Origin: Tardiphaga sp. 709
Lineage (GTDB): Bacteria; Pseudomonadota; Alphaproteobacteria; Rhizobiales; Xanthobacteraceae
Assembly: GCF_032401055.1 (NCBI RefSeq)
Contig: NZ_CP135529.1
Coordinates: forward strand, 2,232,001 to 2,296,000
Direction: 5' to 3'
Length of the DNA: 64,000 nt
Made by a program: the position numbers and the translations under genes
In this document: in pieces, positions 1 through 64,000 of the stretch
Layout: the number at the start of each line of letters is the position of its first letter
How positions within the stretch are numbered: position 1 is the stretch's first letter
Notes under the pieces: model-generated
Seen by the model: only the letters and a program-made list of their open reading frames with translations
What the model was told of the DNA's origin: nothing
The model's database searches: none

Positions 1-333
1 GCCGCCGGTCGCGGCGCCGGCCGCAGCCCCGACTGCCGTAGCGGCAAGCCACCCTGCCGCGACGACCGGCCCGAGACCTGGAATCGCAAGCAACCCCAGA
101 CCGGCCAAAAGGCCGGCAGCGCCGCCGACGCCCGCACCGATTCCGGCGCCAGTTCCCGCCGCTTCAGCACGATCATCGACCCCGTCGCGGTCCTTCTTTC
201 CGTCGAACCAACCATCCGAATTGTTGGCAACGATGCTGATATTGGAGTGTTGGACGCCGGCTGCCTCGAGCGCGGTCACCGCCTGCTGCGCATCTGCATA
301 AGAGTCATATAGACGTGAGATCGTTACCGTCAT
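1..333 (-). CDS. general-stress-type protein with glycine-zipper segment (partial)
   Basis: The gene starts at the ATG at 331-333 and runs off the left edge of the window, so only about 111 N-terminal residues are visible. It begins MTVTISRLYDSYADAQQAV, followed by an ALEAAGV..NISIVAN segment. This is the pattern of the YflT/general stress protein 17M N-terminal domain, which senses nothing known in detail. A long Gly/Ala-rich stretch follows (GAGIGAGVGGAAGLLAGLG and onwards), typical of a glycine-zipper membrane-associating region. The secreted small protein at 349-666 ends 15 bases before this start on the same strand, so the two are probably co-transcribed. The family is recognised from sequence pattern; the cellular role is not established. 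Confidence 0.75.
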   Translation of the reverse strand, partial: MTVTISRLYDSYADAQQAVTALEAAGVQHSNISIVANNSDGWFDGKKDRDGVDDRAEAAGTGAGIGAGVGGAAGLLAGLGLLAIPGLGPVVAAGWLAATAVGAAAGAATGG

Positions 334-348
334 GAGTGTTTCCTTTGA

Positions 349-666
349 TTATTTGGCAGCGTTGACGTTGCCCTGGAAGTCGACGCTGATTGCGCCTGCG
401 GTTCCACCTTTGCTGGCTTTGCCGCGCCACACACCGTCATCGTCCTTCTTGAGCTCAGAGATATCGCTATAACCGGCTTTCTCGATCGCGCTCTTGGCTT
501 GACCTTCGGTGAAGGAGTTTCTACCGGCGACCGGCGCGGCCGAGTTCTTCTGTTCGTTGTTGACTGCATTATTGCCGGGACCGTCTTTCGCGGCAGGTGC
601 TTGCGCATGCGCAGCCCCCGAAACGAACAGAGCAGCAGCTATACAGAGTGGCGAAAGGCGGTTCAT
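349..666 (-). CDS. small secreted protein, PepSY-like
   Basis: 105 residues. A clear Sec signal peptide (MNRLSPLCIAAALFVSGAAHA) ends in an AHA cleavage motif. A low-complexity Asn/Ala/Pro linker follows, then a 50-residue domain (FTEGQAKSAIEKAGYSDISE with a C-terminal VDFQGNV) that resembles the PepSY/BLIP-like small periplasmic fold. A good Shine-Dalgarno (GAGGAAAAC) precedes the ATG. The protein probably acts in the periplasm. It is co-directional with the glycine-zipper stress protein downstream, so a shared envelope-stress role is plausible but is inference only. Confidence 0.7.
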   Translation of the reverse strand: MNRLSPLCIAAALFVSGAAHAQAPAAKDGPGNNAVNNEQKNSAAPVAGRNSFTEGQAKSAIEKAGYSDISELKKDDDGVWRGKASKGGTAGAISVDFQGNVNAAK

Positions 667-834
667 TTTGTTTTCCTCACTAGTCAGTGACAGGGCGCTT
701 CTAACTGACCGAAGATGAACCTGTTCCGTTCGCGATCTGATTATCTAGACAAATGCCGGCTTGCTTCCCGCATGTGGTTCTGGTCGGGAACAACCTGCGA
801 TCCTATCGCTTGAACCGGTAACCAAAGGACCAAC

Positions 835-1065
835 ATGCTCAGATTATTTACCGCGGCTCTGACGACAATTGTTATCTTCTCCGGACACGCTCTCGCGCAG
901 CAGGGAGGAACCGAACAGGAGCGGCAAGCTTGTGCACCTGACGTGAAAAAATACTGCGCCGCTGTCCTCGATCAGGGCGACCTTGCGATCCTCAGCTGCC
1001 TCCAGCAAAACCGCTCCAAAATCTCGCAGAGTTGCAACCGAGTCCTAGTTGATCATGGCCAATAG
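835..1065 (+). CDS. small secreted cysteine-rich protein
   Basis: 76 residues. The signal peptide ends at ALAQ. The mature part carries four cysteines in the order C..C...C..C (ERQACAPDVKKYCAAVL, LSCLQQ, SQSCNRVL). This spacing is that of the short bacterial 'cysteine rich repeat' proteins common in Bradyrhizobium and relatives. Two disulfides are expected after export. No catalytic motif is visible. The family has no agreed function. It is a single-gene unit between the divergent 349-666 gene and the 55-residue gene at 1161. Confidence 0.7.
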   Translation: MLRLFTAALTTIVIFSGHALAQQGGTEQERQACAPDVKKYCAAVLDQGDLAILSCLQQNRSKISQSCNRVLVDHGQ

Positions 1066-1160
1066 TCTTCGACGTGCAATTCTTATGGGTCGTTTCCTCG
1101 GACTTTATAGCCTTAGGAATTCTGCTCGTTCCTGCCTGCAGACTGAAGAAGGAAAACACC

Positions 1161-1328
1161 ATGCCCAAGACCCCGAAGAACGGACACGGGATCGAGCTTC
1201 ACGGTCGTAACGAGAAGCCCCCCGAGGACATCGAGCGTGCACAGGACCTCAGCTCAAAGGCGCAGGACGAGGAGGAAGGCAACAGTTCGGGTGGGCAGAG
1301 CAAGAAGCCCGACGACGGACAGAACTAA
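1161..1328 (+). CDS. 55-residue hydrophilic hypothetical protein
   Basis: The open frame could begin at 1074. The ATG at 1161 is chosen because a purine-rich GAAGAAGGAAAAC lies just before it and because the composition changes there: from this ATG onward the product is almost all charged or polar (MPKTPKNGHGIELHGRNEKP, then acidic/Gln/Lys-rich). It has no cysteine, signal peptide or membrane segment. It is probably disordered in solution. Short acidic proteins of this kind occur in rhizobial genomes without an assigned role; no function is proposed. Confidence 0.55.
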   Translation: MPKTPKNGHGIELHGRNEKPPEDIERAQDLSSKAQDEEEGNSSGGQSKKPDDGQN

Positions 1329-1687
1329 AGAAGATCACCGAATTGTGTGACGTATACGCCGAGTGTGAGATGGCCATCACGGGCGAACGTCGCGACTTTC
1401 TGGCTTGACGCGACAGAAAGCATGGTAAGCGCGGCAATCGAAACGTTCCAGGCCTCCCGACCGCTCCAGGAAATTGCAGGCGATCTCGTTCGCTTCTTCC
1501 ATAAGAACTGCGGGATCGAAACTCTAGTGAACTGAAGCTGAACGGCGCTACAATAGCACCTTGGAATGGTCGGAGTCTTACGCTCTGTGGATGCACATAT
1601 AGGCTTCGTCAAACCCGGTCGATTGGGTACGGTCATTGCTACGCACACCGACGCCGACGATAATCGCAATATGCCGTACACGCTTGG
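1329..1687. other. intergenic, 359 bp, no supported gene
   Basis: Short open frames exist here on both strands. The best is a 37-codon frame from the ATG at 1422 (ending GIETLVN), but it lacks a convincing ribosome binding site and family resemblance. No hairpin or promoter stood out. The region separates the 55-residue gene from the convergent histidine kinase. Confidence 0.5.
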
Positions 1688-2716
1688 TCACGTAGCGAGC
1701 CTCTCTCTATCCATCTTTATTGTTACAACTACTCCCTCTTCCTGCCACTGACGGTCTATCGATCCACCAAGCTGAGATGTCATGCTTCGCGCAACGAGTT
1801 TGCTTCCAAAGCCGCCGGCCCCAACTGGCGGGGAGACAGTAGGTCCGCCACGCTCCGTCCAGACGATGATGACTTCGCTGTCGGGGCTTGAACATGCGAC
1901 GTCAAGCGTGCCCGTCGGGGCAGACAACGCACCGTACTTCAGCGAATTGGTAGCAAGTTCATGCACGACCATGGCCAGTGTTGTCGCGGACGCTTCTCCG
2001 ACGCCCATACGTGGTACCGACACGCGAATTCGTCCGCTGAATGCACCGAGGTCGTCATAGGGTGCTAACAGCACAGTTAATAAGTCGCCGAGTAATGCTG
2101 CTTTGCCTTCATGCCCTGGGATCGGGCGGATAAGATCGTGGGCTCGCCCAAGAGCAGATAACCGCTGGGTCAGCTCTTTCGCCATCTCGACGCTTGTTGT
2201 CGTCGACCGGGACGTGATGGCCGTAAGGCCAGATGCAATTGCCAGCAGGTTTTTAACTCGGTGGCTCATTTCTCCGGCGAGTAGTTCATGCCCCTCTTCG
2301 GCCTGCTTACGTCCGGTGACGTCGATAAAAATACCGGACATTACGCGATCTCGGATGCCGGCGTCGTCGCCCTTCCCCCGAGCAGAGATCCATCTGATTT
2401 CTTCCTCTATGATGATACGGAAATCGATTTCATAGGGTCCAACAATCCCCCGTGTGGCGGCAAAAGCCGCCCTGACGCGGTCTCGGTCCGCAGGGTGTAT
2501 ATGAGCTGAAAGATCTTCGAAAGTTACGCTGTCGCTCCTTGGGACGCCCCAAAGGTCAAATGCTGCGTCATCCATCGTGAGTTCATCGGAGTCAACATTC
2601 CAAGTCCACAAGGTCACGCCTGCTGCGGCGATTGCTTCAAGAAGCTGCTCGAAATCCATCGCGTGCGCTTTTCCAGGAGCTTTAGGCACGGGGTTCCCCT
2701 CTGGGTGGTTGCCCAT
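1688..2716 (-). CDS. PAS-HWE family sensor histidine kinase
   Basis: 342 residues with no membrane segment, so it is a cytoplasmic kinase. A PAS domain (about 20-140, LLEAIAAAGVTLWTWNVDSD ... DVTGRKQAEE) is followed by the HWE-type dimerisation/phosphoacceptor box GEMSHRVKNLLAIASGL, where the His is the predicted phosphorylation site. Then comes the N-box HELATNSLKYGALS and a VWTERGG segment carrying the WxE signature that names the family. The G-box is GAGGFGSKLV. HWE kinases are typical of Rhizobiales and often signal to single-domain or general stress receivers; the CheY-like receiver at 6235-6588 is a possible but unproven partner. The start is uncertain: the ATG at 2716 has no strong Shine-Dalgarno, and Met20 (2659) is an alternative. 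Confidence 0.85.
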   Translation of the reverse strand: MGNHPEGNPVPKAPGKAHAMDFEQLLEAIAAAGVTLWTWNVDSDELTMDDAAFDLWGVPRSDSVTFEDLSAHIHPADRDRVRAAFAATRGIVGPYEIDFRIIIEEEIRWISARGKGDDAGIRDRVMSGIFIDVTGRKQAEEGHELLAGEMSHRVKNLLAIASGLTAITSRSTTTSVEMAKELTQRLSALGRAHDLIRPIPGHEGKAALLGDLLTVLLAPYDDLGAFSGRIRVSVPRMGVGEASATTLAMVVHELATNSLKYGALSAPTGTLDVACSSPDSEVIIVWTERGGPTVSPPVGAGGFGSKLVARSMTSQLGGSIDRQWQEEGVVVTIKMDRERLAT

Positions 2717-2813
2717 TTAAGCTAACAGTTCTTCGGCCTGCAGGGGAAACATTCACGGCTCGCAAATCGGCGACTACGCGTGCAACTTCGTCGTTATCGC
2801 GTTGTTGTTCTGC

Positions 2814-2894
2814 ATGTTAAAGTTCTTTCTAATATTAATGATGGCGGGTATAGCGGGTTTGATTGCATTAGCAGCGCTTATCGTCCTCCTGTGA
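2814..2894 (+). CDS. possible 26-residue single-pass membrane peptide
   Basis: An ATG at 2814 opens a 26-codon frame that is almost entirely hydrophobic after one lysine (starts MLKFFLILMMAG, ends ALIVLL). This matches a single transmembrane helix of the small-membrane-protein class. It lies in the 237-bp gap between the histidine kinase and the hydrolase, both on the other strand. No clear Shine-Dalgarno precedes it. The frame also stays open upstream of the ATG, so a chance origin is possible. Confidence 0.25.
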   Translation: MLKFFLILMMAGIAGLIALAALIVLL

Positions 2895-2953
2895 CGGTGC
2901 TGATATGGGAGTAGTCCTAAACCGATCTTTCAGATCCCGCCGTCAGGTTGCCC

Positions 2954-3970
2954 TTACTTGTCGACGGCAGAGGCTGGGGTGCTGACCTCACCAATCGCAT
3001 CGACGACGGATTGAGTTGCCGTCTGGTGCACCATGTGCCCGGTCTCCGGGATCGGGTGAAACCTGCTTTGCGCGACATCGTCATGTAAACGTCCGGACTG
3101 TGAGATTGGATCGATCAGACGATCATTTTGGCCTGCGATAATTGTTACAGGCATTGACAGCTCTTTATAATGAGCCTGAGAGCGGGCAGCATTGAGCACG
3201 AGCAAACCAGATTCTTCGGCCGCGGCGTGGATTTGAGAAGGGCGAACTGCCATCTCTTTCGGAAACCGCCTAAATTTGGCTGGCACTGCAGCCGGGCCGA
3301 ACAGCTTGGCGACGAGTGCTGGCCAAATTAACCGACTGACTATCGGCGATACGGTCACACTCATCAGATTACCGATGACAGGTACAGCAGGCGCAGACAT
3401 CGCGGCAAAATCCGGACGAAAGCTCGGGTAATAATAGCCGGACACGAGCACAAGCGCATGTACCGACGCAGGATGGCGTAATCCCATTGCGACCGCGACT
3501 GAGGCTCCCCACGAATGGCCAACAATAATTGCGTTCTGAATGCCGAGGCGTTCGAGAGCGATTTTAATCAGATCGGCCTGCTCGTTCGGCCCCCACTTCA
3601 CCGCGTTTCGAGGCCTGTTGGTGTGACCAAAGCCTGGTCGATCAAATACTACGACCCGATGATCGCGGGCGACCGCGTCGATCAATCCACTCGACCCAAA
3701 GTCCTGGATCATGCTGCCATTGCCGTGCAGCAGCACGACAGCTGGTCCGACGCCGCGCTCGACATAGTGCAGATCGACGCCGTCGACGTTGATGAACCTG
3801 CCAGTTGGTGGGTTGTCGCGCTCTGCCTTCTTTGCGAGGAAGCGATTGATAATAGCGGAAGCCACCAGGCCCGCTGTGCCGACGAGTGCCGCCGTCCAAT
3901 AGGGATTGGTTGACACTCCACGCGGCCGAGTAAATCGTTTTCTTTCTGCAAGAAACATCATTTTTTTCAT
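2954..3970 (-). CDS. membrane-anchored alpha/beta hydrolase
   Basis: A Met at 3970 (MKKMMFLAERKR) gives 338 residues; the frame is open to 4096, but the extra N-terminus looks non-coding. An N-terminal hydrophobic helix (WTAALVGTAGLVASAI) anchors or exports the protein. The alpha/beta hydrolase fold follows: oxyanion-hole loop VVLLHGNG, nucleophile elbow GHSWGAS (Ser), acid in AGQNDRLIDP and the catalytic His in ETGHMVH. Substrate cannot be told; the family spans esterases, haloperoxidase-like enzymes and epoxide hydrolases. Neighbours give no pathway hint. The start is the least certain part. Confidence 0.8.
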   Translation of the reverse strand: MKKMMFLAERKRFTRPRGVSTNPYWTAALVGTAGLVASAIINRFLAKKAERDNPPTGRFINVDGVDLHYVERGVGPAVVLLHGNGSMIQDFGSSGLIDAVARDHRVVVFDRPGFGHTNRPRNAVKWGPNEQADLIKIALERLGIQNAIIVGHSWGASVAVAMGLRHPASVHALVLVSGYYYPSFRPDFAAMSAPAVPVIGNLMSVTVSPIVSRLIWPALVAKLFGPAAVPAKFRRFPKEMAVRPSQIHAAAEESGLLVLNAARSQAHYKELSMPVTIIAGQNDRLIDPISQSGRLHDDVAQSRFHPIPETGHMVHQTATQSVVDAIGEVSTPASAVDK

Positions 3971-4231
3971 TCTACAGCTTGGAGGACCCCTACAATAAGC
4001 GGATGCCGGCTCTTTCGTTCGCTTCTCGATCAATCTAATGCAAATAGGGTCGCGTTCCGATTGAACGCCCTGAAAGACAGCGATCGTAAACTGCATCTCT
4101 ACTGGATTTAATCGACTGGAACCGACATCGAAGCAGTTTGTTGTCCATTATCACCGCACGTCTGTGGCATATATCGGTGATGAGACCGCCTGTAGCGCTC
4201 CCGCCTTCTCAAGCCAGGAGCGACGCGTCTC

Positions 4232-4462
4232 ATGAAAGATTTTTTGGCTTCAATCGAAAAGCTGCGGATAGATGCCGCAGAGGCGGGTCTGGTGCGGGAT
4301 CTCGCAACAGATCCTACCAAACGCGCAATGTATGCCCGGCTGCATGATCAACTGACGCGCCTGGCTGATGAAGTGCAACACGCATCCCTGCGATCTGCAG
4401 TGCCGCCGATGCAGCTGCTGCCGGTCGAACCAGAAAACTCAAAAACTCAAAGTCAGGCTTAG
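4232..4462 (+). CDS. small helical hypothetical protein, first of three related genes
   Basis: 76 residues beginning MKDFLASIEKLRIDAAEAGL, with the Shine-Dalgarno GGAG ten bases upstream. Residues about 17-50 form a charged helical pair with a central DP turn (ATDPTKRAMYARLHDQLTRL). The same arrangement of helix, [S/T]-[D/S]-x-P turn and helix recurs in the next two short genes at 4527 and 4725, which suggests tandem divergent duplicates. The tail is Pro/Gln-rich and probably disordered. No enzyme motif and no membrane segment are seen. Function unknown. Confidence 0.6.
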   Translation: MKDFLASIEKLRIDAAEAGLVRDLATDPTKRAMYARLHDQLTRLADEVQHASLRSAVPPMQLLPVEPENSKTQSQA

Positions 4463-4526
4463 TTGCAGCGCCTGAAACAGAACTATTTGTCCCCTCCGGC
4501 GTATTGATTCCGCGGAGGGAAATGCA

Positions 4527-4682
4527 ATGCATACGAGGCGTACTGTCAGGGAACTGCGTGAGAAGGTCGAAAAGTATCGTGCTATGGCGCGGTTGGTTTC
4601 CGACCCGGAGGTCCAGCGCAACATTCTCCAGCTGACGGACGAATTGGAACAGCAGGCCCGCGACATTGAGCGCGGCAAGTAA
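4527..4682 (+). CDS. 51-residue helical hypothetical protein
   Basis: This gene falls below the usual ORF length cut. The ATG at 4527 is preceded by GGAGGGA at 4515-4520, and the frame ends in TAA at 4680-4682. The product is highly charged and helical (MHTRRTVRELREKVEKYRAM ... ELEQQARDIERGK), with a VSDPEVQ turn in the middle. It aligns by eye, without gaps over 33 residues, with the central part of the products of 4232-4462 and 4725-4907. A second in-phase ATG at 4522 lies in another frame and gives a product with poor composition. Function unknown; likely transcribed with its neighbours. Confidence 0.6.
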   Translation: MHTRRTVRELREKVEKYRAMARLVSDPEVQRNILQLTDELEQQARDIERGK

Positions 4683-4724
4683 GAACGCTGTGACCCGAAG
4701 AACGACGGGTTAGAGGAGGATGAA

Positions 4725-4907
4725 ATGAAGCTTGCAGACACCTTCCGTGAGAACGCCGCGAATTGCTCCCAGCTAGCCGATGCAGCGACCAGCCGCCCGG
4801 CGATCGCACGCTACAGACGAATGGAAAAAGCGTGGTTGGATTTGGCCGCCGAACAAGACTGGCTCGATGGCGAGACAGATCGGCCCCCTGCGCGCTACGT
4901 CGCATAG
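4725..4907 (+). CDS. 60-residue helical hypothetical protein, rhizobial small-protein family
   Basis: The start is well supported by GAGGAGGATGAA directly before the ATG. The product begins MKLADTFRENAANCSQLADA and continues with SRPAIARYRRMEKAWLDLAA. This is the pattern of a widespread Bradyrhizobium family of about 60-80 residues (a FRE..A..C..LA helix, a short turn with Pro, and a W-L-x-LA-x-E-Q helix). Third member of the 4232-4907 run. No role is known for the family. Expected to be a soluble helical hairpin. Confidence 0.65.
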   Translation: MKLADTFRENAANCSQLADAATSRPAIARYRRMEKAWLDLAAEQDWLDGETDRPPARYVA

Positions 4908-4970
4908 GATATGTCACGGCTTTCGCTGCGTCAGTAAATGAACTGCCTGCGGGCGTTGTCTGGAGTTTTA

Positions 4971-5210
4971 ATGAGTATTGTTCAGCGCCACCTGGCCGAG
5001 CACGAAGAACGACTCGTTCTAATCGAGGAGATTTGCATCGATACCGGTGCTCTCGTTCTGGACACCACCACCGACGAAATCTATTTCTCTGCTGACGAGG
5101 TCGCCCACAAGACTGCCTACGTGACGGTATTCCAAGCATGGGCAAAAGGAACGATCAAAGGCACTGCGGAACAGGTGTTTGTCGCTACAAAATCTATTCT
5201 TGAGGACTGA
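4971..5210 (+). CDS. 79-residue hypothetical protein
   Basis: The ATG at 4971 is preferred to the upstream one at 4938 because TGGAG lies at the right spacing before it. Product: MSIVQRHLAEHEERLVLIEE, then alternating strand-like segments (ALVLDTTTDEIYFSADEVAH) and a C-terminal helix ending SILED. The acidic, mixed alpha/beta appearance suggests a compact soluble domain. Not recognised. It is co-directional with the three small genes before it and may belong to the same transcript. Confidence 0.5.
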   Translation: MSIVQRHLAEHEERLVLIEEICIDTGALVLDTTTDEIYFSADEVAHKTAYVTVFQAWAKGTIKGTAEQVFVATKSILED

Positions 5211-5432
5211 GCGTAGGCGGCAATCATGTGAAAACGGGCGGGAGATTTCCGCACTCACGTCCGGTGGGCGGCCCGGTGCCAGAGTTTATCTCGCATTGGG
5301 CCGCCTGTCTGATGGAGTGTGGCGGACCGAATGTTTGCTTCCTGAATTCAGTTCACGGGAAAATTGTAGCTATTGTCTATTTCAAGCCCCGTGATAGCCG
5401 ACAGGCTTAGGATTCACCCATTCATTAAAACT

Positions 5433-6161
5433 TCAGGGCTTTTGGAAGAGGGCATCGTTGCGCGTGCGCCACGTCAGATCGGACAACCAGTTGTAGTCAG
5501 GATCGGGCATAAGCGGCACGGCTTTCATGGCCTCCTTAGTGATTGAAAGATAGAAGCTGCCGCGGTCCTGCGAAATCATCAGTGACCGAACCGGGACGAC
5601 GATACTGTCCTTTCCGGTCGTAAAAAATCCGCCGGAAGCCACGACCGCATAATCGCGACCGTCTTTTGTGCCAAATACAATGTTCCTCACTTCGCCGACG
5701 ATCTTGTCGTCGGAACTGCGGACCTCCGAGCCAATCATTTCGTCAGTCCTTAACCCCGGCGCAAGTTCGTCTATCCGCAGAAGGGGCTTCGCATCTTTTT
5801 TATTGCGAGTACCGGTAGCAGCCCCGCGCTTCACCTTCGGCTCACTCGCGGCATTCTGCTTGTCCGCTTCCTCCTCGTCGTTGTCGCCCAGCAGTCCCAT
5901 CGGCGGGCCTGCAATCAGTTCGCGGATATTTGCAAGAAGCCGCTCGCAATCCTCGTGACGTCCGTAAGATCGAAGCGTCAATGCGGCGTCCCGCAGATTG
6001 CGGAGATCGCGCACATACTGGCTGTTAGTAGGGCCACGAAATCGGGGATTTTGCTGGACCGCTTCTTCTAGCTTGGCATCACCAATCTCGCACTCTGCCG
6101 AGGCCGCTGTGATTCCGCCAACCGCGATGAAGGCGCAAAGAATTGCTGTTCGCGTGACCAT
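5433..6161 (-). CDS. secreted PRC-barrel domain protein
   Basis: 242 residues from the ATG at 6161 (GGAAAGACTG precedes it). The signal peptide is MVTRTAILCAFIAVGGITAA(S). The first mature half is helical with two Cys (AECEIGDAKL, HEDCERLL). A charged linker with a Lys-rich patch follows. The C-terminal half is a PRC barrel: MIGSEVRSSDDKIVGEVRNI, then VVPVRSLM. PRC-barrel proteins in this group are periplasmic or membrane-associated and of unknown detailed role. It lies head-to-tail downstream of the receiver-domain gene at 6235, 73 bp apart. Confidence 0.8.
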   Translation of the reverse strand: MVTRTAILCAFIAVGGITAASAECEIGDAKLEEAVQQNPRFRGPTNSQYVRDLRNLRDAALTLRSYGRHEDCERLLANIRELIAGPPMGLLGDNDEEEADKQNAASEPKVKRGAATGTRNKKDAKPLLRIDELAPGLRTDEMIGSEVRSSDDKIVGEVRNIVFGTKDGRDYAVVASGGFFTTGKDSIVVPVRSLMISQDRGSFYLSITKEAMKAVPLMPDPDYNWLSDLTWRTRNDALFQKP

Positions 6162-6234
6162 CAGTCTTTCCGATCTCGATTTCGAAATAATCGTCTTAAA
6201 CGACGCGGGGCGGCGATCTACGCCGCCGAAGTAA

Positions 6235-6588
6235 TCAGCACATGTTGTCGAATGTCCGCATTGCGGACACCAACGCTCTGGTAAGGTAGGGCTTGGGGAT
6301 GAACAGCGCATTGGCTGGAATGGTCATTGGCCTCGCCTTACCGGTCGTGATGATGATGTGGACAGGTGGCCATCTGTCCCGCACTGCAGCGGCTAGCTTC
6401 AGGCCATCCATGGAACCGGGCATGTCAATGTCAGTGAACAGGAGGTGGATATCCTGACGGGCCTCCAGCACAGCTATGGCTTGGCTTGCGTTGCCGACCT
6501 GCAGTACCTCAAATCCTGCGTCGCTTAGCTCTTCGCTGACCAAATCCCGGATAAGGGTTTCATCTTCGACCACGAGAACTATCGGCAT
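6235..6588 (-). CDS. single-domain response regulator (CheY-like receiver)
   Basis: 117 residues from the ATG at 6588, which has GGAGGTG in front of it. The acidic pair is in VVEDETLIRDL, the phosphoacceptor Asp in LLFTDIDMPG (the first D of the DIDMPG run), the Thr switch in IIITTGKA and the Lys in IPKPY. There is no output domain, so it acts by protein-protein contact or as a phosphotransfer sink. In Rhizobiales such receivers commonly pair with HWE kinases; one is encoded at 1688-2716. This pairing is inference. Confidence 0.9.
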   Translation of the reverse strand: MPIVLVVEDETLIRDLVSEELSDAGFEVLQVGNASQAIAVLEARQDIHLLFTDIDMPGSMDGLKLAAAVRDRWPPVHIIITTGKARPMTIPANALFIPKPYLTRALVSAMRTFDNMC

Positions 6589-6823
6589 TCCCACCTCCGG
6601 TGGGCACACACAGGCCACTAACTGTAATGCGCCAAGTCGGCCTACTGATCTTCGTTCCATTATTTGAACGAATGAGACGGAGTTTTGTCTGATTTATTTT
6701 GTAGATCCCTTTACGCCTATAACGGCGAGCTTCCTTCCAGCCTTGAGCCTATCCAGCTAAATAGAGGGAGGCTACTCGACAGCATGTCGATGACACGCGT
6801 CTGGATGGGGGCCGGAGACGAAG

Positions 6824-6952
6824 TCAAAGGGGATGAGAGTCGAACGCTTCATTCCAGCCTAACAAAAACGGCGCATAGGCGATCGCAAGGAGAAAAAGCG
6901 CCAACGGAAACGCGGCCGCGATGCAAAGCTTATCGATGTTGCGAAGCTGCAT
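6824..6952 (-). CDS. possible 42-residue membrane protein
   Basis: An ATG at 6952 opens a 42-codon frame whose middle is a strong transmembrane helix (CIAAAFPLALFLLAIAYAPF). The frame is part of a longer open frame that runs in from the frameshifted gene upstream, so it may be an artefact of that frameshift. The hydrophobic helix with a flanking Arg and Lys argues for a genuine small membrane protein. No convincing Shine-Dalgarno. Confidence 0.35.
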   Translation of the reverse strand: MQLRNIDKLCIAAAFPLALFLLAIAYAPFLLGWNEAFDSHPL

Positions 6953-6995
6953 GGTTACGAAACCCAACGATCGGAGTTCCGTTCCAATCCCCGCC

Positions 6996-7402
6996 TCAGT
7001 CGCCGCCCTTCTCGGCTCGACGCAGCGCGGCACCCAGCTTCTCTCGTTGCTGCTCCCAGCGCCGTCGTTCCGCCTTCGCGCGCTTGTCGATATCGTCTCG
7101 TTCCCTTCTATCGCGGCGCCCCTCGCGTCGTGCTCCCGTTCAGCGGCATCAAAGGCTTGTTGTGCCCTTGCAACCTGCGCTGCTTTCCGCTCTCGCTTCT
7201 TGGTCCTGGCTAGCGCTTCCTTGCGCAGGTCGGTTTCGCGTTTCCGCTGCTGTTTGTCGAAGGCGGCCGCGGCTCTACGTGCTTCCGCGTCGTCGACTTT
7301 GGCCGCTTTGATCTGAGGCGCGGCCCGCTTCCGCGGCGCTGACACTTTCCTTCCAGCCACAAGTCTTTCGGCTCGTCTCCTGGAATGCGCTATTGCCAGC
7401 AA
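6996..7402 (-). pseudogene. TolA-like coiled-coil protein with one-base frameshift
   Basis: The first part of the frame (start TTG at 7402, or an internal GTG) codes for a Lys/Ala/Glu-rich coiled coil (RRAAAAFDKQQRKRETDLRK, then AAQVARAQQAFDAAEREHDA). After the GGG triplet opposite 7103-7105 this frame loses coding character. The -1 neighbouring frame continues the coiled coil as ERDDIDKRAKAERRRWEQQ and ends GGD-stop at 6996. Adding one G makes 136 clean codons and matches a common Bradyrhizobium coiled-coil family often named after TolA. The lesion sits in a G run, so sequencing error and genuine decay are both possible. Confidence 0.6.
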
Positions 7403-7452
7403 CCGGGCATTCGCTGTTCGAGTGTTATGAAAGCATCTTTAGTATCAACATT

Positions 7453-10400
7453 TCACCACGCATACCGCACCACGCCCTTGCCGGCGTAGCTGCGCGTGAC
7501 ATCCGAGAACTCGCCTTCAAAGGTGCCGGCAACGGCCCAGCCGTTCGTCCACTTCATCTCCGCGGATGCGGTCGTCAACGCAGCATCGCGCGCCTGCGCC
7601 GCGCCGTTCACGACGAAGCTCGCGCCGGGCAGCGTCTGGAACGTCGCCGAAGCGAAACGGTCGGTGTTGAAGTCATGCGACCATGCGACGCGGCCGCGCA
7701 GCGTCAAGATCGCGTCCGTCACGGCAAACGACTTGTCGGTGCGGAAGCCGAGTTCGCTGCGGGTGCTGGTCACCGTCTTGCCAGCATAGGCCAGTGCGAA
7801 GGTGTTGGCACCGCCGCCGGCAGTCTCTGCATAGGAGGGCAAATCGAGCGCTGTGACCTGCGCCGCCGCATAGGGCGTGAGGCCGACGCCGCCCAGCCAC
7901 GACATCAGGTAACGATTGCCGCCTTCGATGCGACCCGAATAGCTGTTTGCATTAAACTGCGCGCGCAGCCGATCACCGCCGACAACACGATCAGTGGTGA
8001 TATCCTGCCAGCCATAGGCTACCGCTGCTGTGATGTAAGCTGATCCGACCGTATGGCGCACGAACGCACCAGCCTGGAACAGGTCGCTGCGGCCCGAGCC
8101 GCCGTTGGCCACCGAGAAGTTGGTGCCGCCGCCAGCCAGCGAGAAACCCGCCAGCGTATTGGGCGAGAACCAGTAGTCGGCGCCGACCGCAACGCCGCCG
8201 ATGCTCGACCGGGTATCGTTCGAACCGACCACCGTATTGCCGTCGGTGTTGCGCGAGCCGCCGAAGGCTGCCGCCCACACGTTCCAGCGTTCCTGGAACG
8301 CAGGTGCCATTGGCGGAGCTTTGCGATAGATCGCCGCCAGCGCATCGCTCGGAGAGCGCTTCGCGGCATAGGCCAGCGTCTCGTCGGCATAGCCCATCGC
8401 AGCGGATTCCGGCGTGCCGCGGCCTACGGTGAACGGATCGGTCATCACGCCCATGAACTGGGTCATGGCGTCGAAACTGGTCTGCTGGGCGCCGGTGGCT
8501 GTCTCGCCGGAGACCTGCGACAGGCCGCTTGCGGACATGTTGGCGAACACCGTGGGAATGCCGCCGGTGGTGTTGAAGAAATTGGTCAACGCGTTGGCGA
8601 CGTTCTGCTGATTTGCGTTGAGGCCGCCTGGAATGGCGAAATTCAGAATCGTGTTGAGATATACATTGTTGGCGTCATAACTCAGCGTTGAACTGAAGTT
8701 TGATGGCGCATTATAGGTGGATACCGCGGAGGAGAAGGTGCCGCTGACGCCGCCGGTCGCGGTGAGGATCCTGTACGTCTTCTGTACGTATGCCCCATCG
8801 GCAAAGACGACGAAGGCCTTCGCACCACCGAGTGTTGCCGTACCTGTTACGTTAGCAAAGGTAGATGCCGCGGGTGTTACATAAGCCACATAGAAAGCAC
8901 CCGACTGAAACGCTAGATTGCCGACGATGTTTGTCGACGAACCGGGAACCAAGGTGCGGAACTCACCAGCCGAAAACGAACTGGAGATTGAAACATCACC
9001 GCCGATCACGGTGCCGGCGCCACTCAAGTTGAAAAACGTTTGATTGAAGCCGTTCAGATCTACTGTTGCGCCGGCTGAAACATCGACGGTTGGAATGGGC
9101 CCAAAAGCACTGCCGGATGCAGCCCGCAATGTGCCCGCTTTCACATAGGTAGGACCAAAGTAACTATTTGATCCGGCCAGCTCCAGCGTTCCAGCGCCAA
9201 TCTTGGTGAAGCCAGATCCTTCGCCGAAGGGCCCAAACAGGTTGGCAATTGCGCCTTGAATGGTAGTCGTGGTCCCCGCTGCGATATCGAAATTTGGATT
9301 GCCGCTCATCACGAATGTGAAGTTGCTAGCTAAGATGGCATTGGCCGTAACTGCCAGCGTCGCGCCATCGAACATCTTAATCTGTTTATTGCTGCTGCCC
9401 AGATTACTACCGCTTGTAATGGACAACGCACCGCCTCTGATATTGAGGTCGCCGATAAATGTGTTCGTTCCAGCCAGCACCAAGGTTCCGGCGCCGGTTT
9501 TTGTGATTTCTCCCAGGCGACCGTTGTTCTGGATAATATTGGCAGCGAGTGTTGAATTGGTCTCCTGTGCGAGCGTAAGATAAAAGCCTCCGGTGTCGAT
9601 ATCTCCGATGATGGCAGCTGTCGCATTGCCGAGTGTCAGGGTGTTGTCGCCGTCAATGAAACGGATTGCAGCGGCCCGAGTTACGCCGTCGCCATTTAGT
9701 CCACCCCGGATCGTGCCATTGTTAACGATCGTGATGTCCTGACCGACAACACCGGCGCCGCCCGTTCCATTAGCGCCATTGCCCGCGCCGCCAAGGCCTC
9801 CGGCGCCTCCGGCGCCTCCGCTCACTAGAGCTCCTGTCTCCACATTCAACGTTCCGCCGGCTGCGAAAAGCGCACCGAACCCGCCTGTACCGCCTGAACC
9901 ACCGAACCCGGTTGCGCTCGATCCGCCAGCACCGCCCGCGCCGCCAGTCCGCTGATCACCGAAATCGGCCTTGTAATTGGCATTTCCTGACAACGCTAAT
10001 TGGGCTGCGCCTGCTCCGCCCCCGCCTCCGCCTCCGCTACCGTTTCCAGCCCCGCCATTACCTCCGGCACTCGCCGTGAAGTTTCCGCCGGACCTTAAAC
10101 TGGAATTGGCGTGATATACATTGAACCCGCCGCCGCCGCCCCCGCCGCCGTCACCGGGGGCTGCGCCGGCGGCGCCATCCCCCGCAGAAACGTTCGCCTG
10201 GGTCGCACCCGCTCCTCCCGCCGCACCACCACTGCCAGCGCCGCCAGCGCCACCAGCGGTAACTGGCGCTCGTGCGTCCCCGCCGGACCCGCCGCCGCCA
10301 CCTCCGTGGCCTCCGATCGGATCGGCCGCACCTGGGTTTCCAGCCGCGCCCCAGCCGCCTGATAGGTTATCCGAACCCGCCTCGCCGCCAAATGCGGAAC

Positions 10401-10587
10401 CAGCCGCGTTATTTCCGCCCGCACCGCCGTCAGCGAGGGCCGGGCCCACAAGGACGCCGCTCGCGATCACCACGATGGACAATGATAGCCAAAGCGCGGT
10501 GCTTCGGAGAAAAGCGCGGCGAAGATGCGAATCTTCAAATGCTGGCTGCGTCGTTTGCTTCGTCGGCGAACCGAGTTTGAACTTCAT
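7453..10587 (-). CDS. type V autotransporter, Gly-rich passenger with beta-strand repeats
   Basis: 1044 residues. The N-terminus is an extended signal region (about 1-52) with a charged start and a hydrophobic core ending in GPALADGG. Residues about 53-270 are extremely Gly/Ala/Asn-rich. Residues about 280-600 carry autotransporter-associated beta-strand repeats of the type TKTGAGTLVLAGTNTF and TKIGAGTLELAGSNSY, expected to stack into a beta-helix. The last 270-280 residues are the outer-membrane beta-barrel (WAAAFGGSRNTDGN ... GKGVVRYAW), ending in an aromatic residue as outer-membrane insertion requires. The product is displayed on or released from the cell surface. It is divergent from the BTAD/AAA regulator across 285 bp, which may control it. 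Confidence 0.92.
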   Translation of the reverse strand: MKFKLGSPTKQTTQPAFEDSHLRRAFLRSTALWLSLSIVVIASGVLVGPALADGGAGGNNAAGSAFGGEAGSDNLSGGWGAAGNPGAADPIGGHGGGGGGSGGDARAPVTAGGAGGAGSGGAAGGAGATQANVSAGDGAAGAAPGDGGGGGGGGFNVYHANSSLRSGGNFTASAGGNGGAGNGSGGGGGGGAGAAQLALSGNANYKADFGDQRTGGAGGAGGSSATGFGGSGGTGGFGALFAAGGTLNVETGALVSGGAGGAGGLGGAGNGANGTGGAGVVGQDITIVNNGTIRGGLNGDGVTRAAAIRFIDGDNTLTLGNATAAIIGDIDTGGFYLTLAQETNSTLAANIIQNNGRLGEITKTGAGTLVLAGTNTFIGDLNIRGGALSITSGSNLGSSNKQIKMFDGATLAVTANAILASNFTFVMSGNPNFDIAAGTTTTIQGAIANLFGPFGEGSGFTKIGAGTLELAGSNSYFGPTYVKAGTLRAASGSAFGPIPTVDVSAGATVDLNGFNQTFFNLSGAGTVIGGDVSISSSFSAGEFRTLVPGSSTNIVGNLAFQSGAFYVAYVTPAASTFANVTGTATLGGAKAFVVFADGAYVQKTYRILTATGGVSGTFSSAVSTYNAPSNFSSTLSYDANNVYLNTILNFAIPGGLNANQQNVANALTNFFNTTGGIPTVFANMSASGLSQVSGETATGAQQTSFDAMTQFMGVMTDPFTVGRGTPESAAMGYADETLAYAAKRSPSDALAAIYRKAPPMAPAFQERWNVWAAAFGGSRNTDGNTVVGSNDTRSSIGGVAVGADYWFSPNTLAGFSLAGGGTNFSVANGGSGRSDLFQAGAFVRHTVGSAYITAAVAYGWQDITTDRVVGGDRLRAQFNANSYSGRIEGGNRYLMSWLGGVGLTPYAAAQVTALDLPSYAETAGGGANTFALAYAGKTVTSTRSELGFRTDKSFAVTDAILTLRGRVAWSHDFNTDRFASATFQTLPGASFVVNGAAQARDAALTTASAEMKWTNGWAVAGTFEGEFSDVTRSYAGKGVVRYAW

Positions 10588-10872
10588 AACTTAACTCCAA
10601 AACGCCAAGCGCATTTGCTTTCGACACGAAGTCCCGTCAGTCGCCTCGAAAGAGCAGCGGCAAGACGGCTGACCCGGTCTTACGAATAGTGAGAGAACGC
10701 GGCGCCACAGAGCTGACGCGCGGACGGTGACGAGCGCGCATAAGGGCAGTCCGGGACGTCTGTGACGTTAGTGGGCCGTCATTTCAGCGTTATTATTTCT
10801 CGCGCGGCGGTGAATTCGTGCAAGTTGCACACTTAAAGTGCTACAGCTTGGAGAAAAGCTGGAAGCCGAGCA

Positions 10873-13800
10873 GTGGACGCAGTTAGCCCGAGGATTAATC
10901 TTTCGCTTTTGGGCCGTTTCGTCCTGACTGGGCCCGATGGCGTAATAAGCCTGCCGAACAAAAAGCTCGCTGCACTGCTGAGTTATCTGGGCTGTACGGG
11001 GCCTGTGCCTCAGCCGCGCGAGCGGCTCTCGACGCTCCTATGGGGCTCCCACTTCGACGCCCAGGCCCGGCAGAACCTGCGGCAGGCCCTTTTCAAGCTT
11101 CGTCAGGTTATCGGCTCGGACGCCATCAACAGCGATGGCGAGTTCGTATGCCTGAATCCAACCGTGGTGTCGTGCGATGTCGGCCGGTTCGAGGCACTGA
11201 TCCGGGATGGTGGCCACGATGCGATGCATACGGCGGCAAATCTCTACCGGGGTCCATTTGTGGATGACATTATCGGTGTCAGCGAAGAGAGCTGGAGCGA
11301 GTGGCTAGCCGGCGAACGCGAGCGGCTCCAGGAACTAGCTTTGAACGCACTGGTCAGCATCGGCGGGCAAGAGTTGACCGCCGGCCGTATCGACCAAGCC
11401 TTGCAGGCTGGCCAACGAGCCCACGCTCTCAACAACATGCGGGAAGACGTCCACCGTTTAATCATGCAGGCGCTCGTCGCCAAGGGCCGTAGAACCGAAG
11501 CGCTGACGTATTATCTAGATATCGTTTCGATGTTGAAGCGCGAGCTCAGCACCGAGCCAGATGCTGCAACGCGGGCGCTCGCCTCAGAAATCCGAAGCGG
11601 TGGAGCGGCCGACACGCCAGAGGCGCACGGCTTCGAGCTGCAGCATGCCGGGCCTGCCGTCGCTGAAGCATTTCCCACGTCTACCTACGCGGCAACTGCG
11701 GCGAACGTCGATGATCTCGAACAACGCCAGTTGACGATACTTGTCTGCAAATTGGTCGGCTCGCTTTCCGATCGGCTCGATGCGGAAGATGTCCATGATC
11801 TGATCACGGCATTCCACAGGATGATCGCAGAAATAGTCGCGCAGTTCGACGGATTCGCCGCGCATTATGAAAGCAGCGGCGCACTCATCTATTTCGGGTA
11901 TCCCGCTGCGCGTGAGCATGACGCCGAGCAAGCGGTTCGCGCTGGTCGTGCCCTTCTAGATGCCGTCAGCACCTTAAAAACCTCCTTCGGCACCGCGCTT
12001 CAGGCCAGTGCCGGAATTGCTTCCGGGCTCGTAGTTGTGGGCAAATGGCGGGGGGCCGGCAATATGCAGCAGCGGGTTGCGATCGGAGATACGTCGGACA
12101 TGGCGACGCGGCTGCAAGCCGCCGCAGTGCCCGGTGAAGCGTTGATTGCCGCCAGCACGCGGCGGCTGGTGGGGCAGATGTTCGACTGCCGCGCACGCGA
12201 TCCCATCGAGGTGAAGGGGCTGCCGCAACCGGTGGAAGCGTGGCAGGTGCGCGGCGAGACGGCCGGCGTCAGCCGGTTCGAGGCCAGGCGCGCGGGTAAG
12301 CTCACCCCGCTCGTTGGACGGCGGGAAGAAATCGAACGGCTGTTGCGCCGCTGGGATCAGGCCAAGCTCGGCGAGGGTCAGGTCGTGCTGCTCTCCGGCG
12401 AGCCCGGTATCGGCAAATCGCGCATTGCCGAAAGCCTGCTGCGCAGTCTCGACGACGAGCCGCATACCCGCATTCGCTATTTCTGCTCGCCCCACCACGC
12501 GCAGAGCGCGCTCCACCCGTTCATCGCGCAGCTGGAACAGGCCGCGGGATTCGAGCCGAGCAGCGACTTCAGCGCGAAGCTCGAGAAATTGGAGGCCCTG
12601 CTAAAGCCGACGGCGAAAAATCTGCCGCGCGACATGGCGCTGATCGCCGAGTTGCTGACGCTGCCGACGGATGGACGCTATCCGGCATTGGCGGTCAGTC
12701 CGCAGCAGAAGCGAGAGATGACACTCGCGGCACTGCTCGACCAGCTCGACGGCCTGGCAGCGAAGAGCCCCATCCTGGTCGTGTTCGAGGATGTCCACTG
12801 GATCGATCCAACTTCACTCGACCTGCTCGATCGACTGGTCGCGCGCGCCGCTAACCTGCCGGTGTTGCTGGCCGTCACGTTCCGGCCGGAACTCGAACCA
12901 ACCTGGGTCGGTCAGCCGCATGTTACGATGCTGCTCTTGAGCCGACTTGGACGTCATGACAGCGCCGCCATCATTGGTGGCGTCACCAAGGACAAGCCGC
13001 TGCCTGACGTCGTCACCGATCAGATCCTTGCGCATACGGATGGCGTACCACTGTTCATCGAGGAATTGACGCGCACGCTGCTCGATAGCAGATTGTTGCG
13101 CGAGACGACGGACCGCTACGTGCTCGATGGACCGCTGCCGCCACTCGCGATCCCAACCACGCTGCAAGCTTCGTTGGTCGCCCGCCTCGACCGGCTTGGC
13201 ACGGTCAAGCATGTGGCGCAGATCGGCGCCGCGATCGGACGGGAGTTCTCCCACGAGCTGATTGCCGCGGTGTCCGCCATGCCCCCGATGGACCTCCACG
13301 CGGCACTGGAACGGCTGACGGCGTCCGGCCTCATCTCCCGACGCGGAACGTCGGCGGACGCGACTTACGCGTTCAAACATGCGCTGGTCCAGGACGCCGC
13401 CTATATCACGATGCTCAGGAGCCGGCGGCGACAGTTGCATGCAGACATCGCCAATGTTCTGGTCGAGCGGCTTGCGGCGACGGTAGAACGCCTGCCCGAG
13501 GTGGTCGCCCACCATTTCACCGAGGCCGGGCTTGCTAGTGAGGCGATCGACTTTTGGCTCAAGGCGGGTCGGCTTGCCCATGTGCGATGGGCGCTCCGCG
13601 AAGCTGTCGAATTCTTCGAACGGGCGCTGGAGGTTCTCGCGACACTGCCGGAGAGTCGGTCGACGCTCGAGCAAGGCTTCGATATCCGACTCGACTTGCG
13701 TCAGTTGCTAGTCCGGCTCGGCGAAGTCGGGCGGGCGCTGGAACGCCTGCGTGAAGCGGGGACCCTCGCCGAGCGGATGAACGACGACGGCCGACGCGGC

Positions 13801-14838
13801 CGGGTCTGCGCCGTCATGACAAGTATGCACGGTGGGCTCGGCGAGCTGGAAGACGGGCTTGCGTCCGGCGCTCGCGCGCTGGAGATCGCGGGGCGCCTCG
13901 GGGACCTCAGGCTTCGCATCCTTGCCACAAGTTTTCTCTCGCAGGTACGCTTCTTCCGCGGCGATCATGCCCGGGTGGTGGACCTGACCACCGACAATCT
14001 TTCCGCTCTGCCTACCGGTTGGGCCTTGGAGAATTTCGGAATCGCTGCTCCGCCATCGGTTCACGACCGTGGCTACCTGATCATGAGCCTGGCGGAACTA
14101 GGCCGCTTCGCCGAAGCGGCCGGGCCTGCAGCCGAAGCGATCCGGCTCGTCGCACCGCTGCTGGATGCCTACGCCGTCGGATGGGCTCACCTTACCGATG
14201 GGACGGTCCACCTGCTGCGGGGCGAGTGGGCACAGGCGCGCCCAGGTTTTGAGCGTGCAATGGCGGTGATTAGGGCAGGAAATCTCCCTCTCCTGCTTTC
14301 CCTGTCGGTCGCCTTCTCCGCCTGGAACATGGCGCAGCTTGGCGACGCCAGCGAGGCACTGAGCCGGCTTCAGGAAGGTGAGCAACTCGTCGAGCGTCAG
14401 GTCGCGACCGGATATGTCGGGAATCTCGGATGGCTCTATCCGTGGCTAGGTCGGACAGCGCTGTTGCTGGGGCGTCTCGGCGACGCGCAGCGGCTCGGCA
14501 CCCGCGCACTGGAAGCCTCGCTGCACCAGGCCGGGTTCGCGGCTCATGCGCTGCATCTTCTCGGCGAGGTTGCGACCCACCCCGATCGGTTCGATGCCGA
14601 GCGCGGCGAGACCCATTTTCGCCGGGCGCTGGTACTCGCCGAAACGCGCGGCATGCGTCCGTTGGTCGCCCACTGCAAGTTCGGCCTCGGCAAGCTTTAC
14701 CGGCGTAGCGGCCCCCACGCGCACGCGCAGAAGTATTTCACCAGCGCGGCCGCACTGTACCGCACGATGGACATGCCGTTCTGGCTTCAGGAGACGGAGG
14801 CCGAGATGCAAAGCGACATTCGTCGCAGCGCCTCTTAA
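10873..14838 (+). CDS. BTAD / degenerate nucleotide cyclase / AAA ATPase / TPR regulator
   Basis: 1321 residues, GTG start. Domain order: an N-terminal winged helix plus bacterial transcriptional activation domain (about 1-240, LSLLGRFVLTGPDGVI, LRQALFKLRQVIG); a class III cyclase-like domain (about 280-465, RQLTILVCKLVGSLSDRLD ... IEVKGLPQPVEAW); a STAND-type AAA ATPase with Walker A GEPGIGKS near residue 510 and Walker B LVVFEDVHWID; then TPR-like helical repeats to the end. In active cyclases the first segment has a metal-binding Asp and the second a GD pair. Here these positions read VCKLVGS and ESSGALIYFGYP, so both metal ligands appear lost. The domain is more likely a sensor or dimerisation module. 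Expected to be an ATP-driven transcription factor; the divergent autotransporter is the obvious candidate target. Confidence 0.88.
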   Translation: MDAVSPRINLSLLGRFVLTGPDGVISLPNKKLAALLSYLGCTGPVPQPRERLSTLLWGSHFDAQARQNLRQALFKLRQVIGSDAINSDGEFVCLNPTVVSCDVGRFEALIRDGGHDAMHTAANLYRGPFVDDIIGVSEESWSEWLAGERERLQELALNALVSIGGQELTAGRIDQALQAGQRAHALNNMREDVHRLIMQALVAKGRRTEALTYYLDIVSMLKRELSTEPDAATRALASEIRSGGAADTPEAHGFELQHAGPAVAEAFPTSTYAATAANVDDLEQRQLTILVCKLVGSLSDRLDAEDVHDLITAFHRMIAEIVAQFDGFAAHYESSGALIYFGYPAAREHDAEQAVRAGRALLDAVSTLKTSFGTALQASAGIASGLVVVGKWRGAGNMQQRVAIGDTSDMATRLQAAAVPGEALIAASTRRLVGQMFDCRARDPIEVKGLPQPVEAWQVRGETAGVSRFEARRAGKLTPLVGRREEIERLLRRWDQAKLGEGQVVLLSGEPGIGKSRIAESLLRSLDDEPHTRIRYFCSPHHAQSALHPFIAQLEQAAGFEPSSDFSAKLEKLEALLKPTAKNLPRDMALIAELLTLPTDGRYPALAVSPQQKREMTLAALLDQLDGLAAKSPILVVFEDVHWIDPTSLDLLDRLVARAANLPVLLAVTFRPELEPTWVGQPHVTMLLLSRLGRHDSAAIIGGVTKDKPLPDVVTDQILAHTDGVPLFIEELTRTLLDSRLLRETTDRYVLDGPLPPLAIPTTLQASLVARLDRLGTVKHVAQIGAAIGREFSHELIAAVSAMPPMDLHAALERLTASGLISRRGTSADATYAFKHALVQDAAYITMLRSRRRQLHADIANVLVERLAATVERLPEVVAHHFTEAGLASEAIDFWLKAGRLAHVRWALREAVEFFERALEVLATLPESRSTLEQGFDIRLDLRQLLVRLGEVGRALERLREAGTLAERMNDDGRRGRVCAVMTSMHGGLGELEDGLASGARALEIAGRLGDLRLRILATSFLSQVRFFRGDHARVVDLTTDNLSALPTGWALENFGIAAPPSVHDRGYLIMSLAELGRFAEAAGPAAEAIRLVAPLLDAYAVGWAHLTDGTVHLLRGEWAQARPGFERAMAVIRAGNLPLLLSLSVAFSAWNMAQLGDASEALSRLQEGEQLVERQVATGYVGNLGWLYPWLGRTALLLGRLGDAQRLGTRALEASLHQAGFAAHALHLLGEVATHPDRFDAERGETHFRRALVLAETRGMRPLVAHCKFGLGKLYRRSGPHAHAQKYFTSAAALYRTMDMPFWLQETEAEMQSDIRRSAS

Positions 14839-15223
14839 AGCGTCAGCTCTTCGTCGATGACGGCGATTTCATAGCAATAAGTCAAATGGCCGAGTGGTGT
14901 GATCGACAGCGCCGTCAGTGAGCTGTTGAAACGAGCACTCTTCGGCAAAGATGAACCTCGGGCTGGTGTTGGTGAACATCGAAATGATCTTGCTTATTTG
15001 TTTCTCCTTTGCTGGCAACCGCTGGCCTTGCCGGCGACCGGGGACGAAGAGAGACGGGAGCTGCGCCGCAGGGCGCGCCAGCGCGAGGGCTTGCCCTTGC
15101 GGCTGCCGGAAATCTGCGTCAGGTCAGCCGAGATGCAAGGCTGATGGGACGCTAAGCAGGACCGGTCAAAACAAGGCCCGATCTCGCACCAAAACCCGTG
15201 CAACGCTAACGTGAGACATGATG
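14839..15223. other. intergenic, 385 bp, no supported gene
   Basis: Two overlapping plus-strand frames (from 14899 and 14951) are open for 80-90 codons, but their translations are Arg/Cys/Pro-rich in a way typical of out-of-frame GC-rich DNA. Neither has a ribosome binding site. No hairpin with a T tract follows the large regulator gene. The stretch separates two convergent units. Confidence 0.5.
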
Positions 15224-15388
15224 TTATTTTGGATCTGACGCGCCGCCGATTTCGTTGAGGAGTGCCATTTCGAGCAGCTTCACGGTCATAGGATTGCCGA
15301 CCAATCGGGCGATCGGTATGAGGGCCACCAGTCCATCGACGAGTTCGTCGTGATCCTTTGGGGGCTCTGGTTTGGATTCTTCTGTCAC
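15224..15388 (-). CDS. 54-residue protein directly behind luxI
   Basis: A GTG at 15386-15388 follows the luxI stop (15389-15391) with no spacing, and the frame closes with TAA at 15224-15226. The product is VTEESKPEPPKDHDELVDGL, then a hydrophobic-amphipathic helix (VALIPIARLVGNPMTVKLL) and EMALLNEIGGASDPK. It has an acidic, Pro-rich start and one amphipathic helix, and no cysteine or membrane span. Codon use is normal for the region. The abutting position means translation is almost certainly coupled to the synthase gene. It might modulate signal synthesis or reception, but that is inference; the family is not recognised. Confidence 0.6.
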   Translation of the reverse strand: MTEESKPEPPKDHDELVDGLVALIPIARLVGNPMTVKLLEMALLNEIGGASDPK

Positions 15389-16009
15389 TTAAGCGCTCTT
15401 CCGTATCATCGGAACGCGAGTGTCCTCCATGACTGAATGAGTCACGCCCGTGCGAGCACGTATCTTGTTGAGGGCTGGTTCACTCGTGTCGAACATGACC
15501 GCGATCGTCGCATCGCCGTCGATCTGATGAACAGAACCCAAGGGGTTCAACTGATATCCCATCTTCTGGACGAGCGACATGCGGAGTGCCCGGACGACGG
15601 CAGTCACATTGAGGATATCGCGGGCAATGCAAAACTCCTGCACTCCGATGAGAAGCTCATGATAGGTTTCGCCGCCGCGTCTTCCCGGCTTGATGGCGAG
15701 CCGTGTCATCTCGATGACCTGTTCCGAGCTTGGCACGGGCCCATCGACCAGATAGGCGAACTGTTCGCTGAGCATGTGGGGCAGCGCCGTCGGATAAAGC
15801 CTGAGGCAACCGATGACGTCATGCTGATCATCGAGCGAGGCGAGGTAGATGGCATGGTCGTCGTCGTATTGGTCCTGCTCATAAATGCCGTCTTTCTCAA
15901 ATTCTTGCCATCCCCGTTCCTTCACGAAACAGGCGTGTCTTAGCTTGAAGACTTGATCGAGCGTAGGAGCGAACATTGCGCTGTTCGATTGGTCGATGAC
16001 CCTGATCAT
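15389..16009 (-). CDS. acyl-homoserine-lactone synthase (LuxI family)
   Basis: 206 residues from the ATG at 16009, set by AGGAGG just upstream. The enzyme joins S-adenosylmethionine to an acyl group to make a diffusible quorum signal. Family residues are in place: Arg, Phe and Trp of LRHACFVKERGW, the acidic residues of DQYDDDHAIYL, Arg of GCLRLYPT, and Glu/Arg of VIEMTRLAI. The signal's acyl chain cannot be read from sequence; relatives in Bradyrhizobium and Rhodopseudomonas use branched-chain or aryl CoA donors. The LuxR receptor gene lies 76 bp upstream on the same strand. The leader between them folds into a hairpin that covers the Shine-Dalgarno (separate entry). Confidence 0.92.
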   Translation of the reverse strand: MIRVIDQSNSAMFAPTLDQVFKLRHACFVKERGWQEFEKDGIYEQDQYDDDHAIYLASLDDQHDVIGCLRLYPTALPHMLSEQFAYLVDGPVPSSEQVIEMTRLAIKPGRRGGETYHELLIGVQEFCIARDILNVTAVVRALRMSLVQKMGYQLNPLGSVHQIDGDATIAVMFDTSEPALNKIRARTGVTHSVMEDTRVPMIRKSA

Positions 16010-16010
16010 G

Positions 16011-16057
16011 CCGCCTCCTGCCGTGAACCCACGGCGGAGTGTCACGACAGGAGGCGG
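16011..16057 (-). promoter_or_regulatory. luxI leader hairpin occluding the Shine-Dalgarno
   Basis: Two 15-base arms, CCGCCTCCTGCCGTG at 16011-16025 and CACGACAGGAGGCGG at 16043-16057 on the plus strand, are inverted repeats with 14 of 15 positions paired and a 17-base loop. In the luxI mRNA the 3' arm contains AGGAGG, the ribosome binding site, and lies one base before the ATG. The 5' arm contains the matching CCUCCU. The folded transcript would hide the start site. It could act as an RNA thermometer, a translational-coupling switch or a protein-binding element. A classical lux box (about 20 bp with little or no spacer) is a poorer fit. Confidence 0.75.
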
Positions 16058-16085
16058 TCACAGAATCGCTCAGGAGAGGGATTGA

Positions 16086-16793
16086 CTAGGGATGGATCTC
16101 GCCGCGCCGGATCGATTCGACGACGGCCTGGGTCTTGGAACAGACACCCAGCTTTGAAAGCACCGAGGAAATGTGTGACTTAACGGTTTGCTCAGAGATA
16201 TGAAGGATCTCGCCGGTGTCCCAGGCCGATTTTCCGACGGCGGCCCATCTCATCACTTCGCGCTCCCGGGGCGTCAACGTGAATGTCCGGGATTCAGACC
16301 TGAGTTTGAGGTTCGCCTTGTAGAGATAGAGGGCCATCATTTCGACGGCCCGGCGACCTTCCTTGCTCTCGTCGACAGCGTGACCGGCAAGAGATACGGT
16401 CGCCTGATAACCGCTGGTGCCCTGGATGGGGACGCATATGCCGCTCCGCAGGCCGTGCTCAATCGCGGAAATCTCAAGAACCCGGCCACCTCTTTGATCG
16501 AGCACCGGTGCGTCATGCCATCCAAAGGCATTGAAGCTCTTCCGGGCATAGTTCGCGACAGGATCAACTAGGATCAAGTTCTCGCGGTGATACTGTAACC
16601 GCCAAGCGCGCGGCCAATGATCCAGGATGAACATCTTGTCGAAGGCGGTCGGCTGGATACGAGAAGAAACAACCATAAAGGAGTCGTAGCCGAATTGCCG
16701 GACGGCCGCCGCAAAGGTATCGCGCAGGGACACCTCAGTTTTGGCTTTGTCCAGAAGTTCGAACGCAGAGAATATAGCGTCGAAACGTCCCAC
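16086..16793 (-). CDS. LuxR-family quorum-sensing receptor
   Basis: 235 residues, GTG start at 16793. The N-terminal autoinducer-binding domain (about 15-160) keeps the signature residues of the family: W..(R)..Y in DHWPRAWRLQYHREN, the DP pair in LVDPVANY, and Trp in FGWHDA. The C-terminal helix-turn-helix (about 172-230) reads LTPREREVMRWAAVGKSAWD and SEQTVKSHISSVLSKLGV. It binds an acyl-homoserine lactone and regulates transcription, presumably including luxI 76 bp downstream. The tandem luxR-luxI order suggests read-through transcription, with the leader hairpin as the point at which luxI is set separately. Confidence 0.92.
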   Translation of the reverse strand: MGRFDAIFSAFELLDKAKTEVSLRDTFAAAVRQFGYDSFMVVSSRIQPTAFDKMFILDHWPRAWRLQYHRENLILVDPVANYARKSFNAFGWHDAPVLDQRGGRVLEISAIEHGLRSGICVPIQGTSGYQATVSLAGHAVDESKEGRRAVEMMALYLYKANLKLRSESRTFTLTPREREVMRWAAVGKSAWDTGEILHISEQTVKSHISSVLSKLGVCSKTQAVVESIRRGEIHP

Positions 16794-16918
16794 GTGAGCC
16801 TGTGCCTAACCAAACGGAATACAAGCAATTGATTGGCTCATTGTAGCGGATCGACTTGAACGTTGTGTCGCAGCCATGCTCATATCCACTTCTTTTAAGT
16901 CCATCTGGCGGAGCCCAA

Positions 16919-17329
16919 ATGCAACCAAGGCATGCCAATGAAGTCGATGTCCATATTGGGAAGCGCCTCAAGATGCGCCGCCTGATCATGAACATGAGCC
17001 AAGAAGCGCTCGCAAATGAAATCGGGTTGACGTTTCAGCAGGTGCAAAAATACGAAAAAGGCGCGAATCGGATCAGTGCCGGCCGCATGCAGCAGATCGC
17101 CGCTATCCTGAAAGTACCGGTTACCTTTCTGTATGATGGACTTTAACATAAGGGCGGGGCTGTTTCCGAGGTTGGGATCGACGTTATCGAGCAGTTCCTG
17201 TCCACCAAGGACGGGCTGGCGCTCATTACGGCGTTTTCGCAAGTCGAGGACAGGAAGCTCCGCCAGAGTATCGTGGACTTGGTGAAGACCATCGTGGCAG
17301 AGCACAAGCCAAAGAAAAAGCGCAGCTGA
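16919..17329 (+). pseudogene. XRE-family regulator interrupted by an in-frame TAA
   Basis: From the ATG at 16919 (GGAG upstream) the product starts MQPRHANEVDVHIGKRLKMR and contains a lambda-Cro-type helix-turn-helix (MSQEALANEIGLTFQQVQKY, then AGRMQQIAAILKVPVTFLYD). TAA at 17144-17146 ends it at 75 residues. The same frame then continues unbroken for 60 codons (HKGGAVSEVGIDVIEQFLST, DGLALITAFSQVEDRKLRQS, IVDLVKTIVAEHKPKKKRS) to TGA at 17327. This matches the C-terminal half of the usual 130-140-residue rhizobial XRE regulators. The truncated form keeps the whole DNA-binding domain and might still be functional. It is divergent from luxR, separated by 125 bp. Confidence 0.7.
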
Positions 17330-17506
17330 CCTAGCACGGACTCGAACGTGCCCTGACTATGATGCCGGCGGCGCATCACGTGATGCGATTCCAACGACCT
17401 CCCGCCCCATGAGGGCGGCAGTTATATTCGATGGCTGTCAAGGCGAGCCGAGCTACGCGGACTGAAGGCCGCCGGACGTTCGAGAAACCACGCCGGAGCC
17501 CGCGAA

Positions 17507-17707
17507 GTGATCTTCGCGGCCTCAAACAGAGCTGTACAGACAGATAGCCTTTGCGAGAACTGCCGCACCGGGCGTACCGACCTGCAGTGCATCAGCTGCG
17601 ATGATCCCGAGTTAAAGTGGGCCGCAAGTCCGGCCACCGCGCCCAAGGAAAATCAGACCGAAACGCTTAAACAGCGTCCTTCGCAACCTTCAACGGCGAC
17701 GCCTTGA
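17507..17707 (+). CDS. possible small protein with CxxC motifs
   Basis: A GTG at 17507 with GGAG upstream opens a 66-codon frame. The N-terminal half carries C-x2-C and C-x2-C pairs (SLCENCRTGRTDLQCISCDD) that could bind zinc. The C-terminal part is Pro/Gln/Thr-rich and overlaps the end of the HU gene on the other strand by 41 bases. The rest of the 17330-17666 gap holds nothing else recognisable. Treat as tentative. Confidence 0.3.
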   Translation: MIFAASNRAVQTDSLCENCRTGRTDLQCISCDDPELKWAASPATAPKENQTETLKQRPSQPSTATP

Positions 17708-17963
17708 CGGTTTTGCTGGCCGGTTTGGCCGCGAATTCCATCGGCTCTTTCGTGAAGGGATTGATGCCGCTACGAGCTTCGGTCGCCGGCTTGTTGACGA
17801 CTGACACCTTTACAAAGCCGGGAATGACAAACTCGCCAGACTCGTTGAGCTCCTTGTAGCCGACAGTTGCCATGTGTTCGATCACGGCCTTGACGTCGCT
17901 TTTCGACACGTTGCTCGATTCCGAAATCGCGTCGATCAGCTGCGCCTTGGTCATCTTGGCCAT
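17667..17963 (-). CDS. HU/IHF-family DNA-binding protein
   Basis: 98 residues from the ATG at 17963 (MAKMTKAQLIDAISESSNVS); the ATG two codons earlier is less well placed relative to the AAAGGA ribosome site. The fold is recognised from the two N-terminal helices, the beta-arm region (GEFVIPGFVKVSVVNKPATE) and the RSGINPFTKEPMEF motif containing the NP pair that intercalates into bent DNA. A basic Lys/Ala/Pro tail (AAKPASKTVKASPLKVAKDA) replaces the usual short end. This form resembles the HU variants with Lys-rich extensions found in Bradyrhizobium. It probably acts as an accessory nucleoid protein. Confidence 0.9.
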   Translation of the reverse strand: MAKMTKAQLIDAISESSNVSKSDVKAVIEHMATVGYKELNESGEFVIPGFVKVSVVNKPATEARSGINPFTKEPMEFAAKPASKTVKASPLKVAKDAV

Positions 17964-18285
17964 GGTCATTCCTTTGATTTTTGAAGGACACGGAACGGAT
18001 TCTAGAACGCTTGAGCTACGCCGGGTGCATAGCTTGTCACAAACACGGCAAAACCGCGCAGCGCTTCTCGTTCAGCCCTAGGGGATACACTCACCGGGTT
18101 TAAAACCGATCGACGCCTGGATTGCAACAAGCATTCGCTGCGAGCATACAACCGCATTTAAGGTGGTTTAGGGCTGACCAGACTCGAATCGGAAGGGGAG
18201 CTCCAACAGCTTTTTTGCTGCTTCGTCGTCCATCCAAGGACAACGAAGCCCCAGATCCCGGCTTCGAAAGTGGCGGCGGGTCGAG

Positions 18286-19965
18286 TTACCCTCCGATACT
18301 GGCAGCTTCGGCCGCCGCGCGTTGCATACTTGACGACATTTCGCCCGTCACGGTGCTTTGCTCTTCAACCGCAGCCGCAGTAGCGGTAACATATTCACTG
18401 ACATTCTGAATTTCTTGCTTGATTGCTTCAAGCGCGGTCACGACGTCGCTCGAAATTCCGTTCAAACTGTCAATCTCGCGAGTAATCTTGTCAGTGGCTT
18501 GCTTGGCCTGATTTGCAAGATTCTTAACCTCGGAAGCGACGACCGCGAAACCGCGTCCTGCGTCGCCAGCGCGCGCGGATTCAATCGTGGCATTCAGGGC
18601 CAGCAGATTGATCTGCCCAGTGATATTCCCAATCAATTCGACGATACCACTCATGGCCTGCGCTGCCGCACTGAGGCGTTGCGCCTGCCCATCCGCGGAC
18701 TCAACCTTGCCCACCGCCGACATCGCAGTATTCTTTGACTTGACCATCGCTTCAGAAATTTCTCGCACGGAAGCATTTAGCTCTTCGGCCCCTGCTGCAA
18801 CCGACTCCATCATCGAACGAACTCGCTCGCTCTTCATGCGGGCAATTACCTGAGCCGTTGTATCAGTAGCATATTTGACGACTTTAAACGGCCTACCGTT
18901 GAGGTCCAGGATGGGATTGTAGGACGCCTGAATCCAGACTTCCTTGCCGCCCTTACCAATCCGCTTATACTCGGCGGCTTGGTATTCACCACGGTTCAGA
19001 CTTGCCCAGAACTCGCGATAGGCGGCACTGTCGCGCTCCGAAGGATCGACGAACACGCTGTGATGCCTGCCCTTGATTTCTTCCAGCGAATATCCCAGCG
19101 CCTGCAAGAAGTTCTCATTCGCCGTCAAGACGATGCCATCCATACCGAATTCGATCACAGCCTGTGATTTTCCGATCGCAGCGATCTGTCCGGCAAGGTC
19201 TACGGTCTGGAGCTTCTGCTCGGTGACGTTGGTGGCGAATTTCACCACCTTGAATGGCTTGCCTTTTTCGTCGAGGACCGGGTTGTAGGAGGCGAGAATC
19301 CAAACTTCCTTGCCACCCTTGCCGATGCGCTTGTACTCGGCGGCCTGGTATTCGCCACGATTCAACTGCGCCCAAAATTCTCGATATTCTCCGCTTTCCC
19401 GCACCACCGGTTCGACGAACATGCTGTGATGCTTGCCCTGGATTTCAGCCAACGCATAACCGAGCGCATCGAGAAAATTTTCATTCGCAGTGACAATCGT
19501 CCCGTCCAGATCGAATTCGATCACGGCTTGAGCGCGCTCGATTGCCGCGATCTTGCTGGTTTCCTCCATACTCCGAATTTTTTTCGAGGTAATATCGGTC
19601 GCGAACTTGACGACCTTGATTGGCTTGCCACTACGATCCATGATCGGATTGTAGGATGCCTCAATCCAGATCTCCTTGCCACCCTTGCCGACCCGTTTGT
19701 ATTCGGCGGACTGAAACTCGCCACGGTTGAGGCTCGCCCAGAACGCTCGGTACGCCGAGCTGTCGCGGAATTCCGGTTCAACGAACATGCTGTGATGCTT
19801 GCCCTGGATCTCGGCAAGCGTATATCCAAGCACAATAAGGAAATTTTGATTGGCTGTGAGGACCTCACCGCTCATATCGAATTCGATGACCGCTTGCGAT
19901 TTGTTGATTGCCGCCAACTGGGCAGTTGCGCTGTCAGATTTGGAATGTTGTCGCCAGAACGCCAT
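18286..19965 (-). CDS. soluble chemoreceptor with three tandem PAS domains
   Basis: 559 residues and no membrane segment, so a cytoplasmic methyl-accepting chemotaxis protein. Three PAS units repeat with an exact 122-residue period: the IEFD/IEFG strand falls at 27, 149 and 271. Each carries GY.L.EI.G..HS.FV, then RGE(Y/F)Q(A/S)AEYKR and GKGGKE.WI.ASYNP. The signalling domain is 385-559 with the conserved hairpin tip ([36 protein letters not shown]). The His pair in GKHHSMF occurs in all three units and recalls haem- or flavin-binding PAS domains of aerotaxis receptors; the cofactor is not determined. The repeats are similar enough to have arisen by recent internal duplication. Confidence 0.92.
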
Positions 19966-20741
19966 TTTGTACGGTCCCTAGTTTGCAATGTAGCGCATTC
20001 AATTTGAACTGCGGGCGCGCCCAGCAATCCTTTGCGATCGCTTCAAAGAGACTGCACTCGCGCCTCACAGGCTTGAAATTTGAAATCCGTCGCGGTCGCG
20101 CCCAGTTCATGATTGCGAGGCGGGTACATGAGTTCCTCTGAACCCCACTACTTAAATACGTGATTGGGTATACAGGGACGCGTTTAAGATTCGGTTAGCC
20201 CCTGCAGTGCCTGACGAGTTCCTGTGGCGACACACCAACTTCTAATGTCGTGCGCCAAGAGGTATCACCATAGTCCGCGCATCGTCGCGGCACCTGAAGA
20301 TGAAAAATCTCGTTGGTAATCCAACACCGGTCTGATCACGGCCAGATCGGAAGATATTAGATACTACTCAGCCATGCTCAGGCCTGGTGACACCGAGATT
20401 TTACTTACGAGCAATATCGTGGAGCGCAGACGACAGGGCGAAAGCCCAATGCTTTGAAAAGGAAGTCGGTTATGCCGTGACAAAACTGCAGTTACATCAA
20501 GAGCAGGAGCAAAGCGTTCTGTCATAGGCTTCTAGTCGCTCGCGTAACCTGCGCAACATCGAGATGATGTCGCCCAAACTAAGGGACATCAACGCTCGGC
20601 AGGAATAAGCGCTAGGCGCCTCGTCGATCCGACTTAACCTGAATGAAATGCGACCTGCACTATTTCGCGCCCTGTTCAAAGGCAGAGCAATAAAGGCGGC
20701 GACTGTCGTAAAATGCTAAGCGATGAATCGTAGGATCTTTT
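19966..20741. other. intergenic, 776 bp, no supported gene
   Basis: This long gap lies between the divergent chemoreceptor and AraC genes. Base composition is somewhat more AT-rich than the flanks. The only frame of note is a 30-codon minus-strand ORF at 20497-20589 (MSLSLGDIISMLRRLRERLE and a Cys-rich end) with no family match. No tRNA, insertion-sequence ends or strong hairpin were seen. It may contain decayed sequence or long regulatory regions. Confidence 0.45.
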
Positions 20742-21800
20742 GTGACCCAAACGATTCTGGAATTAGTAGACGAACAGGAAGGGGCGCCAAACCACAACAT
20801 CTGGATGACGCCTATGCTTGAACGTTTTCCCGGCTTCCATACAAAGAATCCGGAGGTCAATCGCGAAATACTTTTTTCCAACTTCAACGTCAGCCATTTT
20901 GACTGTCAATTTCGAGAACAACCATTTATCGCCAAAGCAAATTGGGTCGACACTAAGTATGTCCGGATCACGAGCGCATTCTGCAGCACGTCCACTGACA
21001 TAACATATGATGCTGCCCCGGTAGTCCGGCAGTTTCTCCAAGCCCGTTCCAGAACACACATAACGTTCGATCACAGTGCTCGATCCGATGTGCTCTCGGC
21101 GTCGAATACCTCAGTCGTGATACCTGCAGGCTCTTCGTTTCGGGGAATCGCCTCGGGCGAGCACGGGGTTATCGCCCTGAGAATCGAGATTGCTGCCCTG
21201 AGGACCGTCATTAGCGCGATGCTCGGAGAAGATATTCCGGCTGAGCAGCTCAATGCCGAGTCATGGACACACGATCGTTTCGGAAACAGCATGAGAACTT
21301 CCGCCATCCAGTTTATTTCTGATCTGGATTCAGTGATGGAAGGCGATTCATTTGCTGCTGAAATCTTTGGCCAGGCCCTTCTCGTCCGGTTGCTGATGAG
21401 TTGCTCAGTACGATTTAGTCCGAGGCTTAAAGGCCGTGCATCATCTCCCTCTTTGAACCAACTGCGTCGGGTTGAGAGCTATCTTGCTGCAAACTGGCAG
21501 AAGGACATTGACATTAAGGATATAGCCGACGAATTCGGAATGAGCATCAGAAGTATCTTCCGCTATTTCAGATCGCTTCGGGGTGTGACTCCTAATGAGT
21601 TCATGCGACAGCTCAGATTGGAGAGAGCACGGAGCATGTTGGAGGCGGCCGAGGATTCTGACACAGTCATGATGATTGCAATCCGCTGCGGTTTTCAAAG
21701 CATGGGACATTTTGCGCGCGCGTATCGCACTGCGTATGGCGAGTTACCCTCACAAACCTTGTTAAGGAAGAGATCCAGAACATCTCACGCAGGTCGATAG
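20742..21800 (+). CDS. AraC-family transcriptional regulator
   Basis: 352 residues, GTG start at 20742. The N-terminal 230 residues form an AraC-like ligand-binding domain of the type found in regulators of aromatic catabolism (NFNVSHFDCQF, FDHSARSDVLSASNTSVVIP). The C-terminal 100 residues hold the two helix-turn-helix motifs: IKDIADEFGMSIRSIFRYFR, then MIAIRCGFQSMGHFARAYRT with the FARAYR..GELPS family signature. No catabolic gene sits directly beside it; the TRAP operon starts over 6 kb away and has its own LysR gene. Its target is therefore unclear. Confidence 0.88.
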   Translation: MTQTILELVDEQEGAPNHNIWMTPMLERFPGFHTKNPEVNREILFSNFNVSHFDCQFREQPFIAKANWVDTKYVRITSAFCSTSTDITYDAAPVVRQFLQARSRTHITFDHSARSDVLSASNTSVVIPAGSSFRGIASGEHGVIALRIEIAALRTVISAMLGEDIPAEQLNAESWTHDRFGNSMRTSAIQFISDLDSVMEGDSFAAEIFGQALLVRLLMSCSVRFSPRLKGRASSPSLNQLRRVESYLAANWQKDIDIKDIADEFGMSIRSIFRYFRSLRGVTPNEFMRQLRLERARSMLEAAEDSDTVMMIAIRCGFQSMGHFARAYRTAYGELPSQTLLRKRSRTSHAGR

Positions 21801-22336
21801 AGTCCGTTTTCCAGCGAGTCTGAAACTGCAGAAATGCCATCGCTGCCAAGGTTATTGATTTCCCCGCGTTCATGTTGATTCACGCAATCCGACCACTGCC
21901 TCGATTTACTGAAAGCTCTTGGACAGGACGGTATCATATCAACACGAGGCGCTCTCAGCGCCTACGCAGTGATGCTCGCTGAGCAATCCCGTGACGAACT
22001 CGATAATTTTACCCGGCCATCGGTGCAGTACTCGACTATGCCGGCAAAAGAGGCTGTTCACCCACGGAAACACTATCTTGATTCTCGGAAACGGTTTCGA
22101 CATAGCAGCAGAGGCTGGGATACCGGGCATCCATCAGAACACAATGCGACAGCGTACAGAAACTATCAGCCGCTTGATTGGCGATTGCATTCGCCCTCGT
22201 TAGGTTTCCTGAGCAGGGGGATTCCAAATGTGCATCGCATTCGACATCGACGAGGTCATCGAGCTTTCCGGAGACATCGACCATGAGGTAGCTATTGAGG
22301 AGGACGCGATGAAGATGGATCTGCTCGCGCCGCGCC
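21801..22336. other. intergenic, 536 bp, possible gene remnants
   Basis: A plus-strand stretch around 22060-22200 translates as GNTILILGNGFDIAAEAGIP and continues without a start or a recognisable family; it may be debris. Further on, an ATG at 22231 opens a 49-52 codon acidic frame (MCIAFDIDEVIELSGDIDHE) that overlaps the 3' end of the TRAP permease gene on the other strand. Neither is well enough supported to call. No terminator hairpin was seen after the AraC gene. Confidence 0.35.
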
Positions 22337-24220
22337 TCATAGGAAGCCTATCGAGATCCACGGCACTGCAGCTACGATGAGTGTTCCGATCAGCAACGCC
22401 AGCATGTATCCAATAATCGGCTTCATGCCCTCATCGGGGTTGATGCGGCTGATGGCGCAGGCGGCATAGTAACCGACGCCGAATGGCGGAGCGAACAGGC
22501 CGATGCCCATCGCGAGAATGACGACCATTGCATAGTGGACCTCATGGACGCCGACCTGCCGCGCGATCGGGAATAGTAGCGGCCCGAACAGCACGATGGC
22601 GGGAATGCCTTCCAGCACGCTGCCGAGGATCACGAACGCGACGATGGTGACGGCGAGGAAGACGGGGACGCCGCCGGGCAGTCCAGTCATGAACGTGGCA
22701 AGCGAAGATGAGAAGCCGGATTGGGTCAATGCCCATGCCATGCCGGTCGCCGCACCGATGATGAGCAGAATCGCGCCCGACAGCGCGGCCGTGTCGATCA
22801 GCATCGGATAGAGGCGCCGCCAGGCAAACTGCCGATAGATCAGCAGGCCCGCCAGAGCCGAGTAGACGATGCCGATGGTCGACACTTCAGTAGCGGTTGC
22901 GACGCCCTTAACCACCGCGGCGCGAATGACAAAGGGCAATGCGATGGCTGGAATGGCGATCACGAAGGCAAGGCCGATCTGGCGCTTCGTCGCCCGCTCG
23001 ACCTGCGACAGATCCTCGCCGCGATAGCGCCACCAAACCACCGCGCAGAGCATGATCGCCAGTACGATGCCGGGCAGCAATCCGCCGGTGAACAGTGCCG
23101 AGATCGACACGCCGGTCACCGATCCAATGGTAATGAGCACCAGCGAGGGTGGAATCGTTTCGGTCTGCGCGCCGGTTGCCGACAGCAGGGCGACAAGATC
23201 GCCGGGCTTGGCGCCGCGCTTCTTCATTTCCGGAAACAGCACCGGCGCTACCGCTGCCATGTCGGCCGCCTTGGACCCTGAAATGCCGGACACGAGATAC
23301 ATGGCGCCGACCAGCACATAATGCAGGCCGCCATGAACGTGTCCCAAAAGACTGGCGAGGAAGCCCACCATGGCACGGGCCATGCCCGTCATCTCGATCA
23401 GCAACCCGAGAAACACGAACAGCGGCACAGCCAGCAGGATCAGATGGCTCATACCCTCGTCCATGCGGCCCATCACAACCACGTCCGGCGTGCCGGTGGT
23501 CAGGGTGAGATAGCCGACCGTCGCAAGACCGAAGGCGAAGGCGATCGGCACGGCAGCGAACACCATCGCGCCGACGAGGAAAACGAAAAAGATGAGCAGG
23601 TTGAGATTGCCGAGCGGCTTCAGCACCGGCCCTAGCAAAGCAAGAGCCGTGATGATCACCGCGACCAGCGCTACGGCCATCAGCACGCGCCGCCAGTCGG
23701 CAACGCTGGCGAGCCGCAGCAGTGCGACCAGCAACATCAGCCCCATGCCCACCGGCAGCGCCGCAGCCCGCCATGTATTGACGATGTCGAGCGCGGGCGT
23801 TCTGACATAGACCTCGTCGGCGGCAAACTCGTAGGCGGGATGAATGACCAGCACCAGGAATGCGAGCGATGCAGAAACGGCGACCGTGTCAAGAAAGGCC
23901 CGCATGTCCGGATCGAGCTTGCTGACGATGGCAGTCATCCGCATGTGCTCGTTGCGCTGGAAGGCGAGCACCGATCCCAGCATCGCGAGCCAGAGAAAGA
24001 GGATGCCGGCCAACTCGTCCGACCAGATCAACGGCGTATGGAAGACGTAGCGCCCGACGATCCCGGCAAATAGGATGCCGATTTCCGCCAGCACCAGCAG
24101 CGCTGCTGGTACTGCGGTGAATGTGAACAGCGCCGTGTTGGCGCGGGCGACCCAGCGCGGCCAGCCGGCGCGAAGTTGCGCCGGCTCCACGCGGGTTTCA
24201 ATCTGCTGCGCGTGCGCCAT
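22337..24220 (-). CDS. TRAP transporter fused small/large permease (DctQ-DctM)
   Basis: 627 residues from the ATG at 24220, five bases after the binding-protein stop. The first 190 residues are the four-helix DctQ part (GRYVFHTPLIWSDELAGILF is its signature). The remainder is the 12-helix DctM part of the Na+-coupled transporter (LLAVPLFVFLGLLIEMTG, GISGSKAADMAAVAPVLFPE, PPSLVLITIGSVTG). Together with the binding protein it imports an organic acid or related small anion across the inner membrane. It is the last gene of the SDR-transketolase-TRAP operon, so the substrate is probably what those enzymes act on. Confidence 0.93.
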   Translation of the reverse strand: MAHAQQIETRVEPAQLRAGWPRWVARANTALFTFTAVPAALLVLAEIGILFAGIVGRYVFHTPLIWSDELAGILFLWLAMLGSVLAFQRNEHMRMTAIVSKLDPDMRAFLDTVAVSASLAFLVLVIHPAYEFAADEVYVRTPALDIVNTWRAAALPVGMGLMLLVALLRLASVADWRRVLMAVALVAVIITALALLGPVLKPLGNLNLLIFFVFLVGAMVFAAVPIAFAFGLATVGYLTLTTGTPDVVVMGRMDEGMSHLILLAVPLFVFLGLLIEMTGMARAMVGFLASLLGHVHGGLHYVLVGAMYLVSGISGSKAADMAAVAPVLFPEMKKRGAKPGDLVALLSATGAQTETIPPSLVLITIGSVTGVSISALFTGGLLPGIVLAIMLCAVVWWRYRGEDLSQVERATKRQIGLAFVIAIPAIALPFVIRAAVVKGVATATEVSTIGIVYSALAGLLIYRQFAWRRLYPMLIDTAALSGAILLIIGAATGMAWALTQSGFSSSLATFMTGLPGGVPVFLAVTIVAFVILGSVLEGIPAIVLFGPLLFPIARQVGVHEVHYAMVVILAMGIGLFAPPFGVGYYAACAISRINPDEGMKPIIGYMLALLIGTLIVAAVPWISIGFL

Positions 24221-24225
24221 GATGA

Positions 24226-25251
24226 TCAGGCCAGCTTGCCGGAGACTTTTTCGAGCTGGCTCCAGGCCTCTTCGCCGAACTTGGCCTTCCACTCACTGTA
24301 GAAGCTGGTCTTGGCCAGGGCATCACGGAAGATGGCACGATCGACGTCGATGAATTGCAGCCCCTTCGACGTGAGATCAGCGCGCAGCGACTCGCTGAGT
24401 TTCGCTATGTCGCCCCGCTGGTCGGTTGCCGAACGGTCGAATTCACGCGAGACGATTTCCTGCACATCTTTCGGCAGACGCTCGAAGGCGCGCTTGTTGC
24501 CGAGAATCCAGTAACCGTCCCAGACATGACCGGTGAGACTACAGGATTTCTGTACTTCATATAGCTTGGCTGTCGCGATGATGGGCAGCGGGTTCTCTTG
24601 CCCGTCGACGACCTTGGTCTGCAACGACGAATAGACTTCGTTGAAGTTAATCGGCGCAGGCCCGGCCTGCAGCGCCTTGAATAGCGAGGTCAGGATCGGT
24701 GCCGGCGGAACACGAACCTTAAAGTTCTTGAGGTCGTCCGGCGTCTTGATTTCGCGCCCCGACGATGTGACGTGACGGAAGCCGTTGTCCCACACCTTGG
24801 ACACCGTCATGATCGGCGTCTTTGCGATCTGGGCGCGGATATAACTGCCGAGCTCACCGTCCATCGCCTGCCAGATCGCGGCGTAATTGGTGAAGGCAAA
24901 GCCGGTATTGACGATGCCGGCGGCCGGCACGAAGGTCGCGAGAATCGACGATGACTGATTGAAGAACTCGACCCCGCCATTGCGCACCTGGGTCAGGAGT
25001 TCGGTGTCGGAGCCGAGCTGGTTGCTGGGAAACAGCTTGATCTCCAGTCGGCCACCGGTTGCCTCGCGAATTCGATCGCTGGCTTCCTGACCGCGGACAT
25101 TGACCGGATGTGTTGGGTCCTGCCCGGTGGCGAGTTTGTAGGTGAACTCGGCCGCCGATGCCGGACGGGTCAAAATGCCGCCGAACGAGATGGCAGCACC
25201 TGCCATCAGCAGGTTGCGACGCGAGATCGTGGCACGCTTTTGAATGGTCAT
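24226..25251 (-). CDS. TRAP transporter substrate-binding protein (DctP family)
   Basis: 341 residues from the ATG at 25251 with GAGGAAATC in front. The signal peptide carries a twin-arginine-like motif (SRRNLLMAGAAISFGG), suggesting Tat export. The mature protein has the DctP hallmarks: YKLATGQDPTHPVNVRGQEA, IREATGGRLEIKLFPSNQLG, and VRVPPAPILTSLFKALQAGP with the carboxylate-binding Arg. It captures the substrate in the periplasm for the fused permease encoded next. 159 bp separate it from the transketolase genes, so a secondary promoter is possible there. Confidence 0.93.
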   Translation of the reverse strand: MTIQKRATISRRNLLMAGAAISFGGILTRPASAAEFTYKLATGQDPTHPVNVRGQEASDRIREATGGRLEIKLFPSNQLGSDTELLTQVRNGGVEFFNQSSSILATFVPAAGIVNTGFAFTNYAAIWQAMDGELGSYIRAQIAKTPIMTVSKVWDNGFRHVTSSGREIKTPDDLKNFKVRVPPAPILTSLFKALQAGPAPINFNEVYSSLQTKVVDGQENPLPIIATAKLYEVQKSCSLTGHVWDGYWILGNKRAFERLPKDVQEIVSREFDRSATDQRGDIAKLSESLRADLTSKGLQFIDVDRAIFRDALAKTSFYSEWKAKFGEEAWSQLEKVSGKLA

Positions 25252-25410
25252 GATTTCCTCCGTTGTCATCCAGACGATGGATCTTGTTGTCGTGATGGTC
25301 GCCGGCTCTTGGAGGCCGGTCTGTAAAAGCATCTTCTTCGCCACCGGTACTGCTGCGCAGTGACGGCGTTGCTGTCGTACTCGTCCCAGATCGGAGCTAA
25401 CGCCGCGACC

Positions 25411-26418
25411 TTACAGCCATCCCTTGATCTGCGACGCCACGGCGGTGGCCGAGATGCCGTAGCGGTCGTGCAGTGTCGGCAGTGCGCCGGCATCGAGGAA
25501 TTCGTCGGGAAGTCCGATCTGCCGGAATGTCGGATACACGCCTGCCCGCATCAGCACTCCGGCAACCGCCTCGCCGAGTCCGCCAATCAGCGTATGGTTC
25601 TCGGCGACGACGACCAGACGACCGGATTTTCCGGCCTCGCGAATAATCGTCTCGGTATCGAGCGGCTTGATGGTCGGGACATGCAGCACACCGACGTCGA
25701 TGCGGTCATCGGCGAGTGCCTTGGCTGCCTCCAGTGCGCGCATGGTCAGGATGCCGGAGGAAATCACCAGGACGTCCCTGCCGTCGCGGACCAGCTTCGC
25801 CTTGCCAGGTTCGAAGCGGTAGTCGTACTCGTCAAGTACCAGCGGCACCTGGCCGCGCAGCAGCCGCATATAGACCGGCCCCTGATGCGCAGCGATAGCG
25901 GGCACGGCCTGTTCGATCTCATGCGCATCGCAAGGATCAATCACCATCATGTTCGGCATCGCCCGGAACAACGCCAGATCCTCTGCCGCCTGATGGCTGG
26001 GGCCGTAGCCGGACGTCAGCCCAGGCAGTGCGCAGACGATCTTCACGTTGCGGTTCTCTTCCGCGATGGTCTGGTGGATGAAATCATAGGCCCGGCGCGA
26101 CGCGAATACCGCATAGGTGGTCGCGAACGGCATGAAACCCTCGGCCGCGAGCCCCGAGGCCGCGCCGAACAGCAATTGTTCGGCCATGCCCATCTGATAG
26201 TAGCGGTCGGGGAATTCCTTTCCGAAGATGTGCAGGTCAGTATATTTGCCGAGATCCGCGGTCATGCCGATGACCTCCGGACGTGCGCGGGCGAGTTCGA
26301 CCAGCGCGTGCCCGAACGGCGCCGACTGTGTCCGCTGCCCCTCGGACGCGATCGACGCGATCATGGCGGAGGTCGTCAGGCGGGGCTTGCCTGACGGCGT
26401 CGTGGTGACGGATTTCAT
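25411..26418 (-). CDS. transketolase C-terminal subunit
   Basis: 335 residues from the ATG at 26418, which overlaps the upstream TGA by four bases (ATGA), so translation is coupled to the N-terminal subunit. It contains the pyrimidine-binding domain (ATTYAVFASRRAYDFIHQTI, GLTSGYGPSHQAAEDLALFR with the catalytic His region) and the C-terminal domain (DVLVISSGILTMRALEAAKA, TIKPLDTETIIREAGKSGR). With its partner it forms a thiamine-diphosphate transketolase moving two-carbon units between sugars. Split transketolases next to transporters usually serve special sugar-acid or modified-sugar pathways, not the housekeeping pentose cycle. Confidence 0.93.
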   Translation of the reverse strand: MKSVTTTPSGKPRLTTSAMIASIASEGQRTQSAPFGHALVELARARPEVIGMTADLGKYTDLHIFGKEFPDRYYQMGMAEQLLFGAASGLAAEGFMPFATTYAVFASRRAYDFIHQTIAEENRNVKIVCALPGLTSGYGPSHQAAEDLALFRAMPNMMVIDPCDAHEIEQAVPAIAAHQGPVYMRLLRGQVPLVLDEYDYRFEPGKAKLVRDGRDVLVISSGILTMRALEAAKALADDRIDVGVLHVPTIKPLDTETIIREAGKSGRLVVVAENHTLIGGLGEAVAGVLMRAGVYPTFRQIGLPDEFLDAGALPTLHDRYGISATAVASQIKGWL

Positions 26419-27260
26419 GCTGACCTCCCGGCATCCAGCGCCTTCAAGGCGAGTTGCCATTCGTGCGCCTCGACGCGGATAAAGTGGTTTTTCTCGCGCT
26501 GCTCCAGGAACGGCACACCCTTCCCCATCAAGGTGTCTGCGACGATCATGCGAGGTTGCGGCTTAGTGTGATGCTTCGCTGCATCAAAGGCAGCCACGAC
26601 GGCATCAAGGTCATTGCCATCGATGCGCTGTACGAACCAGCCGAATGCCTCGAGTTTCTCGACCAGCGGCTCAAACGCCATGACCTGTGTCGAAGGGCCG
26701 TCGGCCTGTTGATTATTGACGTCAACGATCGCGATCATGTTGTCGAGCTTGAAATGGCTGGCTGACATGATGGCCTCCCAGACCGAGCCCTCGTCGAGTT
26801 CACCATCGGAAAACAGCGTATAGACGCGCGCATCTGAGCCTTTGCGCTTGAGCCCGAGGGCTCTGCCGACGGCGATACCGAGCCCGAGCCCGAGTGATCC
26901 GCCCGACATCTCCATGCCGGGCGTATAAGCGGCCATGCCGGACATCGGCAGCCGACTTTCATCGAAACCGTAGGTCTCAAGTTCAGCTTCGGGGACGATC
27001 CCGGCCTCGATCAGTGCCGCATACAGCGCGATGGCGTAATGGCCATTCGACAGCAGGAAGCGGTCGCGTCCCTCCCAGGATGGATCCTCCGGCCGATAGC
27101 GCATCGCATGGAAGTAGGCGACGGCCAGCACGTCGGCGATATCCAGGGCTTGCGCGATGTAACCCTGGCCCTGCACCTCACCCATCCGCAGCGCATTCCT
27201 GCGCACCCGATAGGCACGTTCCGCGATATCGGGGGCATTGGCGAGTGTCTTCGTATCCAT
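26415..27260 (-). CDS. transketolase N-terminal subunit
   Basis: 281 residues from the ATG at 27260 with GGGAGATC upstream. The thiamine-diphosphate/Mg2+ motif is present as LFSDGELDEGSVWEAIMSAS ... NMIAIVDVNNQQADG. Other family segments are RFLLSNGHYAIALYAALIEA and GGSLGLGLGIAVGRALGLKR. It pairs with the overlapping gene 25411-26418. It begins 22 bp after the SDR gene ends, so it belongs to the same operon. The real substrate may be a sugar not handled by the housekeeping enzyme; the context does not identify it. Confidence 0.93.
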   Translation of the reverse strand: MDTKTLANAPDIAERAYRVRRNALRMGEVQGQGYIAQALDIADVLAVAYFHAMRYRPEDPSWEGRDRFLLSNGHYAIALYAALIEAGIVPEAELETYGFDESRLPMSGMAAYTPGMEMSGGSLGLGLGIAVGRALGLKRKGSDARVYTLFSDGELDEGSVWEAIMSASHFKLDNMIAIVDVNNQQADGPSTQVMAFEPLVEKLEAFGWFVQRIDGNDLDAVVAAFDAAKHHTKPQPRMIVADTLMGKGVPFLEQREKNHFIRVEAHEWQLALKALDAGRSA

Positions 27261-27282
27261 GACGATCTCCCGTGTCTGCATC

Positions 27283-28032
27283 TCAATGAATGAGCATGCC
27301 GCCATTGACGTCGATCACGGCCCCGGTGACGTAGGCGGAGAGATCGGAGGCCAAAAACAGATAGATGTTCGCGACATCCACGGCGTCGCCGAGTCGCTGG
27401 AGCGGAATCCCGCTGATGATGTCGGCCTTCATTTCGGGCGTCAGCTTGCCGCCGGTGATGTCGGTCTGGATAAGTCCCGGCGTCACGCTGTTGACGCGGA
27501 TGCCATCCGGTCCGAGTTCACGGGCCATCGCCTTGGCGAGTCCGAGCACGCCAGCCTTCGCCGCCGAATAATGCGGGCCGCCGAAAATGCCGCCGCCGCG
27601 TTGGGCGGACACGGAGGACATGCAGGCAATCGTGCCCTGCCGGCGCGTGCGCATGTGCGGGACGAACGCCTGGCTGAGATAGAGCACGCCGGTCATGTTG
27701 ACATCGACCACGCGCTGCCAGTTCTCAGGTGAAATATCCATCAGCTTCAGCGGCTGAGTGATCCCGGCATTGTTGATCAAAATATCGATCTTGCCGAACG
27801 CCGCGATGGCCTGCTCGGCCGCATTCCGGCAACTGGCGGGGTCGCTGACATCGCAGCCCAGGCCGACATGACCCGGACCCAGCTCTTCGGCTGCACTCTT
27901 CGCTCCGGCGGCATCGAGATCGAGGATGGCGACCTTGGCCCCTTGGCTTGCGAACAGCCGTGCGGTGGCCCGACCGATCCCGCGTGCACTGGCCGCGCCC
28001 GAAATCACGGCGGTCTTCTCGCTGAGCAACAT
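27283..28032 (-). CDS. short-chain dehydrogenase/reductase
   Basis: 249 residues from the ATG at 28032 with GGGAGGAC upstream. The NAD(P)-binding motif is SGAASARGIGRATARLFASQ, with LDLDAAGAK following (the Asp favours NAD). Then NNAG, the catalytic Ser in MSSVSAQRGG, and YSAAKAG with the Tyr-x3-Lys pair. The end (GQ/VTGAVIDVNGGMLIH) is normal for the family. First gene of the operon: it would oxidise or reduce the imported compound before or after the transketolase step. The DNA upstream holds putative LysR sites. Confidence 0.93.
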   Translation of the reverse strand: MLLSEKTAVISGAASARGIGRATARLFASQGAKVAILDLDAAGAKSAAEELGPGHVGLGCDVSDPASCRNAAEQAIAAFGKIDILINNAGITQPLKLMDISPENWQRVVDVNMTGVLYLSQAFVPHMRTRRQGTIACMSSVSAQRGGGIFGGPHYSAAKAGVLGLAKAMARELGPDGIRVNSVTPGLIQTDITGGKLTPEMKADIISGIPLQRLGDAVDVANIYLFLASDLSAYVTGAVIDVNGGMLIH

Positions 28033-28097
28033 GAATGTCCTCCCTGTCAGATTTTGGAGCAATCTATGATTGCGCCATCCTCATCGACAAACGAGAA

Positions 28098-28120
28098 ATT
28101 CACTTGAATTGATGAATTCA
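28098..28120. promoter_or_regulatory. candidate LysR binding half-sites before the SDR operon
   Basis: Between the lysR stop and the SDR start lie three half-sites: ATTCA (28098-28102) and TGAAT (28105-28109) form a short dyad, and TGAATTCA (28113-28120) is a perfect palindrome. The arrangement is about 65-90 bp upstream of the SDR ATG, where a LysR activator would bind. No experimental support; the regulator encoded at 28134 is the presumed ligand. Confidence 0.4.
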
Positions 28121-28133
28121 GCTCACCTGTCCG

Positions 28134-29105
28134 TCAGGGCGCCTTGGCGCGCGCTGGAGGCGGCGCGATCTGACAGGCGGGGGTCCCTTCCAGAGCTTCG
28201 AGATTTATGTTGATGCCGAGTTCTCGCGTCAGCCAGCCGATGAAGGTCACCATCGATGGCGCATATCGCCGTGACCGCGGGAAGACCAACCAGTGCCCGG
28301 TGTAGAAGACGTCTTCGCTCACGCCTTCAAGGGGCCGCACAAGGCGGCCGGATGCAATCTCACGCTCGGCCAGCAGGGTGGATTCGAGAGCAACCCCGAT
28401 CTCATCCGCCGCAGCACTCAGCGACATGAAACTGCGATCAAAGCGCGGTCCGTTCGGAAGTGGCGCGACAAGCCCGTTTGCGGCGAACCAGGCCGGCCAA
28501 CGCACGTTCTTGTTGTCACTTTCAATCAATATCTGCTGCAGCAGATCACCGGGTGAGCGGATCGCTGCCGCGAGTGAGGGAGCGCAGAGTGGTGTGACGA
28601 CCTCCGTTCCAAGCGGCAACACGATCAAGCCTTGTTTCAAGGATCCATAGTCGCCGGTCGGCGGGACGCCGTAGACAATGTCTGCATCGAACTCATCGGC
28701 AAGAAACTTCGTATAGTCCGTGCCGGTAGCGAGCCGCAGCTCGAGACCCGGACAGTCCGACAGAAGCCTGCGTAATCTAGGAACCAGCCATTGAGCGGCA
28801 AAGCTCGGTGCGCAATGCAGCTTCAACAATTGGGGCTTTCTCGCTGCCACGCTACCCAGGCCGAGATGCAACTCGCCAAAGCCGCGCTCGACATGCCGCA
28901 TCAACGTCTCGCCCTCCGGCGTCAAACGGATGCCGCGGCCTTCGCGCTCAAAAAGCACTGTTCCTAAGTCCCGTTCGAGGCCGCGGATGGCATGACTGAC
29001 GGCACTCGGCGTCAGTCCCAGATCGTCGGCCGCCAAGCGAAACGATCCGGTACGGGTCACGGCCTCAAAAGCACGCAGAGCGGTCAAGTGGAGATTGCGA
29101 AGCAT
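28134..29105 (-). CDS. LysR-family regulator, GcvA-like
   Basis: 323 residues from the ATG at 29105 (MLRNLHLTALRAFEAVTRTG). The N-terminal winged helix is FRLAADDLGLTPSAVSHAIR with RDLGTVLFEREGRGIRLTPE. The effector domain has the GcvA/AmpR-branch look (LLKLHCAPSFAAQWLVPRLR). Unusually for LysR genes, it is co-directional with the operon it seems to control, ending 101 bp before the SDR gene. It probably responds to the TRAP substrate or a metabolite. An upstream Met in the same frame (29150) has no better ribosome site. Confidence 0.9.
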   Translation of the reverse strand: MLRNLHLTALRAFEAVTRTGSFRLAADDLGLTPSAVSHAIRGLERDLGTVLFEREGRGIRLTPEGETLMRHVERGFGELHLGLGSVAARKPQLLKLHCAPSFAAQWLVPRLRRLLSDCPGLELRLATGTDYTKFLADEFDADIVYGVPPTGDYGSLKQGLIVLPLGTEVVTPLCAPSLAAAIRSPGDLLQQILIESDNKNVRWPAWFAANGLVAPLPNGPRFDRSFMSLSAAADEIGVALESTLLAEREIASGRLVRPLEGVSEDVFYTGHWLVFPRSRRYAPSMVTFIGWLTRELGININLEALEGTPACQIAPPPARAKAP

Positions 29106-29236
29106 GGCACAAGAATGGCCGTTGAGACACGCTAACACAAGCTCTCGCACGACTTACTCGTCTGTCCGTCGTCAGCCAATTTGAGACTGATCGGACATTT
29201 CGCAAAGCGAAGCTCTGGCTCATCAGGGTTAAAGTT

Positions 29237-29507
29237 TCAAGTGGCCTGCAGTCGATGCTGCAAGCGGCGGTTGGTTGGCGACGGTGACGCGTTTGATGCG
29301 CTAACGCTCTGCGAGCATTGCCCTGCCGTAGTAAGCGTCGGCCGGAGTGAGGCGTCGAGGCTGATAGTACGCGTGGTAACCAGCAGACTGTAGACAGCGG
29401 GAACGACGAATAGCGTGAACAATGCACCGATCGACAGACCGAAAACGATCACCGGTCTCCTATTGATGCGAGAGGCCGCGCCAGCCCCGGAGGCTACCGA
29501 AATTCTA
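29237..29507 (-). pseudogene. relic of an RND efflux pump C-terminus
   Basis: In one frame the complement reads ISVASGAGAASRINRRPVIV and then FGLSIGALFTLFVVPAVYSL(L). This is the last transmembrane region of AcrB/HAE1-type RND transporters, where the usual text is ...ASGAGAESR..IG..VVGG...GTLFTLFVVPAVY. Upstream of about 29507 the match ends, and no other part of the roughly 1000-residue pump is present. After SLLVTTR the frame continues without homology to a stop at 29237. It is a remnant left by a deletion or rearrangement. Confidence 0.7.
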
Positions 29508-29677
29508 GATTTCCATCTCTCTTACCGGCTTCGTTTTGCGACCATTGCCAGCTGTAGTCGCCCTAATGCGTGCCTCAACTGAGATTTCGATGTATTTATA
29601 TCGTTGCGGGCTTTAAATTTCTCCGCGCAGACCCTTTTTATTGAATTGATATCGCTTCGTTCGAACCGGACCTACCT

Positions 29678-30031
29678 ATGCCGATTGCCAACGGGCTCTA
29701 TTCGATACGTATCTCGATGGACGGCGAGGATCGTCGCCGAGCCTCTGGCATCATCAACTTGCAGGATGGAGCACTTATCGGAGGCGACAGCTTCTTTTAT
29801 TACACAGGGACTTTCGAGGCTAAGAACGGTAGATGGCGCGGCGAATTGATGACGCGTCAACACACCGATGCGCCCGGCAAGAACCTCTTGTTTGGTGGAC
29901 GGGAAGTCAGCTGCGGCTTCTCCGGGTCTTATGCCGACAAAACTGCAAAGGTTGAGGGCACAGCCCTCGTCGGCAAGGTCAGCGTGGCTTTCAGAGCTGA
30001 GTTGCAGTTGCTTCTGCCGATGCGGGGCTAA
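29678..30031 (+). CDS. GrlR-like small regulatory protein
   Basis: 117 residues (MPIANGLYSIRISMDGEDRR). The family pattern is clear: NGLYSI..S, GGDSFFYYTGTFEAKNGRW, TRQHTDAPG, GGREVSCGFSGSY and a C-terminal ALVGKVSVAFRAEL strand. GrlR is a lipocalin-like beta-barrel that in enteropathogens sequesters a type III secretion activator. Rhizobia carry several distant homologues of unknown role. No GrlA-like partner or secretion gene is present in this window. Single-gene unit. Confidence 0.8.
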   Translation: MPIANGLYSIRISMDGEDRRRASGIINLQDGALIGGDSFFYYTGTFEAKNGRWRGELMTRQHTDAPGKNLLFGGREVSCGFSGSYADKTAKVEGTALVGKVSVAFRAELQLLLPMRG

Positions 30032-30266
30032 GAGATATTCGTTATCCCGGCCATTCTCGTAAAATGCAGAGTCCCGATGTTGAAAAGGACCAGAATCACT
30101 CAATTTGTTAGAATATCTGGATCATCTGCGGAGAACGATTTCTGTCGTGTGGTTGAAACACGCGCGGGTCGCACATAGACTGTGTGAATAGATTGCGCTG
30201 ATGTTGCATGACGATCGGCGCTCCACTACGCCGAACTTCAGGCGGTCAGCTTTCCTAAGTGTGCAA

Positions 30267-30893
30267 ATGCCCAGTGTCGCAGTATTTCTTCCCTTCATCG
30301 CCATCGCCTTGTTGCTAGCGGTCACGCCGGGCCCAGGCATTTTCTATATCGCAGCACGAACGCTGGACGGCGGTCTCGAAGAAGGGCTGTCTTCGAGCGC
30401 GGGCCTTGGTCTGGGCGGCCTTGTTCATGTCATCGGCGGCGCCGTCGGCATTTCCGCACTAGTCATGGCGAGCGCGGAGGCATTTACCGTTCTGAAGATC
30501 GCCGGCGCGTTTTACCTTATCTGGCTTGGGGTGAAATCGTGGCGAAGCGCGCGAAATGTCGGTCCGACCGTGGTGCGGAAAACAGGCGCAGGGCAAGCAT
30601 TCCGGGAAGGTATTTTGGTCGAGGCGCTCAACCCAAAAACTGCTGCGTTCTTTCTCGCCTTCATTCCGCAATTTGTGGACCCGTCGAAGCCCGTAGCGAT
30701 ACAATTCATTCTCCTCGGGTTGATTGCGGTTGCGCTGAACACCGGAGTCGATCTGGGCGTGGCGTATTGGGCAGCCAAAGTTAGGTCGGGATTCACCGCG
30801 CGACCGACACTGCTCGTTAGGATGCGGCAAGCGTCAGGGGCGATCATGTGCGGATTAGGCGCGACGCTTTTGTTTGCGCGCCGCGCCGCCTGA
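30267..30893 (+). CDS. LysE/RhtB-family amino-acid exporter
   Basis: 208 residues if the ATG at 30267 (MPSVAVFLPFIAIALLLAVT) is used; the frame is open 66 bases further upstream. Six hydrophobic segments are expected. Family motifs: TPGPGIFYIAARTLDGG, the glycine-rich GLGLGGLVHVIGGAVGIS, FYLIWLGVKSWRSAR, and ALNPKTAAFFLAFIPQFVD. It is an inner-membrane exporter of an amino acid or related compound. The convergent SnoaL-like gene ends five bases after it. Confidence 0.9.
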   Translation: MPSVAVFLPFIAIALLLAVTPGPGIFYIAARTLDGGLEEGLSSSAGLGLGGLVHVIGGAVGISALVMASAEAFTVLKIAGAFYLIWLGVKSWRSARNVGPTVVRKTGAGQAFREGILVEALNPKTAAFFLAFIPQFVDPSKPVAIQFILLGLIAVALNTGVDLGVAYWAAKVRSGFTARPTLLVRMRQASGAIMCGLGATLLFARRAA

Positions 30894-30898
30894 GTTTT

Positions 30899-31390
30899 TT
30901 ACGACGACGTGACGAATTCTGACGGCGCAACGTCATTGCCGCGGATCTGGCCAAGCAGTCCGTGTATATCGCCGAGCACCCACAGGTCGCGCACCTTTCC
31001 CGCTTCAAATTTGAACACCGGTGCGCCGAGCCAACCGACATGTCGGTTCGTCGCCGGGAGACCAAACATCGGCTCGCGTTGAATGCCGTGGAAGCGGACC
31101 TTGGCGGTAACGAGACTACCCTCCTCGACCATCAGCAGGATGTCCGTTGTATAATTCTGCAGGGAGCCGGTCACCCAGGCCACATAATCGGAAAATTGTT
31201 TGTGGCCCACCAGCACGGGTCCAAGAGAGCCGCGGAATGTGAAATCCTCATGGAATATCTGAGGGATCAGATCGACGTTCGCGTGATCCCACATATCCTT
31301 GTAAAATGCCCGGATGGTCTCTTTTTGCGGGCTGAGTACGACATCCTCGAATGTCATCGGGGCTTCCGTCGCGGGAACCAGATTGATCAT
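30899..31390 (-). CDS. SnoaL-like / NTF2-fold protein
   Basis: 163 residues from the ATG at 31390, with CAGGAG upstream. The fold is indicated by KETIRAFYKDMWDHANVDLI, FHEDFTFRGSLGPVLVGHKQ and FKFEAGKVRDLWVLGDIHGL. SnoaL-type proteins are small cone-shaped domains that act as polyketide cyclases, hydrolases or simply ligand binders, so function is open. It is divergently organised with LysE and co-directional with the MocR regulator 130 bp further on. Confidence 0.75.
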   Translation of the reverse strand: MINLVPATEAPMTFEDVVLSPQKETIRAFYKDMWDHANVDLIPQIFHEDFTFRGSLGPVLVGHKQFSDYVAWVTGSLQNYTTDILLMVEEGSLVTAKVRFHGIQREPMFGLPATNRHVGWLGAPVFKFEAGKVRDLWVLGDIHGLLGQIRGNDVAPSEFVTSS

Positions 31391-31520
31391 CGGTTGAACT
31401 CCTGATTGCTGTCTTTGGTTCAGCGGTACATCGCAAGGTGAAGGTGTCGCCCTCACTCGTCTGCGACGGCAAAGGACATCGTTTAATCTGACAGGTGAGC
31501 ATGCTGCTCGGCACGTAGCT

Positions 31521-33005
31521 CTAGTCGACTTCGTGTCGCTTCAGAATGGCCCCCAATCGTTTCGCGAAGACGTCAAGATCTTTTATGGAGAAGCCACCAA
31601 AACCGAGCATCAGGCCGGAACGACGCTTCTTCGATGCATATAGCGGCGAGACCGCCCGTACGACGATGCCCGCGGAACGCGCTTCACCTGCCACTTTCAC
31701 ATCATCGACTTTCTTTGGCAGCCAGACGACGAGATGCATTCCTTGATCACTCGGCTGTAGGACTGCCCATTCTGGAAACTCGCGTGAGATCGCCTCGATC
31801 AGAAATGTGCGTCGTTCAGCATACGCACTGCGAATTCTACGGATATGAGCTTCGAGATGTCCTTCGTCCATGAAAGCCGCGAGCACATGCTGATCTGCCG
31901 CCGGTGAATGGCGATCGACGATTGCCCGGGCGCCTGCGAAGGCGGCGACCAGTGGTTCCGGAACGATCGCGTAGCCAATCCGCATGGAGGAGAAGAGAAC
32001 CTTGCTCATCGTACCGAGATAGACGACGCGTGTGGGATCAAGCCCCTGCAGCGATGGAAACGGGTGGCCGGAATAGCGCAGTTCGCTGTCGTAATCGTCC
32101 TCGATGATCCAGCCGTCGGAATCCTGTGCCCATCGAAGGAGAGCAAGGCGGCGCGACATGCTCATGGGCATCCCGATCGGATACTGATGCGATGGCGTAA
32201 CGAACGCGGCCCTTGCGTCCGGACATGCATTCACCGCCCAATCGACATCAATCCCGTTTAGGTCCACCGGGACATGATGAGTTGTGACATCTAGAGCCTG
32301 AAGAACGGCTGTAATGCCCGGATAGGCCGGATCCTCGACCCAGACGGCGTCGCCGCGCCCCACCAGAACCGTTGCCGCCAGGAATAGTCCCTGCTGCGTC
32401 CCGGCGGTGATGATTACCTGCTCCGGAGTGCAACGGACTGCTCTGACCTTCCGGACGTGATCCGAAATCGCCTTGCGCAGTTCCGGAAGGCCACGCGGAT
32501 CGACATAACCGCTCGGCGCCGCCGCGCGCGTTGCTCGAACTCTGTTACCAAGCCTTCGCCATGTCGCATCGGGCGCGGCTGCATCCGCTGGATGCGCGAT
32601 CGCGAAAGGCAGACCGGGCTGCGGCTGCAGCAGTTGCTCGGCGGCGGCGAATTTCCTGGCATTGAACGGCATTTTGCCGCTCGTTCTCGGCTTGATCTGC
32701 AGCGGGCCGGACGAGGCCGGGACATCTACGCGCTTCAAATCTCGCACCACAGCGGTCCCGGCCCTCGGCAATGCCTCGAGATAGCCTTCGGCCTTGAGCT
32801 GCTCGAACGCCTCGACGATCGTTCCCCGCGCAAGACCCAGCGAAATGGCGAGCGTCCGCGTTGACGGCAATCGCTCGCCCGGTTTCAGGTCGCCAATCGT
32901 GATGGCATCGCGAAGGCCTTGGGCCAATTGATGTCCCACCCGACCGGATGTCCGGTCCAGAGTTTTCAGCGAAGGAAGAGCAAAGCTACTCTTGAGACGC
33001 GGCAT
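31521..33005 (-). CDS. MocR/PdxR-type GntR-aminotransferase regulator
   Basis: 494 residues. The N-terminal GntR winged helix (about 15-85: LAQGLRDAITIGDLKPGERL, PSTRTLAISLGLARGTIVEA) is joined to a fold type I aminotransferase-like domain (about 130-490). The PLP-binding Lys is in YLGTMSKVLFSSMRIGYAIV and the Asp/Tyr pair in EDDYDSELRY. Members such as PdxR and GabR use PLP as a sensor and regulate vitamin B6 or amine metabolism. The flanking RidA gene, whose product clears reactive enamine/imine intermediates of PLP enzymes, fits that theme. Confidence 0.92.
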   Translation of the reverse strand: MPRLKSSFALPSLKTLDRTSGRVGHQLAQGLRDAITIGDLKPGERLPSTRTLAISLGLARGTIVEAFEQLKAEGYLEALPRAGTAVVRDLKRVDVPASSGPLQIKPRTSGKMPFNARKFAAAEQLLQPQPGLPFAIAHPADAAAPDATWRRLGNRVRATRAAAPSGYVDPRGLPELRKAISDHVRKVRAVRCTPEQVIITAGTQQGLFLAATVLVGRGDAVWVEDPAYPGITAVLQALDVTTHHVPVDLNGIDVDWAVNACPDARAAFVTPSHQYPIGMPMSMSRRLALLRWAQDSDGWIIEDDYDSELRYSGHPFPSLQGLDPTRVVYLGTMSKVLFSSMRIGYAIVPEPLVAAFAGARAIVDRHSPAADQHVLAAFMDEGHLEAHIRRIRSAYAERRTFLIEAISREFPEWAVLQPSDQGMHLVVWLPKKVDDVKVAGEARSAGIVVRAVSPLYASKKRRSGLMLGFGGFSIKDLDVFAKRLGAILKRHEVD

Positions 33006-33092
33006 ATTGGTCCATTACGATATCGACAAGATCGACATCACAGTAGACCAGAAAGCCGCTCAGACCTAACGGATGGAGACATGGTCCCCATG

Positions 33093-33482
33093 TCAGGAGA
33101 TAAAGGCCGTGACCTCGATCTCAACTTTTGCCGCGCGATCAACCAGGCCCGATACATAGAGGAGCGTAGACGGAGGGAAATTCCGCCCGAGTGTCGCTTT
33201 CCACGCCGCTCCGATGCCTGCCCCCGCTTCCGCGTATTCCTCTCGATCGGTCAGATACCACGTCAGCCGAACGATATGCTCCGCGCCTCCCCCAGCTTCT
33301 TTCAAAAGTCGGATGATCTTTTGAAGCGCGACGTCAGCCTGTCTGGCCAAATCAGCCGGGAATGTGCCGTCCTCATCGCCAGTCTGGCCAGCGAGAACGA
33401 TCCACCGTCCAGGTCCTTCGACGACGACGCCATGCGAAAATCCCTTGGGCTTCGCCCACTCCTGCGGCTGAATGACATTCAT
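33093..33482 (-). CDS. RidA/YjgF-family deaminase
   Basis: 129 residues from the ATG at 33482 (MNVIQPQEWAKPKGFSHGVV). Family features: WIVLAGQTGDEDGTFPADLA, QADVALQKIIRLLKEAGGGA, HIVRLTWYLTDREEY, and the Arg-containing C-terminal strand (GRNFPPSTLLYVSGLVDRAA, KVEIEVTAFI). RidA enzymes are trimeric and hydrolyse reactive enamines and imines to ketones. It lies just upstream of, and co-directional with, the MocR regulator, 88 bp away. Confidence 0.9.
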   Translation of the reverse strand: MNVIQPQEWAKPKGFSHGVVVEGPGRWIVLAGQTGDEDGTFPADLARQADVALQKIIRLLKEAGGGAEHIVRLTWYLTDREEYAEAGAGIGAAWKATLGRNFPPSTLLYVSGLVDRAAKVEIEVTAFIS

Positions 33483-33685
33483 AACACTCGTTCCCGTTTC
33501 TTGGTTTAGTTGACCCGAGAGTACGAAGCGCGCCGTTCGTGTCACAGGGCCAGAATACGCCACGAAAGTTGGGAGGCGTCAGACCACCCTCTGGCGATCT
33601 GGACCATATCGGTTTCCTAATTCTGGCTCTGTTTATTAGTCCAGACCCGCACCATGATCGGGATCGGCATCGATCGGACTGACCA

Positions 33686-33880
33686 ATGGTGGACCTCGAC
33701 CAATCGTCATTGCCGTACAAAACGTGGCTCTGCGTGCTGTGCGGCCTCATCTACAGCGAAGAAGACGGATGGCCAGCCGACGGGATCGCTCCTGGAACGC
33801 GGTGGTCTGACGTTCCGGACGATTGGGTCTGCCCGGACTGCGGCGCAGGCAAGAGCGATTTCGAGATGGTCGAGCTTTGA
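33686..33880 (+). CDS. rubredoxin
   Basis: 64 residues ([20 protein letters not shown]). The two iron-binding knuckles are complete: [20 protein letters not shown] and [14 protein letters not shown], with the conserved aromatic [16 protein letters not shown] between them. A single Fe(Cys)4 electron carrier in the cytoplasm. It is 39 bp upstream of PaiB on the same strand and may donate electrons to an oxygenase or to a flavoprotein; no alkane hydroxylase is in view. Confidence 0.95.
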
Positions 33881-33919
33881 TCATCATTACCGGCGAACGT
33901 TCGCCCTTCGGAGACGACC

Positions 33920-34561
33920 ATGTACGTACCCCCGCATTTCGATGAGCAGCGGAAAGATGTGCTCCACGACCTGATAGACAAGAACGCCCTCGGCATCCTC
34001 ATCACCAATGGCCGCAGCGGTCTCGATGCGAACCACATCCCGTTTCATCTTGCTCGAAACGAAGGCTCGCTGGGCGTTTTGCATTCACATGTCGCCCGGG
34101 CAAACCCGGTGTGGCAGGACATTGCCGACGGAGACGAAGTACTCGTCGTTTTCCGAGCGGCTGATGCCTACATCTCGCCAAATTGGTATCCGAGCAAACA
34201 CGAATTTCATAAGCAGGTGCCGACCTGGAACTACATGGTCGCTCACGCATACGCGCGCGCGACCATCCGGGATGACGAACGCTATCTGCGTAGCGTAGTC
34301 GCGCGGTTGACACGCACCCATGAAGCCGGTGAACCGACGCCGTGGAAGATGACCGACAGTTCGAAGGAATTCATCGACATGATGATGAAGGCGATCGTGG
34401 GTATCGAATTCGAGATCACGCGGTTGGTCGGAAAGTCGAAGCTGAGCCAAAACCGCGAACAACGCGACATCGAGACAGCCGGTCAAACGCTGAGCGAACG
34501 GGGTGAATGCGTCGTTTCCGATGCGATGAAGATCATCGCAGCCGCCAAGACTCCTGCCTGA
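33920..34561 (+). CDS. PaiB-family FMN-binding protein
   Basis: 213 residues (MYVPPHFDEQRKDVLHDLID). Typical segments are ALGILITNGRSGLDANHIPF, the GSLGVLHSHVARANPVWQDI stretch, YISPNWYPSKHEFHKQVPTW with NYMVAHAYA, and the C-terminal GIEFEITRLVGKSKLSQNR. PaiB is a split-barrel flavin-binding protein; in Bacillus it represses protease and sporulation genes, while in proteobacteria it is often just called an FMN-binding negative regulator. Probably co-transcribed with the rubredoxin gene. Confidence 0.92.
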   Translation: MYVPPHFDEQRKDVLHDLIDKNALGILITNGRSGLDANHIPFHLARNEGSLGVLHSHVARANPVWQDIADGDEVLVVFRAADAYISPNWYPSKHEFHKQVPTWNYMVAHAYARATIRDDERYLRSVVARLTRTHEAGEPTPWKMTDSSKEFIDMMMKAIVGIEFEITRLVGKSKLSQNREQRDIETAGQTLSERGECVVSDAMKIIAAAKTPA

Positions 34562-34576
34562 GGTCAACTTGTTTAA

Positions 34577-35113
34577 TTAAGGAACAGTTTTATTCGCAAT
34601 TACGACGAGTGCCGACGCCGCCTCGGCGGTCATCTGCGTGAGTTTGTGGGGTATAGTTGAATCGAACTGCACGCAGTCGCCGGGGCTTAAGACTTCTTTT
34701 CGCTTGCCAATGACGAGTTCGATCTTGCCCGTGAGAACGAACAGGATTTCCTCTCCTTCATGGTGGCTCATGATGCGGCCGTGTTTCGCGGTTTTCGTCG
34801 GCCGGACGATGAAAGCGCGCATCGTGCGCTCATCGGACAGTCCGGCGACGAGCGAGAGATAGTTATCCGTGACCCCGGCTTTGCCGTTCCTGGCGCGCAC
34901 GATGGTCACCGGGTCATTGTCGTCGGGCTGTCCATAGAACTGGTCTAGGGTCGTCCCGAGTGCCTCGGCGATCTTGATCGCTGAACCGATCGACGGCGAT
35001 GACAAGCCACGCTCCAGTTTCGAAAGGTAGCTACGAGTCAAACCGGTGTCCGTCGCCAATTGCTCCAGCGTCATTCCGCTCTGGACGCGAAGAAATTTGA
35101 GATTCAATGTCAT
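34577..35113 (-). CDS. XRE-cupin transcriptional regulator
   Basis: 178 residues from the ATG at 35113; a TTG at 35158 would add 15 residues. Helix-turn-helix at the N-terminus: MTLEQLATDTGLTRSYLSKL, ERGLSSPSIGSAIKIAEALG. C-terminal cupin barrel: MSHHEGEEILFVLTGKIELV, LSPGDCVQFDSTIPHKL. This class senses a small ligand through the cupin and regulates adjacent catabolic or efflux genes. The VanB-type reductase/MOSC pair upstream (35208-36667) is co-directional and is the likely target, together with the acyl-CoA cluster beyond it. Confidence 0.9.
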   Translation of the reverse strand: MTLNLKFLRVQSGMTLEQLATDTGLTRSYLSKLERGLSSPSIGSAIKIAEALGTTLDQFYGQPDDNDPVTIVRARNGKAGVTDNYLSLVAGLSDERTMRAFIVRPTKTAKHGRIMSHHEGEEILFVLTGKIELVIGKRKEVLSPGDCVQFDSTIPHKLTQMTAEAASALVVIANKTVP

Positions 35114-35207
35114 CTGACCGGTTTGCCTGTTGAACTTGCCTGCATCCTCTCGCACCAAACCTTCAACAATTCAAATGCCGGTTACACACCGATCCGGCAT
35201 CGCCCGG

Positions 35208-36158
35208 TCAGAGATCCAACACGAGCCTCGGGCCCGCGCAGTCTCCGACGCAGACGATGAGCTCGCTTTGCCGTTCGGTCGGTGAAAGCACACGGTCCCG
35301 ATGGATTGGCGGCCCCTCTGTCCAGCGCACGCGGCAAGCGCCGCAGATGCCACCACCGCATGACACCGGGACATCGATCCCCATCGATTCCAGCGTTCCC
35401 AAAAGGCCCATGTCTGGGGTGACGACCGCCTGCATCCTGCTAGCCGAGAGGTAAAGTTCGTAGGGAGGCACGTCGCTTTTGGCGACGAGCTTCGGGGGCG
35501 TGAACATTTCGATATGCTTGCGGTTCTCCGGCCAGGTTGCGACCGCTTGCTCGAAAGCCTGAAGCATGGGATCCGGTCCGCAGCAGGCAGCCAAGCCAGA
35601 GCCGCCGAACTCCCCAACGATCTCGGCGATTATGGGCTTCGATTGTTCAGTCGTATCGTAAAGTCGGACGCGGCCAGCCTTGATCGCGGGTGCGATCATA
35701 TCCGGAAGAACCGGTTGACCTCGACTGGTCCAATGTAACACGTAATTCGTTTGGCCGCGGCGATCGAGATGACGAATCGCGGAAATGAACGGCGTTACAC
35801 CGATGCCGCCCGCCACGAACACGTTTGTCCCTTCCGGATCGAGCGCAAGGCCCCCGCGCGGCAGCGAGACGGATATCGGTTGCCCGACCTGCACGCGATC
35901 ATGCAGAAATGCGGATCCGCCGCGCCCTTCGCGCTCGCGCTTCACGGCGATCACGTAGCGGCGATCGTCGTCCGGCTCGTTGCAAAGCGAGTACGTTCGG
36001 ACAAGTCCCGGCTCCAGATGAACGTCGATATGGGCGCCGGGCCTGAATGGCGGTAACTCCCAATCGTCCTGATCGACCAGCGTGAAGCGCTTGGTGTCGT
36101 TGCCAAGATCCTCCACCTTCGAAACGACGGTAGATACCGTTTTGATCGCCTTCGCCAT
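35208..36158 (-). CDS. VanB/PDR-type oxidoreductase (FMN, NAD, 2Fe-2S)
   Basis: 316 residues from the ATG at 36158, which shares one base with the stop of the MOSC gene (TAATG). Domain order: flavin-binding barrel (FRPGAHIDVHLEPGLVRTYS), nucleotide-binding domain (VFVAGGIGVTPFISAIRHLD, ACCGPDPMLQAFEQAV), then a C-terminal plant-type ferredoxin with the cluster cysteines in CGGGICGACRVRW and IVCVGDC. It transfers electrons from NAD(P)H to an oxygenase or reductase partner. No Rieske oxygenase gene is adjacent. Fused MOSC-reductase proteins exist, so the tight overlap with the MOSC gene suggests the two act as one electron-transfer unit. Confidence 0.93.
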   Translation of the reverse strand: MAKAIKTVSTVVSKVEDLGNDTKRFTLVDQDDWELPPFRPGAHIDVHLEPGLVRTYSLCNEPDDDRRYVIAVKREREGRGGSAFLHDRVQVGQPISVSLPRGGLALDPEGTNVFVAGGIGVTPFISAIRHLDRRGQTNYVLHWTSRGQPVLPDMIAPAIKAGRVRLYDTTEQSKPIIAEIVGEFGGSGLAACCGPDPMLQAFEQAVATWPENRKHIEMFTPPKLVAKSDVPPYELYLSASRMQAVVTPDMGLLGTLESMGIDVPVSCGGGICGACRVRWTEGPPIHRDRVLSPTERQSELIVCVGDCAGPRLVLDL

Positions 36159-36667
36159 TATATCGGCCTTACGGTATCGCCGACGCGAAGCGTACCGCCA
36201 ACGATGATTTTGCAGTTTAGACCGGAACGGTTGATCATCGGATCGAACACCGGTTTGCCGAGAATTTCTTCGATGTGCCGACATGGCGTCGAAAGGCGGG
36301 TCGCTTCGACGATCGTCTCACCGAGCCGAAAGCGTCGGCCGACCAGATGATTGAGCGGAATGCCTTCGACGGTGACGTTGCGACGATGCTCCTCAGGGAG
36401 CATGTCGATCCCATGGTCTCGCTTGAGAGCCTCAAGGGTCTCCATCTCGAACAGGGTAATCTGGCGACCTTCCTCCGGCTTGTGAGAGTAGAACCCCGTC
36501 TCCTGCCCGATCAGGTATCGATCCCCATCGATCCCGCGGCTTGCGATGAGCTCGATCTCGGGGAATGTGCGCATGGGCAGGAACGCCCGTGGTGTCTTGT
36601 GCAGAAAGCGTACGACACCCTGCCAGGATGTAACGACCGGTTTCTTTTCGATTGCTTGGGCGTCCAT
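36158..36667 (-). CDS. MOSC-domain protein
   Basis: 169 residues. The MOSC fold is recognised from GIDGDRYLIGQETGFYSHKP, ITLFEMETLEAL, HRRNVTVEGIPLNHLVGRRF and the conserved STPCRHIEEI Cys plus NRSGLNCKIIVGGTLRVGD. MOSC domains bind sulfur or molybdenum cofactor species or mediate N-hydroxylated-compound reduction. It lies between the TPP enzyme (40 bp) and the reductase (overlap), all co-directional. A two-gene reductive system using the downstream flavin/iron-sulfur protein is the simplest reading, as inference. Confidence 0.88.
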   Translation of the reverse strand: MDAQAIEKKPVVTSWQGVVRFLHKTPRAFLPMRTFPEIELIASRGIDGDRYLIGQETGFYSHKPEEGRQITLFEMETLEALKRDHGIDMLPEEHRRNVTVEGIPLNHLVGRRFRLGETIVEATRLSTPCRHIEEILGKPVFDPMINRSGLNCKIIVGGTLRVGDTVRPI

Positions 36668-36707
36668 CGTTCTTCCCTACTCTTGGATCGAAATCTGTTG
36701 TTCTTCG

Positions 36708-38351
36708 TCAGCGTGTTGCGACGAGCGATTTATCGAGGGTCTGGCGCACATCGGAGCGCACCTCGACGACCACGGGTCCGCGGACTGACATCGCCTCGCC
36801 CACAATGCCAGGAGCGCTCTCCGCATCTTCAATCACAAATCCCGAGGCGCCGAAGGAACGCGCCAGGGCCGCGAAGTCGGGATTGGAGAGATCGGTGCCA
36901 TATGGACGGTTGGGAAACGTGCGCTCCTGATGCGAACGGATCGTTCCGTACGAGCAATTGTTCGACACGACGATCATGAGGTTCGCCCGTCGATCGACGG
37001 CCGTCGCCAATTCGTTACCGGTCATCAGAAAGCCGCCGTCGCCACAGAACGCAATTACTTGGCGATCTGGGTAGCGAAGGCTCGCGGCAAGTCCGGCTGG
37101 GACGCCGCTTCCCATCGCTCCGCAGGCCGACCCCAACAGCCGCGAAGCGGGCGCGAGGCTGAAGATGCGATGAACCCATCCCGCAAAGTTTCCGGAATCA
37201 GTCGTGACGATGCCATCCGCTTTGAAATGCGAGGCTATGGCGGCGACTGCGTGTCCGAGGACGTCCTCCGACGGAACGCCGATCCGCGGCCAGCCGTGTG
37301 TTGCCGCCCGCACCGCCGCCGTCTCTTGTAACCACTGCTTCCGGTCTGGTGAAGCTGCCGGTGCCGCGAGCATGGCCGAAACGAATGCGTGCGATCCGGA
37401 GACGACTGCGACATCGGTCCGGAATCGCTTACCGATAGCATCAGTATCCGGATAGACATGGATCAAAGGCTGACGCGGCTCGGACTGCCGCGGAAACGCG
37501 AAGCCGAGCGAAGATAGATCGCCGAGGCGCGTCCCGATTGCGACGATCAGGTCAGCGCGCTCAAGAAGCTTCGCATGTGACGGCGACGTGAAGAAGCCGA
37601 ATTGGCCAGCCCAAAGACGATGATCGTTTGGGAACTGGTCCTGCATCTTGTTCAGGGTGACGACTGGAACGTCCCATTTTTCTGAGAAGGTGATCAGGTC
37701 TTCCCTGAAAGAAGCCGTCCGGCATTCGCCGCCGACCAATACGATCGGCTTCTCAGACGCGGCCAACAGCCCAGCGGCGCGTTTGATGGCGTCAATGCCT
37801 GGTTCTGGGAGCGCAAGCTCATTGGTTCTGGCAACAAGGCCTTCAGCCGTTTCAGCGAGGAGATCCTCAGGCAGTTCGACCGCGACGGGACCGGGTGTCC
37901 CTGCAAGCGCCGCCGCGAATGCGCGAGCCATCATTTCCGGAACGAGGTCTGCCGAATTCAGGCGTACCGACCATTTCAGCAGCCCTGCGAAGGAGCGGCC
38001 GCAATCGACCTCCTGCACGGCGTCCCTGTCAAGATTGGGGCGGTCTACCTGACCGACCAGCATGATAAGGGGGATCGCCTCCTGAGCTGCCACATGGAGA
38101 CCGAGCGCGGCGTTGAAAGCACCGGGGCCGCGGCTCGCCATCACGACGCCCGCACGCCCCGTAAGCTTGGCGTCGGCAACTGCGGCAAGACCTGCACTGC
38201 CTTCGTGGCGGCAGGTCACCAGATCGATATCGTTCCGGTCATGAAGCGCGTCAAGGAGCGGCAAGAAGCTTTCCCCCGGTACGCAGAACGCGCGATCCAC
38301 GCCATGCGCAGCCAGGCTATCGGCGATCAGTTCCGCCACACGGTACGTCAT
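36708..38351 (-). CDS. thiamine-diphosphate enzyme, acetolactate-synthase-like
   Basis: 547 residues; the ATG at 38351 overlaps the stop of the CoA-transferase beta gene (ATGA). N-terminal pyrimidine domain with the catalytic Glu in VTCRHEGSAGLAAVADAKL; central domain (RAAGLLAASEKPIVLVGGEC); C-terminal diphosphate domain with FCGDGGFLMTGNELATAVDR and the NN pair of VVSNNCSYGT. Members decarboxylate 2-oxo acids (acetolactate synthase, benzoylformate or sulfopyruvate decarboxylase, oxalyl-CoA decarboxylase). The acyl-CoA setting suggests decarboxylation of an oxo acid or its CoA ester, but no specific substrate is supported. Confidence 0.9.
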   Translation of the reverse strand: MTYRVAELIADSLAAHGVDRAFCVPGESFLPLLDALHDRNDIDLVTCRHEGSAGLAAVADAKLTGRAGVVMASRGPGAFNAALGLHVAAQEAIPLIMLVGQVDRPNLDRDAVQEVDCGRSFAGLLKWSVRLNSADLVPEMMARAFAAALAGTPGPVAVELPEDLLAETAEGLVARTNELALPEPGIDAIKRAAGLLAASEKPIVLVGGECRTASFREDLITFSEKWDVPVVTLNKMQDQFPNDHRLWAGQFGFFTSPSHAKLLERADLIVAIGTRLGDLSSLGFAFPRQSEPRQPLIHVYPDTDAIGKRFRTDVAVVSGSHAFVSAMLAAPAASPDRKQWLQETAAVRAATHGWPRIGVPSEDVLGHAVAAIASHFKADGIVTTDSGNFAGWVHRIFSLAPASRLLGSACGAMGSGVPAGLAASLRYPDRQVIAFCGDGGFLMTGNELATAVDRRANLMIVVSNNCSYGTIRSHQERTFPNRPYGTDLSNPDFAALARSFGASGFVIEDAESAPGIVGEAMSVRGPVVVEVRSDVRQTLDKSLVATR

Positions 38352-39025
38352 ACGACGCTCCCGTCCTGCTTGATGATCTGCGGTGCACCAGGGGCGTGGA
38401 TCGGCGAGTCCGTAACTTCCTGCAGCGCCTCGATCGAGAGGCCCTCAAGCAACGCCCGAACCGCGAGACCATTTTCTACGATGTCGATGATCGCCAGATT
38501 GGTGAAGATGCGGGTCACGACGTTGCGCGCCGTGAGCGGATACACGCAACGTTCGACGATGCGGGGCTGCCCCTCTTTCGTCGTGTGGTCCATCATCACC
38601 CAGATGGATTTGGCTCCGACCGCGAGATCGATTGCTCCTCCGATGCCGGGCGGTGATCCATTATCCCCAGTCGACCAGTTCGCCAGATCGCCGTCCTTCG
38701 AGACCTGGAACGCTCCAAGGACAGCGACATCGAGATGGCCGCCGCGCATCATTGCGAATGACAGACTCGAGTCGAAATAAGAGCCGCCTGTGCGGAGCGA
38801 GATCGGCATCTTCCCGGCATTGATGAGATCCCAGTCTTCCTGACCCACAGCAGGCTTCGGACCAACATTGAGAATGCCGTTCTCGCTGTGGAGGATCACG
38901 CCGGATTCGGCCGGCAGGAAATCCGCCACATGCGTGGGAGCGCCGATGCCGAGATTAACGAATCCCTCTGAGGGGAGATGCAATGCGACCATACGTGCGA
39001 GCGCGTCGCGCGAAAGCGGGGTCAT
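38348..39025 (-). CDS. CoA-transferase beta subunit (family I)
   Basis: 225 residues from the ATG at 39025 (AAGGAG upstream), overlapping the alpha-subunit stop by four bases. Family segments: GFVNLGIGAPTHVADFLPAE, the catalytic Glu in LHSENGILNVGP, GAIDLAVGAKSIWVMMDHTT and ERCVYPLTARNVVTRIFTNL. This is the 3-oxoacid / succinyl-CoA:acid transferase type: the Glu forms the covalent CoA thioester while CoA is swapped between acids. With a repaired alpha subunit it would activate the cluster's carboxylic acid substrate. Confidence 0.93.
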   Translation of the reverse strand: MTPLSRDALARMVALHLPSEGFVNLGIGAPTHVADFLPAESGVILHSENGILNVGPKPAVGQEDWDLINAGKMPISLRTGGSYFDSSLSFAMMRGGHLDVAVLGAFQVSKDGDLANWSTGDNGSPPGIGGAIDLAVGAKSIWVMMDHTTKEGQPRIVERCVYPLTARNVVTRIFTNLAIIDIVENGLAVRALLEGLSIEALQEVTDSPIHAPGAPQIIKQDGSVV

Positions 39026-39683
39026 CGGGGGCTCCTTGCGAAAACGCGATCCACGAAAATGCACGGCGTGACGATGGCTTCAGGATCGAGTTCGCCGGGT
39101 TCGACAACGCGGTCCACCTCGACGGCAACCGTCCGTCCGGCGGTCGCCATGACCGCGCAATGATTGCGGGCGGTCTTGTTGTAGGTGACGTTCCCGAGCG
39201 TGTCGGCGAGGTGGCCCTTCACGAAGGAGTAATCCGCGCGCAGTGGTAGTTCGAGAATGAACTCGCGGTCGCCGACGACGATCTTTTGCTTACCGTCCGC
39301 AAACACCGTGCCGACGCCGACCGGAGACAGGAAGCCTCCGAGCCCAGCCCCCCTGCCCGAATGCGCTCGACCAACGTTCCCTGCGGAACGAGTTCAAGTT
39401 CGACCGTACCGGCACGATATTGTTCGGCAAATTGCTTGGCAGCACGCGGATACGAACAGACGATCTTCCGGACGATCTTGGCCTCGAACCAAAGCGACAG
39501 GTCGTCTTCCGTTGAACCTGCGTTGTTTGAGATTAGGGTGAGGTCGCGGACACCCGTGTCTAGCACCGCCCTCACCACTCCAAGCGGAAGACCCGCTCCA
39601 CCGAAGCCGCCCATCATGATGGCATTACCGTCTTGGATGCCCTCCACGGCCGCTCCGGCGTCCTTGACCACTACGTTTCGCAT
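39022..39683 (-). pseudogene. CoA-transferase alpha subunit with one-base frameshift
   Basis: The first frame starts at 39683 (MRNVVVKDAGAAVEGIQDGN) and keeps family sequence (GFGGAGLPLGVVRAVLDTGV, LISNNAGSTEDD) up to VERIRAGG. There, opposite a run of six C at 39348-39353, the reading frame slips. The next frame continues exactly where the family should (AGLGGFLSPVGVGTVFADGK, REFILELPLRADYSFVKGHL, then GNVTYNKTARN) to TGA at 39022. A seventh base in the run restores 220 residues, normal for the subunit. The rest is well conserved, so either a very recent mutation or a sequencing error. Confidence 0.85.
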
Positions 39684-39703
39684 CGTTCCGCCCGTTTTGA
39701 TTT

Positions 39704-40882
39704 TTAAGAGATTGATTTTGGATACGCCGACGACAGTCCTCGCCCCACGCGGTCGAGCAGCATCTCACTGGTGCCGTCCGCATAAGCGGCCATCCGGACC
39801 TCGGCGAGATGCATGTTCAGACGATGGGCCGCACTTGCTCCTGTCGCGCCGACGATCCGCACGCACTGGTCGATTCCCCAGATCGCGGTATCGACAGCGA
39901 ACTTCTTCGCCTGCGCGGCCAGACCGACGGGATTTTCGCCGATCTGAATCTGCTCGGCGGCCCGGAATACAAGCGCGTTGGCGGCCTCTAGGCGGATCGA
40001 CACCTCCGCAAGCTCCCAGCGAAGGCCTTGATGCCCTGTCAACGGTTTGCCGAACGCTTTACGATTTTCGCAGTAGTCCACCGCTTCACATAGAGCAGCG
40101 TAGAGCGTAGCTACGCTCATAGCGGCCACATGCACGCGCGCACCGTTCACCGCCGTCATGGACGCCTTCAACGCCGCCCCCGGTGGAGCGATCAAGCACC
40201 AATCAGGGACGAAGTGCTTGTCGAACGCAACTTCTGCAAGACGGAACGAGCGTCCTCCCGGAACCAGTACCTCCGTACGCTTGACACTCTCGCTGGCTCC
40301 GAACGGCACGTAGAAGCTCGCGATATTTTCAGCGCCCGCGGCATCGCCAACGCGGGCAAGGACGATCAGTCCGCCGACGAGCAGGCCATTCGTCATCCAT
40401 GCCTTGGTCCCACTCAGCGTCCATCCGCCATCGACGGGGGTGGCCGTCGTCGTCAACGCAGAGACATCGCTGCCGCCTGCAGGTTCGGTCATCGCGGTGG
40501 TCAGGAGAAGTTCGCCCCGCAGTGCTGGAGCCAACAGTTGTTCGATCTGGACCGTTGTGCCGGCCTGGGAAAGGCGCGTCGCCCCGCCTTGGTGGTGGTT
40601 AAGGCAGAATGCCGCTGCGAAGCCGTGGTGCGCCATCTCCTGCGCGACCCGGATTTTGCATAGATAGGACGCTCCCAGCCCGCCATGGGCGCGCTTGGCC
40701 TGGAGTCCGAGCATTCCGATCGCCGCCCAGTCGGCGATCCATCTTTCCGGAAAGGCTTCACCCGCCATGTGTGCGGCAAGCAGGCTTTCGGAGAACGAAC
40801 CGGTACAGAACTCTCGCGCCTTCGCTACATACCCAAGCTCTTCCGCGGAGAGGAGACTGTCATACTGATGATAGGCGTTCAT
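39704..40882 (-). CDS. acyl-CoA dehydrogenase
   Basis: 392 residues from the ATG at 40882 (a GTG one codon earlier is also possible). FAD-binding and active-site segments are normal: TTAMTEPAGGSDVSALTTTA, GTKAWMTNGLLVGGLIVLAR, and the C-terminal CVRIVGATGASAAHRLNMHL, MAAYADGTSEMLLDRVGRGL. The catalytic base is not obvious from position; the Glu in DGTSEMLLDR sits where IVD/GCD-branch enzymes place it. It oxidises an acyl-CoA to the 2-enoyl-CoA and passes electrons to ETF. Lies 20 bp before the CoA-transferase alpha gene in the same operon. Confidence 0.93.
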   Translation of the reverse strand: MNAYHQYDSLLSAEELGYVAKAREFCTGSFSESLLAAHMAGEAFPERWIADWAAIGMLGLQAKRAHGGLGASYLCKIRVAQEMAHHGFAAAFCLNHHQGGATRLSQAGTTVQIEQLLAPALRGELLLTTAMTEPAGGSDVSALTTTATPVDGGWTLSGTKAWMTNGLLVGGLIVLARVGDAAGAENIASFYVPFGASESVKRTEVLVPGGRSFRLAEVAFDKHFVPDWCLIAPPGAALKASMTAVNGARVHVAAMSVATLYAALCEAVDYCENRKAFGKPLTGHQGLRWELAEVSIRLEAANALVFRAAEQIQIGENPVGLAAQAKKFAVDTAIWGIDQCVRIVGATGASAAHRLNMHLAEVRMAAYADGTSEMLLDRVGRGLSSAYPKSIS

Positions 40883-40902
40883 CACTGAATTCCCTTCGAA
40901 CC

Positions 40903-41886
40903 CTATTTCTGAAGAGGTGCTCCGACGTCCTTAGCCCACTTATTCCAGAACGCTTCTTCGCGTCCGACGTCGGCGGTGAAGCTTTCCGCCGTCGACCCCT
41001 GAATCGGCGTGGCGCCGAGCGTGACCAAGTGGGCGAGAAATTCTGGATCGCTTGCTCCCTTGTCGAGAGCCGCGCCAATCTTCCCCACGACTTCCGAAGG
41101 CATGTTCGCTGGGCCAGCGACACCAAACCATGGTGAGACGTCCAGCGGCTTGCCTCCGGCCTGCTCGACAGTCGGAAGATCGGGGAACGCCGGCGACCGC
41201 TCGTTCGCCGTCACCGCGATCGCCTTGAGCGAACCGGCCTTGACGTGCTCTGCGATGGTTGCCTCCGTGAAGAAGCCCGCCTCGACCACGCCCGATATGG
41301 TGTCTGTGATCGGTTGGTTGCCGCCCGAATAGTTGATGAACGACATCTTCGTATCGTAGGTCATGTCGAAAAGCGTTCCGCCGATATGCGACGTGGCACC
41401 GAACGTTCCGCCGAAGTTCACCTGCCCAGGGTGTGCTTTGAGATATGCGAGAAACTCGGCAAAATTTGAAACCGGAAGCTTTGGATTCACCACTAGTAAA
41501 TTTCGCTGTTTCGCGACTTTGCGGATGTAGGTGAAGCCTTTCTGCTGATCGTAGCGCACACTTTGATAAAGCGCGGCAGCGCGGGTGTTCGAGGACTCGA
41601 CCGCAACAAGCAGAGTGTAACCATCTGGCGCAGCGCGGGAGACGTTGGAAGCGGCGATCATACCTCCCGCACCCCCGTTGTTCTCTACGATAACATTCGT
41701 CGCCAATTCCTTTGAAAGGAGACGCCCGATGACGCGCCCCATGATGTCCGTGGGGCCGCCCGGCGGAAACCCGACGATCAGCTTGATCGTCTTCGACGGA
41801 TAGGCGTCGGCAGCACTCGCTGGAGCGGACAAAAGGCCGAGGCAGAACACGGCCGCTAGTTGGGTCGATTTTCTGAACACCTGCAT
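40903..41886 (-). CDS. TctC/Bug-family solute-binding protein
   Basis: 327 residues from the ATG at 41886. The signal peptide MQVFRKSTQLAAVFCLGLLS is cleaved after APASA. Signature segments are YPSKTIKLIVGFPPGGPTDI, VIVENNGGAGGMIAASNVSR and APDGYTLLVA. These periplasmic proteins bind carboxylates; the membrane components (TctA/TctB) are not in this window, as is common for Bug proteins. It is the first gene of the acyl-CoA operon and diverges from acuR across 245 bp, so it marks the acid that the operon degrades. Confidence 0.93.
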   Translation of the reverse strand: MQVFRKSTQLAAVFCLGLLSAPASAADAYPSKTIKLIVGFPPGGPTDIMGRVIGRLLSKELATNVIVENNGGAGGMIAASNVSRAAPDGYTLLVAVESSNTRAAALYQSVRYDQQKGFTYIRKVAKQRNLLVVNPKLPVSNFAEFLAYLKAHPGQVNFGGTFGATSHIGGTLFDMTYDTKMSFINYSGGNQPITDTISGVVEAGFFTEATIAEHVKAGSLKAIAVTANERSPAFPDLPTVEQAGGKPLDVSPWFGVAGPANMPSEVVGKIGAALDKGASDPEFLAHLVTLGATPIQGSTAESFTADVGREEAFWNKWAKDVGAPLQK

Positions 41887-42105
41887 TATGAAACACCTTT
41901 CTCGAAGGACGCCCGACCTTCGGACTGAGGACACTTTGTGTCAAGAACGAAACAACGATGACGCAACGCAAAACCGCACATTGTCTCGCCATCTGATGCT
42001 GAAATGCTACGCAAACTGCATTGCGTCGCAGCAAATACCTTTATTCCAGCGAAATCAGGAGGAGCTCTTCGCGTCCGCCAATTTGCCATTCCAACTGCAA
42101 TGTTC

Positions 42106-42120
42106 TAGACGATCGGTCTA
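42106..42120. promoter_or_regulatory. acuR operator: candidate AcuR operator
   Basis: TAGACGATCGGTCTA is an inverted repeat of TAGAC and GTCTA arms around GATCG, ending 11 bases before the acuR ATG. Read from either side it approximates TAGACCGATCGGTCTA, a typical TetR-type dyad. A weak -35-like TTGCCA at 42083 lies 17 bases upstream, so the dyad would cover the -10 region. This location fits autorepression of acuR-acuI; it may also affect the divergent operon. Inferred from symmetry and position only. Confidence 0.5.
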
Positions 42121-42131
42121 ATGGTGAGGCG

Positions 42132-42802
42132 ATGACGAAGAGCGACGACAATCCGGGGACAACAATAGGTGCGGACCGGCGCGCGGCTGGCTACGTGCCG
42201 ACAAAGGACGTTCTGCTTCGTTGCGGGATGGAAGTGCTGACAGAACAGGGGTTCGCAGCCACGGGTCTGGATGCGCTGCTACGCCGCGCGACCGTGCCGA
42301 AAGGCTCATTCTACCATTACTTCGACAGCAAGGCCGATTTCGGCCGAGAGGTCATGAAGACCTATGATGCCTTCTTCCATCGCAAACTTGATCGCGCTTT
42401 GGGCGATGAGCGACTGGCGCCGTCTGAGCGCATGCGTGCGTTCGTCGAGGATGCCAAACGAGGTATGGCCAAGTACGGCTATGCCCGCGGATGCCTCGTC
42501 GGAAACCTCAGTCAGGAAGTCGAAGCGTTGCCAGACGATTATCGGTCGCTGCTGAACGAAATCGTCCTTGGATGGCAGCGCAAAGTGGCGCGGTGTCTCG
42601 AGCTTGCGCGCGATGCCCGCGAGATTAGCCATGACGCCGACTGCGATGTCTTGGCTGAATTTTTTGGATCGGCTGGGAAGGCGCAGTGATGCGGGCGCGC
42701 CTCGTTAAGAACGGTACTCCGCTCGACACTTTCATTGCCGGATTTGTCGCCGGCCTGCCCCGTCCGGATCGGACAAAGGCTGGGACGAAGAAGAAACCAT
42801 GA
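42132..42802 (+). pseudogene. acuR: AcuR-like TetR repressor with one-base frameshift
   Basis: From the ATG at 42132 the product has the TetR helix-turn-helix (LLRCGMEVLTEQGFAATGLD, KGSFYHYFDSKADFGREVM) and the AcuR-type ligand domain (YGYARGCLVGNLSQEVEALP, DDYRSLLNEIVLGWQRKVAR). In the run of six T at 42660-42665 the frame slips and stops at 42687-42689. The alternative frame continues the family text (WIGWEGAVMRARLVKNGTPL, DTFIAGFVAGLPRPDR) to TGA at 42802. One extra T gives a normal 223-residue AcuR. In Rhodobacter AcuR senses acrylate and represses acuI; that arrangement, with acuI 13 bp downstream, is reproduced here. Confidence 0.8.
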
Positions 42803-42815
42803 AAAGGAGCGTCAA

Positions 42816-43799
42816 TTGTTCAAAGCTGTGCTGATCGAAAAGGACGAACAAGGATACCGCGCCGACGTTGTCGAACTTCCAGAAAGCCGTCTTCCCGAAG
42901 GAGACGTACTGGTCGATGTCGAGTTCAGCACGTTGAACTACAAGGACGGTCTGGCGATCACCGGTAAGGGTCCGATCCTCAGGTCTTTCCCCATGGTTCC
43001 CGGCATTGATTTCGCTGGCACGGTGTCGTCGAGCTCAGACCCGGCCTACTCTCCCGGCGACCGCGTGGTCCTCAACGGTTGGGGTGTCGGCGAACAACAC
43101 TGGGGTGGACTGGCACAACGTGCGAAGGTCAAGGGCGATTGGCTGATCAAGTTGCCGACATCAGTGTCGGCCCGCCGCGCCATGATCATCGGTACGGCGG
43201 GTTACACGGCCATGCTGTCTGTCATGGCGCTCGAAAAATACGGCATTCGTCCCGGAAGCGGCGATGTTCTGGTGACCGGCGCTGGGGGCGGCGTCGGAGG
43301 CATCGCGATCATGCTACTTCACAAGCTCGGTTTCCGGATTGTGGCTTCGACCGGGCGGCCAGAAGAAGAGTCATACCTCAAGAGCCTTGGCGCCGCCGAA
43401 GTCGTGGATCGCGCGCAATTCTCTCAACCCGGCAAGCCGCTGCAAAAGGAGCGATGGATCGCAGCCATTGACTCTGTCGGCAGCCATACGCTCGCCAACG
43501 TGTGCGCCGGAATCAAGTCTGACGGCGCGGTGGCCGCGTGCGGTATGGCGCAAGGCCTGGATTTCCCGGCGAGCGTCGCCCCGTTCATTTTACGCGGTGT
43601 TGCGCTGTTCGGAATTAACAGCGTGACCCGCTCGAAGGCGGAGCGTATCAAAGCTTGGGATCGCCTCGCCTCGCTACTGACAGATGCAGATCTCGAACCG
43701 ACGACAATGGAAATCGGACTTAACGAAGTCAAAGACACGGCAGAACGCCTTATGACCGGCCAAATCCGCGGACGCGCAGTCGTTAACGTCAATCGGTGA
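42816..43799 (+). CDS. acuI: acryloyl-CoA reductase / YhdH-type quinone oxidoreductase
   Basis: 327 residues. The start is the TTG at 42816, fixed by AAGGAG at 42804-42809; the frame open from 42735 is otherwise the tail of acuR. Medium-chain dehydrogenase/reductase without zinc ligands: FSTLNYKDGLAITGKGPILR, NGWGVGEQHWGGLAQRAKVK, the NADPH motif VTGAGGGVGGIAIMLLHKLG, and FGINSVTRSKAERIKAWDRL. AcuI reduces toxic acryloyl-CoA to propionyl-CoA with NADPH. It would protect the cell from, or complete, the acyl-CoA pathway encoded divergently. The acuR-acuI gene order supports the assignment. Confidence 0.88.
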   Translation: MFKAVLIEKDEQGYRADVVELPESRLPEGDVLVDVEFSTLNYKDGLAITGKGPILRSFPMVPGIDFAGTVSSSSDPAYSPGDRVVLNGWGVGEQHWGGLAQRAKVKGDWLIKLPTSVSARRAMIIGTAGYTAMLSVMALEKYGIRPGSGDVLVTGAGGGVGGIAIMLLHKLGFRIVASTGRPEEESYLKSLGAAEVVDRAQFSQPGKPLQKERWIAAIDSVGSHTLANVCAGIKSDGAVAACGMAQGLDFPASVAPFILRGVALFGINSVTRSKAERIKAWDRLASLLTDADLEPTTMEIGLNEVKDTAERLMTGQIRGRAVVNVNR

Positions 43800-44145
43800 A
43801 AGACTTGGGTATAGGCGCAGCACTGTTGCGTGCACCCGAGACTCTATAGCTCCCTTTCGATGAACACCGGGGACCGCTTTTGGGACTGCGCGAGAAATAA
43901 ATCTCATCAACGTGGTGCCCGGGCCGTAGATATAGCAATGTGTGATGACCCACGTGGATTGCCCATTGACCCCACAAGTAGCTTTGAGGGTCGAACGGCA
44001 TCGACCACGTCTTCGTAAGAAGACATCAACCCATTGTCGCTCGTCGATGCACAAGAGTCCTATCGCTGAAGCGACACTGGATGTCGATTTCGTAGCTGCT
44101 GTGCTCGTACTTGACGCCTCGCGGCGACACTCTGATTTGATGAAG
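43800..44145. other. intergenic, 346 bp, no supported gene
   Basis: This lies between the convergent acuI and adk genes. Open frames on both strands extend in from the neighbours but have no start site or recognisable content. No intrinsic terminator with a T tract is visible for either gene. Confidence 0.5.
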
Positions 44146-44718
44146 TTATCCAATCGCTCCGACGAGTGCTGCCGTGACCCGATCCACGGTTTGTGAAGCG
44201 TCAATCGTTTTGAGCAGGCCCCGGGCAGCATAATAATCGGTGAGTGGCTTTGTCTGGTCGGTATAGGCGGTTAGGCGCACGCTGAGTGCTCCCTCGTTGT
44301 CGTCCGCTCGCACGACCGCACCACTTTCGCGGGCCTGCATGGCACGCCCGAGGATTCGGTTCAGCAAATACTGCTCGTCGACCTTGAGCTCAAGCACCCA
44401 ATCCAGTTCTTGGTTTTCAAGGACTTCGTCAAGGCTCTCGGCCTGAGCAACAGTCCGGGGAAATCCGTCCAAGATGAAGCCTCGCGCTGCATCTGACCGT
44501 CCTATACGTTCGGCAATGAGCCCGACCACCAGCTGGTCCGGCACCAGCTCGCCACGTTGCATAATCTCGGCTGCCTGTTGCCCGATCGCCGTGCCTTCCG
44601 AGACTGCCGCGCGGAGCATATCGCCGGTCGACAGTTGCGGGATGGTAAGAAGCTGCGACAGCTTGGATGCCTGCGTTCCCTTCCCGGCTCCGGGCGGACC
44701 TAGAAGCACGAGTCTCAT
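44146..44718 (-). CDS. adk: adenylate kinase
   Basis: 190 residues (MRLVLLGPPGAGKGTQASKL). The P-loop GPPGAGKGT, the AMP site LSTGDMLRAAV and ILDGFPRTVAQAESLDEV, and the short LID-less connection (NRILGRAMQARESGAVVRAD DNE split by the fold) mark the short form, without zinc-finger cysteines. It interconverts ATP, AMP and ADP. The housekeeping adk of this group normally sits in the ribosomal-protein cluster, so this is probably a second copy. It is translationally coupled (ATGA) to a 56-residue gene and follows acs, whose reaction produces AMP; the unit is logical for AMP recycling. Confidence 0.93.
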   Translation of the reverse strand: MRLVLLGPPGAGKGTQASKLSQLLTIPQLSTGDMLRAAVSEGTAIGQQAAEIMQRGELVPDQLVVGLIAERIGRSDAARGFILDGFPRTVAQAESLDEVLENQELDWVLELKVDEQYLLNRILGRAMQARESGAVVRADDNEGALSVRLTAYTDQTKPLTDYYAARGLLKTIDASQTVDRVTAALVGAIG

Positions 44719-44885
44719 CTCACTTCTCCTTTAAAGCGGATTTCGTCAACGGCGGAGGCCCATCTTGCCTCGATCAACTTGCGTACCTCATCGGCATATC
44801 CGCTTTCTGCACAGCGATGACGGCGATGAAGGACGACGACGTCATTTGGAGGCGCATGATCTATCGCGTTCGTGTCAATGTTCAT
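44715..44885 (-). CDS. 56-residue orphan between acs and adk
   Basis: An ATG at 44885 opens 12 bases after the acs stop and the frame closes with TGA at 44715-44717, overlapping the adk ATG by ATGA. The adk ribosome site (AAAGGAGAAG) lies inside this gene. Product: MNIDTNAIDHAPPNDVVVLH, a basic HRRHRC patch, then an amphipathic helix (YADEVRKLIEARWASAVDEI) ending RFKGEVR. No recognised family. The exact fit between the two stops and starts is strong evidence that it is translated. A role in acetate activation or AMP turnover is only a guess from position. Confidence 0.65.
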   Translation of the reverse strand: MNIDTNAIDHAPPNDVVVLHRRHRCAESGYADEVRKLIEARWASAVDEIRFKGEVR

Positions 44886-44897
44886 AACCCGCTCGCG

Positions 44898-46865
<1,968 letters not shown>

Positions 46866-47107
46866 TGTTTCCCTTAATCAAGTTTCTTTTTGAACCAGAG
46901 TAGCCACAAGGATCGACTCGATAGCTGCCAGTAGCAACTCGCTGAATTACAAGTGTTACAAAACGCGCAAACGTCCTGGCCAAAGAGAGTGCCTTAAAAC
47001 GAATCTTGGAACCCAAGAATACGATGGATCTTGGTGCCGCAAGCATCCGATTTCGTCTCAAAGGGTCGCGAGCTGCCATCGCAGACACGCCTTGTTGCTA
47101 TAGCAGG

Positions 47108-47149
47108 TGGTGGCGTGGAGAATTCTCCACGCCACCATTGCGACAATGG
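47108..47149. repeat. 30-bp perfect palindrome plus adjacent hairpin
   Basis: Bases 47108-47137 form a perfect palindrome with 15-base arms and no spacer (left arm TGGTGGCGTGGAGAA) centred on GAATTC. Overlapping its right end, CCATTG-CGA-CAATGG at 47135-47149 forms a second perfect dyad. Both lie in the 288-bp gap between the MFS stop (47154) and the acs start, 4-5 bases past the MFS stop. They look like a terminator or mRNA-stabilising structure for the MFS transcript, but there is no T tract on either strand. A dimeric-protein site is the alternative. Confidence 0.65.
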
Positions 47150-47153
47150 TAGA

Positions 47154-48776
47154 TCAGGTACTTAAATCTCGGCCGCGGGTTTCTGGTAGGAACAGGGCTC
47201 CAATAATGGCCGTCAGCCCGGCAATCACCACCGTGTACCAAAGTCCACCGAGAATATTGCCCGTGGCAATGACGACTGCCGTTGCGACAAACGGCGCGAA
47301 GCCTCCGATCCAGCCGTTGCCGAGCTGCAGGGCGACAGAGACACCACTGTATCGGATATGGACAGGAAACAGTTCAACCAACAGAGCTCCGAGCGGCCCA
47401 TAAACCATCGTCGCTAAGAACACTAAGGCGAAGAGCACGGCGATGACCATAGGAGCGTTAGGCTCCGCCGGAGCCTTCGCTGACGGCAGGCCGCTTTCGT
47501 TCAGCGTTTTGAGAAGCTTGGCTTCATCGAAAGCCATAGCTGGCTGATCGCCGATTTGAACAGATAGGGACGCTGAATCGGCTTTTACAGCGTAAGGAAC
47601 GGCGCGGGAAGTCAGGAGTGCTTTCACCCGAGTGCACTCCTTCGTGGCTAGGGGACTAAAGAGCTGACCGAACAAGGATTGATCCTCGCTACAATCGTTT
47701 GCGTGAATCACTACCAAGGTCCTAGCTCGGAACTCCGCAAGCGCCGGATTGCCGTAAGTTGCCAACCCCTGGAAGAGAGGCATGATCAGGACGGCGGATA
47801 ATGCGCACCCGGTGACCACTATCCACTTTCGTCCGATCTTGTCGGATAGCCAGCCAAAGAACAGAAAGAACGGAGTTCCGAGAGCGAGCCCAGCCAGCAA
47901 GTACGTATTGGCCTGCTCATGACTCATCTTCAGTGTCGTGGTCATGAAATAGAGGCTGTAGAAATGCCCGGTGTACCAGATCACCGCCTGGCCAGCTACG
48001 ACGCCGAAGATGGCAACAAGCACCAGGCGCAGATTGCGAGGATCACCAAACGTATCGCCGATCGGATTTTTCGAACCTTTACCCTCAGCCTTCATTTGCT
48101 GGAACACAGGCGACTCGTGAAGTTTGAGACGTATGTACAAAGAAAGAACCAGAAGGCCGATTGATCCGACGAATGGGATACGCCAACCCCAGCTCGCAAA
48201 ACTCTCTACCGACATCGAATAGCGACATAAAAGAATTACCGCCAGCGAGAGGAACAAGCCTAGCGTAGCGGTGATCTGAATCCAGCTTGTCGTAAAGCCT
48301 CTCTTGTCGGAATCAGAGTGCTCAGCAACATATGTTACGGCGCCCCCGAATTCTCCGCCAACGGCAAGCCCTTGCAGCAGACGCAAGCCAACCAAAATTG
48401 CCGGAGCCCACCAGCCTAAAGTCTCGAACGTGGGCAGCAAGCCGACGGCCGCAGTGGCGAGTCCCATTACCAGCATGGTCACGAGAAATGTTTTCTTGCG
48501 ACCGACGAGATCGCCGAGCCGTCCGAAGACGACCGCCCCAAACGGGCGAAGCACAAAGCCTGCGCCGAAGGTCGCCAATGCGGCCAGCAACGCCGCCGTC
48601 TCATTGCCTTTCGGGAAAAACAGCGTACTGAAAAATGCAGCCAAAGAGCCGTAGATGAAGAAGTCATACCATTCGAAAACGGTGCCAAGTGCTGCCGCAA
48701 AGACGATACGTTTCTTATCCCGATCAAGGTGGTGGGAAGCAGATGTGGTCCCTGATGTGATTGCTTGAATGGACAT
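47154..48776 (-). CDS. MFS transporter, metabolite:H+ symporter family
   Basis: 540 residues from the ATG at 48776 (GGGAGGAAAA upstream). MHS-branch signatures: FAAALGTVFEWYDFFIYGSL, RPFGAVVFGRLGDLVGRKKT, GLRLLQGLAVGGEFGGAVTY. Twelve helices are expected. Between helices about 9 and 10 there is an insert of roughly 100 residues with two Cys (ANDCSEDQSL, ATKECTRVK), seen in some MHS members and probably periplasmic. Likely an uptake carrier for a carboxylic or aromatic acid. It shares a sigma-54 promoter with the hydrolase gene 14 bp upstream. Confidence 0.93.
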   Translation of the reverse strand: MSIQAITSGTTSASHHLDRDKKRIVFAAALGTVFEWYDFFIYGSLAAFFSTLFFPKGNETAALLAALATFGAGFVLRPFGAVVFGRLGDLVGRKKTFLVTMLVMGLATAAVGLLPTFETLGWWAPAILVGLRLLQGLAVGGEFGGAVTYVAEHSDSDKRGFTTSWIQITATLGLFLSLAVILLCRYSMSVESFASWGWRIPFVGSIGLLVLSLYIRLKLHESPVFQQMKAEGKGSKNPIGDTFGDPRNLRLVLVAIFGVVAGQAVIWYTGHFYSLYFMTTTLKMSHEQANTYLLAGLALGTPFFLFFGWLSDKIGRKWIVVTGCALSAVLIMPLFQGLATYGNPALAEFRARTLVVIHANDCSEDQSLFGQLFSPLATKECTRVKALLTSRAVPYAVKADSASLSVQIGDQPAMAFDEAKLLKTLNESGLPSAKAPAEPNAPMVIAVLFALVFLATMVYGPLGALLVELFPVHIRYSGVSVALQLGNGWIGGFAPFVATAVVIATGNILGGLWYTVVIAGLTAIIGALFLPETRGRDLST

Positions 48777-48789
48777 TTTTTCCTCCCGC

Positions 48790-49620
48790 TTAAACGTTTT
48801 GTCGCGCGTGAGTACTCGCGCTCGTATGTTGCAGTTCAATTTCTTGCCGCGTTAGGAAAGCGCCTAACAAAAGATTGAACGCATCCGGCTGCTCAAGCAT
48901 CGGGAAGTGGCCCGCGTTAGTTACGATTTCGAGCTGGCTATTGAGAATGCCCTCCGCCAAGGCCTGCGATTCGCTCGGCGGGGTGATGATGTCCTCGTCG
49001 CCGACGACGACCAGCGTTGGCACGCGGATCTCTTGTAACCTTGGGCGGCTGTCCGACGCATTGAGCGAAGCTATCGCTTCACGCGCAACGAATGCCGGCG
49101 TTTGTGCAACTTCGTTCTTGGCAAACTCGATGAGCCAAGAACCTGCAGCAGAGCCGAATGATCGTTCGATGACATTCTGACTCGCTACGGCTACACCCAA
49201 ATCATCAATGGCTTTAAGCACGTTATTGACGTTAACGTCCGCACCTAACCCGTGCGGCGTGGCACCTACAAGCACGAGTGCTCGCACGAGTTCCGGGTAC
49301 GTGAGCGTGAAACTTTGGGCTACAGTCCCTCCCATCGACAGCCCTACAAGAATGGACACATCAATTTCCAATGCTCGGTACACCCGGAGCACGTCTTCAA
49401 CGAAGGCCTCGATCGTGTAGCTTCGGTCTCTGGGATGCCGCGAAGGGCCATGACCAGGCAAATTGATGCGCACTATTCGGTGCCGGGCCGAGAATGTTTC
49501 GACCTGTTCGCGCCAGAACTCGGCGGTCGTTGTGAAGCCGTGCACGAACACCAAGGGAATTCCTTCCCCCGACACCTGCACGATGGCATCTCCAATTTCG
49601 ATAGTTCCATTACGTATCAT
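48790..49620 (-). CDS. alpha/beta hydrolase, enol-lactonase-like
   Basis: 276 residues with GGGAGGAGCG before the ATG. Fold elements: LVFVHGFTTTAEFWREQVET, the nucleophile elbow VGLSMGGTVAQSF, acid in VVGDEDIITPPSE, His in VTNAGHFPMLEQP. The shape resembles 3-oxoadipate enol-lactonases and meta-cleavage hydrolases, so the substrate may be a ring-cleavage product or ester. First gene downstream of the -24/-12 promoter and co-transcribed with the MFS transporter. Confidence 0.88.
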   Translation of the reverse strand: MIRNGTIEIGDAIVQVSGEGIPLVFVHGFTTTAEFWREQVETFSARHRIVRINLPGHGPSRHPRDRSYTIEAFVEDVLRVYRALEIDVSILVGLSMGGTVAQSFTLTYPELVRALVLVGATPHGLGADVNVNNVLKAIDDLGVAVASQNVIERSFGSAAGSWLIEFAKNEVAQTPAFVAREAIASLNASDSRPRLQEIRVPTLVVVGDEDIITPPSESQALAEGILNSQLEIVTNAGHFPMLEQPDAFNLLLGAFLTRQEIELQHTSASTHARQNV

Positions 49621-49662
49621 TTCGCTCCTCCCAGGGCGGTTGTCTTATGCTGTGGGAGTTTC

Positions 49663-49677
49663 GCAAAGTCCGTGCCA
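49663..49677 (-). promoter_or_regulatory. sigma-54 promoter (-24/-12) of the hydrolase-MFS operon
   Basis: On the minus strand the sequence is TGGCACGGACTTTGC, an exact match to the TGGCAC-N5-TTGC consensus with correct GG-GC spacing. The -12 end is 43 bases before the hydrolase ATG, leaving room for a transcript start near 49651 and a GGGAGGAG ribosome site. The divergent gene is a sigma-54 enhancer-binding protein, which is what this promoter type requires. Confidence 0.88.
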
Positions 49678-49784
49678 TGTCGGCCGCTCGGAGGCTGAGA
49701 CATCGTACGGCGCTGTTATCGCGTCACTAATTGCCAATTCTCAAGAACGTCAGACGATTTGACGTTTGCTGATAGCAACGATAT

Positions 49785-49824
49785 TGTCTCATTTTTGCCA
49801 CCTCGTTGTCGCATATTTGTGACA
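49785..49824. promoter_or_regulatory. paired upstream activator sites for the sigma-54 regulator
   Basis: Two related 18-base sites lie 22 bp apart start to start, about two helical turns: TGTCTCATTTTTGCCACC (49785-49802) and TGTCGCATATTTGTGACA (49807-49824). They agree at 13 of 18 positions. The second is an imperfect palindrome (TGTC...GACA). Their centres are about 140 and 163 bp upstream of the predicted transcript start, and just before the regulator gene, so they could also mediate autoregulation. Confidence 0.65.
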
Positions 49825-49844
49825 CTTCGACGTGTGAGGCTGGA

Positions 49845-51194
49845 ATGGTCCTTTCACAGTGGATTGCCGGATCGTCTGAGGAAGCAGGCTTCTTGAGGCT
49901 TGTTCTCGATCACGTGTCGGACTGTCTCGTTGCAGTTGATACTTCCGGCACGGTCGTCTTGATCAACCAGCCCTATTGCAGGCTCCTAGGGGGGGCGGCG
50001 GAAGACTTCGTGGGGCGGCACATAACCGATGTGGTGGGACCACAAACCAAGCTTCATCTCGTGGCACGAGGGGAAGGGAGCCATGTTGGCTATCCCCTGA
50101 AGGTGCGCGGCCATCAACTGATCACAAGACAGGTTCCCGTCCTTCAGGACGGCCGCATCATTGGCGCGGTCGGCCTCGCGCTCTTCTCGGATCTCGGCAC
50201 CCTGAAAAGAACTTTCCGACGGGCCACACAATCTGAGCTAGCGCTGCCTCAAGGTAACAAGCCGTGGCGTTCACGGTTCAGCATCAGCGACATCATTGGC
50301 CAAGGCGAGACTATGGATGCCTACCGAAATTCGCTTGAAGTCGTCGCCGGGCACGACCTTCCAGTTTTGATTTCTGGTGAAACTGGCTCCGGCAAGGAAT
50401 TGGCTGCCCATGCCATCCACGCGCATTCGAGCCGATCCGAAGGTCCCTTCGTCTGGATCAATTGCGCGTCGATCCCGAGCGAACTAATAGAGGCGGAATT
50501 ATTCGGCTATGAAGGTGGTGCATTCACCGGAGCGCGCAGTCGCGGAAAATTGGGAAAGTTCGAGCTGGCCTCCGGCGGCACGCTATTACTAGACGAAATA
50601 GGCGATATGCCACTGCATCTTCAGGGCAGTTTACTACGCGTTATTCAGACCAGCGAGATGGTGCGCGTCGGTGGCACGACGCCGGTTGCCGTCAATGCCC
50701 GCGTGGTTTGCGCAACCAATCAATCACTTCCCGAGCTCGCTCGCGTGGGTCGTTTCAGGCAGGACCTCTACTATCGCCTTGGCGTATTGCCGATCGACGT
50801 ACCTCCCCTTCGCGATCGGGACGACATAGAATTTCTCGCTCGACAGTTGTTGAGGCGGATCGCGACTCGGTTGAGCGCCGCGCCGCCGCAATTGGACCGG
50901 AATGAGATCATCTCTCTTGTTGCACACCACTGGCCCGGGAATGTTCGAGAGCTGGAAAATGTGCTCACGCGCTTCATCGTTACCGGTCGCCTGATGATGG
51001 CCGCCGCACCTCCACGGCTTCAACAGGACGCGGACAGCGCGTCGCGACCGCTTAAGCAGCGCATCCAATCCCAAACGGCAACGGAAATCCGGGCCGCATT
51101 AGAGCAATCCGGCGGCAACAAGCGCCGCGCCGCCGAGCTGCTGGGTATCAGCCGCGGACATCTTTATCGCCTCATGCGAGAACAAAACCCGTAG
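49845..51194 (+). CDS. sigma-54-dependent enhancer-binding protein with PAS sensor
   Basis: 449 residues from the ATG at 49845 (GAGGCTGGA upstream); a TTG at 49806 in the same frame would run through the operator and is unlikely. N-terminal PAS domain (LVLDHVSDCLVAVDTSGTVV), then the AAA+ domain with Walker A GETGSGKE, the sigma-54 contact loop GAFTGA, Walker B LLLDEIGDMP and R-finger region RFRQDLYYRLGVLPIDVPPL. The C-terminal Fis-type helix-turn-helix is NKRRAAELLGISRGHLYRLM. It activates the divergent hydrolase-MFS operon in response to a ligand bound by PAS, presumably the transported substrate. Confidence 0.94.
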   Translation: MVLSQWIAGSSEEAGFLRLVLDHVSDCLVAVDTSGTVVLINQPYCRLLGGAAEDFVGRHITDVVGPQTKLHLVARGEGSHVGYPLKVRGHQLITRQVPVLQDGRIIGAVGLALFSDLGTLKRTFRRATQSELALPQGNKPWRSRFSISDIIGQGETMDAYRNSLEVVAGHDLPVLISGETGSGKELAAHAIHAHSSRSEGPFVWINCASIPSELIEAELFGYEGGAFTGARSRGKLGKFELASGGTLLLDEIGDMPLHLQGSLLRVIQTSEMVRVGGTTPVAVNARVVCATNQSLPELARVGRFRQDLYYRLGVLPIDVPPLRDRDDIEFLARQLLRRIATRLSAAPPQLDRNEIISLVAHHWPGNVRELENVLTRFIVTGRLMMAAAPPRLQQDADSASRPLKQRIQSQTATEIRAALEQSGGNKRRAAELLGISRGHLYRLMREQNP

Positions 51195-51250
51195 CGATAG
51201 ATCCCGGAGCTTGAGGCGGTCTTAGGCCCTCAGGCCGCCCTGGTCCTGCT

Positions 51251-52933
51251 CTATGCCGCCCTGATACTGGCGACAAAGCCGCTGACTTCGGCCTGCAACG
51301 ACCGCAGCTTGCCGGTCAAGCGCGCGCTCGCCGCAACAACGGTGCCCGCCACGAGTCCGGTTTCTGACGTCGCGGCATTGACGTCAGAAATGTTCTGCGA
51401 AACCCGGTTCGTTCCGGAAGCTGCGTCCCGAACGTTTTGTGCAATAGCCTGAGTTGCGACGCCCTGCTCTTCCACTGCTGACGCGATCGAAGATGAGATC
51501 TCATTGACTTGGTTTATGGTCGCGAGAATATTCTGAATGTTACCGACCACGGACGAAGTCTCGGCCTGTATCGACGTAATTTGCGCACTAATTTCGTCAG
51601 TCGCCTTGGCCGTCTGCGTTGCGAGCGACTTCACCTCGGTGGCCACGACAGCAAAGCCCCTTCCCGCTTCGCCGGCGCGCGCCGCCTCGATTGTGGCATT
51701 CAGCGCGAGCAGGTTGGTTTGCGCGGCAACGTTATTAATGAGCCCAATCACTTCACCGATCTTGGAGGCTGCCGCAGCGAGCCCCTGTACTGTTGCATTG
51801 GCACGCTGCCCGTCGTTAGCGGCCTTGTCGGCAACTTGGGCTGCCTGCGTGACGCGAAGACTTATCTCGTTTATCGAAGCCGACAATTGACCGGCGGCTG
51901 AGGCAACCATCTGCACGTTCCCGGATGCTTCGTGGCATGCTTCGGCAACCGAGTTCGCACGCCCGTTCGCACGATCGGCGCTCTCTGACATACTCTCGGC
52001 AGCCTTCTGCATTTCACTCGCCTCGGAGAACACCTCCCGCACAACACTTTCGACGCTCGTCTCGAACTTTCCGGCAAGTTCCAGCATAGCCCCACGCTTG
52101 TCTTCATCCGCTCTTTGCATGAGTTTTTGCTGTTCGCCGTGCATCATACGAACAGCGGTCGTGTTTTCCTTGAATACGCGCAAGGCGCGGGCGAGACTCC
52201 CGACTTCATCGCGGCGGTTTGTGTATGGCACCTCGAATTCATCTTCGCCCGCAGCGAGCTTCTCGGTAAGAGAGGTGATCGTGATGAGCGACTGCGTCAC
52301 GGTCCGACTGATCGCCAGCGAAATGGCAAGGACCAGAACGAGTAACCCAAGGCAAATCCACGCGAAGGTCCAGGCAGTGTGTCGAAAGATTGCATCGACA
52401 TCGTCAAGATAGATGCCGGTCCCGATGATCCAGTCCCAAGGCGCGAATTTTTTTATATAGGACAGCTTGGAGACTGGCTGCTCGGAGCCGAGCTTGGGCC
52501 ACAGATAACCGTAGAAGCCCTCCCCCTGCTTCTGTGCGACGTCGACAAAACCACGAAAAAGGTAGTTTCCACTCGGATCTTTCAGGTCTCCGACCGGCTT
52601 GCCATCGAGCTCAGGCTTGGCGGGGCTCATGATCATGTTGGGGGCCATGTCGTTGATCCAGAAGAACTCGACCTTGTCGTAGCGAAGCCCCTTGATCACT
52701 GCGAGTGCAGCAGCCTGAGCCTGCTCGCGGCCAAGCGAGCCGTCACCTTCAAGCTTTTGATAGTGCGCCAGGATGCCGTGCCCGATGTCGACCATATGCT
52801 GGATCTTGGCCTGCCTATCGGTCATCATCTGGCTGCGGATGTTGTATAGCGCGATCGGTACCAGAGTGATCATGCCCGTTAGCGCTATGCCGATGATAAC
52901 GAGGAACTTGACTCTCAGACCACGAACAGACAT
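51251..52933 (-). CDS. methyl-accepting chemotaxis protein with Cache domain
   Basis: 560 residues. A membrane helix at the N-terminus ([20 protein letters not shown]), a periplasmic single Cache domain (about 40-185: [39 protein letters not shown]), a second helix ([20 protein letters not shown]), a HAMP domain and the signalling hairpin ([40 protein letters not shown]). This Cache type often senses organic acids or amino acids. It is divergent from the nitrile hydratase activator gene. A small dyad (CGATCA, five A, TGATCG; 52944-52960) sits in its leader. Confidence 0.94.
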
Positions 52934-53135
52934 TGGAATCCCTCGATCAAAAAATGATCGTCAGATTGTTCCAGCCCTGTTACCAGACGTTTAAGTATCG
53001 AGGCTCTTGCAGTCACAGCGCATATTAGTGACGCTATTTGGCAGAATTTGCACGTTCACCGAAGTTGCGATCACCCTCACCACAAAACTAGCCTTTGCCA
53101 CGAAGTGGTACAACAAAGCACAGGGGCCGATCGGA

Positions 53136-54083
53136 ATGTCACAGAAAATTCCAGTCACTATCCTCACTGGATTTCTTGGGTCGGGCAAGACGACCCTACT
53201 GAATCAACTCCTCGAAAGCGGACTAATGGCGGATTCGGCCGTCATCGTGAATGAGTTCGGTGCCATCAGTATCGATGCCGAGCTAGTCGTCGGCGTAGAC
53301 GAGGAGATCCTCCAGATCAATAACGGCTGCATCTGCTGCACTGTCCGAACAGATCTCGTTACGACGATTACTAATCTGCTGTCCGGAACGAAACCGATCC
53401 GCCGCATTCTCATCGAAACGACAGGGCTGGCCGATCCCGCCCCAATCATTCAGAGTTTCATTGTCGACGAAGTGCTATCAACCAAAACCATGCTCGACGC
53501 CGTCGTGACGGTGGTCGACGCCACCCATATTGATCGGTGGCTGGCCGACCAGAGCACCGGCGAAAACATTGCGGCCGAGCAAATCGCCTTTGCCGACATC
53601 GTAGTGGTTAGCAAGTTAGATCTGGCCGAAGAAGGCCGTCTCGCCAAATGCGAGGCGACGATCCGGGCCATTAATCCGATGGCGCGCGTGTTGGCCCCGA
53701 TCGAGGGTCGGCTGAACGTCGCCTCGATCGTCGACGTCAAGGCTTTCGATCTGAAGAACTGCTTGGCCATCGAGCCGCTGCTGCTCTCCGACCTCGAGCA
53801 CGAGCACGACACGTCCGTGATCAGCGTGGAAGTCCGCGAAGAGCGCTCCGTGGACGGTCCTCGATTCTTCAAATGGCTAAACGCTTTCGTTCAACAGAAC
53901 GGAGACCGCCTTCTACGCTGCAAGGGCATTCTGTCGTTGACCGGCGAAGCGCGGCGTTGGGTATTCCATGGTGTCCATATGACGCTCGAAGGCCGTCCAG
54001 GGCGGCCGTGGGCGGGCAGTGAGCCCCGCATCAGCGCGATCGTCTTTATTGGAAGAGGACTCGATGCTGTTCAGATCTCGTAA
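53136..54083 (+). CDS. CobW/G3E GTPase, nitrile hydratase activator (P47K-like)
   Basis: 315 residues from the ATG at 53136 (MSQKIPVTILTGFLGSGKTT, which contains Walker A GFLGSGKTT). The metal-binding CxCC is in NNGCICCTVRTDL. Other G3E motifs are IETTGLADPAPI and VVVSKLDLAE. The C-terminal CobW domain includes CKGILSLTGEARRWVFHGVH. These GTPases deliver metal to client enzymes; the form beside nitrile hydratase genes (P47K) is needed for active enzyme. It begins 1.1 kb upstream of the beta gene, co-directional. The 203-bp leader holds a GTCAC/GTGAC dyad at 53012-53032. Confidence 0.9.
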   Translation: MSQKIPVTILTGFLGSGKTTLLNQLLESGLMADSAVIVNEFGAISIDAELVVGVDEEILQINNGCICCTVRTDLVTTITNLLSGTKPIRRILIETTGLADPAPIIQSFIVDEVLSTKTMLDAVVTVVDATHIDRWLADQSTGENIAAEQIAFADIVVVSKLDLAEEGRLAKCEATIRAINPMARVLAPIEGRLNVASIVDVKAFDLKNCLAIEPLLLSDLEHEHDTSVISVEVREERSVDGPRFFKWLNAFVQQNGDRLLRCKGILSLTGEARRWVFHGVHMTLEGRPGRPWAGSEPRISAIVFIGRGLDAVQIS

Positions 54084-54244
54084 TGACATTGCTGGCCTGA
54101 CCCAACCAGACGCAAGCCTTGTCGCTTAGTTGATCGCGTAGCTCGGTGGACGCCGCGCTGCTGTCTGACCTGGAGGTCGGCTCGGCTCCGGATCCGTCAG
54201 CCTCCGGCTGCAAGCGGCGATTTTGAAGGAAAGCGAACTACCGT

Positions 54245-54976
54245 ATGAAATTGCAGCATTACCTCGGAGGCCTCGAAGGCCTCGATCCGATCTCGCTCGA
54301 AACACGAGTCTTCGTGGAACCCTGGGAGGAGCGCATCTTCGGCATCCATACAGCGATGATGGCGCTGAGCCCGCAACTCGACCTCGAAGCCACCCCAAGC
54401 ACGTTCAACACCGAGTGGACTTGGGCGGATCTGCGCAAGGGCGCGGAGGCCATGAACCCGTTCGACTACTTTAAATTCCGCTATTACGAGAAATGGCTTG
54501 GCGGCATCTCGGAATATTTCGTCGCGAAGGGGTATATCAGCCAGGCCGACCTCGACGCGCGTACAGCGGCCTTTCTGTCGTCATCTGCCGCGCTGCCGAT
54601 GGGCGGAGACGTCGCGGTGGATGCTCGGGTGCGGAAATATCTGATGACCGGAGATGATCCGAGACGTGAGCGGCCAGTCCCACCCCTCTTCGCGGTCGGG
54701 AACGCCGTTCGTGTCGCCGACCCGAAATCGGTCGACCACACGCGCCTGCCCGGCCATCTCCGGAATAAGGTGGGCCTCATCGATAGTGTTTACCCCGACG
54801 CCTACACCTATCTTTGCGACACCGGCGTTGACGGAGTTGGGAGGGCGATGCCCGTCTATTGCGTCAAGTTCGATCCTGAGGATCTCTGGCCGGGCAACAC
54901 CGAGACGAATTTCACCTTCTACGCAGACCTCTTTGAGGCCTACCTCGAGCCTGCTACCACACTGAGGAACCTCTAA
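54245..54976 (+). CDS. nitrile hydratase beta subunit
   Basis: 243 residues. N-terminal text MKLQHYLGGLEGLDPISLET and FVEPWEERIFGIHTAMMALS is characteristic, as are FKFRYYEKWLGGISEYFVAK and the C-terminal SH3-like barrel (FAVGNAVRVADPKSVDHTRL, PGHLRNKVGLIDSVYPD, MPVYCVKFDPEDLWPGNTE). With the alpha subunit it hydrates nitriles to amides. Its stop overlaps the alpha ATG by one base (TAATG). Beta-before-alpha order is the usual one for the cobalt type. Confidence 0.93.
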   Translation: MKLQHYLGGLEGLDPISLETRVFVEPWEERIFGIHTAMMALSPQLDLEATPSTFNTEWTWADLRKGAEAMNPFDYFKFRYYEKWLGGISEYFVAKGYISQADLDARTAAFLSSSAALPMGGDVAVDARVRKYLMTGDDPRRERPVPPLFAVGNAVRVADPKSVDHTRLPGHLRNKVGLIDSVYPDAYTYLCDTGVDGVGRAMPVYCVKFDPEDLWPGNTETNFTFYADLFEAYLEPATTLRNL

Positions 54977-55595
54977 TGGACCGTTTCGAGTATTCCAGGG
55001 ACCGCGAAGCCACCAACGCGGGCGCGCGCGCGCGCTCGAGGCGCTTCTGATCGAAAAGGGCGTGATCACGAGTGAGACCGTCGACAAGATCATGGCGATC
55101 TTCGCGACCGAGATGGGCCCGTTCAATGGGGCCAAACTCGTTGCGAAGGCGTGGGTCGATCCAGCGTTTAAGATACTGCTCGCCCAAGATACCATGGCCG
55201 CTGTCGAGCAAATGAACTTCGCAACCAAGGGTGCCGGTGCTGAAGGCGAGCATATGAAAGCGGCCGTCAACACGCCGGAAGTGCACAATCTCATTATCTG
55301 CACGCTCTGTTCGTGCTACCCGTGGCCGATCCTCGGCCTTCCGCCCTATTGGTACAAGGACCCTTCCTTCCGCGCGCGGGCTGCGCGTGAACCGCGGAAG
55401 GTGCTCGGAGAGTTCGGCCTGGACGTAGACCCAGGCAAGGAGATCAAAACCTGGGACAGCAGCGCCCATATTCGCTGGTTTGTGGTTCCGGAGCGACCGG
55501 CGGGCACGGACGGGTTTAGCGAAGAGCAATTGGCTGCTCTCGTCACACCGGAGTCGATGATGGGCGTCGCCATCGTCAAACCGCCCGGCGCTTGA
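54976..55595 (+). pseudogene. nitrile hydratase alpha subunit with frameshift near its N-terminus
   Basis: The ATG at 54976 starts MDRFEYSRDREATNA, but in the GC-repeat tract at about 55018-55034 the frame shifts and stops at 55047-55049. The other frame picks up ALEALLIEKGVITSETVDKI and continues to TGA at 55593-55595. A single added base gives 206 residues, normal length. The metal site is CTLCSC (LIICTLCSCYPWPILGLPPY); Thr in this motif is the mark of the cobalt type, Ser of the iron type. An in-frame GTG at 55062 could yield a truncated protein lacking about 29 residues. Dinucleotide-repeat slippage or sequencing error are both possible. Confidence 0.85.
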
Positions 55596-55602
55596 GGCAA
55601 CA

Positions 55603-55917
55603 ATGCAGACAAGCTTCGAGCATTTCGCCATGGGCGCCATGTTGGGACAATCCGACATGCCGCCCAAGGATAACGGAAGCCTCTGCTTCGGTGCGCCCTG
55701 GCAGCGCCAAGCGTTCGGTATGGCGCTAGCGCTCTCCAAGCAGGGGGTATTCGAATGGGACGACTTTCGTTCGGAGCTGATATCGACGATCGTCGCGTGG
55801 GAAGCTACCCACGACACGTCTGACCCGAGTTGGGATTACTATGAAATCTGGCTCACCGCACTCGAGACGATGGTGAAACGCTCCGGCCTCGATGGCCGAG
55901 CCACACTGGCCCCCTGA
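55603..55917 (+). CDS. nitrile hydratase accessory protein
   Basis: 104 residues, starting 8 bases after the alpha stop. It shows the beta-subunit-like accessory fold: LCFGAPWQRQAFGMALALSK, FEWDDFRSELISTIVAWEAT, YYEIWLTALETMVKRSGL. Proteins of this size (P14K, NhlE-like) exchange with or escort the alpha subunit during metal insertion in cobalt-type enzymes. Having both this and a CobW-type GTPase in one cluster is uncommon among the studied systems. Last gene of the nitrile hydratase set. Confidence 0.88.
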   Translation: MQTSFEHFAMGAMLGQSDMPPKDNGSLCFGAPWQRQAFGMALALSKQGVFEWDDFRSELISTIVAWEATHDTSDPSWDYYEIWLTALETMVKRSGLDGRATLAP

Positions 55918-56223
55918 TCAGCATCGCGTCGTTTGGCGGATGACATCCAAGCTGGTGCTTCGGACCAACAGGGCTGCAAGACTATAATGCCCGTGATAGC
56001 GAGCAACGCCGCATCATAGCCGGATTGGCCATGCCCGTCGTTGAAAGCGGCTGCCGAGGCTCCTACCGATCAGTCGCCCCTGCTCCCATACCTACAATGA
56101 AAGGTTGGAGCCTCAATTGTCGCACAAGAGTCCGAATTCCGCGTCGATTTGGCCGAAAGTGACGGCTTAATGCACGACAGGGGGTATGAGAATTGCTTAC
56201 CGATTTTTCTCATTTGAGGATTG
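55918..56223. other. intergenic, 306 bp, no supported gene
   Basis: Non-coding on both strands as far as can be read. It contains the promoter region of the first GlxA-type regulator. No terminator hairpin after the nitrile hydratase accessory gene was recognised. Confidence 0.5.
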
Positions 56224-57249
56224 ATGATGCGCATAGCCTTGCTTGCTCCGCCAGGGGTTCAGTCGCTCGACATCGTAGGCCCGGCCGAAGTGTTCTGGGA
56301 GGCAGCCAGGCGGCTTGGAGATCCGAATGCCTATACTGTGCAAGTGATCGGCGGATCGGCTGATCCCATCCGCGGAACAGGCGGGCTGCGCTTCGTGGCG
56401 GACCGGCACATCTTCGATCCCGACCAACCGATCGACACGCTCCTTGTTGGAGGCGATCCGTCATTTGCAACGATCGATCCTGCCATGGTCCAATGGTTGC
56501 GGCGCAGAGCCGGTACGGTACGACGCCTCGGTTCGATCTGTACGGGCGTTTTCCTTCTCGGAGCAGCGGGCTTGCTTGCGGGAAAACGCGTGACAACTCA
56601 TTGGGAATGCGCGGCACGTCTTCGGGCCGAATATCCAGACCTCAATATTGATTCCGATCAGATATTCATCCGAGACGGCAATCTGTGTACCACCGCCGGC
56701 GTTACCGCCGGAATGGATCTGGCGCTTGCTCTGGTCGAGGAGGATTATGGGCGAGAGCTGGCACTAGTCGTAGCACGCTACATGGTCATGTTCCTGAAGC
56801 GCCCAGGCGGTCAATCACAATTCAGCGCACATCTTGCTGCTCAAATGTCTGGAAAGACCAAAATCCGGCAGGTTCAGCAACACATTCTCGACAATCTCGC
56901 GGCGTCACTTTCTGCCGAGAATCTGGCGGCGCAGGCCAGCATGAGCGTTCGAAATTTCACGCGCGTATTTCGCCAGGAAATGAATATGACACCCACTGAA
57001 TTCGTAGACGCAGCGAGGCTGGATGCGGCCCGGCTATTGCTTGAAGAGGGTGGGAAGTCAATGCAGCAGATCGCTATGCGCTGTGGCTTCGGCAACGCTG
57101 ACGGCATGAGGAGAGCATTCATCAGAAACCTTGGTGTTGGGCCCGCTGAATATCGGCTTCGATTTCGAAGTGCATGGACTGGCACCAATCATGTCCCGAT
57201 CGACCATCCGAGATCTAACAGGCCAAAATCCATTCAAACGTCCGGCTAA
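56224..57249 (+). CDS. GlxA-family regulator (DJ-1/PfpI + AraC domain), first copy
   Basis: 341 residues; the ATG at 56224 follows GAGGATTG. N-terminal DJ-1/PfpI-like domain (about 1-190: IALLAPPGVQSLDIVGPAEV, GSICTGVFLLGAAGLLAGKR with Cys at the elbow, TTHWECAARL). C-terminal AraC helix-turn-helix (LAAQASMSVRNFTRVFRQEM, MQQIAMRCGFGNADGMRRAF). The DJ-1 part probably binds an amidase- or nitrile-related ligand rather than acting as an enzyme. Placed just after the nitrile hydratase genes, it is a reasonable regulator for them. Confidence 0.9.
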   Translation: MMRIALLAPPGVQSLDIVGPAEVFWEAARRLGDPNAYTVQVIGGSADPIRGTGGLRFVADRHIFDPDQPIDTLLVGGDPSFATIDPAMVQWLRRRAGTVRRLGSICTGVFLLGAAGLLAGKRVTTHWECAARLRAEYPDLNIDSDQIFIRDGNLCTTAGVTAGMDLALALVEEDYGRELALVVARYMVMFLKRPGGQSQFSAHLAAQMSGKTKIRQVQQHILDNLAASLSAENLAAQASMSVRNFTRVFRQEMNMTPTEFVDAARLDAARLLLEEGGKSMQQIAMRCGFGNADGMRRAFIRNLGVGPAEYRLRFRSAWTGTNHVPIDHPRSNRPKSIQTSG

Positions 57250-57557
57250 AACCGTATGCTGTTACGGTAGGTAGAGGCGCCAGCACGCCGCCCCGGGCTG
57301 CATCATCAGGCTGAAGTGGCAGAATTTGCGCAACTCTAAGCCTTCCGATCACCCCTACACATAGCTGCATCTGAACCGCAAATGGCCGACACTGACGTAA
57401 CTTTGGCCGCCAAATCGTGACGGATAGCTTACATTCGGCGCCATCGAACGGTCATTGCAACGCTGCTGTCCCGAAATCCGACGCTGCTTCGGCCGACGGG
57501 AGTGGATCTGTGTGCCCGGTAGCGATCTCAGATCATTGAACGCCGAGGCATTCATCG
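57250..57557. other. intergenic, 308 bp, no supported gene
   Basis: A small dyad (CCGTA..TACGG) follows the first GlxA stop but has no T tract. A TGGCAG...TTGC string at about 57317 resembles a sigma-54 promoter but its spacing is two bases short. Nothing else is recognisable. Confidence 0.45.
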
Positions 57558-58595
57558 ATGGCGATCATCACTCAGCCCCCTCAAGAACACCACAGTAACA
57601 ATGGTCCGGCATTGCGGGTTGGAATCGTGGCCGTCAACGGATCCAACGCAATCGATTTCATCGGGCCGAGCGACGCCTTCAACGAAGCCAGCAAGTCAAA
57701 CGCAACGCGAAGTCGCTACAACGTCGATTTGATCGGTGTAGCGCCTGGACCAATCGTGAGCTCATCCGGCGTTCGCATGCTACCGGACAAGGTTCTCGGA
57801 CCGGATTTGGATATCGCCTACGACACCATACTGGTTTCAGGTAGTCAGGATCTTCACAAATCTGGAAACAACTTCCCGCTTTTGGTCGACTGGCTTATCC
57901 GATGTGCACCTTCCGCGCGCCGGATCTGTTCAACCTGCACTGGAACGTTCGCCTTGGCAGCGGCCGGTCTCCTCAACGGACGCCGGGCCGCGACGCACCA
58001 TGATCATACGGAGCAGTTCTCGACGATGTTTCCAAAAGTTCGCGTGGAGCCGGACAGGCTCTTCGTTCGCGATGGCATTTACTACACTGCGGTCGGTGGA
58101 ATGGCTGGGATAGACCTTTGTCTCCACCTGATCGAAACCGATTGTGGCCAAACGACATTTCTGGATGTCGCCAAGATACTCGTCGTTTTCCTAAGGAGGC
58201 CCGGCACCCTGCCTCAGGTCAGCGAATTTCTCAAGGCGCAGTCGATCCGAAATACTCAAATCAACCAAGTCATGGACTGGGCCTTAGACAATCTCACCGT
58301 CGATCTTTCGGTCGAGGCCCTTGCCAAGCGTGCAGCGATGAGTCCAAGGAATTTCAGTCGCGTTTTCATAGATGAGATGATGACGACCCCCGCCCGCTTC
58401 GTCGAAAGCATCAGGGTCGAAGCGGCGCGCATCCTTCTCGAAACGACACCGCTATCCGTCCAGCAAATTTCTCATCGGGTTGGGTTCCGTAACCCGGCTA
58501 ACATGCGGCGTGCATTCATACGCGTCTTCCAGGCGCCTCCTTTGCAATACCGGCAGAACTTCAACCATGCGGCAGTCAATTGTGACGGGATATAG
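57558..58595 (+). CDS. GlxA-family regulator, second copy
   Basis: 345 residues. Same architecture as the gene at 56224: DJ-1/PfpI domain (VGIVAVNGSNAIDFIGPSDA, ICSTCTGTFALAAAGLLNGR, AATHHDHTEQF) and AraC domain (LAKRAAMSPRNFSRVFIDEM, VQQISHRVGFRNPANMRRAF). The two share architecture and motif order, but the differences are too many for a recent duplication. Likely targets are the nitrile hydratase cluster upstream or the ring-cleavage operon on the other strand beyond it. Confidence 0.9.
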   Translation: MAIITQPPQEHHSNNGPALRVGIVAVNGSNAIDFIGPSDAFNEASKSNATRSRYNVDLIGVAPGPIVSSSGVRMLPDKVLGPDLDIAYDTILVSGSQDLHKSGNNFPLLVDWLIRCAPSARRICSTCTGTFALAAAGLLNGRRAATHHDHTEQFSTMFPKVRVEPDRLFVRDGIYYTAVGGMAGIDLCLHLIETDCGQTTFLDVAKILVVFLRRPGTLPQVSEFLKAQSIRNTQINQVMDWALDNLTVDLSVEALAKRAAMSPRNFSRVFIDEMMTTPARFVESIRVEAARILLETTPLSVQQISHRVGFRNPANMRRAFIRVFQAPPLQYRQNFNHAAVNCDGI

Positions 58596-59113
58596 TTTCT
58601 GGAGTTGATGGTCGTTCCAGAGATCAAAGGCCATCAACTACGCCCACGGTCGAGAGTGCGATACGATACAATCGTTTCGCCGCAGTCGTTTTGACGGTCA
58701 TGTGACACCGAGATGTCGTCCATCGCCTCAAAAGCTCTCAGAAGCTTCGACGCGATAGGATATGTGCACGATCTCGGTTCCGGTCATGCAGATCCGTGGA
58801 AGAGTCGTAGTTGACGTCAATCGGTGAACGAGGTCGGCCCAGGCACATTACACCTGCGGCGCCCCGGGACGCCGTAGCTCTAGCAAGATGTCGATTCAAG
58901 ATGACTTCGAGTACGTAACAGACGGCGGTCGCCACGGAGTTCCGCTCCGCGGCACAGCATATACAGCCGCGTGCGACGCGGACCATGACATTTTTGGTGA
59001 GACGTTGCGGCGGCGCACTTGAGGCCTTCGATCAGCGCGCGAAGCACCGGCGTCCCGTTATCTAGCGGTTCAGCGCCGCATCGTCATTCGATGAACCGCC
59101 ATGACACCGGAGA
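58596..59113. other. intergenic, 518 bp, with an AcuI-like relic
   Basis: This lies between convergent GlxA and dioxygenase genes. Apart from the short relic described separately (58786-58827), no gene, tRNA or strong hairpin is recognised. A minus-strand frame at 58738-58986 is open but has no family resemblance and no ribosome site. Confidence 0.5.
58786..58827 (+). pseudogene. 3'-terminal relic of an AcuI/YhdH-like gene
   Basis: The last 14 codons read MQIRGRVVVDVNR-stop, which matches the C-terminus of the intact acuI at 43799 (GQIRGRAVVNVNR). At the DNA level 31 of 39 bases agree over the last 13 codons. Upstream of 58786 the match stops and a TAG interrupts the frame. It is probably the end of a deleted paralogue. 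The stretch is short, so chance is not fully excluded. Confidence 0.4.
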
Positions 59114-59974
59114 TCACAGCGTAGAAGCGGTCTCCGCCGCTGGGACGAGGACAAAATCGAACTTGGATCGCCAGATTGCGTGTTCGTGGTCGATCCGTTC
59201 AAACGGCGCGACGAGCGTTTGTTTGACACCGAACACGGTGTCGGACGTGATGTACGGATCGTCGCCAACGAAAGTATGCGTCACTATCTTTTGATAGCCT
59301 GGCGCGGTGACGATGTAATGCATGTGTGCAGGCCGGTACGGGTGACGCCCCAAGCTCTCCAGCATCTGCCCTACCGGACCATCGTTTGGGATCGGGTATG
59401 AGACTGGCTTGATACCGACGAAACTGTAGCACCCGTCGATGCCGGTTCTGAACACCCCACGGTTGTTCCATTTCGGCTGAGTACCGGGCTGCTGAACGTC
59501 ATAGAAGCCATCGGCGTTGTCAGACCAAACGTCGATCCGCGCCTCGCTGATCGGATCACCATCGGTAGTGATCACCCGGCCTTCGAACAAGCACGCCTCC
59601 CCCTTGCCATCGAGTGTGATCTTGTCGCCCATCTTGCGCTCTGGCGCGCCTACCACATGGAATGGGCCCAAAACCGTGTTTTCAGTTGCGCCAGGTGGAC
59701 GGCGGTTATTGAGCGCATCCACCAGCATGGATAAGCCAAGCGTATCGCTCAAGAGAATGAACTCCTGCCTATCCTCGGTGCAAATACCGCCTGTCTTGGT
59801 GAGAAAATCGATGGCGAATTCCCATTCTTCCGTCGTCAGGTGAACGTCCTTCGCAAAGCTGTGTAGGTGACGAACCAGCGATCCCATGATTTCGGCGAGG
59901 CGCGGATGGACGCGCTCTCCCATTCGGCCATTTACGGCTTCGACGGAAAATTCTTCGGTGAAGAATCCGGTCAT
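59114..59974 (-). CDS. intradiol ring-cleavage dioxygenase, hydroxyquinol type
   Basis: 286 residues from the ATG at 59974 (AAAGGACAAC upstream). Helical N-terminal dimerisation domain (MTGFFTEEFSVEAVNGRMGE, EEWEFAIDFLTKTGGICTED), then the catalytic barrel with LGPFHVVGAPE, the iron ligands Tyr in DNADGFYDVQ, Tyr in SYPIPNDGPVG and the His-x-His of RPAHMHYIVTAPGYQ. It opens catechol- or hydroxyquinol-type rings between the hydroxyls using Fe(III). The close similarity of the N-terminus to hydroxyquinol 1,2-dioxygenases makes that the favoured substrate; a substituted catechol is the alternative. Last gene of the ring-cleavage operon. Confidence 0.9.
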   Translation of the reverse strand: MTGFFTEEFSVEAVNGRMGERVHPRLAEIMGSLVRHLHSFAKDVHLTTEEWEFAIDFLTKTGGICTEDRQEFILLSDTLGLSMLVDALNNRRPPGATENTVLGPFHVVGAPERKMGDKITLDGKGEACLFEGRVITTDGDPISEARIDVWSDNADGFYDVQQPGTQPKWNNRGVFRTGIDGCYSFVGIKPVSYPIPNDGPVGQMLESLGRHPYRPAHMHYIVTAPGYQKIVTHTFVGDDPYITSDTVFGVKQTLVAPFERIDHEHAIWRSKFDFVLVPAAETASTL

Positions 59975-60224
59975 ACGTTGTCCTTTCGTCGTCGGGTGCA
60001 GCCAGCGTTGCTTGAACGCTCGGCGCTGCACATCTGCCAAATTTATGCCTGCATAGCGGATCGCCCTCCTACGATCTCCTGGCACCTCAATCGACCAAGA
60101 ACCGTCGGTGTCCTTGACGGCGCTGACTGGTCTTGCATCAAGGCGGCCACTCGCCGTGCGATCCAGCCTTGAGCCTGAAGCAGCAGCAGGTGCCAAAGCC
60201 GATCCGCTAAAGACTGGATTTGCT

Positions 60225-61187
60225 CTAGTTGCTGGCTGTGATTCCTCGTTCCCGTATGATCGCGCCGAACCGTAGAGAATCTTCGCGAACCCTTTCCCCG
60301 AACTCTCCGGGCGACATTGGAGCTGGCACGTTTCCGACCGCAATGATGCGGTCCTTCAAAGCATCAGTTGCGAGGGCGCTGTTGATGGCGGCATTCAAGC
60401 GTGTAACGATATCGCGAGGGGTTCCAGAGGGTGCGTACACGCCGAAGATGGCGTCCGCGTCAAACCCTACAAGGCCAACTTCCTCTAGCGTTGGCACGTC
60501 GGGAAGCTGAGGCGAGCGCTTGGAACTTCCAATTGCGAGCGCGCGTAGCCTATTGGCCTTCACATGCTCCATCGCGATGCCAGGGTCGAACAGAAAGTCG
60601 ATCTGCCCCGCAAGTAGGTCGTTAAGCGCAGCCGCTGCGCCCCGGTAGGGCACGTGCACGGCATCCGTGCCCGTCATCTTCTTCAACATTTCCGCCGCCA
60701 GGTGCGGAGAACTGCCGACCCCTGGCGATCCAAAATTGCGTTTTCCGGGGTTGACCTGAAGATCAGCCAGAAAGGCATTGAAATCGCGCGACGATGTTTC
60801 CGACCGAACGACCAGATAGAATGGGACACGCGCGACGGAGGCGACGGGAACAAGATCCTTCGATGGATCGAAAGACATTTTGGCGTATAGATGCGGATTG
60901 ATGGCGACCATGCTACCCGAAGACATAAGCAAGGTGTAGCCATCGGGCTCAGCTCGGGCCACCGTTTCCCCGCCAAGATTTCCGTTGGCGCCGCTCTTGT
61001 TCTCGACGACCACCGGCTGGCCAAACGCCTCCGTGAGGTTCTGGCCTACGAGGCGTGCGAGCAAGTCGGCCGCGCCTCCTGGCGGAAAGTTGACCACAAG
61101 TCGAATAAGTCGAGTAGGCCAGGCGTGCGCCAAAGACGTAGATGTCAGGCCCGCGACGAAAGCGAGCGCGATGACGATCGCTCTCAT
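60225..61187 (-). CDS. TctC/Bug-family solute-binding protein
   Basis: 320 residues from the ATG at 61187 (AGGGAGATT upstream). Signal peptide MRAIVIALAFVAGLTSTSLA. Family segments WPTRLIRLVVNFPPGGAADL, VVENKSGANGNLGGETVARA and PHLAAEMLKKMTGTDAVHVP, YRGAAAALNDLLAGQIDF. It binds an organic or aromatic acid in the periplasm for the operon. A 250-bp gap separates it from the dioxygenase, where the dioxygenase frame is also open upstream but without coding character. No membrane transporter genes are nearby. Confidence 0.92.
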   Translation of the reverse strand: MRAIVIALAFVAGLTSTSLAHAWPTRLIRLVVNFPPGGAADLLARLVGQNLTEAFGQPVVVENKSGANGNLGGETVARAEPDGYTLLMSSGSMVAINPHLYAKMSFDPSKDLVPVASVARVPFYLVVRSETSSRDFNAFLADLQVNPGKRNFGSPGVGSSPHLAAEMLKKMTGTDAVHVPYRGAAAALNDLLAGQIDFLFDPGIAMEHVKANRLRALAIGSSKRSPQLPDVPTLEEVGLVGFDADAIFGVYAPSGTPRDIVTRLNAAINSALATDALKDRIIAVGNVPAPMSPGEFGERVREDSLRFGAIIRERGITASN

Positions 61188-61261
61188 GTTAATCTCCCTA
61201 ATGCTTTTTTTATAACGGTCGGCTTTTGTCTTCGGTCGCTCATCGAGAAATGACCGAGGAA

Positions 61262-62047
61262 CTACGTTGAGTTCGCGAGGAAATCGCCCAAGGCCGCAAC
61301 GCAGGCTGGATCTTCCTGCAGAGCGAGGTGCCCGACGTCGGGCACGATATGAATTCGGGAGCTTGGAATCGCTCGCGCCCATACCGCTGCCTGGCTTGCA
61401 GGAGCCACCCGGTCCTTTTCGCCCCAGAACAGAAGTGTCTCGTTGGGTATCCTGCTGAGCCATCGGCCGAGATTTGGATGCCCAACTCCGTGACACTTCC
61501 GAATATTGCTAAGCGCCTCGCCCTCCTTTGCACGTGTCGCAAGAAAGTCGTCTGGGGAAGGTGCCAGCGCGCCACCCGGAAAGTACCGGAGTGCGATTTC
61601 GGTGCGATGCGCCAGATACTGCGGCAGCTCGTTTGGAGGCACTTTGCTCACATCGGTGGCGCGATGATCGGGATGGTTAAGTCCCGCAGGCGCGTTGAGC
61701 ACCAGGCGGGCGAACCGCTCGCCGGCGACCACCGCCATCTCCGCCGCCATCCAACCACCCATTGAGTGGCCTACGAGGTGCGGACGATCCAGGCCAAGGG
61801 ACGCGACGAGTCGGAGATTATGAACAATCAGGTCCTGCATGCCGCAAATATGAGGTGCGGGCCCGCTTTCTCCGAAGCCGGGATGGAAGGGCAGATAGAT
61901 CCGAAATCTATCGGCTAGACCGCGCGCCCATTCGTAGCCTTCGATCGTCGCTGCGCCATGAAGCGCCAACACGGCCGGCCCCTCCCCGATGACCTTTATC
62001 ACCGTGTCGACGCCGTCTATGTCGTGTCTTATCGTTTCGAACTTCAC
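61262..62047 (-). CDS. alpha/beta hydrolase
   Basis: 261 residues, GTG start at 62047 set by AGGAGGTAG. Fold motifs: VLALHGAATIEGYEWARGLA, YLPFHPGFGESGP, nucleophile elbow VGHSMGGWMAAEM, acid in FWGEKDRVAP and His in VPDVGHLALQED. Within a monooxygenase/dioxygenase operon it may hydrolyse an ester or amide that releases the aromatic, or act on the cleavage product. It starts 38 bp after the flavin reductase gene. Confidence 0.88.
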   Translation of the reverse strand: MKFETIRHDIDGVDTVIKVIGEGPAVLALHGAATIEGYEWARGLADRFRIYLPFHPGFGESGPAPHICGMQDLIVHNLRLVASLGLDRPHLVGHSMGGWMAAEMAVVAGERFARLVLNAPAGLNHPDHRATDVSKVPPNELPQYLAHRTEIALRYFPGGALAPSPDDFLATRAKEGEALSNIRKCHGVGHPNLGRWLSRIPNETLLFWGEKDRVAPASQAAVWARAIPSSRIHIVPDVGHLALQEDPACVAALGDFLANST

Positions 62048-62085
62048 ATCTACCTCCTAGCGGATCTGCCGCGCGATGCGCCCAA

Positions 62086-62700
62086 CTATGGTCCGGCTGC
62101 GGAGATCGCCGGAGGTGACCAGGCGATCTCCCTACCGGCATGCCGCATGTGAACGAACTCGATGACTTGGTGCCCGACCGTCTCGAGCTGACGCTGGGTC
62201 GCCATATCGGTGCAGTTGCCTTCGGCATCGAACAAAGCCGTGGATGTGTTCAACGTCGCGCCGAAGGGGGTCGGCCAGCCCCGCAAAGAATGGGCAATTG
62301 TCCGCAGCGCTCCCAGTGTCTGCCCGACCGCCTGCCATCCGCCGGCGCATGCGATACAGCCGACCGGAATTCCATCGAGATAGGCCCGGGTGTCCTTCCT
62401 CAGCTCTTCGGCATAGTCCAGAGCGTTCTTGATCAATCCCGATATCGATCCATGATAGGCTGGTGACGCGATGATGATCCCGTGGCATTCACGAAGTGCC
62501 GTCAGGAGTCGTAGTGCCTGGTCGGAATGCGGCTGCCCAGGAGCGTACATCGGCAGGCACAGCTCCGCTCCCGAGAGAAGCATCGTCCTCGCGCCATTTT
62601 CCTTGGCCGCACGGAGACTGATCGCGAGCGCCCGTTCAGACGACGAACCGGGCCGCGGGGTGCCGCCGATGCCGACGATGAGCGGCCTGTCTTCGATCAT
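62086..62700 (-). CDS. NADPH-dependent FMN reductase
   Basis: 204 residues from the Met at 62700, which has GGAG eight bases upstream; Met1 of the longer frame (62715) lacks a site. Flavodoxin-like: VGIGGTPRPGSSSERALAIS, SPAYHGSISGLIKNALDYAE, and GGWQAVGQTLGALRTIAHSL. It supplies reduced FMN, presumably to the luciferase-like monooxygenase encoded immediately upstream in the operon (99 bp). Such two-component pairs are usual for this monooxygenase class. Confidence 0.9.
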   Translation of the reverse strand: MIEDRPLIVGIGGTPRPGSSSERALAISLRAAKENGARTMLLSGAELCLPMYAPGQPHSDQALRLLTALRECHGIIIASPAYHGSISGLIKNALDYAEELRKDTRAYLDGIPVGCIACAGGWQAVGQTLGALRTIAHSLRGWPTPFGATLNTSTALFDAEGNCTDMATQRQLETVGHQVIEFVHMRHAGREIAWSPPAISAAGP

Positions 62701-62799
62701 CTTGTGCTCCTGCATTTCGAGAAGATCTCTTCGCGGCGCGGGCGATACGCCAACCGCCTGACTTGAGGCCGCTGGCGGTTGCGCGACCGAACGGGTGGA

Positions 62800-63840
62800 T
62801 CAACGGATCCGAGCTTCCCGCATTTGCGGCAAGACCTCCTCGCCGAAAAGCGCGAGAGATTCCCGGCGACGCGGTGAACTGCTCCTGCCAAGCATCGCAA
62901 GGAAGTGGCCTGCACCGCATCTACGGCATTGATCGATGATCTGTTCGGCAACTTGCGACGGTGTGCCCGCGATGTAGTCGTCATCGTGAACCGTGAAGCC
63001 CGCTCCGGCGCGCGGAGCGTCGAGCAGAGACGAGACTCGCTCGACGACGCGCGGGTCGCCAGCCACGATCTTCAGCGTAGCCTCCCTTGCGGCCCGGGCC
63101 TCCTCTCTTGCCTCGGAGGGATCACGCGAAATCGAGATATTGCGTCGGATCGCGAGCTGCTCGGGGAGTGCCGGTCGTCCCAGTTCGACGCATTCGTTCC
63201 TATAGACATCGAAGATCTCGGATATCCGACCGACGGATTCAAAACCCGTGCAGATTTTGGATTGTCGTTGCGCCGATTTCCTAGCCGATCCATCGCTTAC
63301 GACGGTCGTCCATTTGGGTGGTGCGGGTTGCCGGAACACGCCCGGCATGAGGCTCAACTTCTCGATCTTCCAGTACTTCCCGCTATGGCTGATGACGGGG
63401 TTCGTCAGAGCAGCGTCGAGTATCTCGAGAGCCTCGTTGAACCGCTCGCGGCCTTCCTCCATTCCGAGGCCGATCCGCTGCAGTTCCTGAGGAACGCCGG
63501 CCGCGAAGCCGATTTCGAGGCGTCCATTCGTCAGATGGTCAAGCATTGTCAATTCTTCGATGATGCGCCACGGCTCGTAGAACGGCACGACCAACCCCAT
63601 CGTTCCTAGCCGAAGCCGGCTGGTTTGGGCGGCAATGGAGGCGATCAGAAGATTAGGAGATGGGCTCAACGAGTGACCGAAGTGATGCTCGCTGAAGAAG
63701 ATTCCCTCGAATCCGAGCCGTTCGGCTTCGAGCCAGAACGCGTTCCCATCCTGGAATACGGCGCTCACTAAACCCGGTAGAGCGGCCCCCTCGTCAGGAG
63801 TTGGGGCCTGCATGAACTCGAAGATCCAAGGTTTGATCAA
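62800..63840 (-). CDS. luciferase-like flavin-dependent monooxygenase (LLM class)
   Basis: 346 residues with a TTG start at 63840, preceded by GGGAAGGAAC. Family pattern: FEGIFFSEHHFGHSLSPSPN, RLRLGTMGLVVPFYEPWRII, EELTMLDHLTNGRLEIGFAA and the C-terminal GTPSQVAEQIIDQCRRCGAG. It uses reduced FMN and oxygen from the partner reductase to hydroxylate or oxidatively cleave a substrate. In this operon it is the probable entry step leading to a dihydroxy- or trihydroxybenzene for the intradiol dioxygenase. Substrate unknown. Confidence 0.9.
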   Translation of the reverse strand: MIKPWIFEFMQAPTPDEGAALPGLVSAVFQDGNAFWLEAERLGFEGIFFSEHHFGHSLSPSPNLLIASIAAQTSRLRLGTMGLVVPFYEPWRIIEELTMLDHLTNGRLEIGFAAGVPQELQRIGLGMEEGRERFNEALEILDAALTNPVISHSGKYWKIEKLSLMPGVFRQPAPPKWTTVVSDGSARKSAQRQSKICTGFESVGRISEIFDVYRNECVELGRPALPEQLAIRRNISISRDPSEAREEARAAREATLKIVAGDPRVVERVSSLLDAPRAGAGFTVHDDDYIAGTPSQVAEQIIDQCRRCGAGHFLAMLGRSSSPRRRESLALFGEEVLPQMREARIR

Positions 63841-63930
63841 GATGCGTTCCTTCCCGAGCGTATTCTTTTTTGAAGGCGTTAGGGCCCTGCAACTTCGTTA
63901 CTCGGGGTTCCGGGATTTGAAAAATCGATT

Positions 63931-63947
63931 ATATCTATCCGTGATAT
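63931..63947. promoter_or_regulatory. candidate LysR operator in the divergent promoter region
   Basis: ATATC-TATCCGT-GATAT is a perfect 5-base-arm dyad in the 127-bp space between the monooxygenase and lysR starts, 21 bases from the lysR ATG. LysR-type regulators usually bind such sites between divergent genes and control both. Supported by position and symmetry only. Confidence 0.45.
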
Positions 63948-63967
63948 TTGCAGAATGGATATGACCG

Positions 63968-64000
63968 ATGCGTTTCGAAGGGTTGGATCTCAATCTCCTC
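63968..64000 (+). CDS. LysR-family regulator, NodD-like (partial)
   Basis: Only 11 codons are inside the window: MRFEGLDLNLL. This N-terminus is that of the NodD branch of LysR proteins (MRFKGLDLNLL in NodD). The gene runs off the right edge and diverges from the ring-cleavage operon, of which it is the likely regulator. It could respond to an aromatic inducer, as NodD-branch proteins do. Confidence 0.6.
   Translation, partial: MRFEGLDLNLL

Follow-up and report, generated by a model that had tools for sequence, protein, structure and literature searches.

The hairpin in front of luxI

Why does the gene for a quorum-sensing signal synthase begin behind a ribosome-binding site that is folded away, and in which RNA would such a fold act? 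The question arises from a luxR-luxI pair on the minus strand of the 64-kb stretch of DNA analysed here, which we call the window. The upstream gene, luxR (16086..16793), encodes an autoinducer-binding regulator of 235 aa with the Pfam domains Autoind_bind and GerE, and luxI (15389..16009) encodes an acyl-homoserine-lactone (AHL) synthase of 206 aa (Pfam Autoind_synth). A preliminary description of the sequence gave 76 bp between the two genes, which is correct by the coordinates of the luxR stop codon (16088-16086) and the luxI ATG (16009-16007). This luxI start is backed by homology, the alignments of the best relatives beginning at residue 1. No close orthologue of the gene is present among 391 genomes of its own family, and the closest relative found there shares 54% identity.

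The preliminary description had also proposed a leader hairpin at 16011..16057, and both the sequence and the RNA folds bear it out. The 5′ arm, CCGCCTCCTGTCGTG (16057-16043, minus strand), and the 3′ arm, CACGGCAGGAGGCGG (16025-16011, minus strand), enclose a 17-nt loop. Fourteen of the 15 positions form Watson-Crick pairs, as described, but the fifteenth, taken for a mismatch, is a U-G wobble, so that all 15 are paired in RNA; an inner A-U adds a sixteenth pair. The Shine-Dalgarno (SD) sequence AGGAGG (16014..16019, minus strand) does lie in the 3′ arm, but it is the arm that ends one base before the AUG, whereas AGGAGG stands four bases from it and not one. The 101-nt leader has a predicted folding energy of -48.5 kcal/mol (z = -4.6), a stability equalled in none of 200 shuffles, and among the 139 luxI leaders compared below it has both the longest SD helix and the lowest MFE. 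On these folds the window leader is an SD-sequestering hairpin, the SD being held in a stable predicted mRNA helix.

Within the 64-kb window, the luxI leader stem is the sole case with arms matching at 14 or more of 15 positions and a loop of 3-40 nt, and five mononucleotide shuffles of the window contain no such stem. The same criterion yields 27 merged sites, nine from a single stretch, in twenty 20-kb stretches of relatives (400 kb), and it is therefore the position of the window stem that counts. The 101-nt stretch has one match in its own genome. A search of the leader against Rfam returned no family at the gathering score; the four matches up to E 10 all lay far below it.

Pairing over the Shine-Dalgarno in related leaders

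Our comparison covered 139 luxI leaders, 131 from the window's own family and eight from other families of the same order (L019, L020, L023, L024, L026, L029, L030 and L031). Searches supplied 79 loci (L002-L037 and L042-L084), and 60 further listed homologues were added, the first 40 by table order and then 20 for genus diversity; the leader was ignored in this choice, and homologues further down the table were left out. Removing leaders that were at least 70% alike left 80, or 72 for the own family alone. Twenty 20-kb stretches, taken from nine own-family genomes, supplied 290 ORF starts as controls. Where homology did not fix a start, an SD-based rule was used, the same as for the controls; a few of these starts look doubtful (e.g. 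L048, L024 and L062) yet were retained. Two luxI frames with an in-frame TGA, L079 and L080, were likewise kept; they are probably decaying copies, and luxR was not found upstream of either.

The loss of pairing in relatives, which the preliminary description had named as evidence against its hairpin, is not what we found. The letters of the homologous leaders differ, and most form a stem ahead of the ATG, with the SD inside its 3′ arm, so that the SD-masking structure is kept while the sequences vary. Predicted SD pairing has a median of 0.84 in luxI leaders against 0.60 at the control starts (p 9e-31 for all 139; one-sided p 1e-19 for the 80 non-redundant leaders), and the 72 non-redundant own-family leaders give the same median (p 1e-18). 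An unbroken helix of at least 8 pairs runs across the SD in 91/139 luxI leaders and 47/290 controls. A stem score of at least 7 is reached by 45 of the 80 non-redundant leaders (42 of 72 in the own family alone) compared with 26 of 290 controls, and a score of at least 6 by 68 of the 80. Gene arrangement does not account for the difference, since stems of at least 7 precede 34/62 tandem luxI genes and only 4/76 tandem control genes with a gap of 40-250 bp. The two further luxI genes of the window's own genome (L033 and L037) have SD helices of 8 pairs, with predicted pairing of 0.73 and 0.99, respectively.

Beyond this set we collected 63 out-of-family leaders (23 loci and 40 more), excluding two frames with stops (L178 and L179) and including one with a single stop (L192); 59 were non-redundant, 43 from other Alphaproteobacteria and 16 from elsewhere. 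The signal in the other Alphaproteobacteria is weaker than in the 139 leaders but present, with a median SD pairing of 0.74 against 0.50 in controls (p 6e-9) and stems of at least 7 in 17/43 leaders against 16/153 controls. The 16 non-alphaproteobacterial leaders have a median of 0.80 against 0.49 (p 0.015), but only 3/16 carry stems of at least 7 compared with 11/138 controls (p 0.15). Seven leaders from named records stood outside the counts: predicted SD pairing is 0.79 in Afipia carboxidovorans OM5, 0.62 in Nitrobacter hamburgensis X14, 0.70 in Tistrella mobilis, 0.73 in Methylorubrum extorquens AM1 (with its start taken two codons too far downstream), and 0.64, 0.63 and 0.69 in L038, L039 and L041.

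A tandem luxR lies upstream of luxI in 102 of the 139 loci. We considered whether the hairpin is confined to such genes, and this idea failed: hairpins are equally frequent at luxI genes that lack a tandem luxR, 17 of 18 non-redundant ones having a stem of at least 6. In one clade (L009-L018 and L033), the helix is extended, and the start codon pairs with a conserved upstream CATGA.

A palindrome kept as DNA should decay to G-U and A-C mismatches alike, and an excess of wobble pairs therefore marks selection on the sense RNA rather than on a DNA operator. In the stem search, G-U and A-C each counted as a mismatch. Inside the stems the ratio of G-U to A-C is 36:8 in the 80 non-redundant leaders, 34:8 in the 72 of the own family and 58:9 in all 139, compared with 38:37 for the control starts and 312:279 for sites chosen at random. 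The asymmetry survives correction for arm composition (p 2e-4). Positions flanking the stems show a weaker bias (G-U 33, A-C 23; p 0.23), and the stems of the other Alphaproteobacteria give small counts of 6 and 3.

Covariation was scored in 13 close relatives (11 distinct rows); the window's own leader, having no close orthologue, is excluded from this alignment, and other leader alignments were not used for counts because their stems do not share one register. In the 13 relatives, 93% of cells are paired, against 35-57% in slid registers. Five pairs are altered on both sides, a number reached by 14 of 500 shuffles, and the covariation score is reached by none of 500. The count of further pair types in this clean alignment carries no signal, as 367 of 500 shuffles reach it. 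The compensatory changes for which the preliminary description had proposed to search thus appear to occur, together with wobble changes, in relatives, and the hairpin looks to have been selected as sense-strand RNA. If so, RNA that contains both arms is probably made and matters.

A lux-box-like dyad and the expected transcript start

Upstream of the hairpin lies a lux-box-like dyad, AATCCCTCTCCTGAGCGATT (16064..16083, minus strand), with its axis about 64 nt before the luxI ATG and symmetry at 7/9 outer positions. Since 15% of random genomic sites also reach 7/9, the window dyad is not significant by itself. The dyad overlaps at its upstream edge with the motif GTCAAT, which aligns in 22 of 25 leaders of the subfamily. 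The dyad-symmetry profile of the leaders has two clear peaks. Counted from the ATG, the axes of one lie at about -64 to -69 and those of the other at about -16 to -21; outside them one lone position, -81, reaches 5%. The upstream peak can be read, from its symmetry, as a lux box; called in this way, lux boxes are present in 32/80 leaders against 15% of random sites. A perfect palindrome of 16 bp, which we take to be the RpaR box, is present in L136 and L138 (axes -76/-77 and -73/-74, respectively). Assuming a spacing of -48.5 for RpaR, the start of the L136 transcript would fall near -28, where the 5′ arm of its SD stem (-37 to -27) ends.

Two reports place the centre of the lux box at -42.5 from the transcription start (PMC3376562, PMC7585371). 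For the window, the lux-box axis plus 42.5 to 48.5 nt would put a LuxR-activated start at 16025..16031 (minus strand). With an offset of 42.5, the predicted start falls at a median of -23.5 in 27 loci, beyond the start of the 5′ arm in all 27, beyond its middle in 22 and beyond its end in 15; the window's own predicted start lies 11.5 nt beyond the end of the arm. In the set of 25 loci that have both elements, the median distance from the lux-box axis to the end of the 5′ arm is 42 nt, and at least half of the arm would remain untranscribed in 20, with under half lost in the other five. Cutting the transcripts at this point lowers predicted SD pairing from a median of 0.85 to 0.53, with a drop of more than 0.2 in 16/25 loci, and the window falls from 1.00 to 0.36. 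Averaged over the non-redundant leaders, SD pairing declines from 0.80 to 0.64 and then to 0.49 as the 5′ end moves from 100 nt to 30 nt and 23 nt upstream.

Random dyad-stem pairs (85) place their 5′-arm ends near 37 nt (IQR 26.5-44.5), a similar though broader distance, so that the spacing from lux box to arm is by itself weak evidence; axis and arm end are weakly correlated (rho 0.40, p 0.048). Both a lux box and a stem occur in 4/43 of the other alphaproteobacterial leaders. A sigma-70 consensus scan of 15950-16250 found no promoter, and term searches of the main texts of start-site papers on Bradyrhizobium, Methylorubrum and S. meliloti found no mention of the gene. A start called from the -10-like CATGA was dropped, since in one clade this motif is also the pairing partner of the start codon.

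The preliminary description had regarded a luxI transcript that starts past the 5′ arm as counting against its hairpin. Such a transcript is what the lux-box geometry would predict for LuxR-activated RNA, and with it the hairpin would keep a role, as a silencer of read-through rather than as an inducible switch. A transcript that LuxR activated from the usual -42.5 could not include the complete 5′ arm; this and the selection on sense RNA both fit a hairpin that acts in RNA derived from upstream. We therefore propose, with a probability of about one half, that the hairpin is a conserved cis-acting RNA element which masks the luxI ribosome-binding site in RNA entering from upstream and leaves mRNA started by LuxR translatable. 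The 5′ arm would sit between the lux box and the expected LuxR-activated start. A transcript begun there would lack all or most of the arm and could be translated from a free ribosome-binding site, while read-through RNA, for example from luxR, would carry the entire hairpin and stay silent. Leaky transcription would thereby be kept from yielding signal and early positive feedback. As hairpins are just as frequent at luxI genes without a tandem luxR, read-through from luxR cannot be the whole reason for them, which weakens a version of the proposal built on luxR alone.

A wider form of this proposal is more tentative, and we hold it at somewhat less than even odds: many alphaproteobacterial luxI genes may carry a two-dyad unit, in which a lux box is followed about 47 bp downstream by an RNA element whose 5′ half is at the same time promoter DNA, so that only mRNA started by LuxR-AHL would be translatable and all other luxI transcription would be silent. 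Quorum circuits with positive feedback must curb leaky signal synthesis, and an RNA element keyed to the origin of the transcript would, if real, be a simple means of doing so. The choice of promoter would then decide whether luxI can be translated, and luxI promoters and reporter fusions in Alphaproteobacteria would have to be read differently, since fusions that lack luxR read-through or carry a cut leader would miss the silencing.

Alternatives, known systems and neighbouring genes

A different explanation, which we consider unlikely but by no means negligible, is that the main luxI transcript begins upstream of the 5′ arm and carries the hairpin, which a small RNA, a protein or an RNase would open or cleave in some conditions. 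Its occurrence at luxI genes without a tandem luxR would suit such an autonomous leader switch, and there are precedents. In Pseudomonas aeruginosa, where rhlI also lies downstream of a luxR-type gene, a stem-loop is predicted to occlude the ribosome-binding site in the rhlI 5′UTR, and RhlS activates rhlI translation (PMC6786874). However, a terminator 34 nt upstream of the start codon closes the rhlI leader, which gives rise to a 70-nt translation-activating sRNA (PMC6786874), whereas the window stem lies directly against the ATG, lacks a T-run and belongs to a structure that recurs across the family. The sinI 5′UTR of Sinorhizobium meliloti, a target of RNase E and the sRNA RcsR1, provides post-transcriptional control near the SD of an alphaproteobacterial luxI gene; it involves cleavage and a trans-acting sRNA, and the available text of the reports does not describe an SD hairpin (PMC5977203, PMC7143759). 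For half of the 25 loci, a leader switch would moreover need a start within about 35 nt downstream of the lux-box axis, closer than -42.5 allows. The hairpin sequences vary between subfamilies, so that no shared site for an opener is seen, and the window stem is predicted to be extremely stable. We therefore favour silencing of read-through RNA over an inducible leader switch.

Other origins of the structure are less probable still. It is improbable that the stem is a functionless by-product of a pyrimidine-rich start region opposite a purine-rich SD: several 5′ arms are CCTCC-like by eye, but the effect is missing from control starts whose SD match is 4 or better (stem of at least 7 in 16/191), and the wobble asymmetry persists after the arm-composition correction given above. 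We also think it very doubtful that the repeat is a second lux box, a DNA operator for LuxR. Symmetric changes in an operator would mimic covariation too, and over 35 loci the similarity of each box to its own hairpin is slightly raised (mean 5.26; other loci give 4.87, shuffled hairpins 4.81). Two lux box-like repeats are reported at -76 and -35 of rpaI in R. palustris GJ-22 (PMC10305029), the latter in the same place and layout as in L136. Although that repeat was termed lux box-like (PMC10305029), the wobble bias of our stems indicates RNA: G-U to A-C stands at 31:6 in 68 SD stems and at 4:21 in 43 lux-box dyads, our DNA yardstick from the non-redundant leaders, and wobbles matter in RNA only. 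The A-C surplus in the dyads may stem from a few inherited mismatches that are repeated. Furthermore, the repeat covers the SD, is variable in sequence and spans a 17-nt loop in the window.

Opening of the hairpin by ribosomes that translate luxR, as put forward in the preliminary description, would draw on the frequent tandem arrangement of the two genes; yet the luxR stop lies 28 nt ahead of the 5′ arm and hairpins occur where no tandem luxR exists, and such coupling seems very improbable to us. An intrinsic terminator or attenuator of luxR is highly improbable: a T-run follows the stem in a few relatives (L005, L010), but at least 4 T within 7 nt after the stem occur in just 1 of 68 non-redundant stems of at least 6, the window stem is directly followed by CATGATC, with no T-run, and a terminator scan found none. 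Hairpins that mask the SD are the usual form of RNA thermometers, and melting by heat was another suggestion of the preliminary description. It is exceedingly unlikely here, the predicted probability that the window SD is paired being 1.0 at 15-50 °C and still 0.999 at 60-70 °C. On the stable fold, the missing T-run, the 28-nt distance and the wobble contrast, we set aside thermometer, terminator, coupling and second lux box. What endures of the preliminary reading is thus an SD-masking RNA structure kept in relatives, and what falls away is its opening by heat or by luxR ribosomes.

Masking of read-through RNA has a counterpart in IS10-type elements, in which a fold-back hides the ribosome-binding site of the transposase in read-through RNA and leaves it open in the promoter's own transcript. 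The silencing proposed for luxI would resemble this in its open own-promoter transcript and masked outside transcripts; it would differ in that IS10 shields a transposon from outside transcription, whereas at luxI the hairpin would shield a feedback loop. Our literature search for luxI SD hairpins and read-through, in which subscription papers were mostly outside the scope, found no paper in which hairpins that mask the SD are described as a trait of alphaproteobacterial luxI leaders in general.

The luxR-luxI pair adjoins, on the opposite strand, a regulator of 1321 aa with BTAD, cyclase-like, AAA and TPR regions (10873-14838, plus strand), and 62 bp past the luxR start lies a divergent frame with a Cro/CI-type HTH (16856-17146, plus strand). 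Directly after the luxI stop, outside the hairpin, a small ORF of 54 aa is present (15224..15388, minus strand), for which searches of Pfam and NCBIfam returned no match. A similar frame with the motif MALLNE follows luxI in 14 of 78 other loci (L005-L007, L010-L018, L033 and L072; tblastn with the first 46 residues), and the ORF is a candidate for a small protein linked to this luxI subfamily.
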